A stretch of DNA of 64,000 bases from Lutibacter oricola (GTDB lineage: Bacteria > Bacteroidota > Bacteroidia > Flavobacteriales > Flavobacteriaceae): positions 1,054,001-1,118,000 of the forward strand of contig NZ_FNNJ01000001.1 of the NCBI RefSeq assembly GCF_900106565.1, written 5' to 3'. Under the pieces are notes generated by a model. It was given only the letters and a program-made list of their open reading frames with translations, searched no databases and was not told the origin of the DNA. Of the stretch, positions 1 to 64,000 are shown in pieces. How positions within the stretch are numbered: position 1 is the stretch's first letter; every line of letters starts with the position of its first letter. The position numbers and the translations under genes were made by a program.

Positions 1-1
1 T

Positions 2-1423
2 TTTAGTTATAAAAAGGTTTTGGGATTAGAAAAAAGTAAATTTTTACTTGAAATAGCCAATGAAATTGAAAACTTAGGAGATGAATTACTAGATACTTAT
101 GTTAACGAATCTGGTTTAACAAAAGAACGAGCAATGGTAGAACGAACAAGAACCATTTTTCAATTACAATCTTTTGCTGAATTGGTGAAAAAAGGAGATT
201 GGGTAGAAGCTTCAATAGATACAGGAAACGAAGATAGAAAACCAAACCCGAAACCAGATATACGTAAAATGTTAGTGCCAATAGGTCCAATTGTAGTTTT
301 TGGAGCTAGCAATTTTCCATTGGCTTATTCTACAGCTGGAGGCGATACAGCTTCTGCATTGGCTTCAGGTTGCCCAGTAATAGTAAAATCGCATCCAATG
401 CACGCAGGCACAGGCGAATTAGTAGCTTCAGCAATAATTAAAGCTGCTGAAACAACAGGAATGCCAAATGGTGTTTTTTCAAATTTAAATAGTAAGGGAA
501 TTGAAGTTGGAGAAACTTTGGTAAAGCATCCTAAAGTAAAAGCTGTAGGTTTTACTGGAAGTTTTAAAGGTGGAAGAGCTTTGTATGATTTAGCTTCACA
601 AAGAGAAGAACCTATTCCAGTTTTTGCTGAAATGGGAAGCGTAAATCCAGTTATTATTTTACCAAATGCTGTAAAACATAAATCAACATTTTGGGCAAAA
701 CAATATGCAAGTTCCATTGCTTTAGGATCCGGGCAGTTTTGTACAAATCCAGGTTTAATTTTAGGCATAAAAAGTAACAGTTTAACTAAGTTTATTAGAA
801 ATTTAGGTGAAGAAATTATAAAAATTGAACCATCGTGTATGTTGCATCCTACAATAATTGGTGCTTATGAGAAACAAAGTAATGAAGCTAAATTGGAAGA
901 AGGAGTTACTACTGTTGCCATTCAAAATAAAGAAGTTTTAAAAAATTATGGCAAGCAAATAATAGTAACTGTTGAAGGTGAAACTTTTTTACAAAACAAA
1001 AAATTACATCAAGAAGTGTTTGGGCCGTTTTCAATAGTAGTGCAATGTGAAAACAAAGCACAATTAACTAAAATTATTAGAAATTTAGAAGGTCAACTAA
1101 CGGGTACAATTATTTCTGAAGGTGATGATGCCGTAGAGTTTGAAAATTCTATAGAATTATTGAAAAATAAAGTAGGGCGATTAATTTTTAACGGAGTTTC
1201 AACCGGTGTTGAGGTTTGTAATTCAATGGTTCACGGTGGTCCTTACCCAGCTTCAACAGATAGTAGGTTTACGGCAGTTGGGGTAAATTCAATAAAACGT
1301 TGGGTTAGACCTTTTAGTTATCAGAATTGGCCAAATAATTTATTGCCAAGCGAATTGAAAAATGAAAATCCATTGCAAATTTCACGAGAAATTAATGGTG
1401 AAAAAACAATGGCTAAAATTTAA
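2..1423 (+). CDS. Aldehyde dehydrogenase, probable alpha-ketoglutarate semialdehyde dehydrogenase (5' end outside window)
   Basis: This is an NAD(P)-dependent aldehyde dehydrogenase. The closest family by pattern is alpha-ketoglutarate (2,5-dioxovalerate) semialdehyde dehydrogenase, a cytosolic enzyme that feeds hydroxyproline or pentose breakdown products into 2-oxoglutarate. The reading frame is open back to base 2, ahead of the first possible TTG at 20, so the true start lies outside the window. 473 residues are visible and roughly 50 N-terminal residues are probably missing. Visible motifs are GPIVVFGASNFPLA (cofactor fold), the general base in AEMGS near visible residue 210, and the nucleophilic cysteine in GSGQFCTNPG near residue 247. 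The substrate is inferred from family resemblance only; upstream neighbours that could confirm it are not visible. Confidence 0.82.
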   Translation, partial: FSYKKVLGLEKSKFLLEIANEIENLGDELLDTYVNESGLTKERAMVERTRTIFQLQSFAELVKKGDWVEASIDTGNEDRKPNPKPDIRKMLVPIGPIVVFGASNFPLAYSTAGGDTASALASGCPVIVKSHPMHAGTGELVASAIIKAAETTGMPNGVFSNLNSKGIEVGETLVKHPKVKAVGFTGSFKGGRALYDLASQREEPIPVFAEMGSVNPVIILPNAVKHKSTFWAKQYASSIALGSGQFCTNPGLILGIKSNSLTKFIRNLGEEIIKIEPSCMLHPTIIGAYEKQSNEAKLEEGVTTVAIQNKEVLKNYGKQIIVTVEGETFLQNKKLHQEVFGPFSIVVQCENKAQLTKIIRNLEGQLTGTIISEGDDAVEFENSIELLKNKVGRLIFNGVSTGVEVCNSMVHGGPYPASTDSRFTAVGVNSIKRWVRPFSYQNWPNNLLPSELKNENPLQISREINGEKTMAKI

Positions 1424-1509
1424 CATATTTTAAGTTTTAAAGATTAAATAATCTTTAATTTTGAAGTAGAAATATAAAAGAGATTTACATAGCTATAATA
1501 TTATATAAA

Positions 1510-3300
1510 ATGAACATTATAAATACAAGAATACAGCAGTTAAGAGAAAAAATGAAAGCATTAAAATTAGATGCTTACATAGTTCCATCAACCGATCCTC
1601 ACCAAAGTGAATATGTGTGTGATTATTGGAAAGTTAGAACTTATTTTTCTGGTTTTTCAGGTTCTGCAGGAACATTGGTGGTAACAGCAAATGAGGCTGC
1701 TTTATGGACAGATGGGCGTTATTTTTTACAAGTTGAGCAAGAATGTGCAGGAACAGATGTTCATTTATTTAAACAAGTTGTACCACACGCACCAGAACAT
1801 ATTCCTTGGATTTGTAATGAGTTGGCAGAAAATGCTGTGATTGGTTTAGATTACCGCCAATTTTCAAAATCTCAAATAGATTATTTATTAGGTTTTTCAA
1901 CGCCAAAAAATATAGTTTTAAATCATCAGCCACATTTAGTTAATGAAATTTGGACTGATAGACCAGCATTACCTTCAGAAAAGGTTAAGGTTCACTCATT
2001 AGAATTTAGTGGAGAAAGCACAGCTTCAAAATTAAATAAAGTTAAAGCCGAAATTGAAAATCAACAAGCAGATTATTACTTGCTTTCTAGTTTAGATGAT
2101 ATTGCTTGGTTGTTTAACATCCGTTCTACCGATATAGATTTTACGCCTTTAGTTACTGCTTACGGTGTTGTTGGTAAAGAAAAATCGTATTTGTTTAGCG
2201 ATACAAACCGATATTCTTCTGAATTAATTGAAGTATTTAATACATTAAATATAGAAGTATTAGATTATGATTTAATTGCAGATAAATTACCTGAATTAAG
2301 TAAAGGCAAAAAGATTGTTACGGATGCAGCTTCATTAAATTACGCTTCTTTTGATGCTATTGAGGGTGAAATTATTTTTCAACAATCTTTAGTTCAGCAA
2401 TTAAAAACCATTAAAAATGAAGTTGAGATAGAAAACACTAAAAAGTGTATGTTAAAAGATGGTTTAGCAATGACTAAGTTTTTTATGTGGTTAGAAGATG
2501 AATTAAAAGAGAGAGCAATTTCAGAATATGAAATTGGAAAAAAACTAACTTCATTTAGAAAAGAACAACCGTTGTATAAAGACGATTCTTTTGCGAGTAT
2601 TGTTGGGTATCAAGGTAACGGAGCAATAATTCATTATACAGCGCCAGAAAAAGGTTCTGCTATGGTAGAAAATAAAGGATTACTTTTAATAGATAGTGGT
2701 GCACAATACGAAAATGGAACAACAGATATTACTAGAACTGTTTGGTTAGGCGGAGAAGTAAGCGAAGAAATTAAAACGGCGTATACTTCAGTTTTAAAAG
2801 GGCATATTGAGTTGGATCAAATGCAGTTTCCAAAAGGAACTGTTGGTATGCAGTTAGATGCTTTTGCTCGTATGCATTTGTGGAAACAAGGATTGAATTT
2901 CCCTCACGGAACGGGTCACGGAATTGGAAGTTATGGTATGGTACACGAACCAACACAAGGTTTTACGTCTAATATGACAACCTCAAGAGGTGCTGAAGCT
3001 CACAAACCAAATCAGTTTACAACTATAGAACCTGGTTGTTATAAAAAAGATACTTACGGAATTAGAATTGAAAATGTAGTAGTTTCTAAAGTAAATGAAA
3101 TTAATGATTTTGGCGAATTTTATGGTTTTGAAGCTTTAACAGTTTTTCCAATTGATACTCAATTAATTGATGTTACATTGTTAGAAAAAAGTCAAATTGA
3201 TTGGTTAAATAATTATCACGAAAAAGTGTACAATACGCTTTCAACTAAATTAAAACCAAGTGAAAAAGATTGGTTAAAGGAAAAATGTAAAGCATTGTAA
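1510..3300 (+). CDS. Aminopeptidase P family protein (Xaa-Pro aminopeptidase, M24B)
   Basis: This metallopeptidase removes an N-terminal residue that precedes proline. At 596 residues it is the long three-domain form: two creatinase-like N-terminal domains (about 1-310) and a pita-bread M24 catalytic domain (about 315-540), followed by the short C-terminal extension typical of the long form. Dinuclear metal ligands are visible in order: the Asp of LLIDSGAQYENG near residue 395, the Asp of TDITRT, the His of HGTGHGIG near 466, the Glu of TIEPGCY and the Glu of GIRIENVV. No signal peptide is seen, so it is probably cytoplasmic and finishes breakdown of imported peptides. It ends directly in a strong terminator. 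Confidence 0.93.
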   Translation: MNIINTRIQQLREKMKALKLDAYIVPSTDPHQSEYVCDYWKVRTYFSGFSGSAGTLVVTANEAALWTDGRYFLQVEQECAGTDVHLFKQVVPHAPEHIPWICNELAENAVIGLDYRQFSKSQIDYLLGFSTPKNIVLNHQPHLVNEIWTDRPALPSEKVKVHSLEFSGESTASKLNKVKAEIENQQADYYLLSSLDDIAWLFNIRSTDIDFTPLVTAYGVVGKEKSYLFSDTNRYSSELIEVFNTLNIEVLDYDLIADKLPELSKGKKIVTDAASLNYASFDAIEGEIIFQQSLVQQLKTIKNEVEIENTKKCMLKDGLAMTKFFMWLEDELKERAISEYEIGKKLTSFRKEQPLYKDDSFASIVGYQGNGAIIHYTAPEKGSAMVENKGLLLIDSGAQYENGTTDITRTVWLGGEVSEEIKTAYTSVLKGHIELDQMQFPKGTVGMQLDAFARMHLWKQGLNFPHGTGHGIGSYGMVHEPTQGFTSNMTTSRGAEAHKPNQFTTIEPGCYKKDTYGIRIENVVVSKVNEINDFGEFYGFEALTVFPIDTQLIDVTLLEKSQIDWLNNYHEKVYNTLSTKLKPSEKDWLKEKCKAL

Positions 3301-3344
3301 TTTCATAAAAAAGCCAAAACGTTTGTTTTGGCTTTTTTATGAAA
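3301..3344 (+). terminator. Perfect 20-bp stem terminator after the aminopeptidase P gene
   Basis: Bases 3301-3320 and 3325-3344 are exact reverse complements separated by a 4-base loop. The GC core is AAGCCAAAAC / GTTTTGGCTT, with an A tract before it and a T tract after it. It starts at the base after the stop codon and would work as an intrinsic terminator in either direction. Confidence 0.9.
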
Positions 3345-3420
3345 TTATAAATTTGCTAGGCATTATTATTGATGTAAATTTAAGCCTAATAAAAATGTTT
3401 AAAAATTAATAATTTATTAT

Positions 3421-4740
3421 ATGAAATTATTTAAGTCTGTTTTCTTATTTGTAGCTGTAACGGTTTTATTTTCTAGTTGTAGAGTAAAATTAGAACCTGT
3501 TGAAATATTAACCTTTAAGCAACAATTAGAAAAGGTGTTTCCTAATGCCGAAATTTCTAAAATGGAAGCCAAAGATCATTTTACAAGCGCATATCATATT
3601 GTTTTAGAACAACCTTTAGATCATAATAATAAGGAAGCAGGTACTTTTCAGCATCATATTTATTTATCGCACGTAGATGAAGAAATGCCAACCGTTTTTA
3701 TTACTGAAGGGTATAGTGCTACCCCAAGAACATATGAGTTGTCTAAAATATTTAAGGGAAATCAGGTTCAAATAGAATATCGATTTTACGGTAAATCGCG
3801 TCCAAATCCAATTCCTTGGGAGTATTTAAAAAACGATCAGGCAATTGAAGATTATCATTATATAAATACACGTTTAAGACGTTTGTATTCTGGTAAATTT
3901 ATTTCTACAGGAATTAGCAAAGGAGGCGAAACAGTATTGATTTATAAGTCTAAATACCCTTGGGATGTTGAAGTTGCCGTTCCTTATGTTGCGCCACTAA
4001 TTAATGGTCAAGAAGATTTGAAAACAGAAGAACATATTAATACTGTCGGAACAAAAGAGTGTAGAGATAAGATTACACAATTTCAACGTTTAGTGTTAAG
4101 TAATAGAGCAGAGGTTTTAAATGAAATTGAAACATACGCTATTGATAAGAATATGAAATTTACCGAGGTTTCTACTGAAGAAGCATTGGAATATGCTGTA
4201 TTAGAATTTCCTTTTTCGTTTTGGCAATGGGGCGGTAATTGTGGTTCTATTCCAGGTGAAACCGCAACACCACAGGTGTTGTTTAGTTATATAAATAGCA
4301 TTGTGGGTATTAGTTTTTATAACGATAAAACGTACTTTGATTTATTGCCATCATATTATCAACACATGACGGAGTTAGGTTATTACGGGTTTGATACTAC
4401 TCCGGTAAAAGATTTATTAAAAGTTGTACATAAGCCTACTAATTTACGATTTGCACCAAAAAATACAGACTTAACGTTTAATCCAAATTATATAAAAGAA
4501 GTCCGTGATTTTGTAGAAAATAAAGGAAACAAAATTTTATATGTTTATGGAGAATATGATACTTGGGGTGCTTGTGCTCCAAATCCTAAACCACATGTAG
4601 ATGCTTTAAAAATGGTGTTAAAAGGAGCTCCACATAGTACTCGTATAAAAAATTTCTCTAAGGAAGATCAACAACGTATGTATAATAAATTGCAAAGTTG
4701 GTTAGGGTATAGTGTTACAATTCATCCATTAGAAAAGTAA
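3421..4740 (+). CDS. Secreted lipoprotein serine peptidase, S37/S28-like tripeptidyl aminopeptidase
   Basis: This is a predicted cell-envelope serine peptidase releasing short peptides. Residues 1-20 form a lipoprotein signal peptide with lipobox LFSSC. The mature part is an alpha/beta hydrolase of the PS-10/S37 type. The nucleophile is the Ser of GISKGGE near residue 166, the acid is probably the Asp in YGEYDTWG, and the His is in KGAPHS near the C-terminus. The length (439 residues) suits the family. The alkD-like gene starts one base after the stop codon, so the genes are probably cotranscribed, although no functional link is obvious. The family call rests on the motif pattern; the exact peptidase family (S28 or S37) is less certain. 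Confidence 0.78.
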   Translation: MKLFKSVFLFVAVTVLFSSCRVKLEPVEILTFKQQLEKVFPNAEISKMEAKDHFTSAYHIVLEQPLDHNNKEAGTFQHHIYLSHVDEEMPTVFITEGYSATPRTYELSKIFKGNQVQIEYRFYGKSRPNPIPWEYLKNDQAIEDYHYINTRLRRLYSGKFISTGISKGGETVLIYKSKYPWDVEVAVPYVAPLINGQEDLKTEEHINTVGTKECRDKITQFQRLVLSNRAEVLNEIETYAIDKNMKFTEVSTEEALEYAVLEFPFSFWQWGGNCGSIPGETATPQVLFSYINSIVGISFYNDKTYFDLLPSYYQHMTELGYYGFDTTPVKDLLKVVHKPTNLRFAPKNTDLTFNPNYIKEVRDFVENKGNKILYVYGEYDTWGACAPNPKPHVDALKMVLKGAPHSTRIKNFSKEDQQRMYNKLQSWLGYSVTIHPLEK

Positions 4741-4741
4741 T

Positions 4742-5413
4742 ATGGACGAATTCATAAAAACATTAGAATTTGAATTTCAAAAAAATGAGAACCCTAAAGT
4801 TGCTAAGCAGCAAAAGTCTTATTTACGAGATCAATTTGAGTTTTATGGATTAAAATCTCCTGAAAGGAGAGAGGTTCAGAAACCTTTTTTAATAAAGGCT
4901 TATTTACCCAAAAAGGAAGAATTAGAAAGTTTAGTAAAAGAACTTTGGAGTAAACCACAGCGAGATTTTCATTACTTTGCGCAAGAGTTAGTTTTTAAAT
5001 ATAACAAGCAATTTAAGGTTGAAGATATTACATTGTTTGAATTTATGGTTATAAATAATTCTTGGTGGGATACGGTAGATTTTATTGCTGTAAAATTAAT
5101 GGGTACTTATTTTAAAATGTATCCTGAGCAAAAAGAATTTTACGTAGGTAAATGGTTGAATTCTTCTAACTTTTGGTTACAACGTTGTGCATTGTTATTT
5201 CAATTAAAATATAAAACAGACATTGATGTAATTTTGTTAAGTAAAGCAATAAATTATTTATTAGGTTCTAAAGAATTTTTTATAAATAAAGCCATAGGTT
5301 GGGTATTACGAGAATACAGTAGAACAAATCCAAATTGGGTATTAGATTTTGTGGAAAAAACAGAATTACATTCATTAAGTAAAAAAGAAGCATTAAGATT
5401 AATAAAGCTATGA
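4742..5413 (+). CDS. DNA alkylation repair protein, AlkD-like HEAT-repeat glycosylase
   Basis: AlkD-type glycosylases remove bulky or cationic N3/N7-alkylated purines without base flipping, using a HEAT-like repeat solenoid. The 223-residue length and helical repeats fit. Key positions are recognisable: the tryptophan/aspartate stretch NNSWWDTVDFIAVKLMG and the arginine in WLQRCALLFQLKYK, followed by FFINKAIGWVLREY. The start is one base past the upstream stop, and the stop codon overlaps the start of the next small gene (ATGA at 5410-5413), implying translational coupling. Leucine codons are nearly all TTA/TTG (only 2 of 27 are CTN), which is normal for this genome and contrasts with the DTW gene that follows. 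Confidence 0.88.
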   Translation: MDEFIKTLEFEFQKNENPKVAKQQKSYLRDQFEFYGLKSPERREVQKPFLIKAYLPKKEELESLVKELWSKPQRDFHYFAQELVFKYNKQFKVEDITLFEFMVINNSWWDTVDFIAVKLMGTYFKMYPEQKEFYVGKWLNSSNFWLQRCALLFQLKYKTDIDVILLSKAINYLLGSKEFFINKAIGWVLREYSRTNPNWVLDFVEKTELHSLSKKEALRLIKL

Positions 5414-5619
5414 GTCCAGAATTAAAAGATAAAATAATTAAGGTTTGTAATACTAAAATTGCTAAAAAAGGAGATAATGTTGGAATATCATTTTATGCGT
5501 TTTTTAAAAATAAAAACGATAACCCAGAGCTTTTAATGGAAGCTGCAGAATGGTGGATTAAAACACACAAGCTTGACCATTTTGAAAAGGCTGTTAAAAT
5601 AAAAGAGCTTGTATTATAA
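5410..5619 (+). CDS. Small conserved protein coupled to AlkD (DUF6500-like)
   Basis: This 69-residue soluble protein contains the stretches KKGDNVGISFYAFFKNKND and EAAEWWIKTHKLDHFEKA. I recall a small family of unknown function (DUF6500) with this look, but that name is from memory and untested. It has no signal peptide, membrane helix or catalytic motif. Its ATG overlaps the AlkD stop codon in a 4-base ATGA junction, so it is probably made with AlkD and could assist in alkylation repair. That role is inferred from position only. Confidence 0.65.
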   Translation: MSPELKDKIIKVCNTKIAKKGDNVGISFYAFFKNKNDNPELLMEAAEWWIKTHKLDHFEKAVKIKELVL

Positions 5620-5643
5620 TTAATTAGAACCAGTTTTTTAAAT

Positions 5644-5650
5644 AAGGAGG
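5644..5650 (+). promoter_or_regulatory. Consensus Shine-Dalgarno AAGGAGG for the DTW gene
   Basis: AAGGAGG lies 8 bases before the TTG start at 5659. It fixes this rare start codon, since the only nearby ATG (5663) is out of frame. A perfect Shine-Dalgarno is unusual in Flavobacteriia, where most genes lack one. Confidence 0.8.
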
Positions 5651-5658
5651 TATTTATT

Positions 5659-6378
5659 TTGAATGAAGAAATAGAAAATCCAAGGCGCGAATGTTATAAG
5701 TGTAAGAGGCCTTCGAACACATGTATTTGTAAGCATATTAGTCCTTTTCAAACTAAGACTCGTTTTATTATACTTATGCACCCGAAAGAGTACAGAAAAG
5801 AAAAAAGCGGAACGGGACATATTACTAAGCTTCAACTTGAAAATTCAGAAATTATAGTTGGTGTCGATTTTAGTAATAATAAACGTGTAAATGAAATACT
5901 TACAAACAAAAAAAGTAGTTCTTTTTTATTGTATCCTGGAAAAGATAGTTTCAACTTGTCTGTACGAAAAGAATCAGAAATAAATTTATTTATGGGTAAA
6001 ACCCCAAACATATTTATACTTGATGGTACATGGCCTTGCGCTCGTAAAATGCTTAAATTAAGTAAAAACCTACAAAAACTACAAAGAGTGAGTTTTGATA
6101 ATAAAATAACATCGAAATTTATTATTAAGCAGCAACCAGCACCTCTTTGCCTTAGTACTATTGAGTCCGTTTATACTGTTCTAAATTTATTGAAAGAAGG
6201 TAACGTAGAACAATGCAATACGAAAGATTTTCTTGTTCCTTTTGAAAAAATGGTTGAGTATCAAATAGAATATATGCTAGACCCAAATAATAAAAACGAA
6301 TGTTCAAATATAGGTAGTGAGATTACTTCTAAGAACCTGTATAAGAATAAAACTGAAGGACGTATTATTTTTGAATAA
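5659..6378 (+). CDS. DTW-domain protein, probable tRNA-uridine aminocarboxypropyltransferase
   Basis: DTW-domain enzymes (TapT/TuaA type) transfer an aminocarboxypropyl group from S-adenosylmethionine to uridine in tRNA. The 239-residue protein has the expected zinc-binding cysteines at the N-terminus (CYKCKRPSNTCIC), then TRFIILMHPKEY, the diagnostic LDGTWPCARKML near residues 118-130, and QPAPLCLSTIE. Translation starts at TTG 5659 behind a consensus Shine-Dalgarno. Leucine codon use is atypical: 14 of 21 are CTN (9 CTT), against 2 of 27 in the adjacent alkD-like gene, which suggests acquisition by transfer. It converges on the DUF4407 gene with 13 bases between them. The enzymatic role follows from the family. 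Confidence 0.85.
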   Translation: MNEEIENPRRECYKCKRPSNTCICKHISPFQTKTRFIILMHPKEYRKEKSGTGHITKLQLENSEIIVGVDFSNNKRVNEILTNKKSSSFLLYPGKDSFNLSVRKESEINLFMGKTPNIFILDGTWPCARKMLKLSKNLQKLQRVSFDNKITSKFIIKQQPAPLCLSTIESVYTVLNLLKEGNVEQCNTKDFLVPFEKMVEYQIEYMLDPNNKNECSNIGSEITSKNLYKNKTEGRIIFE

Positions 6379-6391
6379 AGTTAAATGTCAG

Positions 6392-7495
6392 TTATCCAAT
6401 AATACTTTTTTGACTTTTATGAAAGGCATCGGCCTGCATTTGTAAAATTTCGCGTGCTTTTTGTTTTTTGTAATTGTAAATCTCTTCTTCGGTAGCCAAA
6501 TCGTTATAAATAGTTTGGTTTAAAGCAACATCCGTATCTAGCACATTTTTACGTTGATTTTCTTTTTGTGTTATCCAAGTTTTTACGGAGTTTTCAATAT
6601 CCTGTAGTTTATAATCGTATTCGCCTTTTGGTGAAATTAACTTTGCTATAATTGGTGAGGTTTCTATAGCTAAAAACAATAGAAATATAAAAAATGAAGG
6701 TAACCAAGGTAATTGCTGTAAAGCATTAACACGAGCCATTAAACCATCAAAACCATCAATAATTGGTTGTGTTGCGGTTTCTTGTTGTTTTTGTATGGTT
6801 GTTAATTGATTAATTTCGTTTTCTTTTGTTAATATTTTAGCATTATTAGTTGTTTTTAATTGTTGAAGTTCAGTAAGAGAAGCATCGTGTTTGTCGCGTT
6901 TTTCTTTGTATACAGGTCCTTTGCCTAATAATTTAGTGCCAGCAGTGCCTTCAGCTTCTGTAATATACGTGTTGTATAGGTTGTCAGTTTCTGTCTGCTT
7001 TTCTTCAATTTCTTGTTTTAATGCATTTATTTCTGAATTAATTTTTTCTATTTCGGGTGTAAATTGAGTTGCTATTTGAGTTTTATTTGCAAGTGTTAGG
7101 TCGTTTTTTTGAGTTAGTAATACTTGATTTATTTCTTTTTCAAATATTTTTAGTTCTAATGGTTTTGAAATTACAACGGCAATAATAATTGCTAAAACTA
7201 AACGAGGTGCTGCTTGTATAAACTCTTTCCATTTACTATCGTTTTTTTTAATTGTTGAAACTATAAAACGGTCTAAATTAAAAATAAGTAATGCCCAAAT
7301 TAAACCAAAAAATATGGCAGTATAATAATTGTCGAATACTGTATATAGTGCATAAGCCGATGCTATAAATGCCATTACAGCTGTAAAAAACACAGTGCCT
7401 CCAATTCCTGCAAATTTGTTTTGTTCAGCTATTGAGCTGTTTTTTAATATAGTTGTGTCTGCACCAGAGCACATCCAAAAGAATTGTTTAAGCAT
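6392..7495 (-). CDS. DUF4407 domain membrane protein
   Basis: The 367-residue protein opens with FWMCSGAD and has membrane helices at about residues 28-50, 57-80 and 92-112. A long, charged coiled-coil-like region follows (about 120-240, with many E/K/Q/T), then another helix near 262-285 and a basic C-terminal tail. This layout matches the DUF4407 family of unknown function, common in Bacteroidota. The coiled coil between helices would lie on one side of the inner membrane, suggesting a scaffold or sensor, but nothing in the sequence shows a function. It is a single gene, convergent with the DTW gene. Confidence 0.8.
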   Translation of the reverse strand: MLKQFFWMCSGADTTILKNSSIAEQNKFAGIGGTVFFTAVMAFIASAYALYTVFDNYYTAIFFGLIWALLIFNLDRFIVSTIKKNDSKWKEFIQAAPRLVLAIIIAVVISKPLELKIFEKEINQVLLTQKNDLTLANKTQIATQFTPEIEKINSEINALKQEIEEKQTETDNLYNTYITEAEGTAGTKLLGKGPVYKEKRDKHDASLTELQQLKTTNNAKILTKENEINQLTTIQKQQETATQPIIDGFDGLMARVNALQQLPWLPSFFIFLLFLAIETSPIIAKLISPKGEYDYKLQDIENSVKTWITQKENQRKNVLDTDVALNQTIYNDLATEEEIYNYKKQKAREILQMQADAFHKSQKSIIG

Positions 7496-7607
7496 AACAT
7501 AGTAGTTTGTTATGCAAAGAACGTTAAATTTTTAAAGTTATTGTATTACAGAAATGTTAAATGATAGAAGTAGTTTATATAAAAACTAAAGTATTAAATT
7601 TTTATTG

Positions 7608-7695
7608 TGTTAGGGATAGCAGTGAAAAGCCCACAGCGTTAGCGAGGACTTGTAGCGTATAGCCCGACTTTGAGAGTAACGAAAAGGAACACCCA
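7608..7695. repeat. Flavobacterial-type intergenic repeat (GGGATAGCAGTG...TAGCGTATAGCCCGAC)
   Basis: This segment of about 88 bases is visibly richer in G and C than its AT-rich surroundings. It contains AGGGATAGCAGTGAAAAGCC followed by GCGAGGACTTGTAGCG and TATAGCCCGAC. The two halves resemble each other (GATAGCAGTGAAAAGCCC and TGTAGCGTATAGCCC). I recall very similar blocks scattered between genes in many Flavobacteriaceae genomes; that is memory, not a search. It ends about 10 bases before the promoter of the PhnA-family gene. No reading frame runs through it, and its function is unknown. Confidence 0.5.
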
Positions 7696-7703
7696 AATTG
7701 TAA

Positions 7704-7730
7704 TTGATTCATTTAATAAGTGTATTTTTG
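7704..7730 (+). promoter_or_regulatory. Bacteroidota-type promoter for the PhnA-family gene
   Basis: TTG (7704-7706), a 16-base spacer, then TATTTTTG (7723-7730), which fits the -33 TTG / -7 TAnnTTTG consensus. The ATG is at 7752, so the leader would be very short. This argues against starts further upstream in the same frame. Confidence 0.65.
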
Positions 7731-7751
7731 CATTTCAAAAAAATAAAAAGA

Positions 7752-8315
7752 ATGAGTTTATCGAGAGAGTTAGAAAAACGAAGTAATGGTATGTGTGAAT
7801 TGTGTGGTTCAGACGAGAATTTAAAGGCTTATGCTGTTGAGCCATCTAAAGAAAGTATTGCTGTTTGTGCTGTATGTAATTCTCAAATAGAAGATGCCGA
7901 AACTATGGATGCTAACCACTGGCGTTGTTTAAACGATAGTATGTGGAGCGAAGTTACTGCTGTACAGGTAGTGGCTTGGAGAATGTTAACGCGTTTGCGT
8001 GCTGAAGGTTGGCCACAAGATTTGTTGGATATGATGTATTTAGATGAAGAAAACTTAGAATGGGCTAAAGCTACTGGTGAAGGAGAGGTTGAAGAGGATA
8101 AAGTTATACATAGAGATGTAAATGGTGTTATTTTAGAGGCAGGAGATTCTGTAGTTTTAATAAAAGATTTAAAAGTAAAAGGTTCTAGTATGGTAGCTAA
8201 ACAAGGTACTGCTGTTAGACGAATTTCTTTAGATAGAGATAACGAAAAGTATATTGAAGGTAAAGTTGGACCAACTCAAATTGTAATTATAACAGATTAC
8301 GTTAAAAAGATTTAA
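7752..8315 (+). CDS. PhnA-family zinc-ribbon protein
   Basis: This 187-residue cytosolic protein has an N-terminal zinc ribbon (CELCGSDEN at about residues 14-22 with CAVCNSQ at about 38-44). It is followed by WRCLNDSMWSEVTAVQVVAWRML and a C-terminal PhnA-like SH3-type beta domain (about 118-187, with DVNGVILEAGDSVVLIKDLK). E. coli PhnA/YjdM has no established phosphonate role despite its name, so only the fold is called. The frame extends 48 bases further upstream, but that would begin inside the promoter, so the ATG at 7752 is chosen. A terminator follows the gene. Confidence 0.85.
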   Translation: MSLSRELEKRSNGMCELCGSDENLKAYAVEPSKESIAVCAVCNSQIEDAETMDANHWRCLNDSMWSEVTAVQVVAWRMLTRLRAEGWPQDLLDMMYLDEENLEWAKATGEGEVEEDKVIHRDVNGVILEAGDSVVLIKDLKVKGSSMVAKQGTAVRRISLDRDNEKYIEGKVGPTQIVIITDYVKKI

Positions 8316-8338
8316 GTAATAAAGTTACAAAGATAATG

Positions 8339-8369
8339 GCCTGTAAATTTCTTATTTACAGGCTTTTTT
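8339..8369 (+). terminator. Rho-independent terminator after the PhnA-family gene
   Basis: A 10-bp perfect stem, GCCTGTAAAT / ATTTACAGGC, with a 5-base loop, followed directly by six T residues. Confidence 0.88.
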
Positions 8370-8510
8370 GTTATATTTAATACAATTAATTCCCATGTAG
8401 GTTGATTAAAGTTTTTAAAATTAGCTTTAAAAATGTATTCCCCAGCCCCAATAATAAAAAGTGAAATTGATATTTAAAATATATTAGTACTAACCTAAAC
8501 TTTTATTATT

Positions 8511-9296
8511 ATGAGAAAAATTATTGTTGTTCTGTTTGTTGCATTATTTAATTTAGTATGTATTAATGCGCAAGAATTTACTACTCACGAATATAGGTAT
8601 GTTGCTCCTAAAGATATGGATGACTACATTAATAGAGAGGTTGTTTATTGGAGTAAATTTGCTGAAAGTGAAATGAAAAAGGGAAATTTAACTTATTGGG
8701 CAGTGTTAAAAAGAGTAGGTGGAGAAAATCAACTAAACGAACCAAATATTTTAAGAATAAATACTTTTGTAGATATTGATAAAGAAGTAGACTGGAAAAG
8801 TATAACTAAACTTTTTCCAAAAATGAAGTTTAAGGATATGGATGCTCGAGAAATAAGCTCTACTACGGATAAAATTTTTCTACGCGATTTAGGAAACCAT
8901 ATTCAAGGGGTAGATGTTGTTCCTGAAAGAGATTTTAAATATATGCGTATTAATTATCATAATATGAAAAATACTTGGTGGCATTTAAATTTTGAAGCAG
9001 AAAAAGTGAAGCCATTTTTTAAAAAAGCAATGGATGAAGGCAAAACGAATGTTAAAGGATGGGGAAATTCTTTAATATTAACTCCAAAATCTGAAGAGTT
9101 TAAGTATAAAACTTTTTCTTATGATATATTTTCTACATTGAAAGATGCATTAGGTCCAAATGATTTTCCGGATATGGATTTTCCTGAAGATTTTTATGCA
9201 GATTGGAAAGAGAATTATGTTGGTGAACGTAATGTGCGGATTTATAAAGTAATTAAATTTATTGATGTTAATAAAGCTGTAAAGAAAAAAAATTAA
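8511..9296 (+). CDS. Secreted protein of unknown function
   Basis: This 261-residue protein has a signal peptide (MRKIIVVLFVALFNLVCINAQ, cleavage probably after INA) and so is exported. The mature part is rich in aromatic and charged residues, for example WWHLNFEAEKVKPFFKKA and FPDMDFPEDFYADWKENYVG. It shows no catalytic motif, membrane helix or lipobox that I recognise. It is a single gene with a terminator on each side, so no operon partner hints at its job. I do not assign a function. Confidence 0.75.
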   Translation: MRKIIVVLFVALFNLVCINAQEFTTHEYRYVAPKDMDDYINREVVYWSKFAESEMKKGNLTYWAVLKRVGGENQLNEPNILRINTFVDIDKEVDWKSITKLFPKMKFKDMDAREISSTTDKIFLRDLGNHIQGVDVVPERDFKYMRINYHNMKNTWWHLNFEAEKVKPFFKKAMDEGKTNVKGWGNSLILTPKSEEFKYKTFSYDIFSTLKDALGPNDFPDMDFPEDFYADWKENYVGERNVRIYKVIKFIDVNKAVKKKN

Positions 9297-9302
9297 GATT
9301 TT

Positions 9303-9336
9303 AAAAAAGCCAGTAATTTAAATTACTGGCTTTTTT
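9303..9336. terminator. Perfect 34-bp palindromic bidirectional terminator
   Basis: Bases 9303-9336 equal their own reverse complement: an A tract, GCCAGTAATTT, AAATTACTGGC and a T tract. It lies between the convergent secreted-protein and M20 peptidase genes and can end transcription from both sides. Confidence 0.9.
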
Positions 9337-9365
9337 GTTTTAACTAGATTTTTTAAATAGAATTA

Positions 9366-10754
9366 TTATTTATTCATTTCTACAAAGTACTTGTAAAATA
9401 AAGGAATAGTTTCAATACCTTTTAAATAATTGAAAATTCCAAAATGTTCGTTTGGCGAGTGAATAGCATCGCTATCTAAACCAAAGCCCATTAATATTGT
9501 TTTGCTTTTTAATTCTTTTTCAAATAAAGCTACAATTGGAATACTTCCTCCAGAACGTTGTGGAATTGCAGGAATTCCAAAAGTTTCGGTATAAGCTTTG
9601 TTTGCAGCTTTATAACCTACATTATCTATTGGTGTAACGTAACCTTGACCACCGTGATGAGGTGTTACTTTAACTTTTACTGCTTTTGGAGCAATACTTT
9701 CGAAATGTTTTGTGAACAGTTCTGTAATGTTTTCCCAATCTTGGTTTGGTACTAAACGCATAGATATTTTTGCATATGCCTTACTTGCAATAACTGTTTT
9801 TGCACCTTCACCAGTATAACCACCCCAAATACCATTTACATCTAGAGTTGGACGTATTGAGTTACGCTCGTTAGTTGTGTAACCTTTTTCTCCATATTCT
9901 TCTTCAATATCTAACGCATTTTTGTATGCTTCTAAAGAAAATGGAGCTTTTGCCATTTCAGCTCTTTCTTCTAATGATAACTCTTCAACACCATTATAAA
10001 AACCAGGAATAGTAATATGGTTGTTTTCATCGTGTAATGAAGCAATCATTTTAGTTAATACATTTATTGGGTTTGCAACTGCACCACCATATAAACCAGA
10101 ATGTAAATCTCTATTTGGTCCTGTTACTTCTACTTCTACATAACTTAAACCACGTAAACCTGTAGTTATAGATGGTTGTGTGTTAGAAATCATTCCCGTA
10201 TCAGAAATTAAAATAACATCGTTCGATAGTTTTTCTTGGTTGCGCTCTACAAACCAAGCTAGGCTAGATGAACCAATTTCTTCTTCACCTTCAATCATAA
10301 ATTTAACATTACAAGGTAATTCTCCTTGTGTTGTCATATATTCTAATGCTTTTACGTGCATATACATTTGACCTTTATCATCACAAGCTCCACGTGCAAA
10401 TATGGCACCATCAGGATGTTTATCAGTAGTTTTTATAACAGGTTCAAACGGAGGAGAAGTCCAAAGTTCAATTGGATCAGCTGGTTGAACATCGTAATGT
10501 CCGTATACTAAAACAGTTGGTAACTTAGAATCAATAATTTTTTCTCCATAAACAATTGGGTAGCCAGGTGTTTCACAAATTTCTACTTTATCGCAGCCTG
10601 CTTTAGAAAGTGAGTCTTTTATAGCTTCAGCAGTATTCAATACATCTTGGCTATATGCACTGTCTGCACTTATTGATGGAATCTTTAATAATTCTATCAA
10701 TTCATTAATAAATCTATCTTTATGTTGATTAACGTATGCTTTAATATTTTCCAT
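9366..10754 (-). CDS. M20 family dipeptidase
   Basis: This is a dinuclear zinc peptidase of the M20 family, probably a cytosolic dipeptidase acting on imported peptides. At 462 residues it is typical. Metal and catalytic motifs are in order: GHYDVQPAD (about 85-93), ARGACDDKGQ (about 119-128), EGEEEIGSS (about 154-162), SDTGM, and the C-terminal HSPNEHFG (about 435-442). The insert between the halves is the usual lid/dimerisation domain (about 205-320). No signal peptide is seen. A TATTTTTG -7 box lies on the minus strand at 10785-10778, 24 bases before the ATG. Confidence 0.92.
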   Translation of the reverse strand: MENIKAYVNQHKDRFINELIELLKIPSISADSAYSQDVLNTAEAIKDSLSKAGCDKVEICETPGYPIVYGEKIIDSKLPTVLVYGHYDVQPADPIELWTSPPFEPVIKTTDKHPDGAIFARGACDDKGQMYMHVKALEYMTTQGELPCNVKFMIEGEEEIGSSSLAWFVERNQEKLSNDVILISDTGMISNTQPSITTGLRGLSYVEVEVTGPNRDLHSGLYGGAVANPINVLTKMIASLHDENNHITIPGFYNGVEELSLEERAEMAKAPFSLEAYKNALDIEEEYGEKGYTTNERNSIRPTLDVNGIWGGYTGEGAKTVIASKAYAKISMRLVPNQDWENITELFTKHFESIAPKAVKVKVTPHHGGQGYVTPIDNVGYKAANKAYTETFGIPAIPQRSGGSIPIVALFEKELKSKTILMGFGLDSDAIHSPNEHFGIFNYLKGIETIPLFYKYFVEMNK

Positions 10755-10834
10755 TAATTTTTCGGATTTGTTTTATCCAAAAATACACTTTTTTATTTGG
10801 TTTTAGAATTGCAAAATATTTTTTTGAAATGTAC

Positions 10835-10864
10835 TTTGCAATATTAAACTATTGTGTATATTTG
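10835..10864 (+). promoter_or_regulatory. Promoter for tRNA-Leu
   Basis: TTTG (10835-10838), 18 bases, then TATATTTG (10857-10864): a near-perfect -33/-7 pair for the Bacteroidota primary sigma factor, 16 bases before the tRNA. Confidence 0.78.
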
Positions 10865-10880
10865 CATCCACAATAATTAA

Positions 10881-10962
10881 GCGGGCGTGGTGGAATTGGT
10901 AGACACGCTAGACTTAGGATCTAGTGCCGCAAGGTGTGAGAGTTCGAGTCTCTCCGCCCGCA
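10881..10962 (+). tRNA. tRNA-Leu (anticodon UAG)
   Basis: An 82-base class II tRNA. The acceptor stem GCGGGCG pairs exactly with CGCCCGC (10955-10961), and the discriminator is A at 10962. The D-arm contains TGGAATTGGTAGACAC. The anticodon arm CTAGA-CTTAGGA-TCTAG presents TAG, reading CUN leucine codons. A short variable arm (TGCCGCAAGGTG) and the T-arm GAGAGTTCGAGTCTCTC follow. CCA is not encoded. It is a single tRNA with its own promoter and terminator. Confidence 0.97.
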
Positions 10963-10963
10963 C

Positions 10964-10995
10964 AAAAAAAGCTTCTCATTTGAGAAGCTTTTTTT
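10964..10995. terminator. Terminator after tRNA-Leu, probably bidirectional
   Basis: AAAAAAAGCTTCTC, loop ATTT, GAGAAGCTTTTTTT. It lies between the tRNA and the convergent nuclease gene and has A and T tracts on both sides. Confidence 0.88.
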
Positions 10996-11024
10996 ATGTT
11001 TTAATTTTAATAGAAGAAATTTTA

Positions 11025-11825
11025 TTACCTAAAACTCCAACTGGTATAACTTTTAGATTTTTCTAATTTGTTTTCAAGAGAATCTTCTAATTCTGGGAAA
11101 AAATCGATACCTGTTAATTTTTCAATTTCATCTATTGAAGTTACAAATTTATAGAGTGCTTTGTTAGATTCTTTATGTGGCATTAAAAAAGCAATTGCTT
11201 TAATTTCAGGTTCTTGGTAGTCTAATATTATTTTGTAAAACATATTTGGTACTGTAACTTTTTCGCTGCCTATTGTTTTAGAACTATTTGTTAAAACACC
11301 GCCTGTAACTATGTAAAGTTTTTTGTATTTGGTTGCCCAGTAACGTGCTTTTTGCTCTAGTCTATTCCAAATACCAGCGTTAAATTGATGGTTTTGAGGT
11401 GTAATATTACTTGTTAAAAAAGTTTCATCGTGTGCAAATTTTGAAAATCTACGATCACCTGCAGGGCATAAATGACCTTTGTCGTAACCTGAATTTTTAT
11501 AGTTTTTATAATGGGCACTTTGCGATAGTACTTTTAAATCTTTTTCGAAATATGGGCGTTTAAAATTACTTTTTGAAATATGATCTGCAGTTAAATTATA
11601 AGCAACCCATTCTGCTTGTTCGTGTTTTTCGCTATAAGAAAGTGAGTAAAAGTTATGTTTTACAATTTGACCTGTTGTTGAGGTAGGTAAAAAATCATTT
11701 TCTTTACCAGCGGTTTTACTAGTTGCTATATGTTGAAAATCTTCAACAGAAAAGTTATCGTACAAATAAAAACCGATAGTAAATATTAGTGTTAAAACAA
11801 CATATATGGTTTTTCTATTTCGCAC
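11025..11825 (-). CDS. DNA/RNA non-specific endonuclease (NUC1 family), membrane-anchored or secreted
   Basis: This is a sugar-non-specific beta-beta-alpha-metal nuclease. An N-terminal hydrophobic segment (about residues 7-22, IYVVLTLIFTIGFYLY) acts as signal or anchor, so the enzyme works outside the cytoplasm. The catalytic His is in YDKGHLCPAGDRRFS (about residues 118-132, the DRGH-type motif), and the metal-binding Asn is in ITPQNHQFNAGIWNRLE. At 266 residues it suits the family. The start overlaps the end of the thioesterase gene by 11 bases, so the two form a small operon. Its role, such as nutrient DNA degradation, is inferred. Confidence 0.88.
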   Translation of the reverse strand: MRNRKTIYVVLTLIFTIGFYLYDNFSVEDFQHIATSKTAGKENDFLPTSTTGQIVKHNFYSLSYSEKHEQAEWVAYNLTADHISKSNFKRPYFEKDLKVLSQSAHYKNYKNSGYDKGHLCPAGDRRFSKFAHDETFLTSNITPQNHQFNAGIWNRLEQKARYWATKYKKLYIVTGGVLTNSSKTIGSEKVTVPNMFYKIILDYQEPEIKAIAFLMPHKESNKALYKFVTSIDEIEKLTGIDFFPELEDSLENKLEKSKSYTSWSFR

Positions 11826-12264
11826 TTTTTAAGGGTATTTCTTTAAAGTTTTCAGTTTTTGGTAAATCTGCAAATATTTTTACAAACTCAACTGGTGGTG
11901 TTGTTAATTTTCTTTTATACAAATCTATCCAAGCACCATATACTTTTATTTCAGCGGCTAAAACACCATCTTTATTAAAAATTTGATGGTTAAATCTCCA
12001 GCGTTCTATTCCTTTAGAAACACCTTCTAATTCCATTTGCACATTAATATTTTCGCCGATATGAATTTCTTTTAAAAAAGAAGTTTCTTCTTTAAATAAA
12101 ATTGGACCAATATTTAGTTTTGCAAATTCATTTATAGATAAACCGTGTTCTTGAAAAAAACGGACTCTTACTTCTGCAGCATAATCATTATAAGCAGTAT
12201 GACGCATGTGACGGTTTGGATCAAAATCTGACCATTTGGTATTAAAGTTTACTTCAAATTTCAT
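11815..12264 (-). CDS. Hotdog-fold acyl-CoA thioesterase (4HBT family)
   Basis: This 149-residue single hotdog domain probably hydrolyses an acyl-CoA or acyl-carrier thioester in the cytosol. The catalytic region KWSDFDPNRHMRHTAYNDY (about residues 10-28) contains the Asp of the 4HBT D-x-N-xH-type motif, and the following helix YAAEVRVRFFQEHG is typical. The C-terminal strands (ERWRFNHQIFNKDGVLAAEI) fit. The substrate cannot be told from sequence. It overlaps the downstream nuclease gene by 11 bases. Confidence 0.85.
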   Translation of the reverse strand: MKFEVNFNTKWSDFDPNRHMRHTAYNDYAAEVRVRFFQEHGLSINEFAKLNIGPILFKEETSFLKEIHIGENINVQMELEGVSKGIERWRFNHQIFNKDGVLAAEIKVYGAWIDLYKRKLTTPPVEFVKIFADLPKTENFKEIPLKSAK

Positions 12265-12296
12265 TTGTTAATTTTTTTTTGAATGGCTAAAATAGA

Positions 12297-13040
12297 TTAA
12301 ATGTTTTTAATTTTTTCTAAAAATTCTTTTCGTCTAGATCTAGCAATAGGTATAGAATCGTTATTGGCCATAACAATATAGCCTTCGTTTAAAAAGTTGG
12401 CAATATAATTTAAATTAATAAAATGTGATTTATGTACAGACATAAAGCTTGATAATTTATTTAATTTAGAAAATTTACCAATGCTGTAAGAACTTAGTAT
12501 TGTTGAGTTTTGTAAAATAATTTTTGTGTAACCGTCTATTCCTTCAAAGCGTATAATATCTTCAATTTTTATAAAGCTTAACCCTTTTTGTGTAGGTATA
12601 GAAATTGTTGATTTTGAGCTAGAAACTAGGTTATTTAAAAGTTGTTCGTTTTTTTCTAAGGCATTTTTTTTCTCTATATTTTTAAGAGCGTTGTTAACAG
12701 CATTTATTAATTCATTATTATCAATTGGTTTTACAATATAGCCAATTGCACAATGCTTTATTGCTTCAATAGCATATTGATTATATGCTGTAACAAAAAC
12801 AATTTCAAAATTTGGATTTTTTATTTTAGACAATACATCGAAACCACTTAATACTGGCATTTCGATATCTGTAAACAAAATATCTGGATGGTTTGCATTT
12901 ATTTGTATAAGAGCCTCTTGCGGATTTTGAAAAGTATGAGTTATTTGTATGTTTGGAAAATACTTTTTAACCTTTAAGGCTAAACTTTCCAATGCATTTT
13001 TTTCATCGTCAATTAGTATGGCGTTTATTTTTTTACTCAT
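12297..13040 (-). CDS. LytTR-family response regulator
   Basis: This is a DNA-binding response regulator. The receiver domain (about residues 1-120) has DDEKNA near the N-terminus, the phospho-accepting Asp in DILFTDIEMPVLSG (about 57), the conserved Thr in FVTAYN and the Lys in YIVKPID. A LytTR DNA-binding domain fills about residues 145-247 (IIRFEGIDGYTKI, FMSVHKSHFINLNYI). The start overlaps the end of the sensor kinase gene by 8 bases, so the pair is translationally coupled. The flanking small lipoprotein genes are possible targets, which is inference. Confidence 0.93.
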   Translation of the reverse strand: MSKKINAILIDDEKNALESLALKVKKYFPNIQITHTFQNPQEALIQINANHPDILFTDIEMPVLSGFDVLSKIKNPNFEIVFVTAYNQYAIEAIKHCAIGYIVKPIDNNELINAVNNALKNIEKKNALEKNEQLLNNLVSSSKSTISIPTQKGLSFIKIEDIIRFEGIDGYTKIILQNSTILSSYSIGKFSKLNKLSSFMSVHKSHFINLNYIANFLNEGYIVMANNDSIPIARSRRKEFLEKIKNI

Positions 13041-15888
13041 TGTTTTTAAAAGTTAATTGAACTAAGGTTCCATTTTCGTTGTCAAGCTCTTTAATTTCGT
13101 AGGTTATAAGCCATTCTTTTGATTGGTTTAATAAAGCTATTCTAGTTTTAATAATTTCTGTAGATTTTGAAATGTGTGTTCGTATAGAGTTCTCTTTAAT
13201 TTCTTTTGCTTTTTTGAGCCCTACACCATTGTCCAAAATTTGAACAGTAAAATCATTTAAATCAGTTTTGAAGAAATTTATTTTAATAATACCTTTTCCT
13301 TCATTATGAAATAAACCGTGGTTTACAGCATTTTCTACTATAGGCTGCAAGAGCATTGAGGGTATTTTAAGTTTATTTATTTTTAATTGGTTATCTATAT
13401 TAAATTGATAGTTGAAATCTTTTCCAAAGCGCATTTTTTCAATTTCTAAATAGTTTTCTAATAAAGAAATTTCTTGTTGAAGCGTAATAAACTTATCTCT
13501 AGAAAAATCGAAAAACTTTCTTATAAGCCTCGAAAATTGCACCAAGTATTTTTCAGATAGTTCAATTTCATTTTTATTAATGTAATATTGAATGGAGTTT
13601 AAAGAATTAAAAACAAAGTGAGGATTCATTTGCGAGCGTAATGCGTGTAATTCAAATTCAGCGAGTTGTTTTTGCGTATTAAGTTTAGCCGTTTTCTTAG
13701 CTAATTCTCTAGTTCTTATTTTCATTAAAATGTAAACAAGTAAAAGAATTGAAGAAGTTGTAAAAAATAATTTAAACAGTACTGTTTGGTACCAAAGCGG
13801 AGTTATTTTAAAGCTAAAATTTTTATTAATGCCATTTGAAACCAGGCTTAAAGTATAATTATTTGGAGGTAAATCTGTAAAGTTTAAAGTTTTTGAAGTA
13901 GTAGTAATCCATTTATGTTGGCCAGGTAATAATTTATATTTATAGCTAATATCTTTAGAGCTTTCATCATAATTTATACTAGAAACGGTAATAGAAACAT
14001 TGTTATCGTTTTCGTATTCAATTGTAGAATTATTACTTGTTATATTGGTGTTGTTATATAAAGCTTTATCTATATAAATATTTAGAAATTGCGAAATACT
14101 CTCTTGGTTTTTAGGTATAACCACAATACCATTATGTGTACTAGCAAAAATTTTATTGTTATGTATTATTATATCATTTATGTTATTAGATGGTAAACCA
14201 TGGCTAATGGTTAATTTTTTTATAAACTTATAATTGTTTTCATTTTTAGTGTATTTTAAAATTCCTTCGTTAGTAGCTAACCAAATAGAATTGTTTTCTA
14301 TATAAGCATCTTCAACAGTTAAAAAATTGGTATACGGTAGCTGTTTAATTGTTTTTAAGTTAGTAATGTAGCTTCCAAAGCCATCAGTATTTAAAAGTAA
14401 AATGCTATCTGAAATTTTGTCAATAGTTAAAATGGGTTTTTTTATTTTTTTGTTTGAAATTAATAAAGGTGTAATATTTCCTTTATTAAACTCTTTTAAA
14501 CCATTATTTGTGGCAATTATTAACTTGTTTTTAAACGTAATTAATTGGTTGCATCCAGACTGCTTGTACTCCTTTTCAATGGTTATGTTTTTTGGATTTA
14601 TTTTGTTTAATCCAAATGAAAACAGGCTGTAAATACTATTTTCAAAAGAAACAAATTGAAAACCATAGGGGTTAGTTCCAGGAAGAACATTTTTAAAGTT
14701 TTGAGTATTTAGTTTTCCTTTTTTTAATGTGGTAAATTTATATTTTGAAGGAAAAATAACTGTATTAAACTCTTTAATTTCAGCAGCTTTAAAAGGGTAT
14801 TCTTTTACATTTAAAAAAGAATCAAAAGTTTTGGTTTTATTATTGTATTTAAAAAAACCTTTATTAAAAACAGTTGTATACAAACTGTTGTTTATTAGAC
14901 TAAATTTTCCAGTTTTGTTATTAGTTAAATTATAAGTTAAGTTTCGTTTTACATAAGGAAGTTTATAAATACCGTTAGAGAACGTTGCCAACCATATAGT
15001 ATTGGTTTTATCAATTAGCGCAAAATGAGATTTAATTTCTTTTGGGAAAAAGAAAGGGTTTTTCATTCTAAAATTTTTATCTAAAACAGCAACCACGCCA
15101 GTTCCAGAAACTTGCAGCTCATGATTAATAATAGTAATTCTAGCGTGTACAACTTCCTCTAACCCAATTTCATCTTTAAAACTTATATTGGTGAATTTTA
15201 GTGTGTTTAAATTTAAAATGTTGTATTTTTTTGAAGATATCCAAGTAAACAAGCTATCATTAATTTGTTTTCTTCGAGTAATCATTTCATACCGTTCTGG
15301 AAGTTGAATTGTTTTTATTACTTTATCCTTTTTGTTTACAATTCTAATTTCATTTGCACTTAGGTTTGTAAGTATAGATTTAACCTTTTTGTGTATAACA
15401 AATGATTCTCCATGAGATTTAATTGAACTAGATTTTATTTTTTGCCATTTGTTATTTTTTAATTTGTACGATTCTCTTGGGCCAGTTGGATATATACTGT
15501 CTCCAACTTGGTTAGAGTAAATAGGGTTCATTATTTCGCCTTCAATTGCATTAGGAAACTTATAAACACTATCGTTTTTTATATAACCAAGCTCTGACGA
15601 TTTTGAAAAATACCACATTTTAGAATCCGAAGAAATCATAGCCTCCCAAACATCGTTGTTAGGCAAACCTTGTTTTGTAGTAAAAACTTTAAAATTATTA
15701 CCATTGTATTTAACCATTCCTTTGTCTGTTAAAAACCAAACAAAGCCATTATGATCTTGCCTTATGGTGTATATATGATTACTAGGTAATCCGTTTTTGG
15801 TAGTGTAATTTGTGTATTGTTGAGCAAAACAAAAACTCCACATAAATAATGTGAAAACAATAATTATATAGCGTTTTTTTTTATTCAA
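13033..15888 (-). CDS. Two-component sensor: periplasmic propeller histidine kinase (LytS-type kinase core)
   Basis: This 951-residue sensor has a signal peptide (about 1-22, ending CFAQQ). Then come two-component-regulator propeller repeats (about 23-600, beginning TTKNGLPSNHIYTIRQDHNG and with a repeat TISHGLPSNNINDI), a Y_Y_Y-like domain (about 610-690) and one membrane helix (about 700-722). The kinase core is His_kinase/HATPase type, with phospho-His in LRSQMNPHFVFNSLNSIQ, the N-box LQPIVENAVNHGLFH and DNGVGLKKA. The extracytoplasmic propeller resembles those of carbohydrate-responsive sensors, but the signal is unknown. It is coupled to the LytTR regulator downstream. Confidence 0.92.
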   Translation of the reverse strand: MNKKKRYIIIVFTLFMWSFCFAQQYTNYTTKNGLPSNHIYTIRQDHNGFVWFLTDKGMVKYNGNNFKVFTTKQGLPNNDVWEAMISSDSKMWYFSKSSELGYIKNDSVYKFPNAIEGEIMNPIYSNQVGDSIYPTGPRESYKLKNNKWQKIKSSSIKSHGESFVIHKKVKSILTNLSANEIRIVNKKDKVIKTIQLPERYEMITRRKQINDSLFTWISSKKYNILNLNTLKFTNISFKDEIGLEEVVHARITIINHELQVSGTGVVAVLDKNFRMKNPFFFPKEIKSHFALIDKTNTIWLATFSNGIYKLPYVKRNLTYNLTNNKTGKFSLINNSLYTTVFNKGFFKYNNKTKTFDSFLNVKEYPFKAAEIKEFNTVIFPSKYKFTTLKKGKLNTQNFKNVLPGTNPYGFQFVSFENSIYSLFSFGLNKINPKNITIEKEYKQSGCNQLITFKNKLIIATNNGLKEFNKGNITPLLISNKKIKKPILTIDKISDSILLLNTDGFGSYITNLKTIKQLPYTNFLTVEDAYIENNSIWLATNEGILKYTKNENNYKFIKKLTISHGLPSNNINDIIIHNNKIFASTHNGIVVIPKNQESISQFLNIYIDKALYNNTNITSNNSTIEYENDNNVSITVSSINYDESSKDISYKYKLLPGQHKWITTTSKTLNFTDLPPNNYTLSLVSNGINKNFSFKITPLWYQTVLFKLFFTTSSILLLVYILMKIRTRELAKKTAKLNTQKQLAEFELHALRSQMNPHFVFNSLNSIQYYINKNEIELSEKYLVQFSRLIRKFFDFSRDKFITLQQEISLLENYLEIEKMRFGKDFNYQFNIDNQLKINKLKIPSMLLQPIVENAVNHGLFHNEGKGIIKINFFKTDLNDFTVQILDNGVGLKKAKEIKENSIRTHISKSTEIIKTRIALLNQSKEWLITYEIKELDNENGTLVQLTFKNNE

Positions 15889-15937
15889 TTTTAGTATAGT
15901 TGAAAAACTAAATTAAACAATTTATTTATTTATAAGT

Positions 15938-16258
15938 TTATTTTTTGAAATGTTTAGTATAATAATCTTGTGCTTTAGAAAATTTAAAGGTAAAAAACGA
16001 GTCTCTACCTTCATAATGTATAACTTTAACATTGTCTACACCATCATTCAAAAATATTATTTTAAAAATATCTTTTTCGCTTAGTTTTCTATCGTTAGTT
16101 AAATAATACTTAACAATGGCTGTTTTTTCAGCATCAGAAAGTGCTTTGTTCTCTACCTTAGTTTTAGTACTGTTTATTTTTTTTTCTTTTGAAGTATTTT
16201 TGCAACTAACAATAAATAGTAGTGCTAAAACTACAAGTATTTTAGGTAAATTTCTCAT
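15938..16258 (-). CDS. Small lipoprotein of unknown function
   Basis: This 106-residue protein starts at MRNLPKILVVLALLFIVSC, a lipoprotein signal with lipobox FIVSC. The frame extends 48 bases upstream, but this ATG gives a proper signal peptide. The mature part has an alanine/lysine-rich helix (KALSDAEKTAIVKYYLTND) and an aromatic C-terminal part (YEGRDSFFTFKFSKAQDYY). It lies just upstream of the propeller kinase gene on the same strand. No family was recognised. Confidence 0.65.
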   Translation of the reverse strand: MRNLPKILVVLALLFIVSCKNTSKEKKINSTKTKVENKALSDAEKTAIVKYYLTNDRKLSEKDIFKIIFLNDGVDNVKVIHYEGRDSFFTFKFSKAQDYYTKHFKK

Positions 16259-16278
16259 AGTATTTTTAAAGTTTATAT

Positions 16279-16707
16279 TTAGTGAAATAAATCTATAACC
16301 ACACAATATTCAGCCTCTAAACCGCTAGCAGTAATATCGAATCTTAACTCTTCGCCAACAGCAGTTCCAGCTCTTTGGCAAGTTACATTTACATTGTATA
16401 TAGTTCCGTTAACACTTAATTGCCCAGTTCCAGTTCCATTTAAATTTAAAACTTGTGTAACAAACCAAAAATTTCCTGGATCGGTAGTTTTATATATTTC
16501 TACTTCAGGACCATTGCTAGAGGTATTAAAATAATCTGTAGTTAAATCAGATTCAGGAATTAATGTTTGAGTGGTGTTTGTATTATCGTAAAAAGTGAAA
16601 CCAGCATAATTGCAATCATCTAAATTAGGAGTAGTTGGGTTGTCATTATCGCAACTAGAAAAACTAATTGTTAATATTAAAAGAGCTATTTTAAATAGTG
16701 TTTTCAT
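16279..16707 (-). CDS. Small lipoprotein of unknown function
   Basis: This 142-residue protein starts at MKTLFKIALLILTISFSSC, a lipoprotein signal peptide. The in-frame extension upstream to 16746 is rejected because a TAAGTTTG -7 box (minus strand, 16751-16744) runs into it. The mature protein is Thr/Asn-rich, predicted beta-rich, and has cysteines that could form disulphides (DDCNYAGFTF, NVTCQRAG, EYCVVIDLFH). It is separated from the next lipoprotein gene by 20 bases, suggesting cotranscription. Function is unknown. Confidence 0.7.
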   Translation of the reverse strand: MKTLFKIALLILTISFSSCDNDNPTTPNLDDCNYAGFTFYDNTNTTQTLIPESDLTTDYFNTSSNGPEVEIYKTTDPGNFWFVTQVLNLNGTGTGQLSVNGTIYNVNVTCQRAGTAVGEELRFDITASGLEAEYCVVIDLFH

Positions 16708-17032
16708 AATTTTATTTTTTATTTTATTCGTTTTAAACTTAAACAAACTTAAATTAGATTCATTTCTAAAAATAGTATCATTCGATAAAGTGTACCCTTG
16801 ATTTGATTAACTGAAAAAGCAGCTATTTAATATAAACAACTGCCTTTGTGTAAATAAAAATGCGGGGGATACTAGTCTTTTTCTCAGTCAAATATTAAAT
16901 CAATTTTCCTCTCAAAATTCATTTACAATTAATTCATATAATTACTTGTTAAACAAATGTATGTATCTGTTTTAGAAATTAAAATGGGCAACCTATAAAC
17001 TGTCGATTTGGTTAGATAAAGTGAAGAAGAGT
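16708..17032. other. 325-base intergenic region with one probable minus-strand promoter
   Basis: The only supported element is the minus-strand -7 box TAAGTTTG at 16751-16744, 37 bases before the lipoprotein start. The remainder is AT-rich without a convincing reading frame, hairpin with a T tract, or tRNA. A short G run (GCGGGGG near 16862) stands out, but I cannot explain it. Confidence 0.5.
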
Positions 17033-18127
17033 TTAGCTTTTAACATCCAAAGCATCTCGTAAAGCGTTACCTATAAGCATAAAAGCCATTACTAAACTCA
17101 TAATAGCTAAGCCAGGAATAATAGCCAAGTAGGCTTTACCTAAAATAATATAGCTATAATGATCTTTAATCATTGCACCCCAGGATGGAGTAGGTGGTTG
17201 TGCTCCAATACCTAAAAAGCTAAGTCCGCTTTCTATTAAAATTGCACCTGCAAAATTTGCTGCAGAAATTACAATTACAGGAGCCATAATATTGGGTAGA
17301 ATATGTTTAAAAATTATTCTAAAATTCGAAAAGCCTAATGCTTTAGCGGCTTCAACATATTGCATTTGTTTACTACTCATAATTTGACCTCTAACAACAC
17401 GAGCAACTTCTACCCACATAGTTAAACCAACCGCAATAAAAACTTGCCAAAAACCTTTGCCTAAAGCTAATGTTATTGCAATTACTAATAAAAGTGTAGG
17501 AATAGACCAAGTTATGTTTATTAACCACATTATAAAAGTATCAACTTTACCTCCAAAATACCCTGCAACAGCACCAACTGAAATTCCTATAACTAAGGAT
17601 ATAAATACAGCAATAAACCCAATAAAAAAAGAAATACGAGTACCAATTAACATTCTACTTAATAAATCACGCCCATATTTGTCTGTACCTAAATAAAAAG
17701 TTTTAGATGTTATAAATGTTGAAATATCTGCGTTTTTATAGGTTGAAGTATCTATAGTTTTTGAAATAGCAGTTTTAATATTTTCTGAATATAATGTATA
17801 CGTTAATTCGTTATTTGAAATTGAATAGTTAGAAATTGGAATTTCTGCTGCTGCGTTTTTATTGCCGTAAAAAAGTTTGTTAAAAAAAGTTTGATCTATT
17901 TTTTTTTCTGAAGGCAGTGTTAGCATTTGAACATTAAAACCAGGTTTTTTAGAGTGTATTTCTAAATGCATTTGGTTTGCATTGCTACTATTATCAGGGG
18001 CTAATAAATAAGCAAATATAGCAACAAGGCCACAAACAATAATGTACCAAAAACTTAGCACTCCAGTAGTGTTTTTTTTAAACTTCTGAAGTGCTAAATC
18101 CGTTAATGAGTTGTTTGTATTTTTCAA
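17033..18127 (-). CDS. ABC transporter permease, OppC/DppC-like, without visible partners
   Basis: This is an inner-membrane permease of the peptide/nickel ABC importer class. The 364-residue protein has an N-terminal OppC_N-like helix (about 24-43), a periplasmic stretch (about 45-145), then a BPD_transp_1 domain of about five helices. The EAA loop lies around residue 265 (VEAAKALGFSNFRIIFKHILPN), and the GTDKYGRDLLSRMLIGTR stretch ahead of the first core helix is typical. An OppB partner, ATPases and a binding protein are not encoded beside it. They may be elsewhere. The substrate is probably oligopeptides, by family. Confidence 0.9.
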   Translation of the reverse strand: MKNTNNSLTDLALQKFKKNTTGVLSFWYIIVCGLVAIFAYLLAPDNSSNANQMHLEIHSKKPGFNVQMLTLPSEKKIDQTFFNKLFYGNKNAAAEIPISNYSISNNELTYTLYSENIKTAISKTIDTSTYKNADISTFITSKTFYLGTDKYGRDLLSRMLIGTRISFFIGFIAVFISLVIGISVGAVAGYFGGKVDTFIMWLINITWSIPTLLLVIAITLALGKGFWQVFIAVGLTMWVEVARVVRGQIMSSKQMQYVEAAKALGFSNFRIIFKHILPNIMAPVIVISAANFAGAILIESGLSFLGIGAQPPTPSWGAMIKDHYSYIILGKAYLAIIPGLAIMSLVMAFMLIGNALRDALDVKS

Positions 18128-18165
18128 ATGCTTGTAATTTCAAGCGTAAATTTACAATTTTAGTA

Positions 18166-20277
18166 TTAGTTTTTAACTAATATATGCGAAGGCTTAATTT
18201 TTAAATCAGCTAAAACGTTTAAAGCTTCAGAAAGGTATATGTCCTTTTTTAAATTTTTATGCCAAGTCTCACGTTTTTTAGCCAAATCTTCATCGTTTTT
18301 AGTAAGTTCTAACTCGTATATTGGAGACTTGTATGTAAGTTTTGTTGTAAAATCTTTTAAGTCTTTAAATTTACTTGCAGCATCTTCGTGTGCTTTTAAA
18401 TCTTTTTTATAAGCTTCGTAGTTTAAATAAATAATAGAATCGTCTTGAGATTTTTTTAACCACTTTGCATTTTCATCAATTAATTTAAAATATTTATTCG
18501 ATGAAATTCTTTTTCTGCTATTGTCTACAACTTTATCAAAGTTCGAATAATTATCCCAACGAGTATAAGTAGCTTCAGGAACTCTATCAAATTTTAGAGG
18601 ATTCTCTAAATCACGCTCACCAATTTCCATATAACTATATCTACTAGGTAACATAATATCGCTTTTTACACCCTCAAGTTGTGTTGAGCCACCATTAACT
18701 CTATAAAACTTTTGAATGGTCATTTTTAAAGCTCCAATATCTTCTTTTATGTTGGTGTATTTATTTAAATCTAAAACGCTTTGTACGGTACCTTTACCAT
18801 AGGTTTGTTTACCACCAATAATTATAGCTCTACCATAGTCTTGCATTGCGGCTGCAAAAATTTCAGAAGCAGAAGCAGACAATTCGTTTACCATAACAAC
18901 TAAGGGTCCATCCCATTGTACGCTAGAATCTTTGTCTTTTTGTACTGCTGCTGGCTGACCTCTATATTTTACTTGTACTACAGGTCCTTTTTCAATAAAC
19001 AAACCTGAAATTTCGATGGCCGTTTTTAAAGAACCACCACCGTTATTTCTTAAGTCTATAACTAAACCTTCAATATTTTCTTTTTTTAGTCGCTCAATTT
19101 CTAGAGCCATATCTGTTGTTGAATTTCTATAATTTTTTTCGTCAAAATCTATATAGAATTTAGGTAAATTAATTACACCAAAAGTTTTACCTTCTTTTTT
19201 TACAACAGTAGATTTTACAAAAGTTTCTTCAAGCTCTACAACATCTCTAATAATTGAAATTGTTTTCATACTACCATCAATTTTTTTAACGGTTAGTTTA
19301 ACTTCTGTACCTTTTTTACCTTTTATATATTCAATAGCATCATCTAAACGCATACCAACAATATCTACAGGTTCTTCATCACCTTGTGCAACTTTTACAA
19401 TTAAATCTTCAACTTCTAACTCTCCTTGTTTCCAAGCTGGACCTCCAGAAATTAACTCGCTTACTTTTGTGTAATCGTTTTTTTTCATTAAACGAGCTCC
19501 AATACCTTCAAGCTTACCAGCCATAGAAATATCAAAACGCTTTTTAACCATTGGGTCAAAGTATGTTGTATGCGGGTCAAAATCTTCAGAAATACAATTT
19601 ATATATGTAGAAAACCAGTCTGAATAAGTCAGCTCGTCCATTCTTTCATAAAAATCGTTCATATTAGATAAAGTAGCTTCTCTAGCTTCAATTTCAAGTT
19701 CTTTAAACGATTTTACTTTGTATGTTTTGTCTTCTTTTTTCTTGTCTTGTTCTGCTATAACTTTATCGTGTAGTCTAGATAAGGTGCTAAATTTTAATTG
19801 TTTTAACCAATTTTGAATTAATTGTGCTTGTGTTTTAGCAAAATCTTTATTTTCATAATCAACATCTAATGTTTCTTTTTTGTTGAAGTTAAATTCGTTT
19901 TCTAAAATCTCTTCATAATATATTTGTCCTTCTTTAAAACGCTGGTCAAAACGATTGTAAACTAAATAGAAGAAAGTTAAATCTTCATTTTTAATTTGAT
20001 CATCAATTAATGTTTTATACTTAGAAAACTCTTCAATATCACTTTCTAAAAAGTAACGTTTAGAAGGGTCTAATCTATCAATAAAATTAGTATAAACTCT
20101 TTTAGAAAAATCATCGTCAATTTCTTGTGGTTTATAATGACCTTGAGTTAAAACATATTTTAAAATTGTAAGTAATACTTTATCTTTTGGATTGTTGTTT
20201 GCATTGATTGGAACAGCTATTAAAAAACTAAAAGCTACTACAATCGGTAAAATAAATTTGAATTTTCTATTCATCAT
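18166..20277 (-). CDS. Tail-specific (C-terminal processing) protease, S41A/Prc family
   Basis: This is a periplasmic protease that degrades or trims envelope proteins from the C-terminus. The 703-residue protein has an N-terminal signal peptide or anchor (about 6-26), a helical Tsp N-terminal domain (about 30-230), a PDZ domain (about 245-340), the S41 core with the catalytic Ser in MVNELSASASEIFAA (about 465) and the Lys in GGKQTYGKGTVQ (about 490), and a C-terminal DUF3340-type domain (about 560-690). The order and length match Gram-negative Prc. It is a single gene; the OppC-like gene starts 38 bases downstream on the same strand. Confidence 0.93.
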   Translation of the reverse strand: MMNRKFKFILPIVVAFSFLIAVPINANNNPKDKVLLTILKYVLTQGHYKPQEIDDDFSKRVYTNFIDRLDPSKRYFLESDIEEFSKYKTLIDDQIKNEDLTFFYLVYNRFDQRFKEGQIYYEEILENEFNFNKKETLDVDYENKDFAKTQAQLIQNWLKQLKFSTLSRLHDKVIAEQDKKKEDKTYKVKSFKELEIEAREATLSNMNDFYERMDELTYSDWFSTYINCISEDFDPHTTYFDPMVKKRFDISMAGKLEGIGARLMKKNDYTKVSELISGGPAWKQGELEVEDLIVKVAQGDEEPVDIVGMRLDDAIEYIKGKKGTEVKLTVKKIDGSMKTISIIRDVVELEETFVKSTVVKKEGKTFGVINLPKFYIDFDEKNYRNSTTDMALEIERLKKENIEGLVIDLRNNGGGSLKTAIEISGLFIEKGPVVQVKYRGQPAAVQKDKDSSVQWDGPLVVMVNELSASASEIFAAAMQDYGRAIIIGGKQTYGKGTVQSVLDLNKYTNIKEDIGALKMTIQKFYRVNGGSTQLEGVKSDIMLPSRYSYMEIGERDLENPLKFDRVPEATYTRWDNYSNFDKVVDNSRKRISSNKYFKLIDENAKWLKKSQDDSIIYLNYEAYKKDLKAHEDAASKFKDLKDFTTKLTYKSPIYELELTKNDEDLAKKRETWHKNLKKDIYLSEALNVLADLKIKPSHILVKN

Positions 20278-20480
20278 CTGTCAATACTGTTTTTTATATG
20301 TTTTATAACTACTAAAACAATGCCATTATTTTAGTGAGTGACTAATTTAACTTTTTTTTATAAATAACCTTGTGGAGATACTAAAATAACTACAAAAAGG
20401 GCTACTATTTTGTTTAGTATTTACAATATTACTTATAATGTGGTAAAATGAATCTTTATAAAATGTTAAAGTTTATTAAG

Positions 20481-20509
20481 TTGAAACAGGATAATTTATA
20501 GTAATTTTG
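20481..20509 (+). promoter_or_regulatory. Promoter for surE
   Basis: TTG (20481-20483), 18 bases, then TAATTTTG (20502-20509), 20 bases ahead of the surE ATG. Confidence 0.7.
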
Positions 20510-20529
20510 TTGTTTCAAAATAGATTATT

Positions 20530-21297
20530 ATGAGTAAAAGACCCTTAATTTTAGTGTCTAATGACGATGGAATTACAGCTCCTGGAATTAGAACATTAAT
20601 TAGCGTTATGAACGAAATTGGTGATGTTGTAGTTGTGGCTCCAGATGGTCCGCAAAGCGGTATGGGTCATGCTGTAACTATTGATAATATTTTACATTGT
20701 AGTAAAATTAAGGTGGATGATGGCCCGCAAGTAGAATATAAAACTTCTGGTACACCTGCAGATTGTATTAAAATTGCTGTAAGTGAAATTATGAAACGTA
20801 AACCAGATTTATGTGTTTCGGGTATAAATCACGGTTCAAACTCATCTATTAACGTAATTTATTCTGGTACAATGAGTGCTGCTGTTGAGGCAGGAGTAGA
20901 AGGTATTCCTGCTATTGGATTTTCATTATTAGATTATTCTTGGGATGCTAATTTTGAACCTTTAAAAGCGCATATTAAAAAAATAACCCTAAATGTTATA
21001 GAAAATGGTTTGCCAGAAGGTGTTGTGTTAAACGTTAATTTTCCAAAAGCAGAAACATTTAAAGGTGTAAAAGTGTGCAGACAAGCTCGCGCAAATTGGG
21101 TAGAAGAATTTGATAAAAGAAAAAATCCACAAGGAAAAACATATTACTGGTTAACAGGTAAATTTACCAATATGGATAATGGAGAAGATACAGATGAGTG
21201 GGCGCTTGCAAATAATTATATTTCTATGGTTCCTGTTCAATTCGATTTAACTGCGCATCATTTTATTCAAAAATTAAACTCTTGGAATTTAGATTAA
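20530..21297 (+). CDS. surE: 5'/3'-nucleotidase SurE
   Basis: SurE is a metal-dependent phosphatase that dephosphorylates nucleoside 5'- and 3'-monophosphates. The 255-residue protein carries the N-terminal acidic motif VSNDDGITAPGI (about 8-19), VVVAPDGPQSGMGHAVT and the nucleotide-binding SGINHGSNSSINVIYSGTM (about 98-116). It begins a plus-strand group: a small membrane protein starts one base after its stop, followed by lpxB and comEC. surE next to lpxB is, as far as I recall, usual in Flavobacteriaceae. Confidence 0.96.
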   Translation: MSKRPLILVSNDDGITAPGIRTLISVMNEIGDVVVVAPDGPQSGMGHAVTIDNILHCSKIKVDDGPQVEYKTSGTPADCIKIAVSEIMKRKPDLCVSGINHGSNSSINVIYSGTMSAAVEAGVEGIPAIGFSLLDYSWDANFEPLKAHIKKITLNVIENGLPEGVVLNVNFPKAETFKGVKVCRQARANWVEEFDKRKNPQGKTYYWLTGKFTNMDNGEDTDEWALANNYISMVPVQFDLTAHHFIQKLNSWNLD

Positions 21298-21298
21298 A

Positions 21299-21598
21299 AT
21301 GATTTCAAAAGGAAAAATATATAAAGAAATAGGAATAGGTATTATAGCAGCAGCTATTGCAACACTAATTGGTTGTTTTCTTTTTGTTGAGTTTTATTCT
21401 AAGTACAGTTTCGAAAAAAGTTTAGCATTAATTATTGAAGGTAATTTAGAAAGTAAGGTATTGGTATTGGGTGCTATTGCTAATTTTTTTGTGTTCTTTG
21501 TGTTTTTAAAAAAGAATCAGATTTATAGAGCAAGAGGTGTTTTAATAGCGTCTTTTATTATAGCTATATTGGTAGCGGTTTTAACATTGTTTTTCTAG
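21299..21598 (+). CDS. Small inner-membrane protein between surE and lpxB
   Basis: This 99-residue protein has three hydrophobic helices, at about 13-32, 53-70 and 77-98, with short charged loops (YKEIGIG, KKNQIYRARG). No family name comes to mind. Its ATG overlaps nothing but starts one base after surE, so it is cotranscribed and probably translationally coupled. Position beside lpxB hints at envelope biology, which is only inference. Confidence 0.75.
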   Translation: MISKGKIYKEIGIGIIAAAIATLIGCFLFVEFYSKYSFEKSLALIIEGNLESKVLVLGAIANFFVFFVFLKKNQIYRARGVLIASFIIAILVAVLTLFF

Positions 21599-21707
21599 AA
21601 GTAGAAAAAAAGAGAGTGTAAAAAAACTAAAAACTGAAGATTAAATTATTGGTAAAAGTTTATTAAATAACTAAATTTTTAAACATTTAACGTTTCAACA
21701 AATAATA

Positions 21708-22820
21708 ATGAAATATTATATAATTGCAGGCGAAGCATCTGGAGATTTACACGGATCTAACCTTATAAAACAACTTAAAATACAGGATAAAAATGCTGAT
21801 ATAAGATGTTGGGGTGGAGATTTAATGGAAACTGCCGGCGGAACACTTGTAAAGCATTATAAAGAGCGAGCTTTTATGGGGTTTGCAGAAGTTATTAAAA
21901 ACCTATCTACCATTTTAGGGTTTATAAAATTCTGTAAAAAAGATATTTTAGAATTTAATCCAGATAAGTTAATTTTTATTGATAATTCTGGATTTAATTT
22001 ACGAATAGCTAAATGGGCTAAAGCTGAAAATTTTAATACTATTTATTACATTTCTCCGCAAGTTTGGGCAAGTAGATCGGGTAGAGTTAAAGCTATAAAA
22101 CGAGATATTGATGAAATGTATGTAATATTACCTTTTGTAAAAGATTTTTATAAAAAGTTTAATTATGAAGTGAATTTTGTTGGACATCCGTTATTAGATG
22201 CTATTTCTAATAGAGTTCAAATTAGTGAAAATGATTTTAGAACGAAACATAATTTATCTAATAAACCAATAATTGCTTTATTGCCAGGAAGTAGAAAACA
22301 AGAAATTACCAAGTTGCTTTCTGTAATGTTAAAAATGCCTGCAAAATTTAATAACTTCCAGTTTGTTATTGCTGGTGCGCCTAGTCAAGATTACGAGTTT
22401 TACAAGCAATTTATTACAAGTGAAAATGTGCAGTTTGTTAGTAATAAAACATACGATTTATTGTCTATTTCTTACGCAGCAATTGTAACTTCTGGTACAG
22501 CTACATTAGAAACAGCCTTGTTTAAAGTTCCAGAAATTGTTTGCTATAAAACTAGTTGGTTAAGCTATCAAATTGGTAAACGATTGATAAACTTAAAGTT
22601 TATTTCTTTGGTGAATTTAATTATGGATAAAGAGGTTGTTAAAGAATTAATTCAAGACGATTTAACAGAAGAATCTTTAACTGTTGAACTTCAAAAAATA
22701 ATTGAAGGAAAAGATCGTGATCAAATGTTTTTAGATTACTTCGATTTAGAAAAAAAATTAGGAGGCAAAGGAGCCTCTAAAAAAACTGTTGAGCTTATAC
22801 TAAAAAACGCTAAAATTTAA
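21708..22820 (+). CDS. lpxB: Lipid-A-disaccharide synthase
   Basis: LpxB joins UDP-diacylglucosamine and lipid X to make the beta-1,6 disaccharide of lipid A at the inner face of the inner membrane, so the cell has an LPS outer membrane. The 370-residue GT19 protein has the start YYIIAGEASGDLHGSNLI, then KERAFMGFAEV, IDNSGFNLRIAKWAK, YYISPQVWAS, FVGHPLLDAI, LLPGSRKQEI and ATLETALFKVPEIVCYK. All are characteristic. It follows the small membrane protein by about 110 bases, and comEC follows after 63. Confidence 0.96.
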   Translation: MKYYIIAGEASGDLHGSNLIKQLKIQDKNADIRCWGGDLMETAGGTLVKHYKERAFMGFAEVIKNLSTILGFIKFCKKDILEFNPDKLIFIDNSGFNLRIAKWAKAENFNTIYYISPQVWASRSGRVKAIKRDIDEMYVILPFVKDFYKKFNYEVNFVGHPLLDAISNRVQISENDFRTKHNLSNKPIIALLPGSRKQEITKLLSVMLKMPAKFNNFQFVIAGAPSQDYEFYKQFITSENVQFVSNKTYDLLSISYAAIVTSGTATLETALFKVPEIVCYKTSWLSYQIGKRLINLKFISLVNLIMDKEVVKELIQDDLTEESLTVELQKIIEGKDRDQMFLDYFDLEKKLGGKGASKKTVELILKNAKI

Positions 22821-22883
22821 TAAAAGTATCAAGTAAAAAAGGTTAAATTAAAACTAAATATTTTTTTGTAGTTTTATAACGCT

Positions 22884-24944
22884 ATGATTAAGATGTTTAA
22901 GTTTGTACCTGTACAACTTACAATCTTTTTAATTTTTGGAATATTGATAACTTCATTAGGTGTTATTGATATTTCTATAAAAGTTATTTTGATTGTTTTA
23001 GCTGTGCTTTTATTGGGTTTAGGAATTGTATTTTTAATTTCAAAAACAAGCTATAAAACATCCTATTTATTTACAATTTTAACATTTGTACTTTCCTTTA
23101 CTATTGGAATTTCTTCAGTAGAATTTAAAAATCATTTTAATAAAGCAAATCATTATACAAATTTTAATGTTGAAGATAATACTTTGGTAAACAGTGTAGT
23201 TTCAATTAAAAAAGTATTAAAATCATCGAGTTATTATAATAAATATATAGCAGAAGTTAAAGCGGTTAGATCTCATAAAGTTTCTGGAAATTTGCTGTTG
23301 AGTATTCAAAAAGACAGTTTAAGTTTATTAGAAATTAATGATGTTATTTATTTTAAGCAGCCATTTACAACTATTGCTAAAGCCGATAATCCAAACAGGT
23401 TTAGTTATAAAAAGTATTTAAATAATAAGCAAGTTTTTCATCAAGTTACTATTTATAAAAATGAATATAAAAAGTTGAACTTTAGAAATAAAACTATAGT
23501 TGGTTATGCAGAAAGGTTTAGAAAACGAATCAATAATTCATTAATAAAAGATGGTTTTAAAAATAATGAGTTAGCCGTAATAAATGCATTGTTGTTAGGT
23601 CAGCGACAAACCGTTACTTCTAATTTGTTAGATAGTTATTCTAGGGCTGGCGCAATTCATATTTTGGCAGTATCTGGTTTGCATATTGGAATTATTTTAT
23701 TGATTTTTAATTTTTTATTTAAACCTATTGCTTATTTCAAAAATGGAAAAATAATTGCTTCTGTATTAATTATTTGTTGTTTATGGTTATATGCAATTAT
23801 AGCAGGATTATCACCTTCAGTAGTTAGGGCGGTTACAATGTTTAGTGCGGTAACAATTGGAATGTATTTAAATAAACCTTCTAATATTTACAATACGCTC
23901 TTTATCTCAATATTTTTCTTGGTGTTATTTAATCCTAATTATTTGTTTGAAGTTGGATTTCAGTTAAGTTATTTAGCAGTTTTTTCAATTGTTTGGTTGC
24001 AGCCAAAAATTAGCAGTGTTTGGAAACCTAAGTATAAATTTGTAAACTATTTTTGGCAGTTATTTACTGTTTCGTTGGCAGCTCAAATTGGTGTTGCTCC
24101 TTTAAGTATATTTTATTTTCATCAGTTTCCAGGTTTGTTTTTTATTTCAAATTTGGTAATAATACCAGTATTAGGAGCTGTTTTAATTTTAGGTTTTATT
24201 GTAATAGTATTGTCATTAATTAATTTTCTTCCTGAATTTTTGGCTAAAACTTATATGTATATATTGCAAAAGCTCAATTTATTTGTTGAATTTATTTCGA
24301 ATCAGGAAGTGTTTATTGTTGAAAAAATTGCAATTTCATTAATTCTAATGCTTTCAATTTATTTGGTTGTTTTACTGTTTTTTAAATGGGTAGAAAAAAA
24401 ATTGTTTTACAGAATGGTGTTATTTCTTGTTAGTATTGTTTTGCTGATTTCGGTATTGTTTTTTGAAAAGTATACAGTAATAAATACAAGTGAGTTTATT
24501 GTGTTTAACCAATCTAAAGGAAGTTTAAAACTTAAAAGAGTTGGAAAACAGATAAGCGTATTTAAATCTGATACTATTAATTCGAATAACTATAATTTAG
24601 ACAACTATTTGTTAAAACGTAATTTGAACCGCCCTAAAATTTCAAATTATTTTAATAAGAATTTACATGGTTATAATGAAGATGTTATTTTAGTAATTGA
24701 TACTTTAGGTTTGTATCAATTTCAAACTATAAAACCAACAATTATTGTTTTGCAAAATTCACCAAAAATAAATTTAGAAAGAGTGATTGCTTTTTATAAA
24801 CCAAGACTAATTATTGCTGATGGTTCAAATTATAAAAGCTATGCAGAAAAGTGGGAGCAGAGCTGTATAAAAACAAAAACTCCTTTTTACAATACTATGC
24901 AAAAAGGAGCTTTTATATTAAAGGAAAATTTAATTATTCCTTAA
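22884..24944 (+). CDS. comEC: ComEC/Rec2-family competence channel, short form without beta-lactamase domain
   Basis: ComEC forms the inner-membrane channel for single-stranded DNA in natural transformation. The 686-residue protein has N-terminal helices and a DUF4131-type domain (about 1-190). The Competence domain follows (about 205-500), with LLGQRQTVTSNLLDSYSRAG, HILAVSGLHIGIIL and AGLSPSVVRAVTMF. A soluble tail of about 150 residues ends the protein. The metallo-beta-lactamase HxHxDH signature found in Bacillus ComEC is absent, and the tail is too short to hold that domain. Its 3' end overlaps the convergent thioredoxin-like gene by 11 bases. Confidence 0.92.
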   Translation: MIKMFKFVPVQLTIFLIFGILITSLGVIDISIKVILIVLAVLLLGLGIVFLISKTSYKTSYLFTILTFVLSFTIGISSVEFKNHFNKANHYTNFNVEDNTLVNSVVSIKKVLKSSSYYNKYIAEVKAVRSHKVSGNLLLSIQKDSLSLLEINDVIYFKQPFTTIAKADNPNRFSYKKYLNNKQVFHQVTIYKNEYKKLNFRNKTIVGYAERFRKRINNSLIKDGFKNNELAVINALLLGQRQTVTSNLLDSYSRAGAIHILAVSGLHIGIILLIFNFLFKPIAYFKNGKIIASVLIICCLWLYAIIAGLSPSVVRAVTMFSAVTIGMYLNKPSNIYNTLFISIFFLVLFNPNYLFEVGFQLSYLAVFSIVWLQPKISSVWKPKYKFVNYFWQLFTVSLAAQIGVAPLSIFYFHQFPGLFFISNLVIIPVLGAVLILGFIVIVLSLINFLPEFLAKTYMYILQKLNLFVEFISNQEVFIVEKIAISLILMLSIYLVVLLFFKWVEKKLFYRMVLFLVSIVLLISVLFFEKYTVINTSEFIVFNQSKGSLKLKRVGKQISVFKSDTINSNNYNLDNYLLKRNLNRPKISNYFNKNLHGYNEDVILVIDTLGLYQFQTIKPTIIVLQNSPKINLERVIAFYKPRLIIADGSNYKSYAEKWEQSCIKTKTPFYNTMQKGAFILKENLIIP

Positions 24945-25476
24945 ACTCGTATGTAAAATCTGTTTGATATTTTTCCCAATCACCTTTTTCAGTAATATTT
25001 TTATAATCATCAGATTTAAATAACTTTAAATATAGTTCCAATTGTTTTGGTGTTTTATAACCTGGTAAAGGAGCTATTAAATTAGCTTCTTCATCTAAAA
25101 ACACTAAAGTAGGGTATGCTCTAATACTAAAATATTGAGATAACTGATGAGAACTATTTCTACCATTTCCTTTGCTAGCATCATAGTTAGGGTTGGTAAA
25201 AGTATTTCCTTTAAAATTAATTGATTCATTACCTTCAGCATTAAATTTTACTGCGTAATAATTTTCATTTATAAAACTTGCAACATCTTTATTGTTAAAT
25301 GTGTTTTTGTCGAGCATTTTACAAGGTCCACACCACAATGTGTAGGCATCTATAAATATTTTTTTAGGATTTGTTTTCTGAGCTTCAACAGCTTCTTCTA
25401 AACTCATCCAATTAATTTTTTGAGCTGAAATTGTAAAACTGAAAAGCGTTATTGATAAAATTAGTAGTTTTTTCAA
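24934..25476 (-). CDS. Periplasmic thioredoxin-family protein
   Basis: This 180-residue exported protein has a signal peptide (about 1-18, ending ISAQ) and a thioredoxin fold of the DUF255/Thioredoxin_7 type. The active site is CGPC in YTLWCGPCKMLDKNTF (about residue 49), with the cis-Pro in IRAYPTLVFLDEE. It probably reduces or rearranges disulphides in the periplasm. A -7 box TAATTTTG lies on the minus strand at 25542-25535. It overlaps comEC tail to tail by 11 bases, so full-length transcripts of the two genes are partly antisense. Confidence 0.88.
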   Translation of the reverse strand: MKKLLILSITLFSFTISAQKINWMSLEEAVEAQKTNPKKIFIDAYTLWCGPCKMLDKNTFNNKDVASFINENYYAVKFNAEGNESINFKGNTFTNPNYDASKGNGRNSSHQLSQYFSIRAYPTLVFLDEEANLIAPLPGYKTPKQLELYLKLFKSDDYKNITEKGDWEKYQTDFTYEFKE

Positions 25477-25568
25477 TGTATTAATTTTTTATTATTAGTA
25501 TTAATTTCCTTAACGTTTGACGCAAATGGTGTGCCAAAATTACAAATGAAAATTTATTAGCGTGTAAC

Positions 25569-27587
25569 TTATTTTACACCGTGCATTAGTTTTTTAAGTA
25601 CAGGGTTTAATAAAATAGCAATTACACCAATAATTAATGGTACAAATGTAAAAATTAAAAAGAACGTTGCAATGTCATACTTTTCAGTAATAACATCAAT
25701 CATTGCACCCATTTTTCCTGATGTTTTATTACCTATTGCTAATGCTAAGTACCAAACTCCAAACATAAAAGCAATCATACGTGCAGGTACAAGTTTACTA
25801 ACATACGATAAACCTACTGGTGAAACACAAAGCTCACCCAAAGTATGGAATAAATAAGCTAGTACAAGCCAAAGAATACTTACAGAGGCCGTTGTAGCAC
25901 CACGTGGAATTCCAGTTGCACCAAAAGCTAAAAATGCAAATCCAACACCTAAAAAGAATAAACCAATGGCGTATTTATAAGCTGGTGCTGGGTTATATTT
26001 ACTTTCCCACCATTTAGAAAATAGAGGAGCAAATGCAATAATAAATAATGAGTTTAATATTAAAAACCAAGTTGCCGGAATTTCAATCTCATTTTCTTTT
26101 TTACGAACAATTTTTGCATTAATACTAGTATTTATATTTGCTGCCTGATCTTCAGTTAAATATTTAAACTTAACACCTTTTTTATCTATATCAATAATAG
26201 ATAATTTATCATTAGCTGCAAATTCATTAGCAGTTCTTATTACGGTAGTTTGTGTACCTAAAACTGCATTTTCAGACACTGCTGTTTCCGAAGTAATAAT
26301 TTGCGGTTTTGCATCTTTATCTACAGATGTTTTATAAGTGTTGTAAGTTATTTCGTATGAATATGTGTTGAAGTTGTTATAAATTTTCCAACCAACAATT
26401 CCCCAAATAAGTATAAAACTAAATCCTAATATTAAATTTGAAATTAAATACTTTTTAAATGTTTGTTTAAATAACAAGAAAAGAACCCAAGTAATTAAAG
26501 CAATAGGTACAACAGTTATAATAACATCAACTATGTTAAAAATAAAGGCAGCATTACCAGATAGTATTCTGTTGGTATAATCTTTTGCAAAAATACTCAT
26601 AGACCCACCAGCTTGTTCAAATGAAGCCCAGAAAAAGATAATGAAAAAAGCAATTACAACAACTGCAATCATTTTATCTCTTGTAATTTTGCTATACCTA
26701 GCAATACGAGTAGCAATTAAAACTAAAAATAAAATTAGTGTTATTATAATTGTTTGACCTGAATAGTCTGTTCCTCCAAATTCTAAAAAGTTAACATCTC
26801 CAATTTTAGATAAAGGATCATTAATAACCCAAGTTAATCCAAAAGTTGCAACAATTACAATTAAAATTTTATCAATTAAAGTAAACGGATTTAATTTGTC
26901 TTCTATTTCTGTATGATCATCAGCTTCAATTTTTTTGTTTACTACGTTTGGTTTATTTCCAGCTTCACCAAAAATACCTTGCGCCAATGTAAATTGAAGT
27001 AATCCCAACAACATAAAAATACCAGCCAATCCAAATCCCCAGCTCCATCCTAAAATTTCACCTAAATAACCGCAAAGCATAATACCAAGAAAGGCACCAG
27101 CGTTTACGCCCATATAAAAAATGGTGTAAGCACCATCTTTTTTCTCAGGAAAATCTTTGTATAAAATTGAAATAAATGAACTCATATTAGGTTTAAAAAA
27201 ACCTGTACCAATTACTAATAAAAGCAAACCTAAGTATAAAAATAACGGATTAGACTCTATAGCCATACTTGCATGACCTAAAGTCATAATAAGTGCACCT
27301 ATAATAATTGCTTTTCTGTTTCCTAAATATTTGTCGGCTAAAGTTCCTCCAATAATTGGAGTTAAGTAAAGTAGCGCAAGGTAGGTTCCGTACAATGCTA
27401 ATGCATTTTCACGAGGCCAATCCCAGCCACCTATACCTAAAGAACTAACTAAAAATAATACCAATAAAGCACGCATTCCATAAAATGAAAAACGCTCCCA
27501 CATTTCAGTAAAAAATAGTACAAATAATCCTGAAGGATGTCCTAGTACTTGAGTTTCAAAAAATTCGTTGTTTTTTGATGAGTTCAT
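25569..27587 (-). CDS. POT/PTR peptide transporter with a large extra-membrane insert
   Basis: This is a proton-coupled oligopeptide transporter of the major facilitator superfamily. The coupling motif ExxER appears in FFTEMWERFSFYGMRALL (about residue 29), and the second signature FYMGVNAGAFLG near residue 157. At 672 residues it is well above the usual 450-510. The excess is a hydrophilic segment of about 100 residues (about 400-503, rich in Thr, Asn and charged residues) between two membrane helices, predicted to face the periplasm. It is the last of three POT genes behind dipeptidyl peptidase IV on the same strand. Confidence 0.92.
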   Translation of the reverse strand: MNSSKNNEFFETQVLGHPSGLFVLFFTEMWERFSFYGMRALLVLFLVSSLGIGGWDWPRENALALYGTYLALLYLTPIIGGTLADKYLGNRKAIIIGALIMTLGHASMAIESNPLFLYLGLLLLVIGTGFFKPNMSSFISILYKDFPEKKDGAYTIFYMGVNAGAFLGIMLCGYLGEILGWSWGFGLAGIFMLLGLLQFTLAQGIFGEAGNKPNVVNKKIEADDHTEIEDKLNPFTLIDKILIVIVATFGLTWVINDPLSKIGDVNFLEFGGTDYSGQTIIITLILFLVLIATRIARYSKITRDKMIAVVVIAFFIIFFWASFEQAGGSMSIFAKDYTNRILSGNAAFIFNIVDVIITVVPIALITWVLFLLFKQTFKKYLISNLILGFSFILIWGIVGWKIYNNFNTYSYEITYNTYKTSVDKDAKPQIITSETAVSENAVLGTQTTVIRTANEFAANDKLSIIDIDKKGVKFKYLTEDQAANINTSINAKIVRKKENEIEIPATWFLILNSLFIIAFAPLFSKWWESKYNPAPAYKYAIGLFFLGVGFAFLAFGATGIPRGATTASVSILWLVLAYLFHTLGELCVSPVGLSYVSKLVPARMIAFMFGVWYLALAIGNKTSGKMGAMIDVITEKYDIATFFLIFTFVPLIIGVIAILLNPVLKKLMHGVK

Positions 27588-27602
27588 ATATAATATTTTA
27601 AA

Positions 27603-29084
27603 TTATGCTTCGGCAGCAGCTTTTTCTTTTGGTTTAATTACCATTTTATCATAAATTGATAATGCTAAAATTGTTACAATTCCTATACCAACAATAACAT
27701 ACCATATTTTATTTGGTTGATAATTGTCCCAAATTAATTGCGTCATTTCATTTTCATTCATACCTAGTTTTTCTGAAGCCAAAGCAAAGTAGTCATTCTT
27801 ACTAAATTCTTTTGTAACCTCAGGCATTTTAATACCTCTAGTTGTCATTTCAGCCTGTAATAAACTTAATTTATCAGACCAAGCTTGGTATAAATTTCCT
27901 GAAATAAATGTGGTTAAAAAGTTTCCTAAAAATATAGGTAAAAAGTATGTACCCATATATAGAGCTTCTTTTCCTTTAGGTGATATTAAAGCAATAAAAG
28001 AAGAGAAAGTTGGATTTGTCATCATTTCTCCGATAGCAAAAATCATAATACCTAAAATTGTATATAAACCATTACCTGTGTAGAACGTGATTCCAATACC
28101 AATTGCAGCAATTATAAAACCAGTTATCATTGCACTTACATGGCGCATTCTTAATACAAAGTAAGATACGATTAATTGAAATAATATAATAGATCCTGCA
28201 TCAAGATTAATTAACATTTCAGGATTTACAGAATCACCACCACCACTCATTGCACTTGCAATCCAAGGAGATACATTTGCTATAGAATCATGTAATGCTT
28301 TAGTGTTTACCCAATCTTCAATAAATGTTGGTAATGTATAAAATAGTTGGTTGAACATTGTCCAAAAACCAACCATAATAATAAGTAGTACAGAAAGACG
28401 ACTATCTTTAACAGCTTCAATAATGTTTTTAAATGAACTAATTATAGCTTCACCCATTGATTCTGTAGATTTAACTCTGTCTTTTTCTTTGTAGAAGAAT
28501 ATTAGTATTACAAGGTTAATAGCAATTACGATAGCTGCTTGAAGGAATACAATTTTCCAACCAAATTGAGTTCTTAGTGTCGATGAAAATGCAGGGCCAA
28601 CAAAACCTCCAATATTAACCATCATATAGAAAATACCAAATCCAAGTGTTGAGTTTGATTCATCGGTATTTTTTGTAATAATTGCTGAAGCAACTGGTTT
28701 GAACATTGCAGCACCAACTGCAACCCATAAGAAAACTAAAAATACAGAAGAATAGCTTGTGACTTCGCCCATTACATAGTAACCTGAAATTAAAAGTAGA
28801 TAAGCAATTATAAGCGATAATTTATAACCTATTTTATCGGCAATTACACCAGTTATCATAGGTAGTAAGTAAAGAATTGCGGTTACAATACCCATAATTT
28901 GACCTTTTTCGGTGTGTGTAAATCCTAGTCCACCATTATCTGTTGATCCTGTTAAGTATAAAGCTAAAACGGCAAATAAACCATACCAAGCCCAGCGTTC
29001 AAATAATTCCATTATACTTGCAACCCAAAACCCTTTGTTATAGGATTTCATAACTCCGAAAAATGATTTTTTTTCTGTACTCAT
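27603..29084 (-). CDS. POT/PTR-like MFS transporter
   Basis: This second POT-family transporter has 493 residues from the ATG at 29084. The frame opens upstream at 29129, but that start lies within a terminator hairpin, so it is rejected. The coupling motif is ELFERWAWYGLF (about residue 27), and FGIFYMMVNIGGFVG matches the second POT signature. About 12-14 helices are visible. It shares little obvious sequence with its two neighbours outside the signatures, so the substrate range may differ. It is 15 bases from the 672-residue transporter downstream. Confidence 0.88.
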   Translation of the reverse strand: MSTEKKSFFGVMKSYNKGFWVASIMELFERWAWYGLFAVLALYLTGSTDNGGLGFTHTEKGQIMGIVTAILYLLPMITGVIADKIGYKLSLIIAYLLLISGYYVMGEVTSYSSVFLVFLWVAVGAAMFKPVASAIITKNTDESNSTLGFGIFYMMVNIGGFVGPAFSSTLRTQFGWKIVFLQAAIVIAINLVILIFFYKEKDRVKSTESMGEAIISSFKNIIEAVKDSRLSVLLIIMVGFWTMFNQLFYTLPTFIEDWVNTKALHDSIANVSPWIASAMSGGGDSVNPEMLINLDAGSIILFQLIVSYFVLRMRHVSAMITGFIIAAIGIGITFYTGNGLYTILGIMIFAIGEMMTNPTFSSFIALISPKGKEALYMGTYFLPIFLGNFLTTFISGNLYQAWSDKLSLLQAEMTTRGIKMPEVTKEFSKNDYFALASEKLGMNENEMTQLIWDNYQPNKIWYVIVGIGIVTILALSIYDKMVIKPKEKAAAEA

Positions 29085-29108
29085 TATTATATTTTTTAAT
29101 TTGAAATT

Positions 29109-29154
29109 ATATGTAAAAAGCTCATACAATTATTTGTATGAGCTTTTTACATAT
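29109..29154. terminator. Perfect 21-bp stem terminator between POT genes
   Basis: 29109-29129 and 29134-29154 are exact reverse complements with loop TTAT. The core is AAAAAGCTCATACAA / TTGTATGAGCTTTTT. It follows the 496-residue POT gene on the minus strand and separates it from the other two POT genes. Confidence 0.9.
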
Positions 29155-29191
29155 TTATATTATTTTTTGATGTTCATTTATAATACTGAAA

Positions 29192-30682
29192 TTATTCTAC
29201 TCCGTGCATTAATTTCTTTAATGGTTTATTAAGTAAAATAATTAGTAATGCTATTCCTAATAAAACAAAACCAATTGTAGAGAAAGTAGTTATGTACTTA
29301 TCTAAACCTTCTGCAGCTGTCATTTTTTCACCGCTATCACTATGCCCTCCGGTTAAAGCAGCAATTTGTCCACCAACATAGTTGGCAATAGCAAAACTTA
29401 AAAACCAAGCTCCCATTGCTGTACCAGCCATACTTTTTGGAGATAATTTTGTTACCATTGAAAGCCCAATTGGTGATAAGAATAATTCTCCTGTTGTATG
29501 TAATAAGTATAAAAACACTAAAGTTAATAAAGGTACTTGATATGCTTCATTTACAAATTGTAAACCTACTTGAGTAATTAAGAAACCTAACGCTAATTGA
29601 ATAATACCAAAAGCAAATTTTAGAGGAATACTAGGATTTTTTCCAATTTTAGAAAGCTTAACCCACATTACTGAAAATATAGATCCAAATACAATAATGA
29701 AAAATGGATTGAAGAACTGTGTCATTGAAGCTGGCATTTCCCAACCAAAAATACTTCTATCAACGTTTCTATCTGCAAATAATGTTAACGATGTTCCAGC
29801 TTGCTCAAAACAGGCCCAGAATGTTATGTTTATAACCATAAAAATGATTAATGCAATCATCCTATCTTTCCAAACTTTTACACTTTCTTTTGTATCTGCA
29901 TCAATTCCTGCTTTTACTAAAGAGTATGCTATAAATACAAATAAACCTAAAAGAATATAGTCTAACCAACTATTTTGTTGAATTAAAAAGTAACATAATG
30001 GAATTAATACTAAAGAAAGAATACCAACCATATGCGCTTTATTTAAAGGTCCAGCTACTTTTTGTTTTCCTTCTTCTGTAAATCCTAAACCTTCAGCAGC
30101 AGCGTAATTATTTCTTCCTACCCAAAAAATAATTAAACCTAATAGCATACCAAAACCAGCTAAACCAAATCCGTATTTAAAGCCATAAGTTTCACCAACA
30201 TAAGCAATAACAGTAGTTGCTAATAAAGCACCAATGTTAATACCAATATAAAATATTGTAAAACCAGAGTCTCTTCGTGGATCGTTGTCTTCATAAAGTT
30301 TTCCAACTATTGTAGAAATATTAGCTTTAAAGTAACCATTACCAACAATTAATGCTCCCATTCCAATCATTAAAAAGTGTTCAGAACCTCCAAGAATTAA
30401 AAATTCACCAATTGCCATTAAAATAGCACCAAGCAAAACGGCATTTCTATAACCTAAAAATTTATCGGCCATTTTACCACCTAAAATAGGTGCTGCATAA
30501 ACTAAAGCAGTGTATGCTCCGTATATTAAGGCAGCGTCGGCATCGCCCTTCATTAATGATTTCACTAAATAAAGTGTTAATAGAACACGCATCCCATAGT
30601 AACAAACTCTTTCCCACATTTCAGAAAAGAATAAGGTCATCAAACCATTTGGATGTCCTTGTTTTACTTGCATTTCAGTCAT
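29192..30682 (-). CDS. POT/PTR peptide transporter
   Basis: This third proton-coupled peptide transporter has 496 residues, the standard POT length, with about 14 helices. Motifs are LFFSEMWERVCYYGMRVLL (ExxER near residue 21), the second signature FTIFYIGINIGALLA, and WACFEQAGTSLTLFA in the cytoplasmic half. It lies 32 bases downstream of dipeptidyl peptidase IV on the same strand and ends at a strong terminator. These two therefore make a tight unit in which extracytoplasmic peptidase products would be imported by the transporter. Confidence 0.93.
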   Translation of the reverse strand: MTEMQVKQGHPNGLMTLFFSEMWERVCYYGMRVLLTLYLVKSLMKGDADAALIYGAYTALVYAAPILGGKMADKFLGYRNAVLLGAILMAIGEFLILGGSEHFLMIGMGALIVGNGYFKANISTIVGKLYEDNDPRRDSGFTIFYIGINIGALLATTVIAYVGETYGFKYGFGLAGFGMLLGLIIFWVGRNNYAAAEGLGFTEEGKQKVAGPLNKAHMVGILSLVLIPLCYFLIQQNSWLDYILLGLFVFIAYSLVKAGIDADTKESVKVWKDRMIALIIFMVINITFWACFEQAGTSLTLFADRNVDRSIFGWEMPASMTQFFNPFFIIVFGSIFSVMWVKLSKIGKNPSIPLKFAFGIIQLALGFLITQVGLQFVNEAYQVPLLTLVFLYLLHTTGELFLSPIGLSMVTKLSPKSMAGTAMGAWFLSFAIANYVGGQIAALTGGHSDSGEKMTAAEGLDKYITTFSTIGFVLLGIALLIILLNKPLKKLMHGVE

Positions 30683-30714
30683 AATTTGAATTTATATATT
30701 TAAATAAATAGCCT

Positions 30715-32898
30715 TTATTGTTTTAAAAGCTTAATTGTTTGAATTCTGTTTCCTAAATTTTGCTCGATAAAATTAGTCATTTTATTATAAAGGTGTAAAC
30801 GTGTGTTTTTACCTCTATAAATACCGTGAGTTCTATCTGGATAAATGGCTTGTTCAAAAGGTTTGTTAGCCTCTATTAAAGCATTTGTTAAGCGCATTGT
30901 GTTTTGTACGTGTACATTGTCGTCTCCACTTCCGTGAGCCAATAAAAAATTACCTTTTAGCAATGAAGCAAAGTTTAAAGGCGAATTTTCATCGTAACCA
31001 TTTGGGTTTTCTTGAGGTGTTTGCATATAACGTTCAGTATAAACACTATCATAAAAACGCCAGCTAGTTACTGGAGCAACAGCAATTGCCATTTTAAACA
31101 CATCGTTTCCTTTTAATAAGCAGTTGCTAGACATAAAACCACCATAGCTCCAGCCCCAAATACCAATATTGTTTTTATCAATGTAGTTTAGTTCGCCTAA
31201 TTTTTTTGCAGATTCTATTTGGTCTTGAACTTCATATTTACCTAATTCTTTATAAGTAACTTTTTTAAAATCTCTACCTTTAAAACCAGTTCCTCTTCCG
31301 TCTACACAAACAACAACGTATCCTTTTTGAGCTAAGTGTTGATACCAATAATCATTATAACCATTCCATTTATTCGAAACAGATTGTGATCCTGGACCAG
31401 AATACTGAGTCATAAATAATGGATACTTAGTATTTTTATCAAAGTTATTTGGTTTTAGCATCCAAGCGTTAAATGCTCCATTTTCAGTTTCTAAAGTGAA
31501 AAATTCTTTTTTAGAAAGTTTGTAGTTTTTTAATTCGTTTGCTAATTCATTATTATTTAAAACTTCTTTTAACTGCTCACCATTGCTATTGTGTAAAGTA
31601 TAAATAGTTGGCGTGTTAGCATCAGAAAAAGTATTAATAAAGTAGTTTTTATTTTTACTAAAAGAAGCCGAATTTGTTCCTTGAGAATTAGTTAATCGTT
31701 TTTTATTTTTTCCATTTAATCCAACAGAATAAACAGTTCTGTTAATAGAACCATCTTCAACAGATTGATAATAAACAGTTTTTGTTTTTTCGTTAACACC
31801 ATAAAAATCTGTAACTTCCCAATTACCGTTAGTAATTTGGTTTTTTAGTTTTCCTTCTTTTGAATAATGATAAATGTGGTTAAAGCCATCTTTTTCGCTA
31901 GTCCAAATAAAGCTATTGTCTTTTAAAAATGTTAGGTTGTCATTAATTTCAACATAAGCCTTATCCGTTTCGTTTAAAACTATACTTGCTTTTGAAGTTG
32001 AAGCATTAATAAAAAATAAATTCAAGTTGTTTTGGTGTCTGTTTAAAGTTATAGCACTTAAAACAGAGGCATTTTTTGTCCATTTAATTCTAGGAATATA
32101 TTCGTAATTACCTAAATCTATTTTTGAAGTTGAATTAGCTTCAGTATTATAGATGTTTAGCATAACTATAGAGTTTTTTTCACCAGCTTTTGGGTATTTA
32201 AAAACTTGTTGAGTTGGATATAAACTTTTTCCTGTAATATCCATTGAGAAGGTTGGTACTTCAGTTTCGTCAAAACGTAAAAAAGCTATGTTTTTACTGT
32301 CTGCACTCCATTCAAAGGCTTTTACAAAAGCAAATTCTTCTTCGTAAACCCAATCGCAAATACCATTAATTATTTTGTTCTTTTCACCATCATTAGTTAG
32401 TTGAGTAACTTTATTGGTTTCTAGGTTTTTAATATAAATATTATTGTTTTTTCCGTAAGCAACCTTTTTACTATCTGGCGAAAATGTTGGTTCTTGTATT
32501 TTATCTTCATCAATAAGTTGTAACGATTTAGAAGCAATGTCATACACATAAAAAATACCTAAAGTAGAATGTCTGTATATCGGAGTAAGATCGGTACCTA
32601 AAATTAATTTAGTTTCGTTATTATTAAAACTATAGCTTTCGAAATAATTAAGTTGTTTTAAATTTTTACTATCGGCAATAGTTTCAACCTTTTCTAGCGT
32701 AGCATAGTTGTACTTGTCTATGGTAGTACCTTGTTTCGAAAAATTTAATAACGTGTAAAAATCGTCATTCATAGAGTTTAGAGAATTCATATATTGTGTT
32801 CTAAACGCTCCTCCCCAAATTTCTTCTAGTGTAATATCTTTTTTTTGTGCTGAAACTAAAGTAGTTAGTAATAAAAATAAGCCAAGAAATTTCTTCAT
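30715..32898 (-). CDS. Dipeptidyl peptidase IV (S9B), exported
   Basis: This serine exopeptidase releases N-terminal X-Pro or X-Ala dipeptides from oligopeptides. The 727-residue protein has a signal peptide (about 1-17, ending VSAQ), a beta-propeller DPP IV N-terminal domain (about 40-460) and an alpha/beta-hydrolase domain. Catalytic residues are the Ser in GWSYGGFMSS (about 592), the Asp in GSGDDNVHVQN (about 665) and the His in DRTHGIYRG (about 690). The substrate amino-group binders are seen as YEEEFAF (about 185). It heads the block of three POT transporters, a sensible pairing for di- and tripeptide uptake. Confidence 0.95.
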   Translation of the reverse strand: MKKFLGLFLLLTTLVSAQKKDITLEEIWGGAFRTQYMNSLNSMNDDFYTLLNFSKQGTTIDKYNYATLEKVETIADSKNLKQLNYFESYSFNNNETKLILGTDLTPIYRHSTLGIFYVYDIASKSLQLIDEDKIQEPTFSPDSKKVAYGKNNNIYIKNLETNKVTQLTNDGEKNKIINGICDWVYEEEFAFVKAFEWSADSKNIAFLRFDETEVPTFSMDITGKSLYPTQQVFKYPKAGEKNSIVMLNIYNTEANSTSKIDLGNYEYIPRIKWTKNASVLSAITLNRHQNNLNLFFINASTSKASIVLNETDKAYVEINDNLTFLKDNSFIWTSEKDGFNHIYHYSKEGKLKNQITNGNWEVTDFYGVNEKTKTVYYQSVEDGSINRTVYSVGLNGKNKKRLTNSQGTNSASFSKNKNYFINTFSDANTPTIYTLHNSNGEQLKEVLNNNELANELKNYKLSKKEFFTLETENGAFNAWMLKPNNFDKNTKYPLFMTQYSGPGSQSVSNKWNGYNDYWYQHLAQKGYVVVCVDGRGTGFKGRDFKKVTYKELGKYEVQDQIESAKKLGELNYIDKNNIGIWGWSYGGFMSSNCLLKGNDVFKMAIAVAPVTSWRFYDSVYTERYMQTPQENPNGYDENSPLNFASLLKGNFLLAHGSGDDNVHVQNTMRLTNALIEANKPFEQAIYPDRTHGIYRGKNTRLHLYNKMTNFIEQNLGNRIQTIKLLKQ

Positions 32899-33013
32899 AA
32901 ATTATCAATTCTATAATAGGTGTCAAGTTTAAGAAAAATATAGCAAATAGTAGGTGAAAAATGTCATAAAAGATACAATTGTATTAATATATAAGTATAT
33001 TTAATTAATCAAG

Positions 33014-33021
33014 TATCTTTG
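33014..33021 (+). promoter_or_regulatory. -7 box of the mvaA transcript
   Basis: TATCTTTG, matching TAnnTTTG, 24 bases ahead of the mvaA ATG. No good -33 element at the expected distance. Confidence 0.55.
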
Positions 33022-33045
33022 CTTTTTTATAATTGAAGATTAAAT

Positions 33046-34317
33046 ATGTCTAAAACTGTAAACGGATTTTCAAAACTGAATAAATTTGAAAAGATAGATT
33101 GGTTAATTGAGAACTTTTTTAATGGCGATAATGAAGCCAAAAACACCTTAAGTCAATATTGGAATGAGAATGAAATTATTCAAGATTTACACGATGATTT
33201 TATTGAAAATACCATTTCAAATTATTATTTACCATTTGGAATTGCACCCAACTTTGTAATAAACGGAAAAGATTATGTAGTGCCAATGGCTATTGAAGAA
33301 AGTTCGGTAGTTGCAGCAGCCTCATTAGTTGCAAAATTTTGGAGTACTCGTGGAGGTTTTAAGGCAGAAGTTTTATCGACTGTTAAAATTGGTCAAGTAC
33401 ATTTTATGTATGAAGGAGATAAAGCTGAACTTCAAAAATATTTCAATACAAAAAAAGAAGATTTATTAAAAGCAACGTCAGCTATTACCAAAAATATGCG
33501 TAAGCGTGGAGGTGGAATTTTGGATGTTGAGTTACGCGACAAAACTGAAGAATTAGAAAACTATTATCAACTACATGTTACTTTTGAAACGGTTGATAGT
33601 ATGGGGGCTAATTTTATCAATTCTTGTTTGGAAGCAATGGCAAATGAGTTTGAAAATGAGAATATTAGAGTTGTAATGAGTATTCTTTCAAATTATGTTC
33701 CTGAATGTTTAGTAAAAGCAGAAGTAAGTTGTAAAGTGGAAGAATTGTATGCTGAAAATTCAGAATATTTAGCGCAAAAATTTGTGGAGGCAGTTCAAAT
33801 AGCAAACGTAGAACCACATAGAGCAGTTACACACAATAAAGGAATTATGAATGGTATTGATGCTGTTGTAATTGCAACTGGAAACGATTTTAGAGCCATT
33901 GAATCTTGTGCGCACGCATACTCAGCAAAAGATGGACAATACAGAAGTCTATCCAACGCTACCATAGAAAACGGAATTTTTAAATTTTGGATTGAAATTC
34001 CTTTAGCATTAGGCACTGTTGGAGGTTTAACTTCGTTACATCCTTTATCAAAATTAGCTATGCAAATGCTTGGAAAACCTTCAGCAAAAGAATTAATGCA
34101 AATAATTGCTGTTGCAGGTTTGGCTCAAAACTTTGCTGCATTACGTGCCTTAACAACCACAGGAATTCAAAAAGGGCATATGAAAATGCACTTAACCAAT
34201 ATTATAAAAGGCTTAGGAGCGAGTGAAGCAGATAAACAATTTTTAATTAATTATTTTGAAAATAAAACGGTAACTCATAACGCAGTTGTTGAAGCTTATA
34301 ATAACCTAAGAAAGTAA
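33046..34317 (+). CDS. mvaA: Hydroxymethylglutaryl-CoA reductase, class II
   Basis: This enzyme makes mevalonate from HMG-CoA, the committed step of the mevalonate route to isoprenoids. The 423-residue protein is a bacterial class II form. The catalytic Glu is in PMAIEESSVVAAASLVAKF (about residue 84), followed by MNGIDAVVIATGNDFRAIES (catalytic Asp about 285 and Lys just before in HNKG), then LGTVGGLTSLHPLSK and the C-terminal His region KGHMKMHL (about residue 380). There is no membrane anchor. Class II enzymes were first described as degradative, but here neighbouring GHMP kinases indicate a biosynthetic role. It starts a three-gene operon with the HAD and GYDIA kinase genes. Confidence 0.95.
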   Translation: MSKTVNGFSKLNKFEKIDWLIENFFNGDNEAKNTLSQYWNENEIIQDLHDDFIENTISNYYLPFGIAPNFVINGKDYVVPMAIEESSVVAAASLVAKFWSTRGGFKAEVLSTVKIGQVHFMYEGDKAELQKYFNTKKEDLLKATSAITKNMRKRGGGILDVELRDKTEELENYYQLHVTFETVDSMGANFINSCLEAMANEFENENIRVVMSILSNYVPECLVKAEVSCKVEELYAENSEYLAQKFVEAVQIANVEPHRAVTHNKGIMNGIDAVVIATGNDFRAIESCAHAYSAKDGQYRSLSNATIENGIFKFWIEIPLALGTVGGLTSLHPLSKLAMQMLGKPSAKELMQIIAVAGLAQNFAALRALTTTGIQKGHMKMHLTNIIKGLGASEADKQFLINYFENKTVTHNAVVEAYNNLRK

Positions 34318-34318
34318 A

Positions 34319-35008
34319 ATGAAAGATATAAAAGTAATAGCATTTGATGCAGATGATACACTTTGGGTCAACGAGCCTTATTTTAGAGAAACTGAAGAAA
34401 AGTTTGCTGAATTATTGGAAGATTATCTGCCTGAAGAAGATATTAATAAAGAACTTTTAAAGGTTGAAATAGATAATATTTCTATTTATGGATACGGAAT
34501 AAAAGGTTTTATGCTTTCAATGATTGAAACTGTTTCTAATATCACAAATAATACAGCAGATATTGCTCTTGTAAATAAAATAATTGCCTTAGGAAAGGAG
34601 ATGTTAAATAAACCTGTTGAAGTTTTAGATGGAGTAGAGAAAATATTAAAAGATCTTAATGGAGATTATAGAATTGTAATGGCTACAAAAGGAGATTTGT
34701 TAGATCAAGAACGTAAATTAATAAAATCTGGTTTAGAAAAACATTTTCATCATATTGAGGTGATGAGTGATAAAAAAACTTCAGATTATAAAAAACTGTT
34801 AAAGCATTTAGATTGTGCACCAGAGAATTTTTTAATGGTTGGTAATTCAGTTAAATCAGATATTATACCAGTTTTAGAGATTGGCGGAAAAGCAATACAC
34901 GTTCCTTTTCATACTACTTGGTCTCATGAAGAAGTTAATGGAAGTTTAGCTAAATATAATTATTTAGAAGTTGAAAATATTTCTGAAATAATAAAGTTTT
35001 TAAAGTAA
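34319..35008 (+). CDS. HAD-superfamily hydrolase
   Basis: This 229-residue haloacid-dehalogenase-like phosphatase has motif I in VIAFDADDTLWVNE (nucleophile Asp about 9), a helical cap (about 18-95), motif II in VMATKGD (about 121), motif III Lys near SDKKTSDYKKLLK, and motif IV in FLMVGNSVKSDIIP (about 175). The substrate is unknown. It starts one base after the mvaA stop and ends one base before the GYDIA kinase, so it is tightly embedded in an isoprenoid operon. A role on a phosphorylated mevalonate or prenyl intermediate is possible but not shown. Confidence 0.88.
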   Translation: MKDIKVIAFDADDTLWVNEPYFRETEEKFAELLEDYLPEEDINKELLKVEIDNISIYGYGIKGFMLSMIETVSNITNNTADIALVNKIIALGKEMLNKPVEVLDGVEKILKDLNGDYRIVMATKGDLLDQERKLIKSGLEKHFHHIEVMSDKKTSDYKKLLKHLDCAPENFLMVGNSVKSDIIPVLEIGGKAIHVPFHTTWSHEEVNGSLAKYNYLEVENISEIIKFLK

Positions 35009-35009
35009 A

Positions 35010-35939
35010 ATGAAAGAATTTTATAGCAACGGAAAACTATTGTTAACAGGAGAATATTTTGTGCTAGATGGAGCAAAATCTTTAGCAGTACCGACTACTT
35101 GTGGGCAAAATTTAATTGTAAAACCAATTAGCGAACCTCAATTAGTTTGGAAAAGCTATACAAATACTGGCGAGTGTTGGTTAGAAGCAATTTTCGATTT
35201 ACCAAAACTACGTTTATTTAGTGCCGATTTTGAATCGAATGAAGATGGAGGAAATGATAGACTGGCTGAAAATTTAATGGAGATTTTACAAGAAGTTAGA
35301 AATCTAAATCCTTCATTTTTAAATAGTGAAGAAGGATTTTTGGTTGAAACTCATTTAACTTTCCCTAAAAATTGGGGACTAGGAACTTCATCTACGTTAA
35401 TTAACAATTTAGCAGATTGGGCAGAGGTAAATCCGTATTTTTTGCTAGAAAAAACCTTTGGTGGAAGCGGTTATGATTTGGCTTGTGCTAAACATAACAC
35501 ACCAATTTTATATACAAGAAATGGAAGCGATCCAATAGTTGAAGAAGTGAAATTTAATCCTTCGTTTAAAGAGCAATTGTATTTTGTGTATTTAAATAAA
35601 AAGCAAAATAGCAGAGAAGGTATAAAACGATTTAAAGAGTTAAAAGGAAATTTAAGTACTGAAACTAAATTAATTTCAAGATTAACTGATGCCTTTGTTG
35701 ATTGTAATGATTTAAACGATTTTGAAAAGTTAATGGCTGAACACGAGCAAATAGTTTCAAAAACAATTCAATTACCTACCGTTCAAGAAACATATTTTTC
35801 TGATTATTTTGGACAAACAAAAAGTTTAGGAGCTTGGGGCGGAGATTTTATTTTAGCAACTGGTAATCAGGATTCTTCAAACTATTTCAATAAAAAAGGA
35901 TTCCAAACAATAATACCATATAAAGATTTAATTTTATAA
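35010..35939 (+). CDS. GYDIA-family GHMP kinase, candidate phosphomevalonate kinase
   Basis: This is a GHMP-superfamily small-molecule kinase of 309 residues. Visible motifs are the N-terminal SNGKLLLTGEYFVLDGAKSL, the nucleotide loop KNWGLGTSSTLINNLA (about 117-132), and GGSGYDLACAKH (about 151-162), the signature after which the GYDIA family is named. GSGYD resembles the GSGFD of phosphomevalonate kinases. The operon with mvaA, plus mevalonate kinase-like and mvaD genes elsewhere in the window, makes phosphomevalonate kinase the most economical guess. A gap in the pathway would otherwise remain. This is inference from motif and neighbourhood. Confidence 0.82.
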   Translation: MKEFYSNGKLLLTGEYFVLDGAKSLAVPTTCGQNLIVKPISEPQLVWKSYTNTGECWLEAIFDLPKLRLFSADFESNEDGGNDRLAENLMEILQEVRNLNPSFLNSEEGFLVETHLTFPKNWGLGTSSTLINNLADWAEVNPYFLLEKTFGGSGYDLACAKHNTPILYTRNGSDPIVEEVKFNPSFKEQLYFVYLNKKQNSREGIKRFKELKGNLSTETKLISRLTDAFVDCNDLNDFEKLMAEHEQIVSKTIQLPTVQETYFSDYFGQTKSLGAWGGDFILATGNQDSSNYFNKKGFQTIIPYKDLIL

Positions 35940-35945
35940 GTAGGT

Positions 35946-35956
35946 GGCTGAGCGGA
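35946..35956 (+). repeat. Partial copy of the GIY-YIG terminal repeat
   Basis: GGCTGAGCGGA, identical to the first 11 bases of the 20-base repeat at 36009, lies 63 bases before it in the same orientation. It is just after the GYDIA kinase stop codon. Confidence 0.55.
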
Positions 35957-36008
35957 TTTGCTAAAAGGGTTAAAGTTGTAATAATGGGATATTAATTAAT
36001 ATTACGGC

Positions 36009-36028
36009 GGCTGAGCGGAGTCGAAGCC
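36009..36028 (+). repeat. Left inverted repeat of the GIY-YIG unit
   Basis: GGCTGAGCGGAGTCGAAGCC, a perfect reverse complement of 36344-36363. Its ends GGCT and AGCC can pair, giving a REP-like short hairpin. It is far richer in G and C than its surroundings. Confidence 0.85.
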
Positions 36029-36037
36029 AATCATGTT

Positions 36038-36379
36038 ATGAAAAAAGGATTTGTTTACATATTAGAATGTTCTGACGGAACTTTTTATACAGGAAGTACA
36101 AATAATCTTGAGTTAAGACTAAATCAACATCAAAATGGAGTTGGAGCAAATTATACTGCAAAAAGACTACCAGTTAATTTGATTTATGTTGAAGAGTTTA
36201 CAACAATATCTGAAGCTTTTTATAAAGAAAAACAAATTCAAGGTTGGAGTAGAAAGAAGAAACTTACATTAATTAAAGATAAAAAGGAAGATTTACCAAA
36301 GTTTTCGGAATGTAAAAATAAAACTCATTTTAAGAACAAAAAGGGCTTCGACTCCGCTCAGCCAACAGAAAAAAAGTAA
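36038..36379 (+). CDS. GIY-YIG nuclease family protein, repeat-associated
   Basis: This 113-residue single-domain GIY-YIG nuclease is of the YhbQ/UPF0213 type. The strand-loop motif is FVYILECSDGTFYTGSTN (residues 4-21, with the Y...FYTG variant of GIY-YIG). The catalytic Arg is in LELRLNQHQNG (about 28), and the Glu/basic helix is in FYKEKQIQGWSRKKKLTLI (about 67-85). The last residues, KGFDSAQPTEKK, are encoded by the right inverted repeat, which suggests the repeat has become part of the gene. The family cuts DNA. Whether this copy acts on its own repeats is a hypothesis. Confidence 0.88.
   Translation: MKKGFVYILECSDGTFYTGSTNNLELRLNQHQNGVGANYTAKRLPVNLIYVEEFTTISEAFYKEKQIQGWSRKKKLTLIKDKKEDLPKFSECKNKTHFKNKKGFDSAQPTEKK
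36344..36363 (-). repeat. Right inverted repeat of the GIY-YIG unit
   Basis: GGCTTCGACTCCGCTCAGCC, an exact reverse complement of the left copy at 36009-36028. It lies within the coding region and supplies codons for GFDSAQP. Confidence 0.85.
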
Positions 36380-36387
36380 ATATAAAT

Positions 36388-37599
36388 ATGAAAAAACTTA
36401 TAATAGTTGGAGGTGGAGCAGCAGGTTTTTTTGCAGCAATTAATGCAGCAGAATTAAATCCCGAATTGGAAGTTGTTATTTTAGAAGGTAGTAATAAAGT
36501 TTTACAAAAAGTTAAGGTTTCTGGAGGAGGACGTTGCAATGTTACACACGCTTGTTTTGTGCCTAAAGATTTAACAGAGTTTTATCCAAGAGGAAAAAAA
36601 GAATTGTTAGGTCCTTTTCATCAATTTATGACCGGAGATACTATGGAATGGTTCGAAAATAGAGGTGTTCCTTTAAAAATTGAAGATGATAATAGAATTT
36701 TTCCTGAAAGTAATTCATCGCAAACTATTATAGATTGTTTTGTGGAAAGTGCTAAACAAGCAAAAGTTGTTTTAAAAACAAGTACACGAGTTGATTCAAT
36801 AGAAAAGAAAGAAGAAAAGTTTATTGTTAAAACCAATTCAGAAGATTTTATAGCAGATTATGTATTAATTGCTGCTGGAAGTAATGCCAAAGTTTGGAGT
36901 TTGGTAGAAGTGTTAGGGCATAAAATTATAAAACCAGTGCCATCTTTATTTACATTCAATATTAAAGATGAACGATTAAAGGATATTCCTGGAATTTCGG
37001 TTCCAAAGGCTTCAGTTAAAATTTTAAATTCAAAATTAGCGGAAAAAGGACCATTATTAGTAACACATTGGGGATTAAGCGGACCTGGGATTTTAAAACT
37101 TTCAGCTTGGGGAGCATTAGAATTGGCTGCTAAAAATTATCAGTTCCAAATTGAAGTAAATTGGCTGTCTAAACAAACAGAAGGAGTTTTAGAGTTCTTA
37201 AAGTCGCAAAAAAAGAAGAATGCAAAAAAGCAAGTAATTTTGCGTTCGGTTTTTGAAGATATTTCAAAACGATTGTGGTCTAAATTGGTAAAAGCCGCTC
37301 AAATTTCTGAAACTGCACAATGGGCTCAATTAAGTAACAAACAATTAGAAAATTTAGCAAGTCAACTAACTAAATGTACTTTTCAAGTCAATGGGAAAAG
37401 TACTTTTAAAGACGAATTTGTAACTGCTGGTGGTGTAGATTTAAAGGAAATAAACTTTAAACGTTTTGAAAGTAAACTTCATAAAAACTTATTTTTTGCT
37501 GGTGAAGTTTTAAATATAGATGCTGTAACTGGTGGATTTAATTTTCAAAATGCCTGGACTGGTGGTTGGATAGTTGCGAACTCAATAGGAAATCTTTAA
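36388..37599 (+). CDS. HI0933-like NAD(P)/FAD-dependent oxidoreductase (BaiN/RdsA family)
   Basis: This 403-residue flavoprotein has the N-terminal FAD-binding loop LIIVGGGAAGFFAAINAAE (residues 3-21). It also has the family motif KVSGGGRCNVTH (about 47-58), FPESNSSQTIIDCF, the central ADYVLIAAGSNA, and the C-terminal FAD contact FFAGEVLNIDAVTGGFNFQ (about 371-389). The HI0933 family is widespread, but its physiological substrate is mostly unknown; one member acts in bile acid metabolism. It starts 9 bases after the GIY-YIG stop. The 3' end overlaps the convergent LacI gene by 18 bases. Confidence 0.9.
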   Translation: MKKLIIVGGGAAGFFAAINAAELNPELEVVILEGSNKVLQKVKVSGGGRCNVTHACFVPKDLTEFYPRGKKELLGPFHQFMTGDTMEWFENRGVPLKIEDDNRIFPESNSSQTIIDCFVESAKQAKVVLKTSTRVDSIEKKEEKFIVKTNSEDFIADYVLIAAGSNAKVWSLVEVLGHKIIKPVPSLFTFNIKDERLKDIPGISVPKASVKILNSKLAEKGPLLVTHWGLSGPGILKLSAWGALELAAKNYQFQIEVNWLSKQTEGVLEFLKSQKKKNAKKQVILRSVFEDISKRLWSKLVKAAQISETAQWAQLSNKQLENLASQLTKCTFQVNGKSTFKDEFVTAGGVDLKEINFKRFESKLHKNLFFAGEVLNIDAVTGGFNFQNAWTGGWIVANSIGNL

Positions 37600-38610
37600 A
37601 GAGGAATCTCTAACAATTAAATTTGTTGCAATTTCTACCGTTTTACTTGTTGTTCGTTCTTCAGGATTTTCTATTTCATTTATTAGGTAAGTAACGGCTG
37701 TTTTTCCTATTTTTTCACCTGGCTGATCAATTGTTGTTAATTTAGGCTCTATAATTGTTGAATATAAGGAGTTGCTAAATCCTACAACAGCAATTTCACG
37801 AGGTATTTTAATTTTAAATCTTTTTAGCGTCTTAATCACTCCAATTGCAGCGCTATCGGTAATGGTGAAAATAGCATCAGGTTTATGTTTTAAACTTAAT
37901 AAAAGTTTTGTCATTCTTCTACCTTGTTCTAGATTTAAGTCTTCGCAACTAACAATAATTTTGTTATCTATTTCAATGTTGTTTTGTTTTAGTGCTTTTA
38001 AATAACCTTCATATCTTCTTTCAGAATTATAAGAGAACTTATTTTCTTTAATAATTGCTATTCTTTTTTTACCTGTTTGAATTAAATGTTCAATGGCTTT
38101 ATATGATGCCTCAGCTTCATTAACAACAATTTGAGTGCAAGGTATTTTATAGGACACCTTATCAAAAAGAACCAGTGGAATTCGGTTCATAATATCTAAA
38201 ATATCAGTAAAGCTTTTAGTTTTTTTAGAAACACTCATTAATATTCCATCAACTCCAAATTGAGCCATTGTTTGCAGCATTTCACTTTGTTTTTTTATAT
38301 CATTATTAGACTCGGTAATAATAACTTTATAGCCTTTTATATCAGCTTCTTTTAGAATTCCTTTTATAAGTGTAGAACTAAAATAATGAGTAACATTAGG
38401 TACAATTACACCAATAATATTGGTTTTGTTTTTTCTAAATCCTTGCGCAAATATATTTGGGGTATAGTGAAGTTTATTTGCTAATTTTTGAACTTTTTGC
38501 TTTGTTGTAGTACTAATATCCGGATGGTCATTTAAAGCTCTAGAAACGGTAGATGTCGATAAATCAAGTTTTTGCGCTATTTCTTTTAAAGTACTTACCT
38601 TTTTTCTCAT
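37582..38610 (-). CDS. LacI-family transcriptional regulator
   Basis: This is a sugar-responsive DNA-binding repressor. The 342-residue protein has an N-terminal HTH (about 4-50: TLKEIAQKLDLSTSTVSRAL, DHPDISTTTKQKVQKLA), the hinge helix (about 50-60) and a periplasmic-binding-protein-like sensor domain (IGVIVPNVTHYFSSTLIKGI and so on). It is divergent from the TonB receptor that heads the glycosidase/symporter/glycerate kinase genes. A 16-bp palindrome lies between them, so it most likely represses that operon in the absence of the sugar. The inducer is unknown. Confidence 0.93.
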   Translation of the reverse strand: MRKKVSTLKEIAQKLDLSTSTVSRALNDHPDISTTTKQKVQKLANKLHYTPNIFAQGFRKNKTNIIGVIVPNVTHYFSSTLIKGILKEADIKGYKVIITESNNDIKKQSEMLQTMAQFGVDGILMSVSKKTKSFTDILDIMNRIPLVLFDKVSYKIPCTQIVVNEAEASYKAIEHLIQTGKKRIAIIKENKFSYNSERRYEGYLKALKQNNIEIDNKIIVSCEDLNLEQGRRMTKLLLSLKHKPDAIFTITDSAAIGVIKTLKRFKIKIPREIAVVGFSNSLYSTIIEPKLTTIDQPGEKIGKTAVTYLINEIENPEERTTSKTVEIATNLIVRDSSLKISY

Positions 38611-38641
38611 AAATCAAATATACTAAAAAAAACAAACGTTC

Positions 38642-38657
38642 CCGCAATCGTTTGCGG
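38642..38657. promoter_or_regulatory. Candidate LacI-type operator
   Basis: CCGCAATCGTTTGCGG is a CG-centred palindrome broken at one base pair (2 of 16 bases mismatched), as LacI-family sites usually are. A second, overlapping inverted repeat CAAACG-N10-CGTTTG spans 38633-38654. It lies 32 bases before the lacI-type start and about 80 before the receptor start. Confidence 0.62.
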
Positions 38658-38739
38658 TAGAAAATGACTATTTTTATATTGATTTTGCTTGGAGGTAATA
38701 TTAGTTTTACTTCATATTAACCAATTATTTATAACTATA

Positions 38740-41406
38740 ATGAAAAAATTACTTGTGTTCGCTTTGTGTGTTTTCGCCTTTCAGGGGCTGTTAGCTCAAA
38801 GCCAAATTTCGGGAAACGTTAAAGATGCAAATGGTAACCCAATTATGGGGGCAAATATTACTATTGAAGGCAGTACTGCGGGAACTACATCAGATTTTGA
38901 TGGTAAATTTATATTTACTACTACTTTAGAAGGAAATCAAGAAGTGTTGTTTTCATATGTTGGATATGTAAGCTTTAAAAAGGTAGTAAATTTAGATGGT
39001 AAGCCAATAATAATTAATGCCGTTTTAAATGAAGGTGGTAATGTGTTGGATGAAGTTATGCTTACAGCATCTAGTACATTTCGTTCTCAAAAACAGGCTG
39101 CATTATCTATTTCTTCGGTAAAACAAGCAGCTATTACAAAGTTATCAGCAAATAGTCAAGCTGATATTATTAGAACAGTACCAGGTATTACTGCTGAAGG
39201 TGGTGGTGGTGAAACTGCAACAAATGTATTTGTAAGAGGTTTACCTTCTGGAGGTCAATATGTATTTAACCCGTTACAATATGATGGTATGCCATTAATG
39301 AGTACGTTTGGTTTAAACTCATCTGCTCACGATGTGTATGCAAGACCAGATATTGGTATGAAAGGTGTTGAATTTGTACGTGGTGGATCAGCAATTTTAT
39401 ATGGTGCAGGTTCCGTTGCTGGGATTATTAACTATACTAGTAAAACAGGAGATACAAATGAAGAAAATATAATAAACGTTGAATGGGCAGATAAAGGAAG
39501 ACTTAAAACTGATTTTTACACAGGAGGTAAATTAGGCGGTGAAGATTCAAATACATTTTATGCTTTTACTGGTTTTATTAGAAAAGATGATGGACCAATT
39601 GAAACTGGTTTACCTACAAAAGGTGTTCAGTTTAGAGGAAATATTAAAAAGAAATTTGACAAAGGTTCTTTTACACTTCACGGACAATATATAAATGATA
39701 AAGCACAATTTTTTATGCCTTTACCGTTAGAAGGAGGAACCAGAGCAAGACTTAAAGGTAATGATGGTGAAGATGTTTACTCATTAGCTACTGGAGAATT
39801 GGCGAATACTTCATTTAAAACACCAGGAGGCTTATATGAAAGCCCAATTGAAGATGGTGTTTATACTAACGGAGGTTATGTTTTAGGTGAATTTGTATAT
39901 GATTTTGCAGAAGATTTAAAGTTTAAGTCTAAAGTTAAATTTGCAGAGTACAAACACAATTTTGCTTTATATATTGGTGGAAATGGAGCAAATCCTAATC
40001 CTATGACGTTAGATTCTTATGTAAATAGTATAGATCCTGCTAACCAAGGTTATTCTGCAGAGTTTCAAGGAGGATTACCAATTAGCGGAAATGATTTAGT
40101 TATTGATAATTTACATATTGATAGATTACGTCCAATGACAGATTATTCAGGTGAAGCGTCATTAACAAAAACTATAGATGTTGAAAATGGAACTCACAAT
40201 ATTACCCTTGGTACTTTTTTAGCTCGTACTGAAGCTGAAGATGTTAATTATCAATATAGAGTACTTTCAGAATTTAATAACAATCCAAGAATAATAAACT
40301 TAAATTATACTGATGGGAGCGGAGACGATGTAACATATTCTCAAGGAGGTTTATATGATAGAATTGGTATGACTTCAAACAAATACCTTTCTCAAAATAG
40401 AACAGCTTTATATATTTCTGACGAGATGATTTTTGATAAATGGCGTTTTGATGTTGGATTTAGATATGAAGATACGCAAGGTACTTTTAATAATGGATCA
40501 ATTGCTGAAGAACAAGTATATGATGAAGCAGGTTTAACACCAGCATTAAGCAATGTTAAATATGGTGATGGAAGTTTTGTAAGAGCAAATGTAAGTGCGT
40601 CTGATTGGGCAGTGTCATTAGCGGCTTTACACGAATTAAATGATAATTTAAATATCTATGCTAACTTTTCTAAAGGTTACTTTTTTCCTCAAATTAGACA
40701 GTTTGCACCAATTATTACAGGGCAAACAGGAGCTAAATATGATTCAGAAAAAATTGTACAGTTTGAAACAGGTATAAAATATGGTAATGGTAAATTATCA
40801 GGTTCTGTAGCAGCTTACTATGTAGGTTTAAGCGATAGAATTAAATTAACACAAGGCTTTGACAATGGAATTTTAGTAGATAAAACAAGGTCTGAACAAA
40901 ACACAAGAACTATTGGTTTAGAAGCAAATTGGAATTATAAACTTACAGATAATTTAAGTCTTGTTGGTTCAGCTACATACCAAGATCACGAATTAACAAA
41001 AAATGTTGATGAAGATTTAATTGCAAACACAAAAACAACAAGTAATGAAGGTAACGAATTGGCTAGACAACCAAACTTTTTAGGTAACATTGGGTTAAAC
41101 TTTGATAATAAAAAATATGATGCAGTGTTTTCTATGAGTCATACAGGAGAAAAGTTTGCAGCAGATAATAACAATGTAGAGCTAGAAGCAATTACAATTG
41201 CTCGTTTAGGAGCAGGTTATACATTTAACATTGGTGAAGATGAAGAAAATTTAAGATTAGGTTTTTCAATATTTAACTTGTTTGATGATGAAGGTGTAAC
41301 TGAAGGTGATCCAAGAAATGTAGACCAATCTGGTGATGCCGAATTTTTCTTTGGAAGACCAATTTTACCAAGAAGATTCTTTTTAACAGCAACTTTTAAC
41401 TTTTAA
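38740..41406 (+). CDS. TonB-dependent outer-membrane receptor of the sugar locus
   Basis: This 888-residue active transporter starts at the ATG at 38740, where a signal peptide begins (MKKLLVFALCVFAFQGLLAQ). The in-frame start at 38689 would put 17 extra residues before it and is rejected. An N-terminal carboxypeptidase-regulatory-like domain (about 22-105, ISGNVKDANGNPIMGANITI) precedes the plug (about 115-230, with VPGITAEGGGGETATNVFVRGLP and GAGSVAGIINYTSKTG). The barrel runs to the terminal strand ending RRFFLTATFNF. There is no SusD gene beside it, so it is not a classic PUL pair. By context it imports the glycoside handled by downstream genes. Confidence 0.93.
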   Translation: MKKLLVFALCVFAFQGLLAQSQISGNVKDANGNPIMGANITIEGSTAGTTSDFDGKFIFTTTLEGNQEVLFSYVGYVSFKKVVNLDGKPIIINAVLNEGGNVLDEVMLTASSTFRSQKQAALSISSVKQAAITKLSANSQADIIRTVPGITAEGGGGETATNVFVRGLPSGGQYVFNPLQYDGMPLMSTFGLNSSAHDVYARPDIGMKGVEFVRGGSAILYGAGSVAGIINYTSKTGDTNEENIINVEWADKGRLKTDFYTGGKLGGEDSNTFYAFTGFIRKDDGPIETGLPTKGVQFRGNIKKKFDKGSFTLHGQYINDKAQFFMPLPLEGGTRARLKGNDGEDVYSLATGELANTSFKTPGGLYESPIEDGVYTNGGYVLGEFVYDFAEDLKFKSKVKFAEYKHNFALYIGGNGANPNPMTLDSYVNSIDPANQGYSAEFQGGLPISGNDLVIDNLHIDRLRPMTDYSGEASLTKTIDVENGTHNITLGTFLARTEAEDVNYQYRVLSEFNNNPRIINLNYTDGSGDDVTYSQGGLYDRIGMTSNKYLSQNRTALYISDEMIFDKWRFDVGFRYEDTQGTFNNGSIAEEQVYDEAGLTPALSNVKYGDGSFVRANVSASDWAVSLAALHELNDNLNIYANFSKGYFFPQIRQFAPIITGQTGAKYDSEKIVQFETGIKYGNGKLSGSVAAYYVGLSDRIKLTQGFDNGILVDKTRSEQNTRTIGLEANWNYKLTDNLSLVGSATYQDHELTKNVDEDLIANTKTTSNEGNELARQPNFLGNIGLNFDNKKYDAVFSMSHTGEKFAADNNNVELEAITIARLGAGYTFNIGEDEENLRLGFSIFNLFDDEGVTEGDPRNVDQSGDAEFFFGRPILPRRFFLTATFNF

Positions 41407-41433
41407 TAATTTGATTTAATTAATGTTTGGCGA

Positions 41434-41473
41434 AACTCACCGCCTATATAACCAATAGGTGGTGGGTTTTTTT
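41434..41473 (+). terminator. Hairpin terminator or attenuator after the receptor gene
   Basis: CTCACCGCCTA, loop TATAACCAA, TAGGTGGTGGG, then a run of T residues. Two G-T wobble pairs lie in an 11-bp stem. It lies between the receptor and the GH63-like gene, so it may lower expression of the downstream genes rather than end the operon. Confidence 0.72.
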
Positions 41474-41527
41474 AAGTTATTGTTGTTAACACTTATTTTA
41501 TTTGAACCTACCTAGAACTTTATCGTA

Positions 41528-42823
41528 ATGAAAAACAAAGCAAAAGAAATACTATTAAAAAATTGGCGTGATGGTTTTACCATTCCGTGTGATAAATTAT
41601 ACCCATTTCAATGGTTGTGGGATTCAGGATTTATAGCCATTGGTTTTGCGCATTTTGATATGCCAAAAGCACAAAAAGAAATTGAAACATTGTTAAACGC
41701 TCAATGGGAAAATGGTTTTATACCTCATATTGTATTTCATACAGAGAGTGATACCTATTTTCCAGGACCAGAATTTCACAGAGCAGATTTACATCCTCAA
41801 TCTTCAGCAAAATACAGTTCAACTGGGATGACACAACCTCCGGTAACTGGTTTTGTATTAGAAGAAATATATAATATAGCGAAAAACAAGGCGGAGGCAT
41901 TAAAATTTATTGAATCTCAAATTGATAAAGTCTATTTTAATCACGAATATTTTTATAATAATAGAGATGTTAATAATGAAGGTTTAGTCTATATTTATCA
42001 CAATTGGGAATCTGGCACCGATAATTCTCCAATTTGGGATGATGTTTGGAAAACTATGAATCCACCTGATTATAAATTTGAACGAAGAGATACTTCACTA
42101 GTAGACGCTGCTGAAAGACCAAGTAAAAGAGAGTATGATCATTATTTGCATATAATTGAGATTGCTAAAAAGTACAATTATTCAGATGAAAAAATTGCTG
42201 AAAATTCACCTTTTTTGGTGCAAGACCCATTGTTTAATTCAGTATTAATTAAATCTAATGAGAGTTTAATAACTTTATACCAATTATTAGGAGGTAATCA
42301 AGATAAAATAGATCAATTAAAACATTGGACAAAAAAAGGTAAATCAACCCTAAATTCTAAATTATATAATGAAGCTTTAAAAGCCTATGTGCATTACGAT
42401 TTGGTAAATGATAGACAAATAGAATATGCTTCCTCTTCTTCTTTTACTCCAATTTTTGCAGGAGTACCTTCAAAAGAAAGAGCAGCAGATTTAATGGGTA
42501 CAATGTTAGATAAATTTGGTGGTGAAGAGTTTTATTTATGTGCATCGTTCGATCCAACTCATAAAAAATTCGATCCAAAACGTTATTGGCGTGGTCCAGT
42601 ATGGATTAATTTAAATTGGATGCTTTATAAAGGTTTTAAAAATTATGGATACAGTGATTTGGCAAAACGAATAAAAAAGGATTCAATAGAATTAGTAGAA
42701 AAAGCAGGTTTTTTTGAGTATTTTGACTGTAGAAAAGAAAATTATAATAATGAAGTTGAAGGTTGTGGAGGTGCAAATTTTTCTTGGAGCGCAGCATTAA
42801 TTTTAGATTTACTAAACGAATAA
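41528..42823 (+). CDS. GH63-like glycoside hydrolase, candidate glucosylglycerate/mannosylglycerate hydrolase
   Basis: This 431-residue (alpha/alpha)6-barrel glycosidase is of the MGH1/GH63-like type. Motifs include FQWLWDSGFIAIGFAHFD (about 21-38), AQWENGFIPHIVFH, FPGPEFHRADLHPQS, YWRGPVWINLNWMLYKG (about 353-369) and GCGGANFSWSAALIL near the C-terminus. The family includes hydrolases of glucosylglycerate and mannosylglycerate. No signal peptide is seen, so it acts in the cytoplasm. The glycerate kinase two genes downstream would use the glycerate it frees, which is the main reason for the substrate guess. Trehalose or another alpha-glucoside is an alternative. Confidence 0.78.
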   Translation: MKNKAKEILLKNWRDGFTIPCDKLYPFQWLWDSGFIAIGFAHFDMPKAQKEIETLLNAQWENGFIPHIVFHTESDTYFPGPEFHRADLHPQSSAKYSSTGMTQPPVTGFVLEEIYNIAKNKAEALKFIESQIDKVYFNHEYFYNNRDVNNEGLVYIYHNWESGTDNSPIWDDVWKTMNPPDYKFERRDTSLVDAAERPSKREYDHYLHIIEIAKKYNYSDEKIAENSPFLVQDPLFNSVLIKSNESLITLYQLLGGNQDKIDQLKHWTKKGKSTLNSKLYNEALKAYVHYDLVNDRQIEYASSSSFTPIFAGVPSKERAADLMGTMLDKFGGEEFYLCASFDPTHKKFDPKRYWRGPVWINLNWMLYKGFKNYGYSDLAKRIKKDSIELVEKAGFFEYFDCRKENYNNEVEGCGGANFSWSAALILDLLNE

Positions 42824-42832
42824 AATAAACGT

Positions 42833-44482
42833 ATGAATTGGCTCGATTATAGTATTGTACTAGTATATATTATTTTCTTTTTAGGAATGGGATATTTTTT
42901 TAAAGAAAATAAAAATTCGAAAGACTATTTTTTAGGAGGTAAAAGTATGGGGTGGTTTCCGTTGAGTTTATCTACAATGGCAACACAATTATCTGCCATA
43001 AGTTTTATTTCGGCACCAGCATTTGTTGGACTTAAATTAGGTGGAGGTATGAAATGGTTAACGTTTGAGTTTGCCGTTCCATTAGCAATGATTTTTATAA
43101 TGGTTGTTATAATTCCACCTTTATTTAGATCGGGTGTTGTAAGTATTTATGAGTATGTTGAAAAACGTTTTAGCGCTTCAACACGTTTAATTTTGAGTAT
43201 TGTTTTTCAAATAAGTAGAGCCTTAGGTACCGGTGTTATGGTGTATACGATAGCCATAATATTACAAGCTGTTTTAGATATAGATTATGTGTATACTATT
43301 TTAATTATTAGCGTTATAACTATAATTTATTCTTGGCAAGGAGGTATGAAAGCTGTTGTTTGGGGAGATGCTATTCAAATGATAATTCTTTTTTCAGGTT
43401 TAATTATTTGTTTGTTTTACGGATGGGATTTGTTACAAGAACACGGAGGTTTAGCTAATGGTTTTGATCCAGAACGTTTACAAGTTATAGATTATAATTT
43501 AGGGCTAGGAGAAGGTAATGAATACGGATTATTACCAATGATTTTTGGAGGTTTCTTTTTATATGTTTCGTATTATGGTTGCGATCAAACGCAGGCACAA
43601 AGATTACTTTCAGCCAAAGATGAAAAAACAATTAGAACCTTATTATTAGCAAACGGATTGTTGAGGTTTCCGGTAGTGTTAGTTTACTGTACAATGGGTT
43701 TAATATTAGGAGGTTTAATTACGTTAGCTCCAGATTTTTTAAATGAAATAGCGGTAACTACTCAAAAACATTTTCCAGAACAATTTGCTACTCACGGTGT
43801 AAAAGCAGATTTAATGGTGCCAGTATTTATTATTAAATATTTACCACACGGTTTAATAGGTATTTTAATGGTAGGTATTCTATCTGCTGCAATGTCATCA
43901 TTAAGTTCTACTGTTAATTCATTATCTGCTGTAACTGTTGAAGATTTTTTTAATAGAGGTTTAAGTAAAGGAAAACTTTCATCAAAAAAATATATGATGA
44001 TTTCTAAAGGAGCAGTTGTATTTTGGGGAGTTATCTGTATAGCCGCTTCGTTTTTATTTGGTGGAAGTAAAAGTGCAGTAATTGAAATTATTAATGCAAT
44101 TGGATCCGTGTTTTATGGACCAGTTTTAGTAACATTCTTATTAGCATTTTTCTCTAAAAAAGTGAATCATATTGGTATGAATGTGGGGATAATTAGTGCA
44201 GTATTAATAAATTTAGTGTTTTCAAAAACAATGCAAGAAATATTTAATATAGATTTAGGAATTGATATTTTCTGGATTTGGTTAAACTTTACAGGTGTAA
44301 TTTTAGCTTTAGTAATTGCGTATCTAGTTTCAGCATTCACTAAAAATGTACCAGTAAAACATATTGAAGGAATGGATATAAAAATAAAGAAAAAAGACTT
44401 TATGATTAAAGAGGTTTATATTTTATCTGGGTTTTTTGTAGTTATTTTAATAGTGAGTTATTTTATACCTTATATATTTTAA
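42833..44482 (+). CDS. Sodium:solute symporter (SSS family)
   Basis: This 549-residue inner-membrane symporter with about 13-14 helices couples sodium influx to solute uptake. Family stretches are SKDYFLGGKSMGWFPLSLST (about 29-48), QLSAISFISAPAFVG, the helix-5 region QGGMKAVVWGDAIQMIILFSG (about 178), and GILSAAMSSLSSTVNSLSAV (about 347). It follows the GH63-like gene by 9 bases and precedes glycerate kinase by 6. It would carry the glycoside across the inner membrane after the TonB receptor brings it over the outer one. The actual substrate is inferred from context. Confidence 0.93.
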   Translation: MNWLDYSIVLVYIIFFLGMGYFFKENKNSKDYFLGGKSMGWFPLSLSTMATQLSAISFISAPAFVGLKLGGGMKWLTFEFAVPLAMIFIMVVIIPPLFRSGVVSIYEYVEKRFSASTRLILSIVFQISRALGTGVMVYTIAIILQAVLDIDYVYTILIISVITIIYSWQGGMKAVVWGDAIQMIILFSGLIICLFYGWDLLQEHGGLANGFDPERLQVIDYNLGLGEGNEYGLLPMIFGGFFLYVSYYGCDQTQAQRLLSAKDEKTIRTLLLANGLLRFPVVLVYCTMGLILGGLITLAPDFLNEIAVTTQKHFPEQFATHGVKADLMVPVFIIKYLPHGLIGILMVGILSAAMSSLSSTVNSLSAVTVEDFFNRGLSKGKLSSKKYMMISKGAVVFWGVICIAASFLFGGSKSAVIEIINAIGSVFYGPVLVTFLLAFFSKKVNHIGMNVGIISAVLINLVFSKTMQEIFNIDLGIDIFWIWLNFTGVILALVIAYLVSAFTKNVPVKHIEGMDIKIKKKDFMIKEVYILSGFFVVILIVSYFIPYIF

Positions 44483-44488
44483 ATTAGA

Positions 44489-45616
44489 ATGAAAATAGTT
44501 GTAGCTCCAGATAAGTTTAAAGGTTCTTTAACCGGTGTTGAGTTTTGCAATATTGTGAAGAAGAATATTTTGGCTTTTAATCCAAATGCTGAAGTTTTGG
44601 AACTTCCGTTAGCCGATGGAGGAGATGGAACCATTGAGGTGGCTGACTTTTATTTACAAGGTAAGTTTGTTGATGTTACTGTAAATAATCCGTTTTTTAA
44701 ACCAGTTAAAGCTTCGTATTTGTTTTCTGAAAAATCTAAAACAGCTTTTATTGAAATGGCTGAAGCTTCAGGAATTAAACTGCTTCAAAAAGAAGAGTTG
44801 AACTGTATGGAGGCGACTACTTTTGGAACAGGTGAGTTAATTATTGATGCACTAGAAAAAGGAGCAAAAACAATTATTTTAGGTATTGGTGGTAGTGCAA
44901 CAAACGATTGTGGTATTGGAATGGCAACCGCTTTAGGTTATCAGTTTTTAGACGCTAGTGGAGACCAAGTTGAGCCAATTGGTAAAAATTTAGAGAACAT
45001 AAAATATATTGAAACTTCAAAAGTACATCTTCTTTTAAAAGAAGTAACTTTTAAAGTTGCTTGCGATGTAACCAACCCGTTGTATGGAGAAAATGGAGCA
45101 GCTTATGTGTACGCGGCTCAAAAAGGAGCTTCAAAAGAAGAAATTGAACAGTTAGATAAAGGTTTACAACATATTTCGAAGCTTATAAAAACACAGTTTA
45201 AAATTAATCCTCAAGATATTGCTGGCGCAGGTGCAGCTGGAGGAATGGGAATTGCTTCAAAAGTGTTTTTAAAAGGAGAATTAGTTTCTGGAATAACGCT
45301 AATAAAAGACTTGGCTAAGTTCGATGAAAACTTAAGTAATACAGATTGGATAATTACCGGTGAAGGAAAATTGGACAATCAAACAATGTCTGGTAAGGCA
45401 ATTCAAGGAGTTTTAGAGTCTTCAAGACGGCATAGTATTAATGTTGCTGTTTTTTGTGGAAGCATTACAATTGATAAAAAAGAATTAGAGAATATGAGAA
45501 TTTCATATGCCGATTCAGTTATTGAAAGAACGTCAAATCTTGAAGATGCAATGCAGAATAGCGCAAATTATTTACATGAAATTACAGCAAAGTTTATTAA
45601 AGAAAAATTACGCTAA
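44489..45616 (+). CDS. Glycerate kinase (GlxK/GarK type)
   Basis: This kinase phosphorylates D-glycerate, usually to 2-phosphoglycerate, for entry into lower glycolysis. The 375-residue protein shows the type-I family markers: MKIVVAPDKFKGSLTG at the start, ELPLADGGDGTIEV (about 47-60), EMAEASGIKLL, GIGGSATNDCGIGMA (about 130-144), GAGAAGGMGIASKVF and WIITGEGKLDNQTM. It is the last gene of the receptor/glycosidase/symporter operon and the strongest evidence that the sugar carries a glyceryl carboxylate. Its 3' end overlaps the convergent 77-residue gene by 9 bases. Confidence 0.95.
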   Translation: MKIVVAPDKFKGSLTGVEFCNIVKKNILAFNPNAEVLELPLADGGDGTIEVADFYLQGKFVDVTVNNPFFKPVKASYLFSEKSKTAFIEMAEASGIKLLQKEELNCMEATTFGTGELIIDALEKGAKTIILGIGGSATNDCGIGMATALGYQFLDASGDQVEPIGKNLENIKYIETSKVHLLLKEVTFKVACDVTNPLYGENGAAYVYAAQKGASKEEIEQLDKGLQHISKLIKTQFKINPQDIAGAGAAGGMGIASKVFLKGELVSGITLIKDLAKFDENLSNTDWIITGEGKLDNQTMSGKAIQGVLESSRRHSINVAVFCGSITIDKKELENMRISYADSVIERTSNLEDAMQNSANYLHEITAKFIKEKLR

Positions 45617-45841
45617 CTGCCCACGATGAGGTTTTAAAGCATCTCTATAAATTTTCATATCAACTTCGTCAACTGTTATAAAAGCTATAGCGTGCATTTC
45701 AGAAACTACATTTAAGTCTACTTCATAATAATGTAGTTTTTCTATTGTAGCAAATTCTTTTAGATGAATACAATGGTGTTCTGCTGTTTTTTGTGAAGCT
45801 GGACCGCGAAAATCCCAGATCAATTTTAATTTTCTATTCAT
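45608..45841 (-). CDS. Small conserved cytosolic protein downstream of thiamine pyrophosphokinase
   Basis: This is a 77-residue protein without signal or membrane segment. It has a WDFRGPASQKTAEHHCIHLK motif (residues 9-28) with two histidines and a cysteine, an alternating beta/alpha pattern and a basic C-terminus (DALKPHRGQLA). I have no family name for it. Its start overlaps the end of the thiamine pyrophosphokinase gene by 8 bases, so the two are translated together. The conserved HHC cluster could bind metal or a cofactor, which is speculation. Confidence 0.7.
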   Translation of the reverse strand: MNRKLKLIWDFRGPASQKTAEHHCIHLKEFATIEKLHYYEVDLNVVSEMHAIAFITVDEVDMKIYRDALKPHRGQLA

Positions 45842-46442
45842 TACTTACATATATTAAAAGGTTCCCTTTTTTGTATGAAATTTCAACAGTGTTTTCACTA
45901 GCTTTATTTCTAGTTCCAATGCGTTCTCCAAAAACTAAAGAATCATTTTTTAAGGGATAATATAACCCATTCGTATTGATACCTTCGGCAAATGGAAAAG
46001 GAATTAAAGATACATTTCTACCTTTTAAATTATTAAGTTGAATATTGTTTTCAATAAAGAAATAGGTGCCAAAATCATCAAAAAAAGAAATATTTAAAGT
46101 TGATTTCCATTGAAGTGCTGTACTAATGTTTCCCAAAAAATGATCGTGTTCTTTTCCGCTACCACCATAAACTTCAATATTAAAAAAACCGCGTTCTTTT
46201 AAAATCATTAAAGCTTTATCAAAATCTGTATAATTTTGATCAGGTGTATTTATTACTTCTACCGTTTTTGGAATTTTATGAATAGAATCAAAATCTCCTG
46301 TAACTAAATCAGGTAACATATTATTTTTTTCAAAATGATTGTAAGCACCATCAATAGCACACACAATATCATATGCAGATAAGTCTGGAAAAACAGAAGG
46401 TTCCAAACCGTTTAATAAAATAAAAGCCTTTTTAGTTTTCAT
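45834..46442 (-). CDS. Thiamine diphosphokinase
   Basis: This enzyme makes thiamine diphosphate from thiamine and ATP. The 202-residue protein has the catalytic-domain motifs DIVCAIDGAYNHFEKN (about 24-39), LPDLVTGDFDSI (about 43-54), TPDQNYTDFDKALMIL (about 65-80) and YGGSGKEHDHFLGNIS (about 93-108), and a C-terminal beta-domain (about 140-200) that binds thiamine. No TPP riboswitch is visible upstream. It is cotranscribed with the 77-residue gene; 40 bases separate it from the ExbB-like gene upstream. Confidence 0.93.
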   Translation of the reverse strand: MKTKKAFILLNGLEPSVFPDLSAYDIVCAIDGAYNHFEKNNMLPDLVTGDFDSIHKIPKTVEVINTPDQNYTDFDKALMILKERGFFNIEVYGGSGKEHDHFLGNISTALQWKSTLNISFFDDFGTYFFIENNIQLNNLKGRNVSLIPFPFAEGINTNGLYYPLKNDSLVFGERIGTRNKASENTVEISYKKGNLLIYVSNE

Positions 46443-46482
46443 GTTTTGTAAAAGTAACTAAAAAGGCAGATAAGAAAGAAAT

Positions 46483-46872
46483 TTATTTCTTCAGAATGTT
46501 TAAAATTATAATTCCAATACGTGCAATTAAGAATACAATCATTCCAAATAATGGTGAAAGAATTGCAACTTTTATTCCTCCAGCTAGCATTGCAGGCGAA
46601 ACATCTCCTGCAGCTTGAACTGCATCAAAAGCAGATATAAAACCTAACATTTGTCCTAAAAACCCCCAAACTAATACAAATAAACTAATGGAGCTTACCA
46701 ATGTAACGGTTTTATCTCTAGCTGTAGGTTTTACAAAACCTCTAATTAATAAGGCTAAAATTACTATTAGTAAAAATAGTGTTGTGTACATAAATAATGG
46801 TCCACCTTCATTTAATCTATCAATAAAAGGATTTCCAACTAAAGGAATAAAACTGTGAAGTGCTAATAACAT
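46483..46872 (-). CDS. Short MotA/TolQ/ExbB-like membrane protein
   Basis: This 129-residue inner-membrane protein has three hydrophobic helices at about 28-45, 58-78 and 97-125. It resembles the conserved helix pair of the MotA/TolQ/ExbB proton-channel family (VWGFLGQMLGFISAFDAVQA and LAGGIKVAILSPLFGMIVFL). Full ExbB/TolQ proteins are about 200-230 residues with a large cytoplasmic loop, so this is a minimal version. No ExbD/TolR gene is beside it. A TACTTTTG -7 box lies 26 bases upstream on the minus strand. Function as a true energising channel is uncertain. Confidence 0.75.
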   Translation of the reverse strand: MLLALHSFIPLVGNPFIDRLNEGGPLFMYTTLFLLIVILALLIRGFVKPTARDKTVTLVSSISLFVLVWGFLGQMLGFISAFDAVQAAGDVSPAMLAGGIKVAILSPLFGMIVFLIARIGIIILNILKK

Positions 46873-46897
46873 AATATGATTTTTTAAATTTATAAAC

Positions 46898-46905
46898 CAA
46901 AAGTA
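46898..46905 (-). promoter_or_regulatory. -7 box for the ExbB-like gene
   Basis: TACTTTTG on the minus strand, fitting TAnnTTTG, 26 bases before the ATG. The -33 element is not evident. Confidence 0.45.
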
Positions 46906-47081
46906 AATTGTTTACAATTACTTATTTTATTAATGCGATAATTAACTAAAAAGTTACGACAATCGACTGATTAAAAGAGAATTTTGTAGAATAAAGTTGA
47001 AAAATGGTAAAAAGAGGTCCTTTTTTCTATTTCGGTCGCTAAAATAAATGTAGCTTTAACATTATTTGCATATTGCACTTT

Positions 47082-48152
47082 ATGATAAGTAACAGATCCA
47101 TTTTAAAACACATTTTAACCATATGTAGCCATATACTGTTTTGGATAGTAATCTATTACTTTTATGCATATTTTTTGGGTTATGGAAGTTCAAATACCAA
47201 GTATGTAAATAAGTTTTCAGGTTTTTTAATGCCTGTAACTATTTTAGTTAGCTACTTTTTTGTTTATTATTTAATTCCTAATTATTTACTCACAAAAAAG
47301 TATGTGTACTTTATTTTGTACAGTATTTACACCTTTATTCTTTCTGTATTTATAATTCTTGTATCCATTTTATATGGGTTGGTTTATTCTGAAGGGTTTA
47401 AAGAAATGGGTACTGTTCCTTTAACTAAAACCTTGCCATTTATTATTTTAGGTGTCTATTTTGTAGTGTTAATTTTTGTGTCATTTAGTTTAATAATGTA
47501 CAACTATAAATCTATTGTAAGTAACGAGAACTTGAAGAATAAAATATTAGAAACTCAATTACAGATTAAAGATCAGGAATTAAGGTTTCTGAAAATGCAG
47601 ATTCATCCGCATTTTCTGTTTAATTCATTAAATACCATTTATGGTTTTGCTTTAAATAAAAAAGATGAAGCACCAGAAATGATATTAAAGCTTTCTAATT
47701 TGTTAGATTATATTTTATATCAAATTGAAAAACCTCAGGTTTTTTTAATGGATGAAATAAATCATTTGCAAGACTACGTTTCATTAGAAAAAATGAGGTT
47801 TCACGACACCTTGGAAGTAGAAACAACCGTTAATATTTCTAGTAAAAATATTCAAATTGCCCCAATGTTATTAATACCTTTTGTTGAAAATGCATTTAAG
47901 CATGGAGATATTATTAATGGAAGTTTATATGTTTCAATTCAAATTAAAACGGATAACAATAAATTGTTTTTTGAAATTGAGAATACTTCAATAAAAGAAA
48001 ATAAAACCAATAATGGGATTGGGCTAGAAAACATAGCAAAACGTTTGAAAATGTTATATCCAAATTCACATACTTTAGAAACCTTTCAAACCGATTCATT
48101 TTTTAAAGTGAAATTAACTATTGATAATTTAAAACAATTTAAAAATGAGTAA
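47082..48152 (+). CDS. LytS-type membrane sensor histidine kinase
   Basis: This 356-residue kinase starts at the ATG at 47082 (a TTG three codons earlier is less likely). Four membrane helices fill about residues 8-150, with no large periplasmic domain. A short coiled linker (KNKILETQLQIKDQELRFLK) leads to the His_kinase domain, with the phospho-His in KMQIHPHFLFNSLNTIYGFA (about 190), the N-box LLIPFVENAFKHGDI (about 271) and the G-box NNGIGLENIAKRL. It overlaps the LytTR regulator by 8 bases. The stimulus is unknown. Confidence 0.92.
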   Translation: MISNRSILKHILTICSHILFWIVIYYFYAYFLGYGSSNTKYVNKFSGFLMPVTILVSYFFVYYLIPNYLLTKKYVYFILYSIYTFILSVFIILVSILYGLVYSEGFKEMGTVPLTKTLPFIILGVYFVVLIFVSFSLIMYNYKSIVSNENLKNKILETQLQIKDQELRFLKMQIHPHFLFNSLNTIYGFALNKKDEAPEMILKLSNLLDYILYQIEKPQVFLMDEINHLQDYVSLEKMRFHDTLEVETTVNISSKNIQIAPMLLIPFVENAFKHGDIINGSLYVSIQIKTDNNKLFFEIENTSIKENKTNNGIGLENIAKRLKMLYPNSHTLETFQTDSFFKVKLTIDNLKQFKNE

Positions 48153-48861
48153 AATAGTAAATTGTATAATAGTTGATGACGAGCCAGTTGCACGTGAAAT
48201 TTTAGAAAATCACTTACAAAAAGTAGCAGCTGTAAATATAATTGCAACTTGTAAAAATGCTGTTGAAGCTTTTAACGAAATCAATTCAAATCAAATAGAT
48301 TTAATTTTTTTAGACATAAATATGCCTGAAATTTCAGGGCTTTCTTTTGCAAAATCTATTAATAAAAGTATTAAAGTAATTTTTACCACTGCCTACAGAG
48401 AATATGCAATTGACGGATTTGACTTACAGGCAGTTGATTATTTATTAAAGCCAATTTCTTTTGAACGTTTATTGCAAGCAGTTAACAAATTTATAGGAGA
48501 AAATAACGTTGAGATTGAGCATCATTCAATAGAAATTAAGCCAGAGAAGAACGATTTTATTTTTGTTCGGGCCGATAGAAAAATGGTGAAAATCAACTTT
48601 TCTGAAATCAACTATATCGAAAGTTTTAGCGATTATTTAAAATTTCATTTAAATGAAAAAGTCGTAGTTACTAGAGAAACAATTTCTAGTATTGAAGCTA
48701 AATTACCTAAAGCAGATTTTTTAAGAATACATCGTTCTTATATAGTTTCAATACCTAAAATAGAGTCTTTTACAAATGAGTTTATCGAGATTAATAAAAA
48801 GGCTTTACCAATTAGCAGAAGTTATAAAAAAGACGTGCTCTCTAGACTGGAAAATGTATAA
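48145..48861 (+). CDS. LytTR-family response regulator
   Basis: This 238-residue regulator is paired with the upstream kinase through an 8-base overlap. The receiver domain (about 1-118) has IIVDDEPVA, the phospho-Asp in IDLIFLDINMPEISG (about 56), FTTAYREYA and LLKPISFERL. The LytTR DNA-binding domain (about 135-238) has FIFVRADRKMVKINFSEINY and FLRIHRSYIVSIPKIESF. LytTR domains bind pairs of short direct repeats. The 16-base direct repeat ahead of mvaD, less than 100 bases downstream, is a candidate target but unproven. Confidence 0.93.
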   Translation: MSKIVNCIIVDDEPVAREILENHLQKVAAVNIIATCKNAVEAFNEINSNQIDLIFLDINMPEISGLSFAKSINKSIKVIFTTAYREYAIDGFDLQAVDYLLKPISFERLLQAVNKFIGENNVEIEHHSIEIKPEKNDFIFVRADRKMVKINFSEINYIESFSDYLKFHLNEKVVVTRETISSIEAKLPKADFLRIHRSYIVSIPKIESFTNEFIEINKKALPISRSYKKDVLSRLENV

Positions 48862-48900
48862 GTAGTTAATTGTTTAATTTTATTAAATTTTGAACAAAAT

Positions 48901-48937
48901 ATCTAATGTCTAAATTCTCAAATCTAATATCTAAATT
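48901..48937 (+). repeat. Tandem 16-base direct repeat upstream of mvaD
   Basis: ATCTAATGTCTAAATT (48901-48916) and ATCTAATATCTAAATT (48922-48937) are 15/16 identical with a 21-base period, two helical turns. They lie directly upstream of the -7 box and cover the -33 position. Confidence 0.7.
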
Positions 48938-48940
48938 AGT

Positions 48941-48948
48941 TATCTTTG
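48941..48948 (+). promoter_or_regulatory. -7 box of the mvaD transcript
   Basis: TATCTTTG, matching TAnnTTTG. It overlaps an in-frame TTG at 48946, which rules that codon out as the start and supports TTG 48964. Confidence 0.62.
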
Positions 48949-48963
48949 CTCAAAATTTTTGTT

Positions 48964-50082
48964 TTGACTGAAACCAATTTTATTTTAGAAAATTATAATT
49001 CTGAACTTATAAATAATGGCGAGTTTACTTGGAAAACTCCAAGTAATATAGCTTTAGTAAAATATTGGGGTAAACGCGATCCGCAATTACCGGAAAATGC
49101 TTCAATAAGTTTTACACTAGATGCTTGTTTTACGTTAACTACCTTAGAGTATAAATCAAAAGAACGTAATTCTAAACTTGTTTCAGAATCTCATCCTAGT
49201 GATTTCAGTTTCGAGGTGTATTTTGAAGGTGAAAAAAAGGATAGTTTTAAGCCAAAAATTAAAACATTTTTTGAAAGAGTTGAAAAATATGTACCTTTTT
49301 TAAAAGAGTTCGATTTAGTTATAAAATCACGAAACTCATTTCCTCATAGTAGTGGTATTGCATCATCGGCAAGTGGTATGAGTGCTTTGGCTTTGTGTGT
49401 TATGAGTATTGAAAAGCAGTTAAATCCAGAAATGACTGAAGAGTATTTCAATAGAAAAGCATCGTTTTTAGCGCGTTTAGGATCTGGAAGTGCTTGTAGA
49501 AGTGTAGAAGGAGAATTAATTGTTTGGGGAAATCACAAAGAAATTAATGGAAGTTCAGATTTGTTTGGAGTGAAATTCCCATTTCAAGTTCATAAGAATT
49601 TTAAAAACTATCACGATACTATTTTGTTGGTAGATGAAGGTGAAAAACAAGTTTCAAGTACTGTTGGTCATAAATTAATGTACGGCCACCCTTTTGCAAA
49701 ACAACGTTTTAAACAAGCGAATGATAATATTTCAAAAATATCAGAAGTACTTCAAAATGGAGATTTAAAAGAATTTATTGCTATTGTTGAAAGTGAAGCG
49801 TTAAGCTTGCACGCAATGATGATGACAAGCAACCCTTATTTTATATTAATGAAACCAAATACATTAAAAATTATAAATAAAATTTGGGCTTTTAGAGCTG
49901 AGACAAATAGTAACATTTGTTTTACACTAGATGCTGGTGCAAACGTACATATTTTGTTTCCAGAAGCAGAAAAGGAACAGGTTAACAATTTTATAACAAG
50001 AGAGTTAATTCAATATTGTCAAGAAAATCACTATATTTGCGATAGAGTTGGAACAGGGGCTCAATTAATGAAAAAGTTATAA
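48964..50082 (+). CDS. mvaD: Diphosphomevalonate decarboxylase family protein
   Basis: MvaD converts mevalonate diphosphate to isopentenyl diphosphate with ATP. The 372-residue GHMP protein has SNIALVKYWGKRDPQLPENA (about 28-47), the nucleotide loop SSGIASSASGMSALAL (about 132-147), GSGSACRSVEGELIVWG (about 173-189) and the catalytic Asp in CFTLDAGANVHILFP. The start is TTG 48964. An earlier TTG lies within the promoter, and no ATG is available. It opens a plus-strand run of mvaD, a four-helix-bundle gene, a mevalonate-kinase-like gene and a prenyltransferase. A decarboxylase acting on the monophosphate is an alternative within this family. Confidence 0.9.
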   Translation: MTETNFILENYNSELINNGEFTWKTPSNIALVKYWGKRDPQLPENASISFTLDACFTLTTLEYKSKERNSKLVSESHPSDFSFEVYFEGEKKDSFKPKIKTFFERVEKYVPFLKEFDLVIKSRNSFPHSSGIASSASGMSALALCVMSIEKQLNPEMTEEYFNRKASFLARLGSGSACRSVEGELIVWGNHKEINGSSDLFGVKFPFQVHKNFKNYHDTILLVDEGEKQVSSTVGHKLMYGHPFAKQRFKQANDNISKISEVLQNGDLKEFIAIVESEALSLHAMMMTSNPYFILMKPNTLKIINKIWAFRAETNSNICFTLDAGANVHILFPEAEKEQVNNFITRELIQYCQENHYICDRVGTGAQLMKKL

Positions 50083-50132
50083 TTAAAAAGGAATAATTAA
50101 ATTGTTCTCTTTTAATTTACATAATTGCTATA

Positions 50133-50483
50133 ATGAAGAAAGAGAATATAATTAAAGCCAAAAGCTTTACCTTTGCAATTGAAATTGTTCGGCTGTATAA
50201 GGAATTATCTCAATCAAAGCAGGAATATGTAATGTCTAGACAATTGCTGAAATCTGGAACATCAATTGGGGCTAATGTTAGGGAAGCCGAGTTTGCTCAG
50301 AGTAAACCAGACTTTATCAGTAAAATGTCAATTAGTTTAAAAGAAGCAAACGAAACTGATTATTGGCTAGAATTATTACATAAAACAGATTATATAAATA
50401 GCGATATTTATAAAAAATATAAATTACAATCTTCTGAAATTATAAAAATATTGGTTAGTATTGTAAAATCAGCGAAAAATTAG
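50133..50483 (+). CDS. Four-helix-bundle protein (S23/23S rRNA intervening-sequence type)
   Basis: This 116-residue all-helical protein is from the family found in 23S rRNA intervening sequences and in many Bacteroidota chromosomes. The signature stretch is SRQLLKSGTSIGANVREAEF (about 35-54), followed by KPDFISKMSISLKEANETDY and YWLELL. Related four-helix proteins (bAvd) bind nucleic acid in diversity-generating retroelements, but no reverse transcriptase or rRNA is here. The gene lies between mvaD and the mevalonate-kinase-like gene with about 50 bases on each side, interrupting an isoprenoid operon. Function unknown. Confidence 0.88.
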   Translation: MKKENIIKAKSFTFAIEIVRLYKELSQSKQEYVMSRQLLKSGTSIGANVREAEFAQSKPDFISKMSISLKEANETDYWLELLHKTDYINSDIYKKYKLQSSEIIKILVSIVKSAKN

Positions 50484-50528
50484 AAATCATAATTTTTTAA
50501 TTTTTCATTATACATTTTTAATTGTAAG

Positions 50529-51455
50529 ATGAAAGGACCACTTTTTTACGCGAAAATTTTACTTTTTGGAGAGTACGGAATTATTAAAGATTCTAAAGGA
50601 TTAGCTATACCATATAATAGTTATCAAGGAGCTTTAAAAAAGTCTGAAAACCCTTCAAAAGAAGCCATAAATTCAACAAAGAACTTAGCTAAGTTTTATA
50701 AGTACTTATCACAGTTAAATACAGATTTGGTGGTGTTTAATTTAGATGAATTTAAGGCTGACATTGAAGATGGAATGTATTTTGATTCTAGTATACCAAT
50801 GGGCTACGGAGTAGGGAGTTCTGGTGCTTTAGTTGCTTCAATTTATGATAAATATGCTGAAGATAAAATTACAGTTTTAGAAAATTTAACAAGAGATAAA
50901 TTGTTGAAGTTGAAACAAATTTTCTCATTAATGGAGTCTTTTTTTCACGGACAAAGCTCAGGTTTAGATCCTTTAAATTCATATTTAAGTATTCCAATTT
51001 TAATAAATTCAAAAGATAATTTAGAAGCTACAGGTATTCCATCCCAAAAAGAAGGTAAAGGTGCTGTTTTTTTATTAGATTCTGAAATTATTGGTGAAAC
51101 CGAACCAATGATTAATATCTTTATGAATAAAATGAAAAATGAAGGTTTCAGAAAGATGTTGAGTGAAGATTTTGCAAAACATACCGATGCTTGTATTGAT
51201 GATTTTTTACACGGAAATGTAAAATCTCTTTTAGGCAATGTTAAAAGTTTATCGAAAGTTGTTTTAGATAACTTTAAACCTATGATTCCTCAAAAATTTC
51301 ATAATGTATGGCAAAAAGGAATAGAATCTAACGATTATTATTTAAAGCTTTGCGGTTCAGGTGGTGGAGGTTATATTTTAGGATTTACAGAAGATTTTGA
51401 AAAGACTAAAAATATTCTTAAAAACTTTAAGTTAGAATTAGTTTATAGATTCTAA
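50529..51455 (+). CDS. Mevalonate-kinase-like GHMP kinase
   Basis: This 308-residue GHMP kinase probably phosphorylates mevalonate. The N-terminal motif is AKILLFGEYGIIKDSKGLAI (about 6-25), the ATP loop MGYGVGSSGALVASIY (about 92-107), the metal/substrate region SFFHGQSSGLDPLNSYLS (about 139-156, with the catalytic Asp in SGLD), and the C-terminal CGSGGGGYILGF. These follow mevalonate kinase order. It is followed after 24 bases by the UbiA-like prenyltransferase. With mvaD, mvaA and the GYDIA kinase it could give a complete lower mevalonate pathway within this window. Confidence 0.85.
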   Translation: MKGPLFYAKILLFGEYGIIKDSKGLAIPYNSYQGALKKSENPSKEAINSTKNLAKFYKYLSQLNTDLVVFNLDEFKADIEDGMYFDSSIPMGYGVGSSGALVASIYDKYAEDKITVLENLTRDKLLKLKQIFSLMESFFHGQSSGLDPLNSYLSIPILINSKDNLEATGIPSQKEGKGAVFLLDSEIIGETEPMINIFMNKMKNEGFRKMLSEDFAKHTDACIDDFLHGNVKSLLGNVKSLSKVVLDNFKPMIPQKFHNVWQKGIESNDYYLKLCGSGGGGYILGFTEDFEKTKNILKNFKLELVYRF

Positions 51456-51479
51456 TTTTTTAAAGTAGAGATTACTTCA

Positions 51480-52409
51480 ATGGATTTACTTGAGATTTCA
51501 AAAAACAATGCAAAGAAGAATAGGCCTTTGTATATTAAAATTTTAAGCTTATTTTCTGTAGTTAGAGGTTACAATATTTTTCTTATTGTTATAGCTCAGT
51601 ATCTTGCTTCTATCTTTATTTTTTCACCACAAAAATCATTGAAATTAGTACTTTTAGATTTAAATCTATATTTTATTGTATTAGCTACAATATGTGTTAT
51701 TGCAGCAGGATATATTATTAATAATTTTTACGATTCAGAGGCAGATAGAATTAATAAGCCTGTTAAATCTAAAATAGACGCAATAGTTAGTCAAAAAATT
51801 AAATTAAGAATTTATTTTCTACTTAATTTTATAGGTGCTGTATTTAGTTTTTTAGTTTCTTGGAAAGCTTTTGTTTTTTTTTCAGTTTATATTTTTTTAA
51901 TTTGGTTTTATTCACATAAATTAAAAAAGTATCCGCTACTTGGCTTTTTTTCTGCAGCTACACTTGCAATTTTACCCTTTTTTGCTGTTTTTGTTTACTA
52001 TAAAAACTTTTCAGAAATAATATTTACACATGCAGCGTTTTTATTCTTTATTCTTTTAATTAGAGAGTTAATTAAAGATTTGGGGCGGATTAAAGGAGAT
52101 TTTACTCAAAATTATCAAACAATTACTGTTAAGTATGGCGAACATTTTACTAAAATATTGGTAAGCTTTATAGCAGTTTTAACATTAAATCCTATTTATT
52201 TTCTAATGAAATATCCAGAAATAGGAGGTATGAAGTATTATTTTTACTCAAGTATTGTGGTGTTAATTATTTTTACAATTGGTTTATGGTTTGGTAATTC
52301 AAAGAAACAATACTCAATTTTACATTTGTTATTAAAACTGCTAATATTAGCAGGTGTTTTTAGCTTAGCTTTAATTGATTACTCGGTAATAATCAATAGA
52401 TTAGTTTAA
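51480..52409 (+). CDS. UbiA-family prenyltransferase, geranylgeranylglycerol-phosphate geranylgeranyltransferase-like
   Basis: This is an integral-membrane prenyltransferase of 309 residues and about eight or nine helices. The first Asp-rich motif is NNFYDSEADRINKPVKSK (about 81-98), matching the NxxxDxxxD pattern. The second is REL..DLGRIKGDFTQNYQT (about 195-215). Flavobacterial members at this position resemble digeranylgeranylglyceryl-phosphate synthases of archaeal lipid synthesis; ubiquinone- or heme-type roles look less likely here. The isoprenoid gene neighbours support use of a C20 prenyl diphosphate. The exact acceptor cannot be told from the sequence. Confidence 0.85.
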   Translation: MDLLEISKNNAKKNRPLYIKILSLFSVVRGYNIFLIVIAQYLASIFIFSPQKSLKLVLLDLNLYFIVLATICVIAAGYIINNFYDSEADRINKPVKSKIDAIVSQKIKLRIYFLLNFIGAVFSFLVSWKAFVFFSVYIFLIWFYSHKLKKYPLLGFFSAATLAILPFFAVFVYYKNFSEIIFTHAAFLFFILLIRELIKDLGRIKGDFTQNYQTITVKYGEHFTKILVSFIAVLTLNPIYFLMKYPEIGGMKYYFYSSIVVLIIFTIGLWFGNSKKQYSILHLLLKLLILAGVFSLALIDYSVIINRLV

Positions 52410-52447
52410 ATAGTTCTTTGTTTTCTTTTTTATATGCAGAATAAAAG

Positions 52448-52455
52448 TAATTTTG
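52448..52455 (+). promoter_or_regulatory. -7 box of the pseudouridine synthase gene
   Basis: TAATTTTG, 15 bases before the ATG at 52470. It lies inside the longer frame that begins at 52434 and argues for the later start. Confidence 0.5.
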
Positions 52456-52469
52456 CAAAAAATATAATA

Positions 52470-53420
52470 ATGAATTCAAATAAAAACTCGTCGAGAGGAC
52501 GACAACAAGGAAAGAAAAATCCTCAAAAATCAACAAATAGAAAATTTGATGATAAGCGTAAATCTTCTTCAAGTTCTAGTGAAGGTGGCCACAAAAGACC
52601 ATTTAAAAGAGATTACGAAACGTCAAATACTTCAAAAAGAAAGTTTGATAACAAGGGCAAATTTTCAAAACCATCTAAGCCTGCAGCTCCAAAACAAGAA
52701 AAAAGTGAAAATGAAGGAATACGTTTAAATAAATATATTGCAAATGCAGGTATTTGTTCACGTAGAGAAGCAGATGTTTTTATTGCAGCGGGTAGTGCAA
52801 CAGTAAACGGAAAAGTTGTTTCAGAAATGGGTTATAAAGTTATGACAACTGATGTAGTTCGTTTTGATAATGTTTTAATAAGCCCGGAAAAAAAGCAGTA
52901 CATTCTGTTAAATAAGCCTAAAAACTTTATCACTACTATGGAAGATGATAGGGGAAGAAGAACTGTAATGGAGCTTGTTTCAAATGCAACTAAAGAGCGT
53001 ATTTACCCTGTTGGTAGATTAGATAGAAATACTACAGGGTTATTGTTATTTACAAATGATGGTGAGTTAGCTAAAAAACTAACACACCCAAAACATAATA
53101 TTCAAAAAATCTATCACGCATCGTTAGATAAAAAATTAGCAATGTCTGATTTGCATAAAATTTCTGATGGTTTTATGCTAGATGAAAGAAGAGTTTTAGT
53201 AGATGATATTTCTTATATAGAAAATCAACCAAAATCTGAAGTAGGTGTAAAAATTCATTCAGGTAGAAATAGAATTGTACGTAGAATTTTTGAACACTTT
53301 AATTATGCCGTTGTAAAATTAGATAGAGTTATTTTTGCTGGTTTAACAAAGAAAAATTTACCGCGTGGACATTGGAGACATTTAACCGAAATGGAGGTAA
53401 ACAATTTAAAAATGTTGTAA
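52470..53420 (+). CDS. RluB/RsuA-family pseudouridine synthase with basic N-terminal tail
   Basis: This 316-residue rRNA-modifying enzyme converts uridine to pseudouridine. The first 85 residues are a low-complexity, highly basic and Ser/Asn/Lys-rich tail. An S4 RNA-binding domain follows (about 85-140: RLNKYIANAGICSRREADVF), then the RsuA-type catalytic domain with the Asp in YPVGRLDRNTTGLLLFTNDG (about 187-206). The C-terminal VGVKIHSGRNRIVRRIFEH is diagnostic. The start at 52470 is chosen over 52434 because a promoter box lies between them. The tail length is unusual and could aid rRNA binding. Confidence 0.92.
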   Translation: MNSNKNSSRGRQQGKKNPQKSTNRKFDDKRKSSSSSSEGGHKRPFKRDYETSNTSKRKFDNKGKFSKPSKPAAPKQEKSENEGIRLNKYIANAGICSRREADVFIAAGSATVNGKVVSEMGYKVMTTDVVRFDNVLISPEKKQYILLNKPKNFITTMEDDRGRRTVMELVSNATKERIYPVGRLDRNTTGLLLFTNDGELAKKLTHPKHNIQKIYHASLDKKLAMSDLHKISDGFMLDERRVLVDDISYIENQPKSEVGVKIHSGRNRIVRRIFEHFNYAVVKLDRVIFAGLTKKNLPRGHWRHLTEMEVNNLKML

Positions 53421-53591
53421 TGTTATGTATGTGTTAAGTTAAGTAAAAACTTATACACGTGTTGAAGATTAAGGGTTTTTTCAAATCATTTTTTCTTTTT
53501 TGATAAAAATATTTTTTTATATTTGATGAGGGAGTTATAGAGAATAGCAACCAAAAATTATTAATAAATAATCAATTATAACTAATTTATT

Positions 53592-53870
53592 TTGAAGAGA
53601 ATAATAGTAGATTTTAAAAAGCTAACCCCTGAAATTTTAAATTTGTTAGTCGAAAAATTTCCTGACGGGTACGGAATTAGAGATGTAATTCATTTTACAA
53701 ATCATAAAGGTCAGTATATAGAAGCTGTTGAGGTAAAAACCGATGATACTGTGTATATGGTTAAAATTAGTGATCAACTTGTAGATAGTATGGAAAACCA
53801 CGAAGAAGAAGATTCACTAGAAATTGATGACTCAATAAAAGTTGACGATATTGATTTAAACGATGATTAA
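53592..53870 (+). CDS. Small conserved acidic protein of unknown function
   Basis: This 92-residue protein starts at TTG 53592; the frame is then MKRIIVDFKKLTPEILNLLV. The first 70 residues look like a compact alpha/beta domain (EKFPDGYGIRDVIHFTNHKG, VKTDDTVYMVKISDQ). The rest is a strongly acidic tail (ENHEEEDSLEIDDSIKVDDI) like those used for protein or nucleic-acid mimicry contacts. I recognise no family. It is transcribed alone and ends in a terminator shared with the galT gene on the other strand. Confidence 0.7.
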   Translation: MKRIIVDFKKLTPEILNLLVEKFPDGYGIRDVIHFTNHKGQYIEAVEVKTDDTVYMVKISDQLVDSMENHEEEDSLEIDDSIKVDDIDLNDD

Positions 53871-53884
53871 AATATAGATTAATA

Positions 53885-53919
53885 AAAAAAAGCCGCTGAT
53901 TAATTCAGCGGCTTTTTTT
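53885..53919. terminator. Bidirectional terminator between the small acidic protein and galT
   Basis: AGCCGCTGA, loop TTAAT, TCAGCGGCT with A and T tracts on either side. It separates two convergent genes. Confidence 0.9.
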
Positions 53920-53942
53920 ATTATAATTAACTTAATATAAAT

Positions 53943-54956
53943 CTATAGCTCTCGTAAACTTTGAGCTGCAATTTCTGCTGTAATATCGCGTTGAGGCATA
54001 CCAAACATTTCATAACCAACCATAAATTTCTTTACAGTTGCAGAACGTAATAATGGAGGGTAAAAACTCATGTGGAAATGCCAAGAATCATATTCTTTAT
54101 CAGTTGGAGCTTGGTGAATACCTCCAGAATATGGGAATGAGCAATCAAATAACTTATCGTACTTTTGAGTTACAACTTTTATTTGCTCAGCATAATCTTT
54201 TTTCTCAGCATCTGTTAATAAACCAATATGTTGAATTTGACGTTTTGGTAAAATCATAACCTCATATGGCCAAACAGCCCAAAAAGGAACAACACTTACA
54301 AAAGTTTCATTTTCAAAAATAACTCTTTCATTAAGTTCTATTTCCTGTTTAACGTAATCAACCAATAAACTTTGGTTTTTTGCATTGAAATATTCTTCTT
54401 GTTTTTCAGTTTTTTTAATTACTTCATTTGGAATAGATTTTTGAGCCCAAATTTGCCCGTGTGGATGTGGGTTACTACAACCCATAATAGCTCCTTTATT
54501 CTCAAATATTTGTACATGATTTATAGCAGGGTTTGCACCTAGCTCTTTATATTCTTTTTGCCAAACAGAAATTACATTTTCAATTGCTGAAATTTCCATG
54601 TCAGGTAAAGTTTCAGAATGATTTGGTGAAAAACAGATAACTTTACAAATTCCAGTTTCGTCTTCAGCCTTTAGTAAACCTTCGTTGTATGTAAACGGAG
54701 TACTATCTTCTAATAAAGCTCCAAAATCGTTTTGAAAAACATAAGTGCTTTCATAATTTGGATTTACTTCTCCATTAATTCTAGTGTTTCCAGCACATAA
54801 ATAACAATCAGGATCGTGCTTAATTTGCTCTTTTTTTGCTGCGCTTTCTTTTTTTCCTTGCCAAGGACGTTTAGTTCTGTGTGGCGATACTAAAACATAT
54901 TCTCCTGTTAAAATATTGTATCTACGGTGTGGTGTTGATGAAAAATTATCGTTCAT
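53943..54956 (-). CDS. galT: Galactose-1-phosphate uridylyltransferase
   Basis: GalT exchanges UMP between UDP-glucose and galactose-1-phosphate, the second step of the Leloir pathway. The 337-residue protein belongs to the HIT superfamily. It has N-terminal RYNILTGEYVLVSPHRTKRP, the zinc cysteines in DCYLCAGNTRI, VFQNDFGAL, the active-site loop CSNPHPHGQIWA (nucleophile His about 170) and the C-terminal WHFHMSFYPPLLRS. A -7 box (54995-54988) and a perfect inverted repeat shared with galK lie upstream. It is followed by the acidic-protein terminator. Confidence 0.95.
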   Translation of the reverse strand: MNDNFSSTPHRRYNILTGEYVLVSPHRTKRPWQGKKESAAKKEQIKHDPDCYLCAGNTRINGEVNPNYESTYVFQNDFGALLEDSTPFTYNEGLLKAEDETGICKVICFSPNHSETLPDMEISAIENVISVWQKEYKELGANPAINHVQIFENKGAIMGCSNPHPHGQIWAQKSIPNEVIKKTEKQEEYFNAKNQSLLVDYVKQEIELNERVIFENETFVSVVPFWAVWPYEVMILPKRQIQHIGLLTDAEKKDYAEQIKVVTQKYDKLFDCSFPYSGGIHQAPTDKEYDSWHFHMSFYPPLLRSATVKKFMVGYEMFGMPQRDITAEIAAQSLREL

Positions 54957-54987
54957 AATGTGTCTATTTAGCTGACTAAATTTTTAT

Positions 54988-54995
54988 CAAATATA
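54988..54995 (-). promoter_or_regulatory. -7 box of the galT promoter
   Basis: TATATTTG on the minus strand, 32 bases before the galT ATG. The -33 position is covered by the inverted repeat at 55005-55029. Confidence 0.6.
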
Positions 54996-55004
54996 AGAAA
55001 ATAT

Positions 55005-55029
55005 ATTAAATGTAAAAAATACATTTAAT
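55005..55029. promoter_or_regulatory. Candidate operator upstream of galT
   Basis: Perfect 10-bp inverted repeat ATTAAATGTA-AAAAA-TACATTTAAT. Its core AAATGTA-N5-TACATTT is the same as that at 58140-58158 upstream of galK. It covers the -33 region of the galT promoter. The gene just upstream of galT encodes a Nudix-type regulator, the likely ligand. Confidence 0.7.
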
Positions 55030-55080
55030 AAAAAAAGTGTTATTTTAAAGTTAATTAAGTTGAATTGAAATTTATGGTAA

Positions 55081-55785
55081 TTAAATTTCGAAATTTACAC
55101 CTTTAGCAATCAATGTTTCAAACTTTTCTTTATCGAAACTATATAAAAAAGCTCCTTTTTTAGAACCAGATTTATCTTTTTTATCCGATTTGTTTAAAAT
55201 ATCAAACGAAAGTATTTTTTTTCTGAAATTACGTGTGTCTAAAGGTCTTTGATAAATACATTCATACAACGTTTGTAATTCAGGAATAGTAAAAAATTCA
55301 GGTAATAAGTTAAAGCCAATAGGTTGGTGTTTTGCTTTTTGACGTAAACTTTCTATAGCGTCTTGAACCATAACGCTATGGTCAAAAATTAATTCAGGAA
55401 TTTCATCTAAATCAAACCAATGTGCATCATATTTTTCTACACTTTCTAGTTCAAATTCTGTAACACTTGTTAAACTATAATAAGTAACTGATATTACTCT
55501 TTCTGCAGGATCTCTATAAACTGAACCATATGTTTTTAATTGCTCTAAATAGATATTATCTAAGCCTGTGGTTTCAAATAATATTTGTTTTGCACCATCA
55601 TCAATAGATTGATCATTTTTTATAAAAGCCCCAATTAAAGACCAGTCACCTCTAAATGGTTCTATTTTTCGTTTAAATAAAAGTAGCTTTAATTTATTGG
55701 CTACAAAGCCAAAAATAATACAGTCTACTGCAATTAAAATTTTTTGTTGCGTATTATATATGTGTGCATTATCTATTAATTTCAT
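55081..55785 (-). CDS. Nudix-domain transcriptional regulator (NrtR/AraR type), likely galactose regulator
   Basis: This 234-residue protein has an N-terminal Nudix fold (about 1-145) and a C-terminal winged-helix DNA-binding domain (about 150-230, with FTIPELQTLYECIYQRPLDT and RNFRKKILSFDIL). The Nudix box, at about 52-75, is degenerate: in GAFIKNDQSIDDGAKQILFE and the following TTGL the catalytic REUxEE acidic residues are replaced (Q, I, T). It therefore probably senses a ligand rather than hydrolysing one. In Bacteroidota such proteins regulate sugar use (AraR is one). Its position between galT and galK, with a shared palindrome, points to galactose control. Confidence 0.88.
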   Translation of the reverse strand: MKLIDNAHIYNTQQKILIAVDCIIFGFVANKLKLLLFKRKIEPFRGDWSLIGAFIKNDQSIDDGAKQILFETTGLDNIYLEQLKTYGSVYRDPAERVISVTYYSLTSVTEFELESVEKYDAHWFDLDEIPELIFDHSVMVQDAIESLRQKAKHQPIGFNLLPEFFTIPELQTLYECIYQRPLDTRNFRKKILSFDILNKSDKKDKSGSKKGAFLYSFDKEKFETLIAKGVNFEI

Positions 55786-55805
55786 AAGTTCTTTCGCAAT
55801 TTTAA

Positions 55806-58043
55806 TTAATTATTCTGTATAGTTACCTGTATGTTTTGTAGTAATTGTTGATAATTAGGGTTGTTTGGATTTATTTTAGTTAAATCTACAGCTATTTGGT
55901 AAGCTTCACTGAGCTTATTTAAATTAACAAGCGCAATGGCTTTAATATGTAGTAATCGTTCATCATTTGGGAATTCCTTCAATCCTTTATTTAATACAAG
56001 TATTGATTCTTTGTAATCTTTAATTCCTTGTAGTTTTAAAGCATAATTGTAAAAAGAATTTACACTAGCAGGTTCTCTTTCGCTAGAGAGTTTTAAATAT
56101 TTTAAAGAGTTTTCATTATCACCTAATTCATTATAAAGTAAACCTAACATATAGTAAGATAAAGCGAAATCAGGTTCTTGTTCAATTACTTTTAAATATA
56201 ATTTTTCACTTTTTTTAGGTTCACCTAATTGATAGTATAATAAGGCTAGGTTCATTCTAGACATATTATAATAACTGTCTATTTTAATTGCTTTTTCGTA
56301 TGATTTTATTGCTGCTTCTGTATTGTTTTTTGCTTGGTAATACAGAGCTTTTTGATGGTGTCCGGAAGCAAAGTCTAAGTTTAAATCTAATTGGTTTAAA
56401 TACTCTTTATTTGCTTTTTTGAAGTCTTCATTGGTACTCATATCAATTTTTGCCATATTAAAATACCTTGCAGCAGCAATACGTACAATTCTTAAAGAAT
56501 CTTGCAATAGTGGCATTACATTGTTAGAGTAATTAGGTAGTTGAGTTTTTTCTAACGCCCTAACAGTTTCTGTTCTAACTAAAATTGAAGGATCTTTTAA
56601 ATAGCTTAATAAGTTAACTACATCTTCTTCCGTAATTGCTCGATTAACATATTGATTAATAGCCGTTGCTCTTGCAATTTCTGGATAGTTTTCGTTTGAA
56701 AATACATCTTTAAAACCATCTTTATTTTCGTGGTAACCTTTTAATAAGTGATCAGAGAAATGATCAGCTCTTTCATCTCCATATTTTTCAATAACAAAAT
56801 CTGCAGCCCATTTAGCGCTTTTATCTGTATGGCATCCATTACAAGCGTTTGGAGTACCATATTTTTCACTTTGATCAGGTCGAGGTATTCTAAAACTATG
56901 ATCTCTTCTAAAATCATTACCCATATAAATTCTACCAGTCATATGGCAATTTATACATTGCGAAGCTTCTGTGTTTTCTTTATGAAAGTGATGTTTAGGA
57001 GTATTGTAATTAGCGGGTACGTGACAAGTTAAGCAAAGGTCGTTTCCGTCTTTTTTAAGTTTCATAGAATGTACATCGTGGCAATCTCTACACGAAACAC
57101 CTAAAGAGTACATTTTACTTTGTACAAATGAAGCATATACATAATCTTCATCTAAAATTTGACCATCTTCAAAATAAGTAGGCGATGTAAGTAACTGAGG
57201 ATCGTAGTGGTCTAAAAAGTGACCTTTATAATCGTAAAAATCTGTTATTTGAGCTCTTCTTGAATGACATCTTGCACATTTTTGAACTAACTCTTTAGAA
57301 TCCATACCCGTTTCCATATGCATTTTTGGAGGAGTACCGGTTTGATCTTCTTTTTCGTAAAAAGCTACGTGTTCACTTGATGGACCGTGGCAAGCTTCAC
57401 AATTCACATTAATTTCGTCAAAAGTTGTTTTGTAGATATCTGTTTCACCATCAAAGTTTTTGTGCAAGTTTGTTGAGTGACAATCTGCACACATGGTATT
57501 CCAATTTTGAGAACCACCTGTCCAATTCATCCATTCTTCGTGGTGAATATCTAATTTTGGTTGTAAATGAAACCATTTATTTTTAACAGAATCCCACGCT
57601 GTCAATAAACATTGGTATTTTCCATCAGGGAATTTTACAATGTATTGTTGAAGAGGTGTAAAACCAAATGTGTAAATAATTTTATATTCGTGGTATTTAC
57701 CATCTTCACCTTGGGTATTTACATAAAAATCTCCATCTTTTTTGTAGAACTTGCTTGTAACTCCTTTATGTGTAAACTTGGTGTTATTAAAGTTGGCTAA
57801 TATAGAAACAGAGTCTGCTAATTTCATAGCCTGATCGTGGTGAGAATCTTTCCAAGAATTGTATTCGGATTCGTGGCAGGTTTTACAAGAGCTTCCACCA
57901 ACAAATGTAGACGCAACAGGTTCTATTTCTGTATACTTAGTTGTTTTAGTATTATTGTTGTTGCAAGATATTGTAATAGAAATTAATAAAATTCCTGAAA
58001 AAGTTAGTATGTAAGATTTTATATTATTCAAAAAAGAATTCAT
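55806..58043 (-). CDS. Octahaem c-type cytochrome lipoprotein with TPR tail
   Basis: This 745-residue exported protein has a lipoprotein signal peptide (lipobox ITISC, about residue 27). It carries eight CxxCH haem-binding motifs, in order CKTCH, CADCH, CEACH, CARCH, CRDCH, CLTCH, CINCH and CNGCH (about 53-415). After that come HEAT-like helices (about 440-540) and TPR repeats (about 555-740; for example ALYYQAKNNTEAAIKSYEKA). It resembles cytochrome c-554/NrfA-like multihaem proteins, but the redox partner and substrate are unknown. It is 20 bases upstream of the Nudix regulator on the same strand, so it may be part of the same transcript. Confidence 0.88.
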   Translation of the reverse strand: MNSFLNNIKSYILTFSGILLISITISCNNNNTKTTKYTEIEPVASTFVGGSSCKTCHESEYNSWKDSHHDQAMKLADSVSILANFNNTKFTHKGVTSKFYKKDGDFYVNTQGEDGKYHEYKIIYTFGFTPLQQYIVKFPDGKYQCLLTAWDSVKNKWFHLQPKLDIHHEEWMNWTGGSQNWNTMCADCHSTNLHKNFDGETDIYKTTFDEINVNCEACHGPSSEHVAFYEKEDQTGTPPKMHMETGMDSKELVQKCARCHSRRAQITDFYDYKGHFLDHYDPQLLTSPTYFEDGQILDEDYVYASFVQSKMYSLGVSCRDCHDVHSMKLKKDGNDLCLTCHVPANYNTPKHHFHKENTEASQCINCHMTGRIYMGNDFRRDHSFRIPRPDQSEKYGTPNACNGCHTDKSAKWAADFVIEKYGDERADHFSDHLLKGYHENKDGFKDVFSNENYPEIARATAINQYVNRAITEEDVVNLLSYLKDPSILVRTETVRALEKTQLPNYSNNVMPLLQDSLRIVRIAAARYFNMAKIDMSTNEDFKKANKEYLNQLDLNLDFASGHHQKALYYQAKNNTEAAIKSYEKAIKIDSYYNMSRMNLALLYYQLGEPKKSEKLYLKVIEQEPDFALSYYMLGLLYNELGDNENSLKYLKLSSEREPASVNSFYNYALKLQGIKDYKESILVLNKGLKEFPNDERLLHIKAIALVNLNKLSEAYQIAVDLTKINPNNPNYQQLLQNIQVTIQNN

Positions 58044-58139
58044 TCTGTTTTGTTGATTTTTTAAATAGATTCTTCAAGGGTAAGAATTATATTTAATTTA
58101 TATTTGATTTTAAGAATACTACATTAGTATTAATTTAAC

Positions 58140-58158
58140 AAATGTACGAAATACATTT
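58140..58158. promoter_or_regulatory. Candidate operator between the cytochrome and galK genes
   Basis: AAATGTA-CGAAA-TACATTT, a perfect 7-bp inverted repeat with 5-base spacer, identical in core to the site ahead of galT. It also overlaps a minus-strand TACATTTG (58146-58139), a possible -7 box for the cytochrome/regulator transcript. Confidence 0.7.
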
Positions 58159-58219
58159 ATATTAAATAGGTCACATTTGTTTGAAAATTTTCAAGAAACA
58201 TTTTTAATTTAAAAATAAT

Positions 58220-58238
58220 AAATGTAAATTTGACACTT
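58220..58238. promoter_or_regulatory. Degenerate second operator over the galK -7 box
   Basis: AAATGTA-AATTT-GACACTT: the left arm is perfect and the right arm matches TACATTT at 5 of 7 bases. It overlaps TAAATTTG, which would suit repression. Confidence 0.4.
58225..58232 (+). promoter_or_regulatory. -7 box of the galK promoter
   Basis: TAAATTTG, matching TAnnTTTG, 33 bases before the GTG start of galK. No clear -33 element. Confidence 0.55.
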
Positions 58239-58265
58239 ATTATTTTAATTTAAAACTTATTAGCT

Positions 58266-59402
58266 GTGAGTAATTTAAACACGGAATCAACCAAATACGA
58301 TATAATTGTAGATTCACCAGGTAGAATTAACATTATTGGAGAGCATACTGATTATAATAACGGTTTTGTTTTGCCAACTGCAATTGATAAAAAAATTCAA
58401 TTCAAATTTAGAAAAAACGGTACGCCAACAACGTGTAATATACACAGTGCTAATTTTAATACAAATTTTTCTTTCGATTTAAATGAAGTTGCGCCAGGTG
58501 ATGAGCAATGGGCAAATTACGTTTTAGGTGTAATTGATGGAATTCAAAAAGAAAGTGACAAGTTAGAAGGTTTTGATTTTGTTTTAGACAGTAATATTCC
58601 TGTAGGTTCTGGTATTAGCTCATCTGCAGCATTAGAATGTGGTGTTGCTTTTGGTTTAAATGAATTATTTGACTTAGGATTGTCAAAAATAAAAATGGTT
58701 GAAATTGGTCAAATGGCTGAGCATAACTACGTTGGAACTAAATGTGGTATTATGGATCAATTTGCGTCTGTAATGAGTAAAGAAGGGCATGTAATTTTAC
58801 TGGATTGTCAATCTTTAGAGTATGAGTATGTTCCTATTCAAATTAAACCTTATAAAATATTATTATTAAATACAAATGTATCTCACAACTTGGCAGATGG
58901 TGAGTACAACAAGCGTAGAGCTATGTGTGAAGGTGGAGTAGCAGTTATTCAGAAAAAATATCCTGAGGTAAAATCTTTAAGAGACGTTACTCCAGAAATG
59001 TTAGAAGAGTTTAAAGAAGAATTAGATGCTGTTACTTACAATAGATGTTCATATGTTGTAGATGAAAAAGTAAGAGTATTAAATACTGTAGAAGCTTTAA
59101 AAAACAATCAGTTAGATGTTATGGGAGCTAATATGTATGAAACTCACGAAGGATTATCTAAATTGTACGAAGTAAGTTGTCCAGAATTAGACTTTTTAGT
59201 AGACTTTTCTAAAGACTATGATGAGGTAATTGGAGCGCGTATGATGGGTGGTGGTTTTGGTGGTTGTACCATTAATATTATACACGAAGATAAAGCTGAA
59301 GCGTTTGCAAAAGCAGCTTCAGAAGCATATTTTGAAAAATTTAATATAAAACTAACATCTTTTGAAGCAAACCCGAGTGGTGGAACTTCTTTAGTAAAAT
59401 AA
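58266..59402 (+). CDS. galK: Galactokinase
   Basis: GalK phosphorylates alpha-D-galactose to galactose-1-phosphate in the cytosol. The 378-residue GHMP kinase has the galactokinase signature GRINIIGEHTDYNNGFVLPT (about 19-38), the ATP loop VGSGISSSAALECGVAFG (about 113-130), CGIMDQFASVM (about 160-170, with the catalytic Asp) and MMGGGFGGCTI near the C-terminus. Translation starts at GTG 58266; no in-frame ATG lies near. It is divergent from the cytochrome/Nudix/galT genes and is followed by a symporter after 19 bases. Confidence 0.96.
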   Translation: MSNLNTESTKYDIIVDSPGRINIIGEHTDYNNGFVLPTAIDKKIQFKFRKNGTPTTCNIHSANFNTNFSFDLNEVAPGDEQWANYVLGVIDGIQKESDKLEGFDFVLDSNIPVGSGISSSAALECGVAFGLNELFDLGLSKIKMVEIGQMAEHNYVGTKCGIMDQFASVMSKEGHVILLDCQSLEYEYVPIQIKPYKILLLNTNVSHNLADGEYNKRRAMCEGGVAVIQKKYPEVKSLRDVTPEMLEEFKEELDAVTYNRCSYVVDEKVRVLNTVEALKNNQLDVMGANMYETHEGLSKLYEVSCPELDFLVDFSKDYDEVIGARMMGGGFGGCTINIIHEDKAEAFAKAASEAYFEKFNIKLTSFEANPSGGTSLVK

Positions 59403-59421
59403 TTAACTTAACTAGATAACT

Positions 59422-61044
59422 ATGATGAATACAGATTTTCACTTTTGGGACTACTTCATTTTTGTAGCCTATGCCGTTTTAATTTTAGGAGTAGGTTTAT
59501 GGGTTTCCCGAGATAAGAAGGGACATGAAAAAAACGCTGAAGATTATTTTTTAGCAAGTAAATCATTACCTTGGTGGGCAATTGGTGCCTCATTAATTGC
59601 AGCAAACATTTCAGCAGAACAATTTATTGGTATGTCTGGTTCTGGTTTTGCTTTAGGTTTAGCAATTGCCTCTTACGAGTGGATGGCTGCCTTAACATTA
59701 ATTATTGTTGGTAAGTACTTTTTACCAATTTTTATTGAAAAAGGATTATATACAATTCCAGAATTTGTTGAAAAACGATTTTCAACCAACTTAAAAACAA
59801 TATTAGCAGTATTTTGGATTGCTTTATACGTGTTTGTTAACTTAGCTTCTGTATTATACTTAGGTTCTTTAGCTTTGGAAACTATTATGGGAGTGCCTAT
59901 GATATATGGTGTTATTGGTTTAGCATTATTTGCAGCGGCTTATTCTTTATATGGAGGTTTATCAGCAGTTGCTTGGACAGATGTTATACAAGTTGTATTT
60001 TTAGTGTTAGGTGGTTTAGTAACTACTTACCTAGCTTTAAATACTGTTTCAGGTGGAGAAGGAGTTATTGAAGGTATTAAAACAGTTTATGAAGCTGCTC
60101 CAGATAGATTTGCAATGATTTTAGATAAATCTAACCCAGAATTTAAAAACTTACCAGGTATTGGTGTTTTAGTTGGTGGTTTATGGGTAGCAAACTTATA
60201 CTATTGGGGTTTCAACCAATATATTATTCAAAGAACTTTAGCTGCTAAATCATTAAAAGAATCTCAAAAAGGTATTTTATTAGCTGCATTTTTAAAGTTA
60301 GTAATTCCAGTAATTGTTGTAGTTCCTGGTATTGCTGCTTATGTAATGGTAAATGATCCTGAAATTATGGCTCGTTTAGGTGAAGCTGGTATGAAAAATT
60401 TACCATCTTTAGACCAGGCAGATAAAGCGTATCCTTGGTTATTGCAATTTTTACCAACAGGTATGAAAGGTATTGCTTTTGCAGCATTAGCAGCAGCAAT
60501 CGTATCTTCTTTAGCTTCTATGTTAAATTCAACTTCTACCATTTTTACAATGGATATTTACAAACAATACATTAACAAAAATGCAAGTGATAAAGCTACC
60601 GTTAATATGGGTAGAATATCTGCATTTGTAGCATTGGTAATTGCTTGTATTATGGCTCCACTTTTAGGTGGTATTGACCAAGCTTTCCAATTTATTCAAG
60701 AGTATACAGGAATTGTTTCTCCTGGTATTTTAGCTGTATTTATGTTAGGTTTATTCTGGAAAAAAACAACAAACAAAGCAGCAATTATTGGTGCGTTAGC
60801 GTCAATTCCAATTGCAGTTGCATTTAAAGCAACTACTATGCCTTGGATGGATCAAATGGGGTTAACTGCAGTGTTAACAATGGTTGTTATTGTTATTGCA
60901 AGTTTAATTCAACATAAAGGAAAAGATGATGAAAAAGGTATTGATATTACTAAAGAGTTGTTTAAAACAAGTCCTTTGTTTAATATAGGAGCCTTTGCAG
61001 TAATGTTAATATTAGTTGCATTATATGCTATGTTCTGGAACTAA
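59422..61044 (+). CDS. Sodium:sugar symporter (SSS family), probable galactose importer
   Basis: This 540-residue inner-membrane symporter has about 14 helices, like vSGLT. Motifs are NAEDYFLASKSLPWWAIGAS (about 38-57), AANISAEQFIGMSGSGFALG, the YSLYGGLSAVAWTDVIQVVF stretch (about 174-193), WGFNQYIIQRTLAAKSLKES (about 262-281, sugar-binding helix region) and IVSSLASMLNSTSTIFTMDI. It follows galK by 19 bases and would import galactose or a related hexose driven by sodium, suiting a marine cell. A terminator follows. Confidence 0.93.
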   Translation: MMNTDFHFWDYFIFVAYAVLILGVGLWVSRDKKGHEKNAEDYFLASKSLPWWAIGASLIAANISAEQFIGMSGSGFALGLAIASYEWMAALTLIIVGKYFLPIFIEKGLYTIPEFVEKRFSTNLKTILAVFWIALYVFVNLASVLYLGSLALETIMGVPMIYGVIGLALFAAAYSLYGGLSAVAWTDVIQVVFLVLGGLVTTYLALNTVSGGEGVIEGIKTVYEAAPDRFAMILDKSNPEFKNLPGIGVLVGGLWVANLYYWGFNQYIIQRTLAAKSLKESQKGILLAAFLKLVIPVIVVVPGIAAYVMVNDPEIMARLGEAGMKNLPSLDQADKAYPWLLQFLPTGMKGIAFAALAAAIVSSLASMLNSTSTIFTMDIYKQYINKNASDKATVNMGRISAFVALVIACIMAPLLGGIDQAFQFIQEYTGIVSPGILAVFMLGLFWKKTTNKAAIIGALASIPIAVAFKATTMPWMDQMGLTAVLTMVVIVIASLIQHKGKDDEKGIDITKELFKTSPLFNIGAFAVMLILVALYAMFWN

Positions 61045-61345
61045 AATCTGAGTCTTACTATAAGTAAATAGATTTAAATTCAATATATAAAAAACCGTTA
61101 CAATATTTGTAGCGGTTTTTTTTATGTGTTAATATTTAATTTGTTAGAAAGCTACTTTTATAAGTTATAGCCTGCTTAGTTTTAAAGTGTTTAGGAATAT
61201 TGCTGCTGCAATAAATTAATCTAGTTTAGTGTGTGGTTTTGAAACAATATTCTATTTCTGTATAAATGAAATTAGGTGTTCTTAGAAAACTAAAGGTAAA
61301 TACAAGTTGTGTTAAGTTGTTGCATTAATAAGAGAAAATCTAGTT
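61045..61345. other. 301-base intergenic region with a terminator
   Basis: Bases 61089-61124 hold a terminator for the symporter: AAAACCGTTACA, loop ATATT, TGTAGCGGTTTTTTTT, with one G-T pair. The remaining 220 bases, between two convergent genes, are AT-rich without a supported gene, tRNA or repeat. Confidence 0.75.
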
Positions 61346-64000
61346 TTAAAACCTTTTTTTCTTCTTCTTTTTCATGTTTTTTGCATTCTGAGAATTTAGT
61401 CTCATAGTTAAACTAAGTATAACATATCTACCTAATGTTTGGTTGGTAGTTTCTTCAAAATAGTTAATAGTACTTCGCCTAACAATATTTACATTCTTAT
61501 CTAAAATATCGATTAATAGTAGCTTTAAAATACCGTTATTGTTTTTTGTGAAGGTGTAGGAAACACTTGCATTCCAAAAAGGTATATTTTGGTTAGATTC
61601 AAAATTGCTATCGCTATACGTGTAATAATCGAATTGTGTATTTACATTTAGTTTTTTTGAAATGTCATAATCAAATTTAGAATAATAATGTTGTTTTATA
61701 TATTCTCTATCTAAACCTTCAACAACAGAAAATTCCGTTTTATTTATAGTGTAATTAGCACCAAATTTAATGTCGAATATACTTTTTCTATTGTTTTCTA
61801 TCGATGCGCCTAATAAATATTCTTTAGTTGTTACATCGTTTAATTCTAATTCAATAATAGAGTTTGCAGTTCTATAAGTACCTTTAGTTTTTAAATTGTA
61901 TCTAAACCCTAATTGTTTAACTCTTTTATTTAAGCTAAGCTCTGCGGTTAGTCTATCTTGACTTCCTTTGTTTAAAAAACTTCTAGTTTGTACATAATCA
62001 TCATCAATAACTAGGCTTTGTATAATAGCGTCTTGCGTGTGTTGATAATTTATTTTGGTAAAAAAACTTAGAGATGATTTGAAATTATGAATGTTAGAGT
62101 TAAAACTTAGGTTATCTATTTTTTCGGTTTTTAAATCGGTGTTACCTTTTCTAATATAATATGGGTTTAGATCATTTATTACTGGTGAAGTTTGCGATGC
62201 TCTTGGAGATCTAATTTGTCTTCTATACCTTAGTAAATGTTGACTTCCTTTTTTAGGCCTGTAGCGGATAGATGCTGAAGGGTTGAAGTAAGTTTGGTTT
62301 TTTTTGAAAAAATCTTCAGTTACTAAACCAAAGCTTCTATATAAATGTTGAATTTCAGAATCTATGTTGAAGTTAAAAACTGGCGTATTATAGTTGTAAG
62401 ATAGTTTAGAGTTGTAGCTTTCTTCTTTATTTTTTATTGAATAATTTAATGGTGTTTGTTCAACACTGTTTCTAAACTTTACTTGATCAGTTTTTTCTGA
62501 ACCATGTTTAACAAAAAATAAAGATTGTACTTTAAGAAAATGATTTCCGCCTAAAGGTTCTGTATAATTAAAGTTGAAATTTATATTGTTGTTTTTAAAA
62601 AGTTCATTTTTTAAAATTGTTGTTTCAGTAGTTTTATTATTTGAGTTGTTGGTGTTTAAATTGTATTGATCTTTTAAATTTTCATTTTTACTAGAACTAA
62701 AAGAGAAACCTGTACTAAAATTTCTTTTGTTCTCATTTAATTTTTTATAATAGTTAATTCTTACATTTCCATTATCTCTTCTGCGATCATCAAAAAATTT
62801 GATATCATTAAAAGTTCTTAATTCTCCATCTTCATTATAGTAAAAAACATCTCTATTTAAATCACTTTTTGTTTTTTCTGTGGTAAAATTTCCTTTAACA
62901 AGTAACCTGCTTGTACTATTTCTTTTATTTTCATAGTTAAAGTTTAGGTGTTGGTTGTGAGTAGTTTTATTGTTGTCATCATTTATATCAGATTGAAAGT
63001 TTTTAAGTTTTGTAAAAGAAGTTCTTTTAGTTATAGATGTACCAACGTTTTCTAAATAATTATAAAAATAATCGGCATTAATAACTTCTTTATCTTTTAA
63101 TTCATGACCAATATGAAACCCACCCACACCAGATGTTAAATTACCACTTAAACTTCTTTTTCTTCTGTCAAATGAAGAAGTAGACCCATTATCATCAGAA
63201 TCATCAGTTAAGCCACCATTGGCAGATAAAAAGTTTTTTATATTTGAACCGGTAACATTAATGTTATTATATTTTCCAATAATTGAAACTTGAGTTCTAG
63301 GAGAAAATTTATTGTAGTTTAAATTTGAAAAGTATTTGTTGTCTAAACCAATACCACCTGATAATTTTCCAAAACCATTTCTTTTTTTACTCTTTTTAAG
63401 TGTTAAATTAATAACATAATTTTTTTGATCGTCACTAACACCTGTTAATTCAGCCTCGTCACTTTTTTTATCGATTACTTCAATTTTATTAATAGCATCT
63501 GCAGATAAGTTTTTTAATACAATACTTGGGTCTCCACTAAAAAATTCTTTTCCGTCAACATAAATTTTAGTTATTTCATTTCCTTGAGAGCTTAAGTTAC
63601 CTTCTCCGTCAAGTTCTACACCAGGTAATTTTTTTAACAAATCTTCTATATTATCATCATGATGTATTTTAAAAGAATTAGCGTTATAAGCAATAGTATC
63701 TTTTTTAATTTGCACAGGAATTACGGCGGTAATAGTAACCTCATTTAAACTTTCAACATTAGATTTTAATTGAATAGACTTTAAATCAATGACTTCATTT
63801 TTAAAATTTATAGTTGTGTAATAGGGTAGAAAACCAGAAAAGTAAATTTGCATTAAAAACTCTCCAGAAGGGCTATCTAAAATTTCAAATTGTCCTTTGC
63901 TATCTGTTATGCTGTAACTAACCATTACCGAATCTTGTGGTTTTAGTAAAGCAACAGAAGCAAATTCAAGAGGTGTATTTACATCGTCTACAACAATTCC
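61346..64000 (-). CDS. TonB-dependent receptor-like outer-membrane beta-barrel protein (5' end outside window)
   Basis: 884 residues are visible. The frame stays open to base 64000, so the ATG at 63925 is internal and the true start lies beyond. The visible N-terminus reads VVDDVNTPLEFASVALLKPQ, a carboxypeptidase-regulatory-like domain (about 1-95). A plug-like domain follows (about 105-210: LLKKLPGVELDGEGNLSSQG, IYVDGKEFFSG). The rest is a large barrel with many Asn/Lys/Ser-rich strands. The C-terminus is very basic (KNMKKKKKKRF). This is the outer-membrane beta-barrel family without the usual long TonB-receptor signature, possibly for a peptide or metal. The substrate is unknown. Confidence 0.9.
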   Translation of the reverse strand, partial: GIVVDDVNTPLEFASVALLKPQDSVMVSYSITDSKGQFEILDSPSGEFLMQIYFSGFLPYYTTINFKNEVIDLKSIQLKSNVESLNEVTITAVIPVQIKKDTIAYNANSFKIHHDDNIEDLLKKLPGVELDGEGNLSSQGNEITKIYVDGKEFFSGDPSIVLKNLSADAINKIEVIDKKSDEAELTGVSDDQKNYVINLTLKKSKKRNGFGKLSGGIGLDNKYFSNLNYNKFSPRTQVSIIGKYNNINVTGSNIKNFLSANGGLTDDSDDNGSTSSFDRRKRSLSGNLTSGVGGFHIGHELKDKEVINADYFYNYLENVGTSITKRTSFTKLKNFQSDINDDNNKTTHNQHLNFNYENKRNSTSRLLVKGNFTTEKTKSDLNRDVFYYNEDGELRTFNDIKFFDDRRRDNGNVRINYYKKLNENKRNFSTGFSFSSSKNENLKDQYNLNTNNSNNKTTETTILKNELFKNNNINFNFNYTEPLGGNHFLKVQSLFFVKHGSEKTDQVKFRNSVEQTPLNYSIKNKEESYNSKLSYNYNTPVFNFNIDSEIQHLYRSFGLVTEDFFKKNQTYFNPSASIRYRPKKGSQHLLRYRRQIRSPRASQTSPVINDLNPYYIRKGNTDLKTEKIDNLSFNSNIHNFKSSLSFFTKINYQHTQDAIIQSLVIDDDYVQTRSFLNKGSQDRLTAELSLNKRVKQLGFRYNLKTKGTYRTANSIIELELNDVTTKEYLLGASIENNRKSIFDIKFGANYTINKTEFSVVEGLDREYIKQHYYSKFDYDISKKLNVNTQFDYYTYSDSNFESNQNIPFWNASVSYTFTKNNNGILKLLLIDILDKNVNIVRRSTINYFEETTNQTLGRYVILSLTMRLNSQNAKNMKKKKKKRF

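Follow-up and report, generated by a model that had tools for sequence, protein, structure and literature searches.

What does a small nuclease gene do between two inverted copies of the same short repeat? In the window (the whole stretch of Lutibacter oricola DNA analysed here, 64,000 nucleotides), the first-pass annotation had placed a GIY-YIG gene between perfect 20-bp inverted repeats and had likened the unit to REP/RAYT systems, with a nuclease of a different family (Table 1). The two repeats are indeed exact reverse complements of each other, the enclosed gene encodes a GIY-YIG protein (PF01541, E = 1.1e-19), and the right repeat is read in frame as GFDSAQP close to its C-terminus. Within the 64 kb, the 20-mers matched just these two sites at up to three mismatches; a chance repeat was ruled out, as 100 dinucleotide shuffles gave no match. 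The partial third copy that had been reported is real as well: GGCTGAGCGG at 35946-35955 lies inside a 12-nt arm, 63 nt upstream of the left repeat. Two intact REP copies are 62 nt apart in the relative G011, and because the spacing is nearly the same, the third copy is probably a decayed REP. The left neighbour, which we take to be mevalonate-pathway-kinase-like (labelled MVK), gave no match in Pfam. The stretch 35941-35990 looked to us faintly like the start of a tRNA; a tRNA-linked gene was rejected, as no tRNA and no Rfam match were found there and none of 165 genes of the window's clade had a tRNA within 200 bp. A defence gene was likewise rejected (no match in PADLOC).

Table 1. Features of the nuclease-repeat locus; positions refer to the 64-kb window.
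Feature	Position	Strand	Remark
Left REP copy, R1 class, core GAGCGGAGTCGA	36009..36028	+	Upstream of the nuclease gene
Right REP copy	36344..36363	-	In frame, encodes GFDSAQP near the C-terminus
Third REP copy, probably decayed	35945..35956	+	Comparison with relative G011
GIY-YIG nuclease gene, 113 aa	36038..36379	+	C-terminal motif SECKNKTH (N-x-T-H)
Left neighbour "MVK"	35010..35939	+	Borders the gap in which relatives lack the gene
Right neighbour, HI0933-like flavoprotein	36388..37599	+	Synteny marker

The genome of the window (4.12 Mb, 99.6% complete) contains 44 copies of the R1 core TGAGYGNAGTCGAA, compared to none of the reversed control pattern. All seven pairs of neighbouring copies less than 100 bp apart were oriented +/- with 15-32 nt between the cores, i.e. 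as REPIN-type dimers, and the flanks of the nuclease gene have the same orientation. In the window repeats, a constant core is enclosed by a short stem of about 4 bp that covaries. When the four bases flanking this core on either side were compared among 64 distinct Lutibacter copies (39 of them from the genome of the window), stem pairs 1-4 were Watson-Crick pairs at frequencies of 0.97, 0.91, 0.89 and 0.62 vs 0.52, 0.43, 0.39 and 0.45 in shuffled copies; such covariation is the mark of a selected hairpin or cruciform. Folded as a DNA hairpin, the isolated REP of the window was no more stable than shuffles (z = 0.48 and 0.03), but a REPIN folds strongly (z = -6.4). R1 clusters were also seen in this genome at G000:C14:25861-37174 and C15:264846-266421 (same-strand copies) and at C54:67904-70381 (REPINs), and tblastn found no GIY-YIG gene in these three stretches. 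That the repeat is frequent and dispersed, as the first-pass annotation had it, proved right: the R1 core GAGCGNAGYCGA was dispersed in 29/29 further genomes searched, all of them sources of GIY loci analysed below (4-252 copies each; reversed control 0-8). Many of these GIY-YIG proteins have repeat-coded tails, as had also been supposed, with the nearest downstream R1 repeat lying inside the frame in 23 of 53 genes. The nearest flanking repeats were oriented +/- in 33 of the 53 R1 genes with repeats on both sides, i.e. the orientation was mixed.

Cognate repeats are far more common near these GIY-YIG genes than elsewhere, the opposite of what the first-pass annotation had named as a refuting outcome. 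The flanks were compared for the best 80 of at least 564 relatives, of which 79 loci were used and 74 remained after ORFs >220 aa had been left out. The threshold (best inverted-repeat score of at least 12) was reached by 42/74 flank pairs vs 0/55 control windows taken from those loci at a distance of about 1.2 kb, and a score of at least 10 by 50/74 vs 9/55. A null of mismatched gene pairs, 26% of which reached 12, was unusable because the same repeat family flanks genes across genera, and was replaced by these far windows. The loci scoring at least 12 include members of Bacteroidota, Ignavibacteriales, Cyanobacteria, Anaerolineales and proteobacteria, many of them being metagenome bins whose labels may err. 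In a set of 40 genomes, 81 solo GIY genes were picked by eye among the matches listed (without frames >210 aa, a number of short fragments and G021:C90, a frame of 168 aa) and 79 loci were analysed. Repeats of the TGAG...TCGAA type concentrate at these 79 genes (47 matches inside or within 500 bp), compared to one such repeat in 378 kb of 20 control loci round long GIY proteins (about 460-620 aa, UvrC-like by length). When flanks were compared by their best inverted repeat irrespective of its type, different GIY subfamilies had different repeats, and 37/79 genes stayed above p = 0.05. Type E repeats are found near one subfamily: 47 of their 137 copies in the 40 genomes lie within 1 kb of its nine genes, seven of which have at least one, whereas the other 72 solo genes listed have none of the 137 within that distance.

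For a comparison between clades, 265 domain matches were condensed to 248 genes and, after de-duplication at 95%, to 228. One of six repeat classes was found within about 250 nt of 132/165 genes of the window's clade (33 had none) and of 10/63 genes of the sister clade. An R5 pattern applied to the 40-genome set was too loose, as it matched all 40 genomes. The sister clade has another genomic setting, as 33/63 of its genes have a tRNA within 200 bp, compared to none in the window's clade. All these tRNAs are on the strand of the gene, 23 upstream and 10 overlapping or downstream. Tandem copies were observed in this clade as well, approximately 5 x 450 bp in L324, where the unit has a tRNA-like 3' end, and 3 x 317 bp in L277. 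The sister clade appears to be a gene family in its own right, mobile or amplifying, that is associated with tRNA genes.

Which repeat flanks a gene goes together with the C-terminal tail of its product. Tail class T1 was defined as N-x-[STA]-(S)H after the catalytic domain (SECKNKTH in the window) and the R1 loop as GAGYGNA[GC]YCGA. The R1 loop was present in a flank of 54/54 T1-tailed genes vs 8/174 non-T1 genes (several of them near-misses or truncations), and R1 occurred in 8/249 far windows. Because the tail-loop match had been found post hoc, both patterns were fixed and then tried on new genes. Of 70 held-out loci, three genes (one long frame, two at contig edges) and eight >95% identical to earlier ones were removed; in the remaining 59, the R1 loop was found with the T1 tail in 17/17 cases and without it in 1/42 (p = 6e-14). 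R1 lay on both sides of T1 genes in 39/54 discovery and 11/17 held-out cases. The T1 motif is not coded by the repeat, since the six reading frames of the 20-mer give no N or H. Another GIY gene of the window's genome, on contig C16, has R1 repeats at -675 and +97, but lacks the T1 tail. Further tails were paired with further repeats, AYRD with R2 (8/8 in discovery, 4/6 later), SKNY with R4 (10/10, then 9/9) and KKKF with R3 (7/11, then 8/10; the R3 pattern is short and weak and matches 18/249 far windows as well as 5/8 and 2/6 T2 genes); T1 alone is a true held-out test, because the tail classes T2-T4 were defined after the held-out genes had been seen.

Tail and repeat switch together on the protein tree. 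A first tree yielded two supported independent pairs only. A careful tree of 125 proteins, built on their first 74 residues, requires 33 changes of tail class and 32 of repeat class; nine independent pairs on supported branches went in the same direction at about 8.7:0 on average (p = 0.004-0.008). The tail and the downstream REP are physically adjacent on the DNA, so that recombination could swap both together. From these sequence comparisons we strongly infer that the protein tail would recognise the DNA of its cognate REP, and a functional partnership between the GIY-YIG enzymes and the repeats is nearly certain.

Y7, Y17, R27, H31 and E64, which we take to be the catalytic positions, are invariant in a 12-sequence alignment; with 71 sequences Y7 and Y17 remained invariant and R27, H31 and E64 were present in at least 90%. 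A single-sequence structure model was poor (pLDDT 57.7), and the alignment-based model of the 71 sequences (mean pLDDT 82) was used instead. Its confidence is high for residues 1-80 (block means 87-94) and drops to 50-65 beyond, where a low-confidence helix is predicted at 83-90. The nearest fold is UPF0213, followed by Slx1, and the closest solved sequences and folds are likewise those of UPF0213/orphan GIY-YIG proteins (1zg2, 1ywl) and Slx1. The two solved UPF0213 entries are titled hypothetical, without assigned function. Slx1, unlike the enzyme described here, is eukaryotic and works with Slx4; it is structure-selective, and the nearness of the folds would therefore suit a hairpin or cruciform substrate.

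Across the genus Lutibacter, a T1 gene was present among the solo genes listed in 6/25 genomes. These six contain 9-46 R1-core copies (median 34), compared to 0-29 (median 7) in the 19 genomes without a listed T1 gene (p = 0.006; several of the genomes are drafts). Of the 17 Lutibacter genomes with at least five R1-core copies, 11 have no T1-tailed gene among the solo genes listed (one of the eleven, G003, has a near-miss of the motif), indicating that copies outlive or outrun the enzyme gene. Copy numbers without a listed T1 gene were 16 in G024, 9 in G018, 11 in G005, 15 in G006 and 29 in G019; these repeats are possibly orphans left after loss of the enzyme.

Close relatives with the gene at this locus but without repeats would have contradicted the first-pass interpretation; the five relatives found with the gene near the locus have repeats too, some of them decayed. 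The gene is located between those for HMG-CoA reductase and MVK in five Lutibacter genomes; in the window's genome its place is one gene further on, between MVK and HI0933. The syntenic comparison suggested by the first-pass annotation showed no match to the window's GIY protein in the MVK-HI0933 gap in 23/23 relatives' loci with both neighbours; in G011 this gap contains an R1 REPIN without the gene. In loci of Winogradskyella and Bizionia, the tails of reading frames look like the end of MVK, and the old locus may thus be older than the genus. As the Lutibacter gene is found mostly at one old neighbourhood, movement of the whole unit looks rare. In G002, G010, G020, G022, G024 and G012 the MVK-HI0933 gap holds a different REP type (CTGAA..TTCAG class, often paired), as if the gap were a recurrent landing site. 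At L215 (G013:C99, 2814-3278), the intact HI0933-like gene is preceded by its first 30 codons in three extra copies, spaced about 180-200 bp.

The pairing extends to plasmid-borne loci of proteobacteria and to repeats described before. CGTC-tagged REPs are reported to be without a dedicated transposase by Di Nocera et al. (2013, PMC3733652), who name Azospirillum lipoferum, S. meliloti and Neisseria at species or genus level. From 32 plasmid records with a match to a GIY protein of another subfamily we analysed 14, picked by host before the flanks were seen. An inverted repeat with a score of at least 20 bracketed the gene in 10/14 loci (one of them, Sinorhizobium C101, being doubtful owing to an overlong reading frame) vs 0/14 far controls; the Photobacterium and R. 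tumorigenes loci were negative by this score, and those of Spirosoma and Planktothrix scored weakly. CGTC REPs or close variants flank the gene in 9/14 loci from alpha-, beta- and gammaproteobacteria, with CGTC-tagged flanks in Rhizobium, S. meliloti, Shinella, Neorhizobium, Azospirillum lipoferum, Aeromonas and Neisseria and a close variant in Novosphingobium and Sphingobium. In Rhizobium and S. meliloti, for example, the repeats round the GIY genes agree with the description of CGTC REPs in tag, stem, loop and tail. Proteobacterial members of the same GIY clade have flanking repeats of the kind described in PMC3733652, in species or genera named there, and some R1-core repeats of other subfamilies begin with TGTCA (e.g. 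L254, L312 and L381). The repeats of the window, in contrast, do not fit this description (CGTC/TGTC tag, 8-9 bp stem starting with AT, 4-5 nt loop, CCA-like tail); they start with a GGT-like foot and are therefore relatives of the CGTC REPs in layout, not by sequence. Covering several repeat families, CGTC REPs included, the pairing is wider than the first-pass annotation had envisaged.

Alleles with and without the gene were seen in Azospirillum and Sphingobium. In A. lipoferum AZO_p3 (L483), the gene, bracketed by two REPINs, separates sufB from sufC of the Fe-S assembly operon, and A. ramasamyi and A. oryzae have sufB and sufC without a GIY-YIG gene. In the fnrL region of Sphingobium, strains TomTYG46 and TomTYG73 contain the gene DNA with flanking REPs, TomTYG74 has only a REP-like palindrome at that site and TomTYG72 neither gene nor palindrome. 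The Azospirillum and Sphingobium differences are gain/loss alleles. A target-site duplication at the ends, a classical feature of IS and MITE elements, was not clear in the alignments of the G011-window gap or of the Azospirillum and Sphingobium alleles.

In several respects the unit resembles REP/RAYT (TnpA-REP) systems, REPtrons and REPINs: a small nuclease gene is flanked by inverted palindromic repeats, the cognate repeats are scattered as single copies and as inverted pairs, the repeat differs with the type of enzyme and the genes are low in copy number. The proposed likeness to REP/RAYT with a different nuclease family is thereby supported, by the inverted flanks, the dispersed cognate repeats and the recurrence across phyla. 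Unlike in RAYT systems, the enzyme is a PF01541 GIY-YIG protein and not an HUH/Y1 tyrosine transposase (PF01797), and the REP hairpin has no consistent GTAG tag at its foot; among the R1 copies inspected, the feet are variable or GGT/GGTC-like, and GTAG precedes the decayed window copy only, by happenstance. As these defining features, enzyme family and GTAG tag, failed when tested, the unit works like a REPtron but is not a RAYT member. The repeats might nevertheless belong to a RAYT, the GIY-YIG link being secondary. PF01797 genes are present in 18/40 genomes searched, and Bacteroidetes RAYTs of subclass 2.6 are flanked by atypical structures according to PMC6006769. The window's genome, however, has its 44 core copies without any PF01797 match, the six repeat classes are all missing within about 250 nt in the 20 PF01797 loci with full flanks (windows of 500 nt, not 600), and R1, R2, R4 and R5 are absent from all 30 PF01797 loci analysed. 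A RAYT-owned repeat was discarded on these grounds, and we regard this disfavoured explanation as exceedingly improbable. Passive capture, in which dispersed recombination-site repeats bracket a small gene by chance and without functional tie, could draw on the ability of repeats to recombine and on the arrays and tandem copies near some genes. It is at odds with a tail-loop match that held in new data and after tree correction, with the specificity of type E repeats for one subfamily and with a pairing that recurs in several phyla, and is disfavoured as very improbable.

Two further explanations grant the enzyme specificity for the repeat. A host housekeeping nuclease, i.e. an Slx1-like resolvase that cuts extruded REP hairpins for the sake of replication while the repeats spread by other means, would be in keeping with the fold, nearest to UPF0213 and then to the structure-selective nuclease Slx1, and with tail-loop matching, which fits a specialised resolvase. 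On its own it accounts neither for the presence of the enzyme's substrate on both sides of the gene nor for gene-absent alleles beside kept repeats, and we consider it improbable. The main rival is homing, in which selfish, free-standing GIY-YIG genes home into pre-existing REPs or REPINs that something else spreads. GIY-YIG is a classic homing-endonuclease family, and its free-standing members of the Seg/Mob type share the catalytic fold, are small stand-alone genes and likewise have gene-present and gene-absent alleles. The gene occupies the position of a REPIN spacer, gene-free counterparts exist in the MVK-HI0933 gap of G011 and at the TomTYG74 site corresponding to the gene of TomTYG46, many genomes hold R1 copies without such a gene listed, and specific recognition would yield a tail-loop match here, too. 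Yet the putative targets, unlike those of homing endonucleases, are dispersed palindromes that flank the gene itself, and the majority of copies contain no gene, although efficient homing would be expected to occupy them. Copies are more numerous in genomes with the gene, and each repeat family would need another driver, a role for which the PF01797 results given above offer no candidate in the window's genome or at R1, R2, R4 and R5. On balance homing into the repeats appears unlikely.

We therefore favour, with a probability of roughly 0.7, the reading that each enzyme is specific for its cognate REPs and, in a RAYT-like manner, mobilises or maintains these repeats by means of an unrelated nuclease. 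The unit would be a REPtron-like element based on a GIY-YIG nuclease, in which the gene has its own REP on both sides, in inverted orientation. Cutting would fall to the GIY-YIG domain, and the region following it (helix 83-90 and the N-x-[ST]-H tail) would read the conserved loop of the REP, probably on single-stranded or extruded DNA during replication or transcription. Cutting of cognate REPs followed by host repair or copying would spread and maintain REPs and gene-free REPINs, and occasionally the gene may move together with its flanking REPs. It also seems fairly probable that the GIY-YIG clade, over several phyla, provides the dedicated enzyme of non-RAYT REP families, CGTC REPs included, with the tail class dictating the cognate loop.

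REP elements are among the commonest repeats of bacterial genomes. To our knowledge, GTAG REPs are the only kind with a recognised enzyme, and we know of no GIY-YIG nuclease chemistry in prokaryotic repeat mobilisation. A link between GIY-YIG proteins and REPs was not found among the titles and abstract openings listed in searches of open PMC papers. The novelty rests on the class of the enzyme; since the layout copies that of a REPtron, a sceptic could see a REPtron variant. If the proposed reading is true, these units would form a new class of prokaryotic elements that spread repeats by means of GIY-YIG enzymes. The tail-loop match points to a short C-terminal module with which a compact protein would choose DNA palindromes, and if GIY-YIG enzymes are the partners of CGTC REPs, the long-standing question of how these repeats originate and spread becomes directly testable.
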